From a virus: DNA of 22,048 nucleotides. The position numbers were made by a program, and so were the translations under genes. This document shows positions 1-22,048 of this stretch, in pieces. Under the pieces are notes generated by a model that was given only the letters and a program-made list of their open reading frames with translations, made no database searches and had not been told where the DNA came from. Within the stretch, counting starts at the first letter, position 1. Every line of letters starts with the position of its first letter. The stretch spans positions 1-22,048 of IMG/VR virus record IMGVR_UViG_3300032092_000293; one strand, given 5' to 3'.

Positions 1-884
1 ACTGTTTGGCTGTTCACCACAATGCCATTCAATGCAACAGGAACTGATGCTTGAAACTCACCAGTGCTTGGTTTGTACAACAGCTTCGCGTTGCCTGTGA
101 ACAGGGTTGAGGCTGTTCCCGTTGTGGCGTTTGCAAACAGTGGGAAGACGTTGGTTGCTGTGCTTGTGTCGTTGCTCAGTGCCGCACCGCCCACAGAAGC
201 CCATGCAGTGCCGTTGTAGCCCTCAAACTCAACTGTTGTGGTATTGAAGCGCAACATACCGCTTGCTGGTGTAGGACGCTGTCCAGTGGTTCCCTTGCTG
301 ATTAGTAACGCGCCGGTTGAGGAGAATGTGGAATCCAGCGTAGCAGTCAATGCGCCGGTCACTGCAACAGTACCAGTAACCGCCAATGATGTGCCATTCC
401 AAGTCAGGTTGGCAGAGCCGCCCAAAACGCCACTGTTATTGAATTGAACTTGAGTGTTTGACCCTGCTGCATTCGCAACCGTTGAACTGGTCTTGATGAA
501 GTCAACGCCATTCCAGGCACAAACAGCAGACTCACCTGCAATGATCGTGACACCCGTTGTTGGACCAACGCCTACTAGCTTGATTGATTGGGTGCTGGAG
601 GTCTTGTTGATGACCACATAAGTCTTTGACTGCGCTGGCGCAGTAATCGTGCGCAGGGTTGTCCCACCCGCCGTCCACAGAAGAATCGCCTGCCGGGCCT
701 GGTTTGCAGCCCCGGAAGTCGTTGTCAGGGTTACGTCCGCATCGGAACTAAGTGTGGTAGTACCGGCTACGGCCGTGTCTAAAAGGCCAGTAATCTGGTC
801 GTTGACTGCTGTTCCCCAGGTATTGGCTTCCGTCCCTGTAACGGGTTGGGCTAGGCCAAGAAGGGTGGTGTAATTGATTGTCAT
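1..884 (-). CDS. Tail fibre protein, N-terminal part (runs off left edge)
   Basis: An open frame runs without a stop from an ATG at 884 to the left edge, about 294 codons, so the C-terminus is missing. It begins MTINYTTLLGLAQPVTGTE, followed by ANTWGTAVNDQ, an opening I know from many tail-fibre proteins of aquatic tailed phages. Further on are two blocks typical of such fibres: QVQFNNSGVLGGSANLTWNG and a segment reading TTGQRPTPASGMLRFNTTT followed by EGYNGTAW. The composition is rich in Thr, Ser, Gly and Ala with no Cys-rich or catalytic motif, as expected for a trimeric fibre shaft. A purine-rich ribosome site (AGGAAAACAAG) overlaps the stop of the upstream repeat protein, implying coupled translation. 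Likely role: distal or side fibre contacting the host. The receptor-binding tip would lie beyond the window. Confidence 0.82.
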   Translation of the reverse strand, partial: MTINYTTLLGLAQPVTGTEANTWGTAVNDQITGLLDTAVAGTTTLSSDADVTLTTTSGAANQARQAILLWTAGGTTLRTITAPAQSKTYVVINKTSSTQSIKLVGVGPTTGVTIIAGESAVCAWNGVDFIKTSSTVANAAGSNTQVQFNNSGVLGGSANLTWNGTSLAVTGTVAVTGALTATLDSTFSSTGALLISKGTTGQRPTPASGMLRFNTTTVEFEGYNGTAWASVGGAALSNDTSTATNVFPLFANATTGTASTLFTGNAKLLYKPSTGEFQASVPVALNGIVVNSQT

Positions 885-894
885 CTTGTTTTCC

Positions 895-1791
895 TCATGC
901 CGCTATGCGCGTCCACACGTTTGTTTGTGCATCATTAACTTCGACCCAACCAGGAGACTGTGAATCATTGACATTTTGCCAGTTAACTGTTTGACTGTCA
1001 TCAACAATTGTCCAAACCAGAACTCCGCCAACCTGGCCAATCCCTTGTACGCCTGTGACGTTGACTTGAGCGCCGATACCGACCGATACCGACCCAACGC
1101 TGCCCGTTGCCGAGAGGCCCACAACCGTGACAACTTGCACGGTTTCGACCACAACGCTTCCAACATTCGCTGTCGCTTCAACGCCGGTAAGGGAGACATT
1201 GGCGTCTCCAGCAAAGTCAACCGAGCCAACTTCTCCTGTTCCCTCGACCCCAGTAGCGAAGACGTCCGCATTCGCAGCAACTGTGGTCGCTCCAACAAAG
1301 CCTGTGGCCTCAACGCCTGTGAGGACGACACTTGCTGCGATGCTGACAGAAACCGACCCAACTTGACCTGTTCCAGATACCCCTGTGAGCGATACATTAG
1401 CTTCGCCCGTGACTGTTGCCGCCCCGACAAAGCCCGTGGCAGACACGCCTGTGAGCGATACGTTGGCATCTGCATTGACCGTGACGGAACCAACCTGTCC
1501 TGTGGCAGACACCCCAGTGAGACTGACATTGGCCTCTCCAACAACAGTGGCCGTACCAACAAAGCCGGTGGCTGAGACGCCGGTAACACTGACATCTGCA
1601 TTTGCAGTGACGGTAACTGCGCCAATTTGTCCTGTTGCAGAGACCCCTGTGACATCGACATTGGCGTCCGTTGCTGCTGTGACCGAACCAACCTGACCTG
1701 TTCCAGACAGCGTGACCGCACCCTCACCCCATGGGGCCTCACCCCAGGCTTGACTGCCAAATCCACCAAGTGCAATCCGTACATCGGCCAC
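895..1791 (-). CDS. Repetitive beta-structured virion protein (22-residue repeats)
   Basis: A 298-residue protein starting at GTG (1791), with AAGAGG about 6 nt upstream; the site lies at the end of the preceding gene. Residues about 29-257 are roughly ten head-to-tail 22-residue repeats of the form GVSATGQVGSVTV plus a variable tail ending NVSLT. Repeats with GQVGSV tend to alternate with repeats carrying GFVGAA, giving a 44-residue superperiod. The regular Val/Thr/Gly pattern suggests a beta-solenoid or fibrous fold. The C-terminal 40 residues switch to a Trp/Asp/Gln motif repeated about three times (DDSQTVNW, NDSQSPGW, NDAQTNVW), which I know as a common ending of phage tail proteins. Position just before the fibre gene supports a tail or fibre-associated structural role. 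There is no enzymatic motif. The repeats also keep other frames open; those are shadows. Confidence 0.75.
   Translation of the reverse strand: MADVRIALGGFGSQAWGEAPWGEGAVTLSGTGQVGSVTAATDANVDVTGVSATGQIGAVTVTANADVSVTGVSATGFVGTATVVGEANVSLTGVSATGQVGSVTVNADANVSLTGVSATGFVGAATVTGEANVSLTGVSGTGQVGSVSVSIAASVVLTGVEATGFVGATTVAANADVFATGVEGTGEVGSVDFAGDANVSLTGVEATANVGSVVVETVQVVTVVGLSATGSVGSVSVGIGAQVNVTGVQGIGQVGGVLVWTIVDDSQTVNWQNVNDSQSPGWVEVNDAQTNVWTRIAA
1021..1707 (-). repeat. Tandem 66-bp coding repeats inside the beta-repeat protein
   Basis: About ten degenerate 66-bp units encode the 22-residue repeats of the virion protein. Because 66 is a multiple of 3, several reading frames on both strands stay open here. 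Two alternating unit types (GQVGSV and GFVGAA) imply that a 132-bp pair was the unit last amplified in the central part. Confidence 0.75.
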
Positions 1792-1800
1792 TTACGCCTC

Positions 1801-2238
1801 TTAGGCAATACGAAGTATTGCGTTTGTCGCGTCAGCAGTTGGAAAGATGATGGTGAAAGTGCCCGCACTAGAGCTCTTTGAGCCACCAAAATCAAGAATA
1901 CATACCGAAGGGTCACCTGCGGCACTGTCGTTGTAAATCATCGCACCAAAGGCCGTTATCGTGGCACTGGTGAACGACAAATCAGCGAAGTCCGTGAAAG
2001 CAGTCGTACCGGAAGACGTTGGTGTTACGTTTGTCAACGTGCCGCCGCCGGCAGTGTATGTGCCCGATGCAGCCACCTCATTGGTAGCAGTGTATGCAGT
2101 TGTTGCCGCTGTAAAAGAAGCACTATTGTCATACATGGCCAACTTGAAAGTGTTTCCAGTGCCGGTTGTGAAGTTGTGCACAGCCCTCATCAGTTCCACT
2201 TTGAAACTGGTACACATGAAATTTCCTGAAAATGCCAT
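1801..2238 (-). CDS. Conserved small phage structural protein (145 aa)
   Basis: It starts MAFSGNFMCTSFKVELMRAV and ends in a hydrophobic beta-rich tail (GTFTIIFPTADATNAILRIA). I recognise this as a protein common in uncultured tailed phages, usually found near tail-fibre genes, with conserved features such as the MCTSFK opening, FKLAMYDNSA, an AYTATNEV block and FGAMIYND. No biochemical function is known to me. The Ser/Thr/Gly/Ala-rich composition, lack of catalytic residues and position between the adaptor genes and the fibre genes suggest a minor virion or tail component. GGAG lies at the end of the upstream gene, 7 nt before the ATG, so the two are probably translated together. Confidence 0.7.
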   Translation of the reverse strand: MAFSGNFMCTSFKVELMRAVHNFTTGTGNTFKLAMYDNSASFTAATTAYTATNEVAASGTYTAGGGTLTNVTPTSSGTTAFTDFADLSFTSATITAFGAMIYNDSAAGDPSVCILDFGGSKSSSAGTFTIIFPTADATNAILRIA

Positions 2239-2240
2239 TT

Positions 2241-2528
2241 TTAATCTCCTAACAAATGAACGAGGTTGGAATGTCCTGCTTCACGCAGGCGGATTGCGAT
2301 AGTTGCCCTATCTTGGTTTACCGCTTCTTCAAGATAGGCCTTGATTACGGACCGCACAGCGCCTCGAAAAGCTACCGCCTGATCTCGAATTGCTGGATGT
2401 GACTCACTTCCAACGTAAATAATCTTCTCAATAGCTCGATCGGCCAACTCGTCCGGAGTCCAGCCACGTCCATTGGTGGTAGCGACGCTTACGCCGCTTA
2501 GTAGCACAGGGGATTGGGTGCCTATCAT
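2241..2528 (-). CDS. Small conserved phage protein (95 aa), function unknown
   Basis: An all-helical-looking protein with a short Ser/Thr/Gly-rich N-terminus followed by GWTPDELADRAIEKIIYVG, AIRDQAVAFRGAVRSVIKAYL and a C-terminal REAGHSNLVHLL. I associate this pattern with a small uncharacterised protein found in the structural cluster of related aquatic phages. Its start codon overlaps the stop of the adaptor gene upstream in an ATGA, so it is probably translated by reinitiation and made in a fixed ratio with that adaptor. No enzyme motif, membrane segment or signal peptide is visible. It could be a head-tail joining accessory, but the sequence itself does not show this. Confidence 0.65.
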   Translation of the reverse strand: MIGTQSPVLLSGVSVATTNGRGWTPDELADRAIEKIIYVGSESHPAIRDQAVAFRGAVRSVIKAYLEEAVNQDRATIAIRLREAGHSNLVHLLGD

Positions 2529-3181
2529 GGTCCAGGTGTCTCCGATTTAAGTTGAACACGTACCATGCCATCACGATACTCATCACGACGGCGACGGCCT
2601 TGTTGCTCGATGCCAAGCCCTTGAAGAGCTTGTTTGTAACTTGCGTCAAAGGTGGCCATCATGTCAGGCGGTCCTTTGGTATAGCTGTATGCCTGGATCA
2701 AACAGGCATAGAACAGCGCCTCTGGGGCGTTTGTGCTGATCCATGTCGTGTTGTTCGTCGAAGAAAGCTGTGGAGGACGATAGATATAGCCCATTTCCGC
2801 AACAAACGCAGCGTTTGGAGTCGGGGCAATGTAAAAAGTGTTCTGGTCCCACACGGAATAGTATTTTGGAATCCCTGTTGTGGCACCGTTTGGCCAATAC
2901 TCTTTCATGAAGGACGTATCGCGAAAGTCCAAGAAGATTTGGTCCGTACCTGATGTGATCATCAAGTAGCGATGAGTCAAGATATCACTGGGAGCAGACA
3001 AAAACTTGTTGCCACTGGTCATATTGCCGGTCACTTCAAGCTTAAAGACATCCAAGTCGATGTCTCTCAAAATTCTGTTCTCTGCAAAAGTAATGAACGT
3101 GTTTATTACCGCCGGAGTAAAGACGTTCGCGTCCACTTCGGTGTAATTTCGTATGTTTGTTACAAGTTCATCGTATGTCAT
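2525..3181 (-). CDS. Head-tail adaptor protein, gp4-like (second copy)
   Basis: A 218-residue protein starting MTYDELVTNIRNYTEVD, with helices near the N-terminus (VINTFITFAENRILRDI), a central beta-rich section (PKYYSVWDQNTFYIAPTP, then MGYIYRPPQL) and helical ALFYACLIQAYSYTKGP before a basic C-terminus with RRRRDEYRDG. Domain order and position match phage adaptor (P22 gp4-type) proteins that sit under the portal and join it to the tail. The layout parallels the 221-residue protein encoded at 3532-4197, so the two look like distant paralogues. The start ATG overlaps the stop of the zinc-ribbon gene upstream (ATGA), and its own stop overlaps the next gene in the same way. The adaptor assignment rests on pattern and context rather than on a unique motif. 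Confidence 0.62.
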   Translation of the reverse strand: MTYDELVTNIRNYTEVDANVFTPAVINTFITFAENRILRDIDLDVFKLEVTGNMTSGNKFLSAPSDILTHRYLMITSGTDQIFLDFRDTSFMKEYWPNGATTGIPKYYSVWDQNTFYIAPTPNAAFVAEMGYIYRPPQLSSTNNTTWISTNAPEALFYACLIQAYSYTKGPPDMMATFDASYKQALQGLGIEQQGRRRRDEYRDGMVRVQLKSETPGP

Positions 3182-3528
3182 GATGTTTGCACCGTTACAG
3201 AGCCTACCACTCCTTGAGCAATCAAGGCCTTATCCTCTATGTAGGGACGCATGTCATTCGTATTTCTCGCCGTTCCAAAACTCTGAAAAGCTGAAAAACC
3301 AGGTGCACCTACAAAGACAGATACAGGTTCAATTCTATCTGGCCTTGGCTCATAAAGGGCAATTGCATCCCCTCTATATTTCAAAGGCTCAAGCTGTGGT
3401 TCCTTGGGCTCGTAATCGTCCGGGCAAACCTTAAATCCACGCCAGTTCTTGCGAAGCACGTTGTACTCATATCGCTGGCCGCAGTAATCACACAGGCCAT
3501 ATGAAAATTTACCTGTTGCGAAGGCCAT
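3178..3528 (-). CDS. Zinc-ribbon-like small phage protein (116 aa)
   Basis: The N-terminus holds a CxxC pair (Cys13, Cys16, in GLCDYCGQRY) and a third Cys at 35 in GFKVCPDDYEPKEPQLEP. I have seen this layout in a conserved small protein of phage structural clusters, often with a second CxxC. Here the expected fourth Cys is replaced by Asp, so metal binding would need Asp or another ligand, or may be lost. The rest is Pro/Ala/Gly-rich with no recognised domain. The gene lies between the two adaptor genes and overlaps the second by an ATGA, which suggests a role in head completion or the neck. AGGGGT precedes the ATG. Function unknown. Confidence 0.65.
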   Translation of the reverse strand: MAFATGKFSYGLCDYCGQRYEYNVLRKNWRGFKVCPDDYEPKEPQLEPLKYRGDAIALYEPRPDRIEPVSVFVGAPGFSAFQSFGTARNTNDMRPYIEDKALIAQGVVGSVTVQTS

Positions 3529-3531
3529 GCG

Positions 3532-4197
3532 TTACACCCCTAAGTCAGGAACGAAGTTAACGCTGGCAGTATCTCTGTCTTCCATCGCGGCGCGCAAGAA
3601 ATCTTCTTCGTAAATAGTCTTGAGCGCGCCTGTGCGCTCGGGGGCGTACTTCAAGGAGATGTAGTACGCCAGTCCTGATGTCAGGCATGGCAAAAATCTG
3701 AAGTTGACGTCTGATGTGTTGGTGTACGCACCAGCGTCTTGGATACGGCGAATCCTGTAGTACACAAACGTGTAGTTTTGGTCCGCCGCAGGATAGAAAA
3801 ACACCTTTGGCACGTTTGTTCTCTGTACATAGTACTGAGCGGGACGTGCTTGAGTTGTTTTGTCTGGGATATTTAAATATTCAGAGCGACTGATGCGGTC
3901 AATTGTGATATCAGTCAAAATGCCCTGGGAAGGGTCTCGAATGACAGCAGACAAAACGTTAACAGTGTCTGTGGCCAACGATATCTCATTGATACCCTGC
4001 GTGATGGCATAGGTGGCTTGTTCAATCGTCCAAAGGTTGAGGCCCCTGTTTGCCCAATCCAAAAACAACAGATTGAGAGAGCGACGCGCAGACTTGAGCT
4101 GGTAGCCGTTCGTGCCACGTATGCCGCATCTCTCAAATGCCTCTTCGATCAGGTCGTCAATCGACAGATCAAAGGTTGTTGTCCCTGAAGTGGTCAT
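3532..4197 (-). CDS. Head-tail adaptor protein, gp4-like (first copy)
   Basis: A 221-residue protein. The N-terminal half has helices DDLIEEAFERCGIRG and SARRSLNLLFLDWANRGLNL followed by WTIEQATYAIT, a combination I recognise from gp4-like adaptor or head-completion proteins of podoviruses. The middle (RPAQYYVQRTNVPKVFFYPA and YTFVYYRIRRIQD) is beta-rich and the end helical (CLTSGLAYYISLKYAPERTG). Such proteins form a dodecameric ring below the portal and help retain packaged DNA. The ATG follows directly on the stop of the upstream gene (TAAATG), with GGAG about 9 nt before it, so translation is coupled. A P22-like portal elsewhere in the window fits a gp4-like partner. The exact family name is inferred. 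Confidence 0.68.
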   Translation of the reverse strand: MTTSGTTTFDLSIDDLIEEAFERCGIRGTNGYQLKSARRSLNLLFLDWANRGLNLWTIEQATYAITQGINEISLATDTVNVLSAVIRDPSQGILTDITIDRISRSEYLNIPDKTTQARPAQYYVQRTNVPKVFFYPAADQNYTFVYYRIRRIQDAGAYTNTSDVNFRFLPCLTSGLAYYISLKYAPERTGALKTIYEEDFLRAAMEDRDTASVNFVPDLGV

Positions 4198-4407
4198 TTA
4201 GCAGGCTCCGCCCTTCATCATCTTCTTGACTTTGCCGCCCTTCATCATGCCCATGGCCATTTTCTTATGTTGATTGATGGCCATGCCACCTTTTTTCATC
4301 ATAGGAACGCCAGTAGTTTTGCTTGGTTCAGAGATCATTTTGTTTGCGGGGCCGCTCTCGACAGCACCACCGCCGCGCACTGCGCAGCCCATTCCACGTC
4401 CAGCCAT
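4198..4407 (-). CDS. Met/Lys/Gly-rich small protein (69 aa)
   Basis: A short basic, low-complexity protein with 12 Met in 69 residues and repeated MKKGG or MKGG motifs (VPMMKKGGMAINQHKKMA, then MGMMKGGKVKKMMKGGAC). I have seen similar Met/Lys/Gly-rich small proteins in structural clusters of aquatic podovirus-like phages, but no function is known to me. AAGGGGAAATAAC ahead of the ATG is a good ribosome site, and the next gene begins right after its stop, so it is likely a true gene. The next upstream gene encodes a similar protein, suggesting local duplication. The charge and lack of hydrophobic segments would suit a DNA- or capsid-interior-binding peptide; that is inference only. Confidence 0.62.
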   Translation of the reverse strand: MAGRGMGCAVRGGGAVESGPANKMISEPSKTTGVPMMKKGGMAINQHKKMAMGMMKGGKVKKMMKGGAC

Positions 4408-4408
4408 G

Positions 4409-4633
4409 TTATTTCCCCTTTTTCATTGCACGGCCTTTAACGTCGGCCGTTTTACGCTTCACGGCACGGCCCATCTTGTCGGCCATGTCAGAATTCTTCA
4501 TCATGGAGCCATCAGGCATCTTGTGCATGCCCGCCGCTCCGCCTTTTTTCATTTTGCCAATGTTGTCAGCAGCGAAAGCCGGAACTTTCTTGCCATTCTT
4601 CATGACCATCTTCATCTTTGTGGTTGTCGCCAT
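4409..4633 (-). CDS. Met/Lys-rich small protein (74 aa)
   Basis: Starts at the ATG at 4633, 7 nt after an AAGGAG ribosome site; the GTG codon just upstream is a less likely start. The protein (MATTTKMKMVMKNGKKVPAF...) has 12 Met and many Lys, with MKKGG and RAMKKGK motifs shared with the following 69-residue protein. No membrane segment, Cys cluster or known domain is visible. The two neighbouring low-complexity basic proteins and the Lys-rich 84-residue protein form a run of very small basic genes before the adaptors. Function unknown. The good ribosome site and tight spacing are the main support for it being a gene. Confidence 0.62.
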   Translation of the reverse strand: MATTTKMKMVMKNGKKVPAFAADNIGKMKKGGAAGMHKMPDGSMMKNSDMADKMGRAVKRKTADVKGRAMKKGK

Positions 4634-4642
4634 CACTGCTCC

Positions 4643-4882
4643 TTACTTTGCTTGTTGAATAAGTTGATCAATTTTTGCTTCAAGACGATTAAAGCGTTGG
4701 TCGATGTGGTCAGTAACTCTTTGCACTTCTGAATTAGTTGCGTAATCACGGGCAATCTCCTCGCGTGTTTTGTTTAACAAAATGTCTATCCGCTTGAGCT
4801 CGTCAAATTTTTCACGAATGAAAAACCACAATCCGCCAATTGCGGCAGATAAAACGGCGGACCAGATTAAGTTAATGTCCAT
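4643..4882 (-). CDS. Small membrane-anchored coiled-coil protein (79 aa)
   Basis: The protein begins MDINLIWSAVLSAAIGGLWF, a single hydrophobic segment of about 18 residues, followed by a charged helical region with heptad-like spacing (REKFDELKRIDILLNKTREE, then VQRVTDHIDQRFNRLEAKID). I chose the ATG at 4882 because it overlaps the upstream stop as TGATG and has GGAA upstream. ATGs at 4888 and 4894 are possible and would add two or four residues. An N-terminal anchor plus a coiled coil resembles small phage membrane proteins sometimes annotated as holin-like or tail-associated. No lysis partner is visible in the window, so I do not call it a holin. Location among virion genes suggests a role in assembly or entry. 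Confidence 0.65.
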   Translation of the reverse strand: MDINLIWSAVLSAAIGGLWFFIREKFDELKRIDILLNKTREEIARDYATNSEVQRVTDHIDQRFNRLEAKIDQLIQQAK

Positions 4883-5136
4883 CAGCATTTCCATCTTGCT
4901 AGGGCAGCCGCCTTACGGGTAGGCTTGCCTTTTTCATCTTTCATTGGCCCCGGCATACCGGACATTCGAGCGCAAAAAGATTTTTTACGCGCGCCGCCTT
5001 TAGGCTGGGGGGCTTTCAAATTACTTCCTGTTGCTGCGTTGTATTTAGCACGGCCTTTGGCAGTCAAACCCGCCCCTTTGGAGGTGGGCAATTTCTCGCC
5101 GCGACCAACCGAAAGGGAGGGCGCTTTCTTGGCCAT
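4882..5136 (-). CDS. Lys/Arg-rich small phage protein, DUF6321-like (84 aa)
   Basis: A basic 84-residue protein with the segments GEKLPTSKGAGLTAKGRAKYN, then GSNLKAPQPKGGARKKSFCA and MPGPMKDEKGKPTRKAAALA, ending RWKC. I recognise this as a conserved small phage protein, probably the family called DUF6321 (label from memory). It has been found in cyanophage and pelagiphage genomes. The two Cys and very high positive charge are compatible with nucleic-acid contact, but no function is established. Its start is directly next to the stop of the 100-residue gene upstream and its stop overlaps the next start (TGATG), placing it firmly within the operon. Confidence 0.68.
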   Translation of the reverse strand: MAKKAPSLSVGRGEKLPTSKGAGLTAKGRAKYNAATGSNLKAPQPKGGARKKSFCARMSGMPGPMKDEKGKPTRKAAALARWKC

Positions 5137-5438
5137 TACTGCGCGGCTCCACCATAGAAGAACAAGGTCACGCTGGTAACTTCAACACCAGAAACATCAA
5201 TAAACACTCCTGAGTCAAAGACAATTCCCATATCCGGAAGGATAAGGTCAGTGGCTCCGGCCGCAGCAGGCGTATTGATGGTCAGCAAGGCTGTGCCTGC
5301 GGTAGTGCTACCGTTCTTTAGGGTAAAGGACGCGGCTGTAGCTGTATTTGTGAAATAAATACCGGCTACCCTTGTGCGACCCCCAATTGCATGGCCATCG
5401 GCAGTCTTTGTGACTGCCTGAATATTGCTGTTGCTCAT
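5136..5438 (-). CDS. Small beta-rich virion protein (100 aa)
   Basis: Begins MSNSNIQAVTKTADGHAIGG and continues with alternating hydrophobic and Thr/Ser/Gly residues (YFTNTATAASFTLKNGSTTA, IDVSGVEVTSVTLFFYGG), consistent with a small all-beta domain. I do not recognise a named family. Similar small beta proteins next to capsid genes often decorate heads or form tail parts. It has an unusually strong ribosome site, TAGGAGG, 6 nt before the ATG, but that site is paired with a complementary CCTCCT just upstream (see the regulatory entry). Translation may therefore depend on ribosomes finishing the upstream gene. Confidence 0.65.
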   Translation of the reverse strand: MSNSNIQAVTKTADGHAIGGRTRVAGIYFTNTATAASFTLKNGSTTAGTALLTINTPAAAGATDLILPDMGIVFDSGVFIDVSGVEVTSVTLFFYGGAAQ

Positions 5439-5443
5439 GCTAT

Positions 5444-5458
5444 CCTCCTATTAGGAGG
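5444..5458 (-). promoter_or_regulatory. Hairpin sequestering the ribosome site of the 100-aa gene
   Basis: On the transcript, CCTCCT-AAT-AGGAGG can form a 6-bp stem with a 3-nt loop. The loop holds most of the TAA stop of the upstream 165-aa frame and the downstream arm is the Shine-Dalgarno site of the next gene. A ribosome terminating at that TAA would melt the stem, which would give strict translational coupling. Confidence 0.5.
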
Positions 5459-5927
5459 CTTGTGTGAAAGTCACACCAGCGGCAACCGCACAATACGCCT
5501 TTGCAAACCAGGAAGTTCCGTCGCTGATCACAGTGACCATGTCGCCTGCGACCGCTTGGGCATCTACAAAGCTGATGGTGTCATCGGCAGTACCAGTATC
5601 ACCAGCAGCACCGGAGGCAGGATATGCCTGGCCCTTGATAATGTTTGCGCTGGATGCAGTCACGATGGTGTAGCTTGCACCAGAAGGAGCAGCTTTGACA
5701 ATGAATGTGAACGCTACACCGGCAGCGGGTGCAGGCAAAGTTGTAGCAAATTCAGTGGCGGAATTCAAAAAGAATGTAGTGCCGGATTGTGCTGCGGTCA
5801 GGGTTGAGGCAGCGGTCAATTCAGTATTTGCAACTGTTCCAGTTACGTTACCGACTACGTTGCCAATGAGATTCCCAATAAAGCCGTTTGTTGACGTTAC
5901 TGGGCCGGAGAAGGTAGTTGATGCCAT
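5451..5927 (-). CDS. Beta-rich virion protein (158 aa), capsid or fibre associated
   Basis: I start it at the ATG at 5927, which follows AAGGA by about 9 nt; an upstream ATG at 5948 lacks a site. The N-terminus, MASTTFSGPVTSTNGFIGNL followed by IGNVVGNVTGTVAN, has short Gly-Asn-Val repeats like those in phage fibre and collagen-like proteins. The rest (TFFLNSATEFATTLPAP, then FTFIVKAAPSGASYTIVTA) looks like a beta-sandwich, and I have seen similar domains in small structural proteins of uncultured phages. It is the first gene after the terminator that follows the capsid gene, so it probably opens a new transcription unit. Likely a surface decoration or fibre-like component. No catalytic residues are visible. 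Confidence 0.68.
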   Translation of the reverse strand: MASTTFSGPVTSTNGFIGNLIGNVVGNVTGTVANTELTAASTLTAAQSGTTFFLNSATEFATTLPAPAAGVAFTFIVKAAPSGASYTIVTASSANIIKGQAYPASGAAGDTGTADDTISFVDAQAVAGDMVTVISDGTSWFAKAYCAVAAGVTFTQAS

Positions 5928-6034
5928 GTCTATTTTCCTTACATGCAAGTTGGGGCGTATCTGTCTGCATGTCGTCAGCCGGGACTGTCAGATACACCGG
6001 AGAACCCCGGAATGTGCTCAATATACACCAAAAG
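5928..6034 (-). promoter_or_regulatory. Candidate promoter and structured leader after the capsid gene
   Basis: About 90-100 nt separate the capsid terminator from the next gene. On the minus strand TATATT (6020-6025) lies 17 nt from TTGTGC (6043-6048), a weak sigma70-like pair whose -35 element falls inside the terminator hairpin. The leader contains GTATCTG (minus-strand view, 5989-5995) complementary to CAGATAC (5957-5963), able to form a 7-bp stem. This is a candidate only. Confidence 0.3.
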
Positions 6035-6059
6035 AAAAAGGGGCACAAGGCCCCTTTTT
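6035..6059 (-). terminator. Intrinsic terminator after the major capsid gene
   Basis: The transcript reads AAAAAGGGGC, a 5-nt loop CTTGT, GCCCCTTTTT, then CTTTT. The 10-bp perfect stem with a strong G/C core and a downstream U-rich tract is a classic Rho-independent terminator. It sits 16 nt after the capsid stop codon. It separates the packaging, portal and capsid unit from the tail unit, and may also set mRNA levels for the capsid gene. Confidence 0.88.
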
Positions 6060-6074
6060 CCGTTTACTCGACCA

Positions 6075-6983
6075 TTAGGCCGCGCCAGGCGAACCGAACA
6101 TGCCGCGTGGGTCACTGAAGCCGAAGCTATAGCGCTCACGTGCCTTGTAACGGACGTTGCCGGTGTCGAAGTCGCCTTCAAAGCCGGTCTTCAGGGACAC
6201 ACGTGTGAACATCTTCATGCCGTTAGGTGCGTCAGTCTTGATGAAGTACGCATCTGGGTCGGTCAGGAAGTTGTTGACTGTGTAGCCTTGAGGCACCATG
6301 CCCATGTTGCGAATGGCGTTGATGTCGTTGTCCGCAGTTCCGGTACGCAAAGTGGATTTCAAAATGCGATCTGCGGTAAATTGCAGTTCCTTGGGAACAA
6401 TCAACTTCAAGCCTTGAACAGCGATCTTCAAGCCACGCTCATCGGTGAACGCAGAGATGTCGATCAGTGACTGCTCCAAGGAGGTCTCAGACAAGTCCGC
6501 TGGGGTTGCCAGTGTGTTGGACAAGTTAGGACCACCCAAAGTGGGGTGAGCAGTAGAACACAGAGCAACACCGTCGCCACCGATAGAGGTAGTGAAAGCA
6601 CCGTTCAGGATGGCAGCAGCTTTGATCTGCTTGGTTTGCGCCATAGAGCGTGCCAAAGCACGTGTATAGCGAGCGCCAAGGCGGTCATAGAGGTTGTCCT
6701 CTACGGCTTCTTCAGTCAAGGAGAAGGCCAAAGCAATGGTCTCGTGTGTGTAACGAGCTGTGTAGACCTCTTGCGCCTGGTCGTACGCGACGCCAGAGCC
6801 TTCAGTTTTCACAGGGGCTTCACCAAAACCCGATTCCATCACCTCTTCTTCAAACGCGCGGTCTGAAGATTCGATTGAATAGATTTGGGTGTGTTGGTTT
6901 TCGTAGTTTTTATACTCGAGGCCGAACAAGGCGTTTAAGCCTGGCTCAAGTTCCTTAACGAGTTGTGCGCGGGAAATTGCCAT
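6075..6983 (-). CDS. Major capsid protein (HK97 fold, Mu gpT-like)
   Basis: A 302-residue protein with features of Mu gpT-like or HK97-fold capsid proteins. The N-terminus is helical (MAISRAQLVKELEPGLNALF). A segment ETIALAFSLTEEAVEDNLYD at 81-100 precedes a helix-rich central region. CSTAHPTLGG at 142-151 is a motif I know from gpT-type capsids, and LKLIVPKELQFTADRIL at 192-208 resembles the P-domain region. The scaffold gene lies three genes upstream and there is no protease gene or obvious processing site, so assembly may use the separate scaffold. AAGGAG lies 8 nt before the ATG. A strong intrinsic terminator follows. This is the most abundant virion protein in such phages. Confidence 0.85.
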   Translation of the reverse strand: MAISRAQLVKELEPGLNALFGLEYKNYENQHTQIYSIESSDRAFEEEVMESGFGEAPVKTEGSGVAYDQAQEVYTARYTHETIALAFSLTEEAVEDNLYDRLGARYTRALARSMAQTKQIKAAAILNGAFTTSIGGDGVALCSTAHPTLGGPNLSNTLATPADLSETSLEQSLIDISAFTDERGLKIAVQGLKLIVPKELQFTADRILKSTLRTGTADNDINAIRNMGMVPQGYTVNNFLTDPDAYFIKTDAPNGMKMFTRVSLKTGFEGDFDTGNVRYKARERYSFGFSDPRGMFGSPGAA

Positions 6984-6994
6984 TTATGTTCTCC

Positions 6995-7576
6995 TTAAGT
7001 ACTAAAGCCTGGCGTACCAGTGCTGCCGTACATGTGCTCGTTGATCTTCACAACGAGAACGGCGTATTGGCCCATCTCGTTACCAGGAACATTCCACAGG
7101 CCGACTGCTTTCAAATTGGCAGTAGCGTTCTCTGTGAAAGTGCCACTCATGGTCATATTGGACACACCAGTGGTGGTGCTACCAGTGGTGCTGGCAGTGA
7201 TGTCAGCGTTGGTACCAATATTAGTTTGAGTAGGGGTTCCAGCATTTTGGATGATGAACAACTGGCTGGGATCATCAATAACATCAGCGATGATTTGACC
7301 GCTGGTGATATTGACAGAACCGGGATAGTAGTTCTTCCATGTAGGCTTGCCAGTGGTGGGATCGATATAGCTTACGCCATTCAAAACGCCAACAGCAACC
7401 GTATGGTCCGTGTTGTTGAATTTGACAAGATAACCATTGTCAATGGTCACCAAGTCGCCTTGGAAGATTGCTCCGGACTGGTTATCGTTAATCAAGTATC
7501 CGTACTGTTTTTGACCGCCAGTAGCAGAGAGATTACCGAGAGGACGCAGACCAAAGGGCTTGTTTACATTTGCCAT
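6995..7576 (-). CDS. Capsid decoration or head-associated protein (193 aa)
   Basis: Starts MANVNKPFGLRPLGNLSATG, an opening common in head-associated proteins placed next to capsid genes of uncultured tailed phages. The first 90 residues look beta-rich (YLINDNQSGAIFQGDLVTID, VAVGVLNGVSYID) and resemble small capsid-decoration beta folds. A Thr/Ser-rich stretch follows (ITASTTGSTTTGVSNMTMSG), then NLKAVGLWNVPGNEMGQYAV. It lies between an uncharacterised gene and the capsid gene, with AAGGAA before the start. Likely role: stabilising or decorating the head. I cannot exclude a head-fibre role. Confidence 0.65.
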   Translation of the reverse strand: MANVNKPFGLRPLGNLSATGGQKQYGYLINDNQSGAIFQGDLVTIDNGYLVKFNNTDHTVAVGVLNGVSYIDPTTGKPTWKNYYPGSVNITSGQIIADVIDDPSQLFIIQNAGTPTQTNIGTNADITASTTGSTTTGVSNMTMSGTFTENATANLKAVGLWNVPGNEMGQYAVLVVKINEHMYGSTGTPGFST

Positions 7577-7597
7577 TTGATAATTCCTTTAAAAAGA

Positions 7598-8080
7598 TTA
7601 TTCGGCAGCCTTGGGGCCGCCGAAGCTGACTCGAGATTGCCGTGTGGGGCGTTGAATCTTCATTGAACTGTGAGCATTGCTCTTCATCAACTCATTATCA
7701 GCCGCCTGCATTTGATCATTCGCACGCTGTTGGTAATACGCATTACGCTCTTGTATGTTCTCTTCGGGAATACGTGCCAAGAGAAGACCTCCCACGCTGA
7801 TAACACCAGCATGTCGGCCGTCTTCAACAGATGGGACAGGGAAGTCAGGATATTCATCCGCACGAACAAGCTCATAACCCTCGCGGATTTTGCCTGCTAC
7901 GTTTGTACGATCTTCCTGACCTGCAATCTCTGCACGAATCCATCTGTGCCGTGTTCCCTCCAGAGGAGGAGGAGCATCCAGTCGAGAAGGAGGAGCCCAG
8001 GGCTTACGGCGTGCTTCGCTGTCACGAGTGTTCGCGCTGCGAGATTCACGATTTAAAGTAGGTACAAGCTTGTCTGTCAT
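7598..8080 (-). CDS. Uncharacterised capsid-cluster protein (160 aa)
   Basis: A charged, Arg/Pro-rich protein with a disordered-looking N-terminus (SEARRKPWAPPSRLDAPPPL), a more ordered centre (HRWIRAEIAGQEDRTNVAGK, then IREGYELVRADEYPDFPVPS), and a helical C-terminal part (NAYYQQRANDQMQAADNELM) ending in a basic tail. I recognise the arrangement from the scaffold-capsid interval of related phages but know no function. AAGGAG is contained in the last codons of the scaffold gene and the ATG lies 3 nt after the scaffold stop, so the two are coupled. It could be an accessory scaffold or portal-vertex protein. Confidence 0.62.
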   Translation of the reverse strand: MTDKLVPTLNRESRSANTRDSEARRKPWAPPSRLDAPPPLEGTRHRWIRAEIAGQEDRTNVAGKIREGYELVRADEYPDFPVPSVEDGRHAGVISVGGLLLARIPEENIQERNAYYQQRANDQMQAADNELMKSNAHSSMKIQRPTRQSRVSFGGPKAAE

Positions 8081-8083
8081 CTC

Positions 8084-9022
8084 TTACTCCTTAACGTACT
8101 TGGCGTATTCCTCAAGAGGAACGCCCAATTTTTTGGCCATCGCAACTTGACTCGGTGAGAGTCTCACAGTGCGGCGTGCTGAACTATTCACTCCCGATGA
8201 ACGGGTTGCAGGAGCCACCGATTGCACGTTTCTGGTGGTACTGTTGTTTTGCGCTTGAGGAGAAAATTTCCGTGGATAAGTGCTTCTCATGCGTTTATCG
8301 AGCTCATCATAATACTCATCTGACGATCCGTCAAATCCCTCGTTGATAACGAGTTGCTTGTGGATGCCCCAGGCGGTATTGGTCATGACCGTGTCCTGGC
8401 CATACCATGAGTTCTTCTCCATCCAGTCTTCCAGCTTCGGGTCTATCTGAGCGGGTTGCTGGTACTGGGGTTGTTGTTGATACTGAGGCTGCGCTTGCTG
8501 GACAGGCTGATTCTGTTGCTGTTTTACGTAAACTTCGCGGCGCTGATTCTCTTCGGCCACCTGGCGCTGCTCGTAAATCAAGTCGGTCATGCGCTGATTG
8601 GCTTCGGTCTCAGTGTCGATGTCGCCCTCTTCGCGCGCTTTACGGATGATTTGCTTCAAAGCCACAACCTGGGTCTCAATGCGGCCCTTGGCTTCGTGCA
8701 AACGTTCCTCGTCAGTGTGGAACATCCGCTGTTGCATCTGTTGCGCTTGCGCTTGCACGCCCTTGGCGTAGGCAATGGCAGCCTCTTCACGGCGTTGTGT
8801 CTCGCGCAGGCGAGCGGTCAGCTTGTCAATACGCTTTTTGACGCTCTCGCTGTACTGGTTGAGCTCACTGTCAGGCTTGTCAGCGTCGCCGTTGTTTGTT
8901 TCAACATTGGGGGCCTGCTCCTGCTCCTGTACTTTTGGAGACTGGCCGTCCTCGCCCATGTCAATGTCTACGGGCTCTTCGCCTTCACCCAACTTAAATT
9001 CCAATTCTTGCTGTTCATTCAT
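8084..9022 (-). CDS. Scaffolding protein
   Basis: A 312-residue protein with the composition of phage scaffolds. There is an acidic N-terminus (VDIDMGEDGQSP and EQEQAP), then a long predicted coiled coil from about residue 55 to 170 (KKRIDKLTARLRETQRREEA, RIETQVVALKQIIRKAREEG). A Gln/Pro-rich linker with repeated QYQQQPQ follows. Next is a globular part with WMEKNSWYGQDTVMTNTAWG, and finally a basic C-terminal helix (LSPSQVAMAKKLGVPLEEYA) of the type that binds capsid protein. The gene lies between the co-chaperonin and the capsid cluster, in the usual scaffold position. AAGGAG overlaps the end of the co-chaperonin gene. The protein is expected to leave the head during maturation. Confidence 0.8.
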   Translation of the reverse strand: MNEQQELEFKLGEGEEPVDIDMGEDGQSPKVQEQEQAPNVETNNGDADKPDSELNQYSESVKKRIDKLTARLRETQRREEAAIAYAKGVQAQAQQMQQRMFHTDEERLHEAKGRIETQVVALKQIIRKAREEGDIDTETEANQRMTDLIYEQRQVAEENQRREVYVKQQQNQPVQQAQPQYQQQPQYQQPAQIDPKLEDWMEKNSWYGQDTVMTNTAWGIHKQLVINEGFDGSSDEYYDELDKRMRSTYPRKFSPQAQNNSTTRNVQSVAPATRSSGVNSSARRTVRLSPSQVAMAKKLGVPLEEYAKYVKE

Positions 9023-9032
9023 ACTTGGCTCC

Positions 9033-9494
9033 TTACATGTGCAGAATATCTTCAGGGCTGTTTACAACCCCAATGATTTCGTCGTCGTTGAGAATTCGGA
9101 TTTCTCCACCATCAATCTGGATGCGAGAACCTGCGTATCGACCAAAAATAATCCAGTCACCTTCCTTGCACCACGCTCCATCGGGAAACTTTGATTCGTC
9201 CGCGTAGGCCAGGGCTCCCGTCTTCAAGACGTAGCCGCAGTTGGTTGCAAGTTGGGTTTTTCTCTGGGTTTCTTCGGCCAAGACGATGCCGCCTTTGGTC
9301 TTTTCCGCGCCACGATAGGGCAAGACGGCGATGCGCCAGCCTGTGGGGGTAGGGATGCGGTCTCGGACAGCTTGTTCAAGCTTCTCGGGATTGAAACCCT
9401 CGTCCGTATACGCATCATCAAGGCAAGGGCCTTTTTGTTCCGCCTCTTCGCGCCACTTGCGCTCTAAAGCAGTCAGGTCCATTTCAACTTCCAT
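9033..9494 (-). CDS. Phage GroES-like co-chaperonin with N-terminal extension
   Basis: I choose the ATG at 9494, 6 nt after GAGGAG; an ATG at 9500 abuts the site and is too close. The 153-residue product has a GroES (Cpn10) domain from about residue 48: TPTGWRIAVLPYRGAEKTKG, then GIVLAEETQRKTQLATNCGY holding the mobile-loop IVL at 70-72 that contacts GroEL. It continues to WCKEGDWIIFGRYAGSRIQI and an ILNDDEIIGVV ending. By family knowledge such proteins (T4 gp31 is the model) cap the host GroEL to fold the capsid protein. The 47-residue charged extension (EMDLTALERKWREEAEQKGP) is not part of GroES. No GroEL gene is visible. It precedes the scaffold and capsid genes. Confidence 0.85.
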   Translation of the reverse strand: MEVEMDLTALERKWREEAEQKGPCLDDAYTDEGFNPEKLEQAVRDRIPTPTGWRIAVLPYRGAEKTKGGIVLAEETQRKTQLATNCGYVLKTGALAYADESKFPDGAWCKEGDWIIFGRYAGSRIQIDGGEIRILNDDEIIGVVNSPEDILHM

Positions 9495-9511
9495 GGTCAT
9501 CTCCTCTGTGG

Positions 9512-9703
9512 TTAAAAATCATCGGTAGTCCTTTGTGACAAGAGGTCACGAACGGCTTGATCGGCAAGTTTTAATCCTTCGAGGCGACCCATCATGAAGC
9601 GATATCGCTCCATATCAGTGATGGTGCCATTCAAAATGATAGCCTCCGAGTCTTCTCGGAGCTTTCTTAATTCTGTGACAACGGCTTCTGCAAATTCGAG
9701 CAT
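9512..9703 (-). CDS. Small helical phage protein (63 aa)
   Basis: Sequence MLEFAEAVVTELRKLREDSE followed by ILNGTITDMERYRFMMGRLE, KLADQAVRDLLSQ and a short acidic end. It is probably two antiparallel helices. I have seen small helical proteins like this between portal and scaffold genes in podovirus-like phages, without a known function. GGAAATACC ahead of the ATG is a modest ribosome site. The gap to the upstream DUF6496-like gene is about 58 nt, and its stop is 18 nt before the co-chaperonin start. Confidence 0.6.
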   Translation of the reverse strand: MLEFAEAVVTELRKLREDSEAIILNGTITDMERYRFMMGRLEGLKLADQAVRDLLSQRTTDDF

Positions 9704-9761
9704 GGTATTTCCATGAAAAGCAGGTGGTACAAGGCCCCACCCGTTGGCAAGTGCTTACGTC

Positions 9762-10019
9762 TCAGTATATCTCAACCGGACGGTTGCCGTCTTTCTTCTT
9801 TACGACCATGAAAGCGCCACCCTTCTTGGCCTCCTTCGGCTTGCTAGGCCTGTTGGATTTACCAGCAGTGGAGAGAGCAATCGCGACGGCCTGTTTCACC
9901 GCTGCGGACTTGTTCTTCGGCTTGCTGGTTCCAATCTTTCCTTTTTCTTTGTACTTGGTGACCATCTCACCAATATTGGAGCTTACTGTTTTACGACTTG
10001 AGCCTTTTTTAAGCGGCAT
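9762..10019 (-). CDS. Small basic phage protein, DUF6496-like (85 aa)
   Basis: I start it at the ATG at 10019 because AAGGAGG lies 5 nt upstream; a further upstream start would extend it into the portal gene without a ribosome site. It reads MPLKKGSSRKTVSSNIGEMV and then contains KNKSAAVKQAVAIALSTAGK. The KQAVAIALS core is the hallmark of the small DUF6496 family, seen in many phages and bacteria (name from memory). It is very basic and Lys-rich, with no known function. The first 11 nt overlap the end of the portal gene, implying translational coupling. Confidence 0.68.
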   Translation of the reverse strand: MPLKKGSSRKTVSSNIGEMVTKYKEKGKIGTSKPKNKSAAVKQAVAIALSTAGKSNRPSKPKEAKKGGAFMVVKKKDGNRPVEIY

Positions 10020-12387
10020 TTCGGCCTCCTTGAGCGGGTGGTGTGTTCTGTGTTGCATTCATGCGCTCTCGGGCCACGCCGGCTCGCAGTTGTGCAATGT
10101 TCTCTTGTGACTTTACACGATTTTGCTGTGCCTGAGCATTCTGCGCAATCTTTTCTTGGTCGAGTGCGAGCTTCTGTTGATCCAACGCAAGTTTCTTGTT
10201 GTCGTTCTCGGCACGCTGTTGCAGTTCCTGCTTCTTGAGCTCCACCAGTGGGTCGCCCTGCTCTCCAGACAACTGGTTTTGCATGTCCCGAACCTCTTGC
10301 ATGAACAAAGCAACCTTCAACGCCACCATGCCCTCCTTTTGGATAGGAGAGACAATGCCGTCCGGGTCAGTGCCGTAGTTCTGGAACAGTTCTGCCTCCA
10401 CAGCTTCCTCCGCCTTGAGTCTCACGTGGTCCAGGATGTGCTTTTGCAGTGCCGTTGCCGCCATGGGGTTGGCCTGGAGAATGGGAGACAGGCCCATCAT
10501 CAGGTGACCGGCAATGTGCGCGTCATGCTGCTGACCAGCAAAGGCTTTCAAGCGCATGTTGTTGAGCACGTCGCTGTTTTCACTGGCCGGGTCCTTGGGC
10601 ATCTGGGTGTTTTGCGGCAACAAGATGCCGTCGATGTCCCGGACATTGAGCGCAGAGTACACGCGGTAGTACGCTTCGTACATGTCATGCATCTGTGGCG
10701 CGCTTTGAGCCATCTGCAACTGCGTTTGGGCCAAGGTAATGCGCTGGGCAGAGCTAAAGATGTTGGGATCAGCAACAGGCAGCACCGCCACCATGTTGTT
10801 GAAGTCCTTCTTCTTGATTGAGCGCGCGCCACCGGGTACATCGTACGGATAGTTGTCCGGCATGTACTCGCCAAAGCCCTTGGCAAGCATCTTGAACTCA
10901 AGACCTTGGGCATAGTGCAGGCGTTTGTGGATTGCCGACATGACAATCGAGCCACGCTCAAGCAATGCAAGGGTTGTTCCGACCTGTGCGTTTTGATTGG
11001 CGTCGCCAACCTGCATGTCTGCGGTGCTGGCCAGGCGTTTGCCCGCGTCAACCAAGAATCCAAGCAATGCAAACAAGGCTTGGCTCGGTTCTTTGTAGGG
11101 CAAAGGCAACAAAGAGGCCTGAAGTTCCGCGCCACCAGCGTCAATGTCTCGCCATTCGCCTGGTTGGATAGGACTATCGTTGTCCGCGATCCGCGCGCCC
11201 TTGGCCTTGAAGCCAGCAGGCAAGTTAGAGAGCGTTCCCGCGTCCAGAAGCTGGCGCAGAGCACTGGTTGCGCCCTTAGACAGGCCACCAACCATGTGAA
11301 CAAAGCCCATGCCGTACGCGCCAAGGCCTTCGACCAGCACGTAATGCACAAAATAGTCCTTGCGCACCTTCAATTCGTCGTCTTCGCTCCAGTTTCTACG
11401 TACGCCAACCACTTGCAGGCTGTCTTCAAGCATGGTGACGACGTATGGCAAGCGAATTTTGGTAGGTTCGCCGTCTTCGTCCTTGTCTTCAAAGCCAGGG
11501 ATGTCCAAATCCACTTGCATTTCCAACAAAAACACTTCTTCGACGTCGTCTGTAGGCTGCACACCCACAACTTTGTCCACGGCTTCTTGAATTTGCGTGG
11601 TGTCAGGCAGCATCGTCTGCGATTCAACGTCCACATCCAGGTATTCGCCGGACACAATGCGCTTTCTGAACTCATTTGAGTCCATTGCAATGCGGTGCGT
11701 GATCCGTGGGCACTGGCTCATGACGCTTGAGCCGTTGTACGGGATGTAAACATCGTCGGCCAAGCACAATTTGGAGACCATGCGGCCCAATTGGCGGTCG
11801 TAATACACCTTCTTGAACGAGGAACCGCCGTATCCAGTGTAGAAAAGCAACTGATCAAACTCAGGTGTGTACTCTTCCATCACCTGGGTGATCTGGTAGT
11901 TCATGAAATCTTGCACGCGAGAGGCCTGTTGAGCCTTTTCTACCGTCTCACGGCCGACGATTTGCGTGCGAACAGGGCCGCCAGCAGGCATTAATTCCTT
12001 GAATGCCTGTGCCTGGAACTGCACGATGGCCTCTGTCAGCATTGGATGGGTCGCGCCCGACGCGCCCCTGAATGGCTTGGTGCGTTCTTCAAGCTTTAAG
12101 CCCAGCAAGTCCATGCCCTTGGAGTACATCTGCTCCCAGTCAGAGCGTGAAGACTTGTCAGCCTCGAACATCGCGCCGACATCCAGGGCGATCTGGCTCA
12201 AGTCGTCCTCATCAATGACCTCGGCCAAGTTGGCGTAGAAGTCAACTTCATCGGCATCGTCTTCACTCATGTTGATAACAGCACTGCCGTCGTCTTCCAA
12301 CACGATCTCGATGTCGGGCATCTCGTCCTCATTGTCGATGACGATGTCCAACTGAGGGGCTTGATTTACTGCTTTGTCTATGGGCAT
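10009..12387 (-). CDS. Portal protein (P22-like)
   Basis: A 792-residue protein of the size of P22-type portals (about 725). It has an acidic N-terminal stretch (DIVIDNEDEMPDIEIVLEDD, residues 14-33), then the portal core with KPFRGASGATHPMLTEAIVQ (104-123), FQAQAFKELMPAGGPVRTQI (124-143) and a clip/stem region further on. The C-terminal ninety or so residues are a Gln/Lys-rich coiled coil (KKLALDQQKLALDQEKIAQN) like the barrel of P22-like portals. It forms the dodecameric vertex through which terminase packages DNA. The ATG at 12387 lies in AAGAAAGAAAACCC, a weak ribosome site. The next gene overlaps its end. The family call is from recognition of the conserved core motifs. Confidence 0.85.
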   Translation of the reverse strand: MPIDKAVNQAPQLDIVIDNEDEMPDIEIVLEDDGSAVINMSEDDADEVDFYANLAEVIDEDDLSQIALDVGAMFEADKSSRSDWEQMYSKGMDLLGLKLEERTKPFRGASGATHPMLTEAIVQFQAQAFKELMPAGGPVRTQIVGRETVEKAQQASRVQDFMNYQITQVMEEYTPEFDQLLFYTGYGGSSFKKVYYDRQLGRMVSKLCLADDVYIPYNGSSVMSQCPRITHRIAMDSNEFRKRIVSGEYLDVDVESQTMLPDTTQIQEAVDKVVGVQPTDDVEEVFLLEMQVDLDIPGFEDKDEDGEPTKIRLPYVVTMLEDSLQVVGVRRNWSEDDELKVRKDYFVHYVLVEGLGAYGMGFVHMVGGLSKGATSALRQLLDAGTLSNLPAGFKAKGARIADNDSPIQPGEWRDIDAGGAELQASLLPLPYKEPSQALFALLGFLVDAGKRLASTADMQVGDANQNAQVGTTLALLERGSIVMSAIHKRLHYAQGLEFKMLAKGFGEYMPDNYPYDVPGGARSIKKKDFNNMVAVLPVADPNIFSSAQRITLAQTQLQMAQSAPQMHDMYEAYYRVYSALNVRDIDGILLPQNTQMPKDPASENSDVLNNMRLKAFAGQQHDAHIAGHLMMGLSPILQANPMAATALQKHILDHVRLKAEEAVEAELFQNYGTDPDGIVSPIQKEGMVALKVALFMQEVRDMQNQLSGEQGDPLVELKKQELQQRAENDNKKLALDQQKLALDQEKIAQNAQAQQNRVKSQENIAQLRAGVARERMNATQNTPPAQGGRNAA

Positions 12388-12399
12388 GGGTTTTCTTTC

Positions 12400-15300
12400 T
12401 TATGGACGGGGACGTCCAGACAAGTCCATCTTAAACTCTTCCAGTTTGGGAGTCAGATAACTATCGCTCTCTGCGATCTTATCCGGTTTAATGTAGGTCT
12501 TCAAGAAGGATAACACTTCGTTCTCTGCGTCCTTAGGAGCAACGTTACCTGTCTTAGCTCCATTGCCTTTGACCTGTTTCACGATGGTACTCATGGGCCC
12601 TAGCTCACGGCCTTCGGCTTTTGCGCGCACAATGTCGGACTCGGAGAGTACGCGGCCCAGTGGTCCTGTGTATGCTTTCTCCACCTGGACAGTAGTGAAC
12701 GGCTTGCCTTTTGAGTCGCGCAAAGTGTAGACCTGTACCTCTTCGCCTTCCTTGAAGCGGCGGTATTCCTTAGGTCCATAAGCGCCTCCCTTGGCATATC
12801 CGCCAACAGAGTGTCCAATGTATGCGCCTTCAATCGCAGTGGCTTCGTTGTCAAGGATACGGTGCCAAGTGAAGTTCTGTCCGTCTTTTTCAAAGTTCAT
12901 CAACGGCTCGCTCAGGCCCTGCTTCCAAGTTTTTTCTGGAATACGCTTTCCACTCTTTACAGCGTTAACCAGGTTCTGCGTATTGAACATGTCCAAGTTG
13001 TACCTGGCCGAGTTCTTAACCACGTCTTCAAAACGCATTTTGGTAATCTCTTTTGGAGACAACGTAGCCAGGTACTGGTTAATGTTCCTTGGTGACAACA
13101 AGTCCTCAAGCGCGCTCTTGTACGGCATGTCAATGTCATAGATCGGCTCGCTCGTCTGAATTGCTCTCTTGATATTTTCAGGCACAACACCCGGTACTTT
13201 GGTTTCGCCTATACCAAGTTCCTTGTATATGCGATTAATCATGTTTGATTCTTCGGGAGGCTGCTTATACAGGTTGTACAGTTCCTTGTATTCGTTCGGT
13301 ATGTAGTTGAGCAAGTCGTTGGACGCTTCTCCACCCCGTGGTCCTGTCAGGGATATCTTGGGGTTAATGAGGTTGGGGTCCATCCCGCCTGCCACCATCT
13401 TCTCGGTCACGTCCTCTGCCAATTGAGACTCGAGTTGACGGCCTCTGTCTCCCATGGTAGATGGGTAGGCTGGGTCAAAGAGAGGCTCTTTGGTATTGAA
13501 GGCCAGTCCTTTCAGTCCCGTCATCTCATCGTAGCGACGCGTCAAGTCTTCCAACGCCTGTGGGTACTTGGGGTAGAACCTTGACTCTCCAGTTACTGGA
13601 TCAACACGAGTCTTGCCTGCGCGTGTCTGCTCAATTGCATAGTCAGGAATCTGCTTTTGCAGGGCAGGGGTGCGAAGCTGGCCACTGATGATTTGGTTAA
13701 ATATAGGGTCACTTGGTGTGCCGTACTGACGTGTGAAATAGTTCTGTGCCTTGGAGCGCCAGAAGTTTTCAATGGCATCACCCATCTCGTTGGACAAGCC
13801 TGAGATGCTTGGGTTTGCACCAGCGTCAATCATCTTGTCTAATTTAGAAATAGGAGCATTGCTCTTTCCCGTTGACTGCACGCCGGTGAACGTCGTGCCG
13901 CCGCCTTCGGGGCGGACAGCAAAGGCTGGCTGTGGTGTGATGCCGCGCAGTGGCCCTTCATTGAACATGCCGCGCTCGACCTGGCGGGCAGCTTCCTTGC
14001 CAAGGTACTTTACCGCCGGAGTAGCCACTTCCTTGAGCATCCTTGCCGCAGGGCCTACCAGTGCCGCATTTCCTGCGACAAAGCCTTGCTCTGCCCGGCC
14101 AAGAATCTCTTTGCGCTTAGGGTGAAAGACACTAAATTGATTGGCCACTTCATCGGGCGGTGTACCAAGCAACGCGCCCTGAATGAACGCGTATGTCTGG
14201 GGGTCAGGAAGTTGATTGATGTCACGCTCGGTTGCAAGCTTTCTAGACTTAGCGCCTTGGCGTTGGATGTTTGTGTTCATCACAGGTTGATACCTGTTTA
14301 GCTCGGCTTGGTCAGCGGCTAATCGTTCGATCTGCTGAGGCGTGAGCCGTTCTCCGTCAGGGGGCGAACCATCAGCGCGTTTGACAGGGCCCTGCGAGCC
14401 ATACCTGCCCACCTTGTCTGACATGCCCGCAGGTTTACCGGTAGAAGCTTTCCCAGGGGATATCCCCTCTCGTGCCTGAAGCGCCATCTGACGCACGAGC
14501 GCCAGCAACTCTTCTTGGCTCTTGGACTTAGATGCAAGCTCAATACCTAAGCGGTTATTGTGGATGTCTTGCGTGTAGTCGGGAGACTCTTTCATCATGC
14601 CCATCTTTGAGCCAATAAAGCGAATGGGAGAAGTCTTAAGCTCATGCATCTGCCCAGCAAGTTCAGCGGTACCTGGGCCGTACTTGCGTGCCAAGGTAGC
14701 TGCGGCCAACATGTGTCTTGCCGAATCTTGTCGGTCATACTGGCCGTCTTCTTCAGGGAACATGTTTGCTGACTCTTGACGTGCATAGTCAGACACGCCG
14801 TACAGGCCAGGCAAATCTTCCTTGTCCGCTTCACCGCCTTTGGCCATGCCCGCTGGCTGGACAGGGGCCAATGGATCAAACCCTCCTAATTGTCTTTTTA
14901 AGGTGTCCCCTAGATAATATTTTTCGTATTTGTTGTACTCGTCTTCAGTAAGGAAGCGGCGGTTGTCCAAATTATTGTCCTTAATATATTTTTCTACCTT
15001 CGGGACTTCTTTAATATCCCGCAAGCCTGCTAAATGCAAGTCATTAACTGTTGACCAGTTGCCGCTGTTCAAAAAGTCCTGTACAAAAGGCTGCGCGTCT
15101 TCTGCTATGTAGCCATTAACCTGGCCTTTAATCTGGTTGATGCTAGGAGGCAGTTCGCCTACTACTTGATCTGCTGCTTTTTGGAAACTGTCCATCGGGC
15201 TAGGGGGACGGGCTCCCGACAATACCCTGTTTTCTGCATAAACGTTTGGGTTTTCAAAATACATTTTCTTGCCCAAAGCGTAGATTTCCTGTAGCTTTTC

Positions 15301-17055
15301 TTCAGGGATAGAGCCGTCTTGAAGCAGTTCCGCAGGAAAACTATAATTTTCTCCACGTGCGCGGGATTCAAGGCCGTAAGTGACATAGTCCAGAGGATGT
15401 TTTTCCTTAACCGTTTCAACTGTTGTATACCTTTTTCCCTGGTCGTCGGCCAACGAATAAACCTTTACGTCCCCGCTCTTAATGGCTTCCCAGCCGCCAT
15501 ATCCATATCCAGGACTTCCCTTGTTACCTGATTGAGGTGTCCAGTCGGGGTGTCCGGGCGGGGGTTCGTATCCGCGTACGGAGTGGCCCATGGCATCGGA
15601 CTCCGCAGCAAAGTAGCCAGGCTTGTCCAACTGCATCCACCTGAAGCCTTGCTCTGGATACTGCTTGTAAACAGGCACGCCCTCAAGAGACTGAATTTGG
15701 GCCTTCTTCATCTTGTCGGCCATATCCAAGTCATACTGATGCGTAAGACGCACGGCATCTTCCATGCTCAGTCCTCTGAGGCTGTCTGGGCTCAGGCGGC
15801 CTGTCGTCAGGCCCTCTTGTAGCACATCAATAATGTGGTTAAAGCCCAAGTCCTCCGGCCCACGTCCTGTATTCATCCCGCTTACCTTGGCAGTGGGGTT
15901 TTGCACTGCAAACTCTCCCCCAAACGCCCTAAGGGTTTCATCCAAATCAATCCTATCGGAGTAACCAAATGGGATCATCTCGTTATATGGCCCTACGTTG
16001 ATTGCGGCGTCGGCTCTGTTCTCCCACGCCTGTCCTCGGTCCGTCTTAGAAATAGGGGCTTGTTGCTCAATAGGTAGGCCGGCAGCTATTCGATTTGCAT
16101 TTGAAGTTACCTCTGCATTAACCGGCGTGTCAGGAAAAGGCAATATGCCTTCTTCCTCCGCTAACTTGCGTACAGGATCACTCGGTGTTGCCATTTTATT
16201 TTTAATGTATGGCGTCAGTTTCTTGTCAATCCACTTGTTCAAGGATTTAGCATTAGCTGGGTTGTCCAAACTCTCTGACTTGTACAATGGCCTTACAAAG
16301 TTCTCTACGCTTTTTCCCCCCTTCATCCAATTGCCGCCCTCTTCTTTGATGATGCTGGGAAAGAGGGATGACTCTTGTTCCGGGAACAACGATCTCGCAC
16401 TGGACGGGACTAGGTTATCTGCAGAGGACGCGCCTTTCTTTGCGCCAGACTTTAATGCCTTGCTGACCAATCCACCGAACTGAAAGGTTCTTGCCATCAA
16501 GGGGCCCGACTTCTCTAGGGTAGGCTGATCAAACATCACCGTATTAAAAGTGGGCTTCATCAGGCCCTTGCCTGCTCGTTGTGCTGCTTGGGCCTTGAGC
16601 TTGTATGCCTTTTCCAAAGCATCGTATTGCGAGCGAGCACTCGCAATCTGAATTAATTTGTCTTGTTCCGTTTGCGGCGCACCGAGTTCAGGAATGGCAG
16701 GATATAGGCCGGAGATGTCCAGGCTCATTTCCTTGGAACGCTTTGACTTGCCGCCCCCACCGCCCTTTGTCGATAACTGCTTGAGCATCAGCTTGGCAGT
16801 CTTCCTTTCAGGCGCATCCGATTCGCTAGGATACATAGGCGCATACGCCGTGTCCGCCTCGTCGGCCAACAAGAACTGATTCATCGACTCAACCGACTGA
16901 TCCAAAGACGCATCTCCGCCTTTGGCGTAATACTGGATATCTTCCTCTTCCACCTCGCCGCCCTCAGAGAACATCTGAGGCGCATACTCAGGAGGCTCGG
17001 ACGATGCAAGACTGTCAATGTCTAACTCATCATCAGGTAAATATTGTCCGTCCAT
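12400..17055 (-). CDS. Giant 1,551-residue protein with duplicated PcfJ-like region
   Basis: I start it at the ATG at 17055, where AGGG lies upstream; a TTG at 17070 lacks a site. The protein has an acidic N-terminus with GGEV and AKGG motifs. Two distant copies of one architecture follow. Copy A, about 248-680, has MATPSDPV at 288-295, MGHSVRGY at 489-496, VKVYSLADDQGKRYTTVE at 530-547, INQIKGQVNG at 639-648 and a W667/DLHLAGLRD end. Copy B, about 1094-1540, has YGTPSDPI at 1111-1118, IGHSVGGY at 1413-1420, VQVYTLRDSKGKPFTTVQVE at 1440-1459 and IVKQVKGNG at 1491-1499. The GxS/C-VGGY, YSLRD and QIKGK signatures recall PcfJ-like domains. Between them, at about 772-840, lies DSARHMLAAATLARKYG plus MHELK and DIHNNRLG, like DUF6973. 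The gene sits between terL and portal. Function unknown; an ejected or internal virion protein is one possibility. Confidence 0.75.
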   Translation of the reverse strand: MDGQYLPDDELDIDSLASSEPPEYAPQMFSEGGEVEEEDIQYYAKGGDASLDQSVESMNQFLLADEADTAYAPMYPSESDAPERKTAKLMLKQLSTKGGGGGKSKRSKEMSLDISGLYPAIPELGAPQTEQDKLIQIASARSQYDALEKAYKLKAQAAQRAGKGLMKPTFNTVMFDQPTLEKSGPLMARTFQFGGLVSKALKSGAKKGASSADNLVPSSARSLFPEQESSLFPSIIKEEGGNWMKGGKSVENFVRPLYKSESLDNPANAKSLNKWIDKKLTPYIKNKMATPSDPVRKLAEEEGILPFPDTPVNAEVTSNANRIAAGLPIEQQAPISKTDRGQAWENRADAAINVGPYNEMIPFGYSDRIDLDETLRAFGGEFAVQNPTAKVSGMNTGRGPEDLGFNHIIDVLQEGLTTGRLSPDSLRGLSMEDAVRLTHQYDLDMADKMKKAQIQSLEGVPVYKQYPEQGFRWMQLDKPGYFAAESDAMGHSVRGYEPPPGHPDWTPQSGNKGSPGYGYGGWEAIKSGDVKVYSLADDQGKRYTTVETVKEKHPLDYVTYGLESRARGENYSFPAELLQDGSIPEEKLQEIYALGKKMYFENPNVYAENRVLSGARPPSPMDSFQKAADQVVGELPPSINQIKGQVNGYIAEDAQPFVQDFLNSGNWSTVNDLHLAGLRDIKEVPKVEKYIKDNNLDNRRFLTEDEYNKYEKYYLGDTLKRQLGGFDPLAPVQPAGMAKGGEADKEDLPGLYGVSDYARQESANMFPEEDGQYDRQDSARHMLAAATLARKYGPGTAELAGQMHELKTSPIRFIGSKMGMMKESPDYTQDIHNNRLGIELASKSKSQEELLALVRQMALQAREGISPGKASTGKPAGMSDKVGRYGSQGPVKRADGSPPDGERLTPQQIERLAADQAELNRYQPVMNTNIQRQGAKSRKLATERDINQLPDPQTYAFIQGALLGTPPDEVANQFSVFHPKRKEILGRAEQGFVAGNAALVGPAARMLKEVATPAVKYLGKEAARQVERGMFNEGPLRGITPQPAFAVRPEGGGTTFTGVQSTGKSNAPISKLDKMIDAGANPSISGLSNEMGDAIENFWRSKAQNYFTRQYGTPSDPIFNQIISGQLRTPALQKQIPDYAIEQTRAGKTRVDPVTGESRFYPKYPQALEDLTRRYDEMTGLKGLAFNTKEPLFDPAYPSTMGDRGRQLESQLAEDVTEKMVAGGMDPNLINPKISLTGPRGGEASNDLLNYIPNEYKELYNLYKQPPEESNMINRIYKELGIGETKVPGVVPENIKRAIQTSEPIYDIDMPYKSALEDLLSPRNINQYLATLSPKEITKMRFEDVVKNSARYNLDMFNTQNLVNAVKSGKRIPEKTWKQGLSEPLMNFEKDGQNFTWHRILDNEATAIEGAYIGHSVGGYAKGGAYGPKEYRRFKEGEEVQVYTLRDSKGKPFTTVQVEKAYTGPLGRVLSESDIVRAKAEGRELGPMSTIVKQVKGNGAKTGNVAPKDAENEVLSFLKTYIKPDKIAESDSYLTPKLEEFKMDLSGRPRP

Positions 17056-17097
17056 GGTTCGCCCTAACAAAAAGGTGGTGTCAGGACATTTTATGCC

Positions 17098-18561
17098 CTA
17101 ATAGTACTCGGGCACAAGGTCTGGCACCGCATCATCTTCGCTGTCATCGGTGTGCAAAGAAATAAAGTTGCCAGAGCGAAAACGCATGAGCGCCTGCGTC
17201 GTTGAGTCAACCATGTCGTCATTGTCGCCGTTAGGGAACGCGGCGCACTCTTCAACCAAGGCTTCTGCCCATTCACGGTCCGGGGCCCATACCATGCCGG
17301 CCTCGAGTATCGGAGCCACAGAGTTGGCGCGGCTGATCTTGTCAGTACCCGCTCGTCGTCCACCAGGCGTGTACATCGTGACAGGGATTCCCATCTTGCG
17401 AAGTTCCTGCTGCAAAGTAACACCCGTCGCCTTGGCCTCGATCAGGACATTGTCTGGTTGCCAGTGGTCGTACTCGTCCTTGGCAATTCGCTTGAGTTCA
17501 GGGAAGTCCCACCTGCCACGCTTGACGTCAAGCAGTATCAGGTTAGCGCCTGAGTCTTCAGAGGGCTGGAATACGCCCCAGGTCGTGATCACCGAATAGT
17601 CAGCCGTCTCCTTCTTGCTGTAAGCAGTGTCGTAAGACTGGATGATGTACTCCACGACCGGCGGCTCGTCCTTTTGCCAGACCTGCCACCACTCACGTTT
17701 GAGAATAGCGCCCTCGTCATTGGTCGGTTGCTGTTGCCACTGGGCTTGCCACTTCTGTGGTGACAAGGAGGCCTTGACAGACAACAATTCCTCAACGCCC
17801 CAAAAGCCTGGCCATAGGGGTTTACCACTAGGCAGGATAGCAGGAAACTCAATCACCTCCCACTTGTCGGCCTTGTGGCTTGTCTGCTGTTTGATGAGGC
17901 GCGCGGTCAGGTCCTTGGTCCCCCACCTTGTCATCACAACGACAATCGCGCCGCCTGGCTGCAATCGCTGACGCGGGCCAGAGGTGTACCACTCCCAGGC
18001 GTTGTCTAGTGCAAGCTCCGACATGGCGTCTTGTTCAGAGTGTGGATCGTCAATGATCAAGAGGTCCGCGCCGCGTCCGGTCATTGCACCACCAACGCCG
18101 ACAGCGAAGTATTCGCCGCCCTTGTCTGTGTCCCATCGGCCGGCGGCCTTGGAGTCAGCCTGCAAAACAACCTTTGGGTAGATTTCCTTGTACTCGTCCG
18201 AGTCCATTAGGTTACGGACTTTGCGGCCAAAACGCACGGCCAGTTCGCCCGTGTGGGTCGCTTGAATGATCTTGGTTCGCGGTTTATTGCCCATGATGAA
18301 CGCCGGCAACAGGTAGGACGCAAACTCAGATTTGGTGTGCCGTGGCGGCATGTTGATGATCAGGCGCTTAAGCTTTCCAGTCATAACGCGGTTGAATGCA
18401 TCTGCCATTTTGGCATGATGATCGCCAATAATTGCCTCGGGCCAGACGTACTTTGTGAACAACATGAAATCTTTTTGGGCACTCTCCTGTGCCTCTAACC
18501 TAGCAAGACGGTACTCGAGCTTAAGGCGCTCTACTTCCATTTCATCGTTTGGTGTGTTCAT
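17098..18561 (-). CDS. terL: Large terminase subunit (DNA packaging ATPase-nuclease)
   Basis: A 487-residue TerL. The ATPase part has the Walker-A-like loop MPPRHTKSE (71-79), a Walker B LLIIDDPH (167-174) and a coupling-type motif VVVMTRWGTKD (207-217). The RNase-H-like nuclease has its acidic residues in SYDTAY (Asp311), IEAKATG (Glu375) and DNDDMVDS (Asp449, Asp452). All expected catalytic groups are present and the length is standard, so the enzyme looks active: it translocates and cuts concatemeric DNA at the portal. No small terminase gene is seen upstream. There is no clear Shine-Dalgarno site before the ATG at 18561; the parS palindrome occupies 18568-18583 where one would lie. The next gene starts 42 nt after its stop. 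Confidence 0.93.
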   Translation of the reverse strand: MNTPNDEMEVERLKLEYRLARLEAQESAQKDFMLFTKYVWPEAIIGDHHAKMADAFNRVMTGKLKRLIINMPPRHTKSEFASYLLPAFIMGNKPRTKIIQATHTGELAVRFGRKVRNLMDSDEYKEIYPKVVLQADSKAAGRWDTDKGGEYFAVGVGGAMTGRGADLLIIDDPHSEQDAMSELALDNAWEWYTSGPRQRLQPGGAIVVVMTRWGTKDLTARLIKQQTSHKADKWEVIEFPAILPSGKPLWPGFWGVEELLSVKASLSPQKWQAQWQQQPTNDEGAILKREWWQVWQKDEPPVVEYIIQSYDTAYSKKETADYSVITTWGVFQPSEDSGANLILLDVKRGRWDFPELKRIAKDEYDHWQPDNVLIEAKATGVTLQQELRKMGIPVTMYTPGGRRAGTDKISRANSVAPILEAGMVWAPDREWAEALVEECAAFPNGDNDDMVDSTTQALMRFRSGNFISLHTDDSEDDAVPDLVPEYY

Positions 18562-18567
18562 GCAGGA

Positions 18568-18583
18568 TGTTTCACGTGAAACA
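18568..18583. promoter_or_regulatory. parS: Perfect parS-type ParB-binding site
   Basis: TGTTTCACGTGAAACA is a perfect 16-bp palindrome identical to the well-known bacterial chromosomal parS consensus bound by ParB. It lies 6 nt upstream of the terL start codon. I see no ParA or ParB gene in the window, so any ParB would come from the host or from outside the window. An exact match of this length is very unlikely by chance in 22 kb. The transcript could also fold it as a 6-bp stem with an ACGT loop close to the terL start. Confidence 0.85.
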
Positions 18584-18800
18584 AAATAGTTTTGGAATTT
18601 GCAAAAATTTTTACACAGAAACGGAAATAAAGCAAAGGGGGCCTATTTTGGGGGCCGGGGGTCCAATTGTGTTTAGAGCCCCACAAACTGTGTGAAATCG
18701 GGCTAAAGCCTCCGGTAGGTCCGCCTGGGGGCCAAAAACCGGGGCCCGGGGTTAGTGAGTGCTTACTACCGCTAAAACGCCCGCCGGGACTCTACCCGGC

Positions 18801-19004
18801 CACCAGGTCGCGGGCCACGGCCCAGGGATCGCGGCCACCAGGGCGCGGATCGCTAACCTGGGCGATCGATACCAGGCACCAGGTCACCGGATCACAAACA
18901 CCAGGCCACCAGGCGCGCACGTGTAATGACAAACCAGGCAACGGGGACCAGGGCCACCGGCACCAGGTCATCGGCCGGGAGCGGCCACCAGGTCACCGGC
19001 CGGG
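18801..19004. repeat. Dispersed CACCAGGTC-type direct repeats
   Basis: CACCAGGTCATCGGCCGGG (18961-18979) recurs as CACCAGGTCACCGGCCGGG (18986-19004) with one mismatch and a 25-bp period. Shorter copies are CACCAGGTCACCGG (18877-18890) and CACCAGGTCGCGGG (18801-18814). Many other CCAGG motifs lie between them. Confidence 0.65.
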
Positions 19005-19029
19005 GACCACGGCCCAGGTCACCAGGCCC

Positions 19030-19110
19030 GCGAATAACTGCGAATGTATGTACGTACCTGGGAGCGAATAACTGCGAACGTATGTACATACCTGGGAGCG
19101 AATAACTGCG
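19030..19110. repeat. 34-bp tandem iteron-like repeats (2.4 copies)
   Basis: Two 34-bp units start at 19030 and 19064 and differ at two positions; a third starts at 19098 and stops after 13 bp. Each begins GCGAATAACTGCGAA and ends TACCTGGGA. The middle holds a palindromic core; in the second unit GTATGTACATAC is a perfect 12-bp palindrome, and in the first it is GTATGTACGTAC. Tandem units with an internal dyad suggest repeated protein-binding sites, such as iterons for a replication initiator or operators. Confidence 0.75.
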
Positions 19111-19212
19111 CGCCAGGCACCACGGCCACCGGCCCGCCAGGCGCGGCCCGTGCAACGGGGCCCGCGTAACTTCGCGCCAGGCCTGGGATTTTTACGTTCA
19201 CCAGCTGCGCCA

Positions 19213-19258
19213 CCGCAGCGGGAAAAACGCTGCGGGCGCTGCGGGAAAAACGCTGCGG
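19213..19258. repeat. CGCTGCGG repeats and hairpin
   Basis: CCGCAGCG (19213-19220) pairs with CGCTGCGG (19228-19235) across GGAAAAA, an 8-bp stem with a 7-nt loop. CGCTGCGG recurs at 19237-19244 and 19251-19258, the last pair again separated by an A-rich GAAAAA. There is no trailing T run on either strand, so it is not a usual terminator. Confidence 0.6.
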
Positions 19259-19447
19259 GTTTTCGGTACGGCGGGCGGGTTTTGACGTGAAACGGGGCGC
19301 GGACCACGCGCCAGGTTTACGGCCTGGGACCAGGTCCAAAAAACGCATGCGGTCCGGATAAGGGCGGCGGCCACCAGGGGCGCGGCCTGGCGGGTTTCGA
19401 TACGGGGCGAAAAACCGAAGTAAGCGAAAACGATATAACCGGCGCGA

Positions 19448-19477
19448 ATAAAAAAACCCGGCCAGGTGGCCGGGTTT
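19448..19477 (-). terminator. Intrinsic terminator after the DUF932 gene
   Basis: The transcript reads AAACCCGGCC, loop ACCT, GGCCGGGTTT, followed by more T residues. The 10-bp stem with a G/C-rich core and a U tract is a strong Rho-independent terminator. It lies about 23 nt after the DUF932 stop. A second hairpin-forming copy of GGCCAGGTGGCC (minus strand GGCCACCTGGCC) lies between it and the stop codon. Confidence 0.88.
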
Positions 19478-19499
19478 ACGGGGCCAGGTGGCCAGGGTT

Positions 19500-20591
19500 T
19501 TACACGTGCACGAGCTCTAACATGTCACCGGCCAGGGTTTCGAGCTCGACGCGTTCGGAGGTCCACGGGATCGAACGGGCGTACGCGGTGGCACCGGTCA
19601 CGGCATCCCAAATTGTCTCGATCGGGCGGCCTTCATCGATCACATGCGCGTGCTCGATGCGTTGCGCGACACGGGGCCCAAACCTGGTGGCCAGGAATTT
19701 ATCCACTTTATCTATCTTGGCCACCTGGGCACCGCGCAAAACCTGGTTAATGTTCCCGGCGGCCGCGTTACTGTAGGCCAACAGGGCCGGGGCCACTTCA
19801 TCGATAAAACGATCCGGCGCGCTCGCGGTGTGGCGGATCGCGATATCTTCGAGCTCATGAGCTCCCCATACGATCCGGTTCGCGCATACGTAGTCAAACA
19901 AAAACGTTTTAACGCGTAACGTGCCCGCGCCGGTTTCTGAATTACTGATAAAAAACCCGCGAGCGAGCTCGCCCGTTTTCCCGTCCCGGCGGCCTGGGAG
20001 CTCGATCCGGTTGGTTTCATCGGCCAGGAATACAAACATGTCCCGGTCACCGGCATACAACGTTGTATTTTTAATGTCCACTTGATCCAACGGGCGGCCC
20101 CAGGTACCGGGGACTTTGAAATCACCGGTCACCCCGTCCCCGAATCGATCCATTAATTCGCGCACAACGTCATCATTCCAAATGCGGCCATAACGCGGGC
20201 CGGTCATCGCGCGGAGCTCAGGCGTCCCATTGTTTGAAAGTAAAACGCCCACGTCCTGGGCGGAGCGGTCAACCTGAAAACCATAATTAAGACAATCGGC
20301 GGCCAGGGGAGCGGGTAAGGCGCGAAGATAACCGGCGGGCGCGCCGGTCAACTGCGCGGCCTGGCCAAAGGACCAATGCGTGGGTGAATACCCGTGGCCG
20401 TTCGGGCCTTCGATGATCAGGCCCTGGTTATCGTCCAACGGGACGGCGCGAAGCTTACGCGATGAAACCACGGCGGCGCGACTGATAGCGCGCTGGGTTT
20501 CAAGCATGGCCAACATACCAGGTAATGAAGTGAAACGTTCTTCGGCGGGACGTGTGGCCCATTGTTTCGAAGCTTGGGAGAGTGTAGACAT
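19500..20591 (-). CDS. DUF932 family protein (phage/plasmid type)
   Basis: I start it at the ATG at 20591 (MSTLSQASKQWATRP), with TTGGAA upstream; a TTG at 20603 would add four residues. The 363-residue product carries the DUF932 layout: GYSPTHWSFGQAAQLTG (68-84), a LRAMTGPRYGRIWNDDVV segment (127-143), FISNSETGAGTLRVKTFLFD (214-233) and CANRIVW (236-242) followed by an Arg-His pair at 253-254. DUF932 proteins are widespread on phages and plasmids, with no firmly established function that I know of; roles near DNA replication or recombination are often suggested from context. It stands between an AT-rich island and a strong terminator. The wording of its codons (many GGCC and CCTGG) matches its right-hand neighbours rather than the virion genes. 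Confidence 0.85.
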   Translation of the reverse strand: MSTLSQASKQWATRPAEERFTSLPGMLAMLETQRAISRAAVVSSRKLRAVPLDDNQGLIIEGPNGHGYSPTHWSFGQAAQLTGAPAGYLRALPAPLAADCLNYGFQVDRSAQDVGVLLSNNGTPELRAMTGPRYGRIWNDDVVRELMDRFGDGVTGDFKVPGTWGRPLDQVDIKNTTLYAGDRDMFVFLADETNRIELPGRRDGKTGELARGFFISNSETGAGTLRVKTFLFDYVCANRIVWGAHELEDIAIRHTASAPDRFIDEVAPALLAYSNAAAGNINQVLRGAQVAKIDKVDKFLATRFGPRVAQRIEHAHVIDEGRPIETIWDAVTGATAYARSIPWTSERVELETLAGDMLELVHV

Positions 20592-20603
20592 GATTAATTC
20601 CAA

Positions 20604-20771
20604 TTCTAAGTTTCTGATTTACCGGTGACCTACCGGCGGCGGCGGCGGGCTCGCGGCCCGACAATCTGAATTCTACGCGGTAACTTTAAAATAATGAAAT
20701 TATTTTTTTGGTTATTAGGGAAAGTCCTAATATACGCCCGGGCCACCAGGGCGGCCAGGGCCAGGGCGGGA
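20604..20771 (-). promoter_or_regulatory. AT-rich island and leader upstream of the DUF932 gene
   Basis: About 170 bases between the 234-aa gene and DUF932. In a very GC-rich setting, about 45 bases (20,683-20,732) are AT-rich. They include TATTAGG and CCTAATA (20713-20719 and 20726-20732), a 7-bp inverted repeat with a 6-nt loop, as for a promoter with an operator. No clear -35/-10 pair is visible. Nearer the gene, GGCGGCGGCGG and a GGGC/GCCC hairpin (about 20,648-20,658) lie in the leader. Confidence 0.35.
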
Positions 20772-21476
20772 TTAATTAGCACGGCCAACGTCCCCGGCGA
20801 TGTGGTGGCGCAGTAGCGAACCAGGCGGGAGCGATCGAGCGAACGCGGCCACGGCGGCCACGTCATCGGGCGCGCCGGTTTTCCTGGTAGCGTGCCAGGC
20901 GATCGCGGCGTGTCCCTGGCCCGCATAGCATCCGCCGGGATCATCGGCACCGGCGGCCACTTTTCGCGCCTGGGTACCATGGGCCACAAACACGATCACA
21001 TAATCACGATCACCACGTGCACACAATGGGCGGCCGTTGCCACATGTTGCACATGTAAACCCGGAACCCTCCGGGCTCAATTGTTCGGGGCATTGCACAA
21101 ACTGCACCCCGTCGAACGTGTACGGCCAAACAGTCCCGGCCGGGGCGGCTACTGTGGCCGGGTGACCGGCCCGGACGGCGGCCACGGCCTGGGGCATTGT
21201 GTCCGCGCTGAAATTAATAGTTGTTTTACCTGGCGCGGGTTTTGGTAGATTTTCAAAACCAAAATGCGAATACGTCCAGGCCTGGCCGTTGCGCGGTACC
21301 GCGTTATATACGGCGGCCAAATAATCGGTGTCTACCAGGTCGGCCGCATGTTGGCCGTTCGGGTTTAATGCGCACGTTTTCGGGCACGTGCCGAACGTGT
21401 GATGTTGTCCGGCCCGGTACGTTGTCGCGATCGGCCCGGTTTTTTTGTTGCTGCTTTGGCGGATTGTTTTAAGCAT
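20772..21476 (-). CDS. Cys-rich phage protein, rearranged DUF7227-like (234 aa)
   Basis: After MLKTIRQSSN the protein has TCPKTCALNPN (Cys31, Cys35), AWTYSHFGFE (66-75), TTINFSADTMPQAVAAVRAG (85-104), QCPEQ (Cys129), TCATCGNGRPLCARG (Cys142, 145, 152), YVIVFVAHG (159-167), GGCYAGQGHAAIAWHATR (181-198) and finally LLRHHIAGD (221-229). These blocks match, from memory, a phage family with TCP..CP, GCYA, RHNVAGD, INLSA, CxxCGLCA and FPAHG motifs, sometimes labelled DUF7227. Here the GCYA and RHHIAGD blocks come last instead of early. The seven Cys and His suggest a metal or Fe-S centre; activity is unknown. The start overlaps the upstream stop by 8 nt (ATGCTTAA) after GGGGGC. Confidence 0.65.
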   Translation of the reverse strand: MLKTIRQSSNKKTGPIATTYRAGQHHTFGTCPKTCALNPNGQHAADLVDTDYLAAVYNAVPRNGQAWTYSHFGFENLPKPAPGKTTINFSADTMPQAVAAVRAGHPATVAAPAGTVWPYTFDGVQFVQCPEQLSPEGSGFTCATCGNGRPLCARGDRDYVIVFVAHGTQARKVAAGADDPGGCYAGQGHAAIAWHATRKTGAPDDVAAVAAFARSLPPGSLLRHHIAGDVGRAN

Positions 21477-21486
21477 GACGGCCCCC
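21459..21486. repeat. Gene-junction repeat, copy 1
   Basis: A 28-bp sequence also present at 21664-21691 with one mismatch. On the coding strand it starts GGGGGCCGTCATGCTTAA and continues AACAATCCGC. It encodes the end of one protein (GGRHA, stop) and, in another frame, the start of the next (MLKTIR), and supplies the G-rich ribosome site. Confidence 0.8.
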
Positions 21487-21681
21487 GTCTACGTCGGGGC
21501 GGTAATGCTCGCAAGTGTCGGCACGGGCTCGCATGTTTTCATCGTGTTGCGCGTTTTCCTCCTGAAGCGTTGAAAACGGCGAAACAACCTGGCGGTTTAC
21601 CTGGCAAATTAATCGGACATGATGATATCCATCATGGATAGATAATTGGCAGTTTCTACATGAGCGGATTGTTTTAAGCAT
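21469..21681 (-). CDS. Small Cys-containing protein, possible zinc ribbon (70 aa)
   Basis: It reads MLKTIRSCRNCQLSIHDGYH and has Cys8-x2-Cys11, Cys26 and Cys57 in CEHYRPD, a spacing that recalls small phage zinc-binding proteins with CxxC near the start and CxxY near the end. It shares its first six residues with the following 234-aa protein. Its ATG overlaps the stop of the 89-aa gene by 8 nt, and its own end overlaps the next start by the same 8 nt. Function unknown. The overlaps on both sides and the GGGGGC ribosome site support a real gene. Confidence 0.6.
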   Translation of the reverse strand: MLKTIRSCRNCQLSIHDGYHHVRLICQVNRQVVSPFSTLQEENAQHDENMRARADTCEHYRPDVDGGRHA

Positions 21682-21691
21682 AACGGCCCCC
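21664..21691. repeat. Gene-junction repeat, copy 2
   Basis: The partner of the 28-bp repeat at 21459-21486, with a single difference. On the coding strand it starts GGGGGCCGTTATGCTTAA. It joins the end of the 89-aa gene (GGRYA, stop) to the start of the 70-aa gene (MLKTIR). Confidence 0.8.
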
Positions 21692-21943
21692 TGGGATTGT
21701 GTCGGCCTGGGGCGCGCGCTCGATAAGGGCCAGGGTTTTTAGGTCGGTTATTTCATCGGATAAACCAGGGCGGAACCAGGCCCCGTTAACTTCAATGGCT
21801 ACCTGGCGGCCGTACATATACGCGTTTTCGTTTTGCGTTACGTTCGACGCGGTCGGGTTCAGGTGTTGGGGTTGCACCAGGTAAACCGCACGACTACCGG
21901 ACGGGAGAATAACTAACAGAGACGTATCACTAATTACGGGCAT
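21674..21943 (-). CDS. Hypothetical small protein (89 aa)
   Basis: Starts MPVISDTSLLVILPSGSRAV and continues with a beta-like pattern, VYLVQPQHLNPTASNVTQNE and YMYGRQVAIEVNGAWFRPGL, then the helical EITDLKTLALIERA. I do not recognise a family. It is the first gene after the candidate promoter at the right edge, with GAGAAAATT before the ATG as a weak ribosome site. Its last codons form the first junction repeat with the 70-aa gene. Composition matches the other right-end genes. Confidence 0.55.
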   Translation of the reverse strand: MPVISDTSLLVILPSGSRAVYLVQPQHLNPTASNVTQNENAYMYGRQVAIEVNGAWFRPGLSDEITDLKTLALIERAPQADTIPGGRYA

Positions 21944-21999
21944 AATTTTCTCGCTTTCTTACTTTCTGATCCCAGGCCACCACGGCCCAGGTGTTTGTG

Positions 22000-22028
22000 A
22001 TATTACACACAAACAAAAAACAATGCAA
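22000..22028 (-). promoter_or_regulatory. Candidate sigma70-type promoter for the right-end small genes
   Basis: On the minus strand TTGCAT (22023-22028) is 17 nt from TAATAT (22000-22005). Both hexamers match the consensus only in part (3/6 and 4/6), but the spacing is ideal, the spacer is T-rich and the setting otherwise GC-rich. It would drive the 89-, 70- and 234-aa genes from a leader of about 50 nt. TGTGTAATATCACA over the -10 has a short dyad and could bind a regulator. Confidence 0.4.
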
Positions 22029-22048
22029 CAGGCCACGCAAAAAAAAAA

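Follow-up and report, generated by a model that had tools for sequence, protein, structure and literature searches.

The window, by which we mean the whole stretch of DNA analysed (22,048 bases), is an incomplete virus record, 22 kb long compared with about 60 kb in its near-complete relatives, and it has a GC content of 53%. Its features that bear on this analysis are collected in table 1. The start codon of terL (ATG at 18561), whose position is common to the window phage and its closest relatives, is separated by only 6 nt (18562–18567) from a perfect 16-bp palindrome, TGTTTCACGTGAAACA, which is identical to the chromosomal parS site. An earlier sequence-only reading of this DNA had reported an exact parS ahead of terL with neither parA nor parB in view, and both statements are correct, the latter for a window that is itself a partial record. 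It had also called for a parS search of the whole record, and at up to three mismatches this one match is the only one in the 22,048 bases; by chance, this 16-mer would occur in 22 kb of sequence with a probability of about 5e-6. The interval between terL and the portal gene is filled by a 1556-aa open reading frame (12400–17070, minus strand) that has no PHROG match and a sub-threshold match only to DUF6973; the gene in the same slot of phage DSL-LC04 is annotated as PcfJ-like.

Table 1. Features of the window around the parS palindrome and the terL gene
Feature	Position	Strand	Remarks
Portal protein, lineage marker	10009..12387	-	PHROG 1216
terL, large terminase subunit, 487 aa	17098..18561	-	PHROG 38 E=1.9e-111; Pfam Terminase_6C
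Noncoding leader of ~0.94 kb, from terL to the DUF932 gene, with parS at its terL end	18562..19499		62% GC
Exact chromosomal parS palindrome TGTTTCACGTGAAACA (ParB recognition sequence)	18568..18583		Exact match; also at -22 of terL in L122-L125 and L127-L129
Conserved leader motif AAAGGGGGCC	18634..18643		In 16-18 of 31 dereplicated terL leaders, counted as overlapping 8-mers
Conserved leader element GGCTTTAGCCCGATTTCACA	18691..18710	-	Followed directly by parS in the sister clade; parS ~110 nt further on in the window
DUF932 / PHROG 1362 gene, upstream of the leader	19500..20603	-	

The terL leaders of the lineage have other conserved motifs that are not parS, AAAGGGGGCC and CCCGATTTCACA. 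The marine-clade counterpart of the former, which belongs to the window clade, is a conserved AGGGGCCCC immediately before the terL ATG, and conserved non-parS elements were noted also in the leaders of L027, L101 and L119. Positions 18700–19490 of the window form a GC-rich noncoding block with many CCAGG sequences and tandem repeats of 25 and 34 bp, and GTACGTAC-like palindromes lie within the tandem repeats at 19030–19110; this block is possibly a replication or packaging region. The GC skew of DSL-LC04 gave no clear origin beside terL. A hairpin in the leader RNA was considered and rejected, its folding being no stronger than that of shuffled sequences (z -0.65), and an Rfam search of the window had zero matches. 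The 22 nt that precede the ATG of terL contain no Shine-Dalgarno sequence, and many other genes in the window have one. The suggestion that parS had displaced or replaced this signal was not upheld, because relatives without parS at that place lack a Shine-Dalgarno sequence too.

The window phage belongs to the HTVC023P-type lineage, which is made up of abundant pelagiphages and their freshwater kin; its TerL and structural genes are homologous to those of the group, and the gene order is shared. Its nearest named phages by TerL identity are DSL-LC04 (76%), 023Pt_psg01 (62%), Pelagibacter phage HTVC027P (59%) and HTVC023P (57%). The HTVC023P-type group has been reported to be the most abundant of known pelagiphages, with about 7.6% of viromic reads (PMC12753301). 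The clade includes the freshwater phage DSL-LC04, for which the sequence record names Gammaproteobacteria as host. No tRNA clue to the host was found, and the search of bacterial genomes for a host returned one relative only, a phage contig (L207) with TGTTCCACGTGAAACC before terL in a Verrucomicrobia MAG (G056); its placement there may be a binning error. The same MAG also carries a chromosomal-looking pair of TGTTCCACGTGGAACA sites (C49) and a parB gene (C54). Segregation of an extrachromosomal prophage, one of the roles at first proposed for the site, is unlikely in this lineage, because one isolate belonging to it, HTVC027P, has been described as lytic (PMC12753301).

The exact palindrome is present at -22 in the seven closest relatives with leader sequence (at least 93%), and in relatives further removed parS-like sites are found at -8 to -119, immediately downstream of terL, or some 4 kb upstream of it. 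The expectation that related phages would have the palindrome at this position thus holds for the former, in which it is exactly there, and not for the others, which have it elsewhere. In a sample of 161 loci (1.29 Mb) chosen by terL first, 41 strict NGTTYCACGTGRAACN sites were found where 0.02 were expected, counts that are not independent events since the relatives share ancestry; 36 of these, in the window clade, precede terL by 22–105 bp, two are downstream of terL, and the other three, in the HTVC027P clade, are some 4 kb upstream of it. The CACGTG core with one or both parS arms is present at -8 to -100 in 22 of 31 dereplicated leaders (the chance expectation for the core alone is about 1.2 of 31). 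The sites differ among relatives at T/C positions, A/G positions and the ends, all of which are known to vary in parS, except in a minority of leaders that retain just the core and one arm, and so have a GTTCCAC/GTTTCAC half-site. The ParB proteins of some species, P. aeruginosa among them, bind such half-parS sites (PMC7022226).

The site also moves. In an alignment of the clade with the site near -100, the site has gone from the common column in L183/L187/L194 and L196/L197, which have a new one about 35 nt away, and sister phages have relocated it, from -93 in L165 to immediately after the terL stop codon in L148 (or the reverse) and similarly between -115 in L088 and -3759 in L023. A terL tree (a quick tree of 72 rows, from a sample part of which was picked for having the site) requires at least 12 changes in the presence of a site near terL. 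These losses matched by nearby gains constitute a turnover, which suggests that selection maintains a site in this region without fixing how far it is from the start codon. Near-complete relatives mostly have one site, a few have two or three, and several have none; relatives without a site are L132, L139, L146, L168, DSL-LC04, HTVC023P and 023Pt_psg01. Since several relatives lack any site, parS is dispensable. HTVC027P has a single site, CGTTTCACGTGAAACA at 16412, about 4 kb before terL; it and HTVC023P share the host HTCC1062, and of the two HTVC027P alone has parS.

Exact scans of viral contigs found parS in at least 120 stretches, and the second canonical parS form, TGTTCCACGTGGAACA, likewise in at least 120, whereas three matched control palindromes (the reversed order, the CACGTG core with other arms, and the parS arms with another core) were found in 1, 2 and 1 stretches, respectively; parS is thus enriched at least 60-fold in viral contigs over matched palindromes. 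The genes around these sites are largely phage genes. The parS in the window is not there by chance. Apart from the limits of a single record, nothing favours its being a chance sequence or stray host DNA, and this reading is scarcely credible; the control counts speak against it, as does conservation of the site among relatives with phage genes on both sides. Among 120 listed exact-parS contigs, 27 hold a TerL of the lineage (a more distant TerL group is present in addition), and in 14 of those 27 the site precedes terL by no more than 120 bp. Some 14 or more other listed contigs were assigned to the lineage on the basis of their portal, capsid, polymerase or other genes, and their sites occur at various places between terS and the capsid region and also further out. 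With the TGTTCCACGTGGAACA form there are 33 lineage members among 119 listed contigs, seven of them with the site at most 181 bp before terL.

Adjacency to terL as a general phage rule was rejected: outside the lineage it is seen in few of about 85 listed parS contigs, which is near chance. The non-lineage contigs with a packaging ATPase beside parS are L025, L078, L051 and L096. In L078 (1048–1063) and L025 (11019–11034), whose TerL family is PHROG 2, parS precedes terL by 2 nt and about 230 nt, respectively, and in the Phi29-like contigs L051 (9112–9127) and L096 (2786–2801) it is beside a gp16-type packaging ATPase with further parS-like sequences nearby. The distant TerL group (28–30% identity) has two to five exact parS sites near terL (L044:10535-11462, L017:2657-3444, L053:240-961, and L075 at 1843 and 3092); the five of L044 are within about 970 bp upstream of terL, and one of them is translated as MFHVKH where the listed terL frame begins. 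Exact parS is present as well in small contigs (4.4–4.7 kb) that encode a replication initiator of the microvirus type (PHROG 942), L006 (3842–3857) and L076 (2536–2551), the latter of which has a 99-bp terminal repeat. Roseobacter phage CRP-810 (OR671924.1, 24250–24265) has a parS-form palindrome, GTTCCACGTGGAAC, in coding sequence (gp35, just before gp34).

The phages of the lineage do not appear to bring their own reader of the site. No ParB_N domain was found in 19 relatives or in 35 records that combine parS with a terL relative, and neither HTH_ParB nor the ParA-type ATPase (AAA_31) was found in 24 relatives with near-complete or long sequences; the same searches recovered these families in most control genomes. 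No cognate parA/parB was found on the same replicon in the lineage relatives, the window itself being partial. Among 45 other parS-bearing contigs, four had a ParB_N match, two of them above the cut-off. Since the lineage relatives are without ParB- or ParA-type genes, the site must be read by a protein of the host, for which ParB is the simplest candidate. It is quite improbable that a protein other than ParB, a phage or host regulator, reads the palindrome as an operator of the terL region. ParB binding is, to be sure, a prediction from sequence, and AAAGGGGGCC and CCCGATTTCACA mark these leaders too, but the sequence and its variants coincide with those of parS, the second canonical form included, the site is common to unrelated phages, and it stands at varying distances from the start codon. 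Recruitment of host ParB, which the sequence-only reading had put forward among other roles, is the best reading of the site, given also that lost sites near terL have been replaced.

We consider it somewhat better than an even bet that the palindrome is a working chromosomal-type parS which loads host ParB, through which the phage genome would gain handling by host ParA and SMC; that the phage in some way borrows the host's chromosome-handling machinery seems very probable. ParB is established as a CTP-dependent clamp that loads at parS, slides to neighbouring DNA and is linked to ParA and SMC (PMC7053999, PMC8494293, PMC7333895). Dimers of host ParB would load at the phage parS as CTP clamps and slide onto flanking phage DNA, and the replicating phage genome would reach host ParA, which could position it, and SMC, which could individualise and compact the DNA. 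In P. aeruginosa a single parS can be enough for partition (PMC4368675). The sequence of the site, its conservation and turnover, the presence of mostly one site per genome, its bias to the terL region in the lineage and the lack of ParB- and ParA-type genes are the observations on which this rests; we infer from them that ParB binds and that the benefit is host ParA/SMC handling of phage DNA rather than terL regulation.

A role in genome handling alone would not lead one to expect the bias to terL. The strong preference for sites just upstream of terL in the lineage favours a reading in which host ParB at parS silences terL early and replication dilutes ParB per genome, releasing terL, so that the site acts as a copy-number timer for packaging. 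There are precedents in P. aeruginosa, where PA0011 and PA0013 are repressed by ParB at the intergenic parS3/parS4, and in S. pneumoniae, where a single parS affects comCDE 5 kb away (PMC7022226); long-range silencing by KorB, a ParB-family clamp, is another (PMC11790492). In HTVC027P (MN698241.1, 15768–17670) the parS at 16412 is flanked by gp30, gp33 and gp34, which the published transcriptome sets apart for their unusual timing (PMC12753301); this is suggestive, but it is correlation only. Against such silencing, sites are also found 1–5 kb from terL or downstream of it, parS is present in phages without such an arrangement, microviruses included, and the B. subtilis genes adjoining parS are unchanged on loss of Spo0J (PMC7022226). 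The wandering position and the presence in unrelated phages argue against a simple terL operator, and we think the timer rather unlikely. The earlier suggestion that ParB keeps terL silent until late in infection accordingly stands as a possibility that suits the terL bias and leaves unexplained the sites 1–5 kb off, those beyond terL and those in other kinds of phage. We entertain tentatively, as a possibility on the lower side, a broader view in which lytic phages of several unrelated kinds commandeer host ParB, with ParA/SMC, by means of parS, and in which ParB dilution by replication also times terminase expression in the HTVC023P type.

A decoy function, in which many phage copies of parS pull ParB off the host chromosome and so block host segregation and division, is improbable. 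Most genomes have one strong site, which replication would multiply, and phage ParB is absent, as a decoy would have it; titration, however, favours many sites without a preferred place, not one in the terL region, and a segregation block is hardly needed in a host that is killed.

If host ParB does load on phage genomes, chromosome segregation proteins would be direct players in lytic infection, and the placing, compaction and handover to packaging of lytic phage DNA would become testable. HTVC027P, with the site, and HTVC023P, without it, both grown on HTCC1062, are a ready natural comparison, and the 16-bp parS could serve as a tag for spotting phages that may depend on ParB. Chromosomal ParABS is missing from the Enterobacteriaceae and Pasteurellaceae (PMC7022226).

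In the literature searched, outside which were preprints and most subscription journals, no description of a phage parS without parB was found, and the paper on the HTVC023P-type pelagiphages (PMC9599517), with its 80 genomes of this type, does not mention parS or ParB. The TerL proteins of HTVC027P and HTVC023P (PMC9599517, PMC12753301) are 57–59% identical to that of the window over 92–95% of the length, and their order of terL, portal, GroES and capsid genes matches that of the window lineage, but the site of HTVC027P is 4 kb before terL and HTVC023P has none, whereas that of the window is 6 nt from the terL ATG. KorB of plasmid RK2, used for long-range silencing (PMC11790492), illustrates the effect that a ParB clamp could have close to a promoter; it is plasmid-encoded and has its own operators, whereas here the binder would be the host's. 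The closest likeness is to chromosomal parS of the ParABS-SMC system (ParB/Spo0J), whose 16-bp sequence is identical and which tolerates the same variants, the GTTCCAC/GTTTCAC half-sites among them; chromosomal parS lies near oriC, however, while the phage site lies beside terL in a lytic phage without parA/parB that presumably uses the host protein. Phage-plasmid partition systems such as P1 have their own type of parS. The P1-type parABS likewise places a centromere on a phage genome, but such systems encode their own parA and parB, while ParB_N, HTH_ParB and ParA-type domains were not found in the lineage here, and the site in the window is of the chromosomal type, unlike the P1-type parS.
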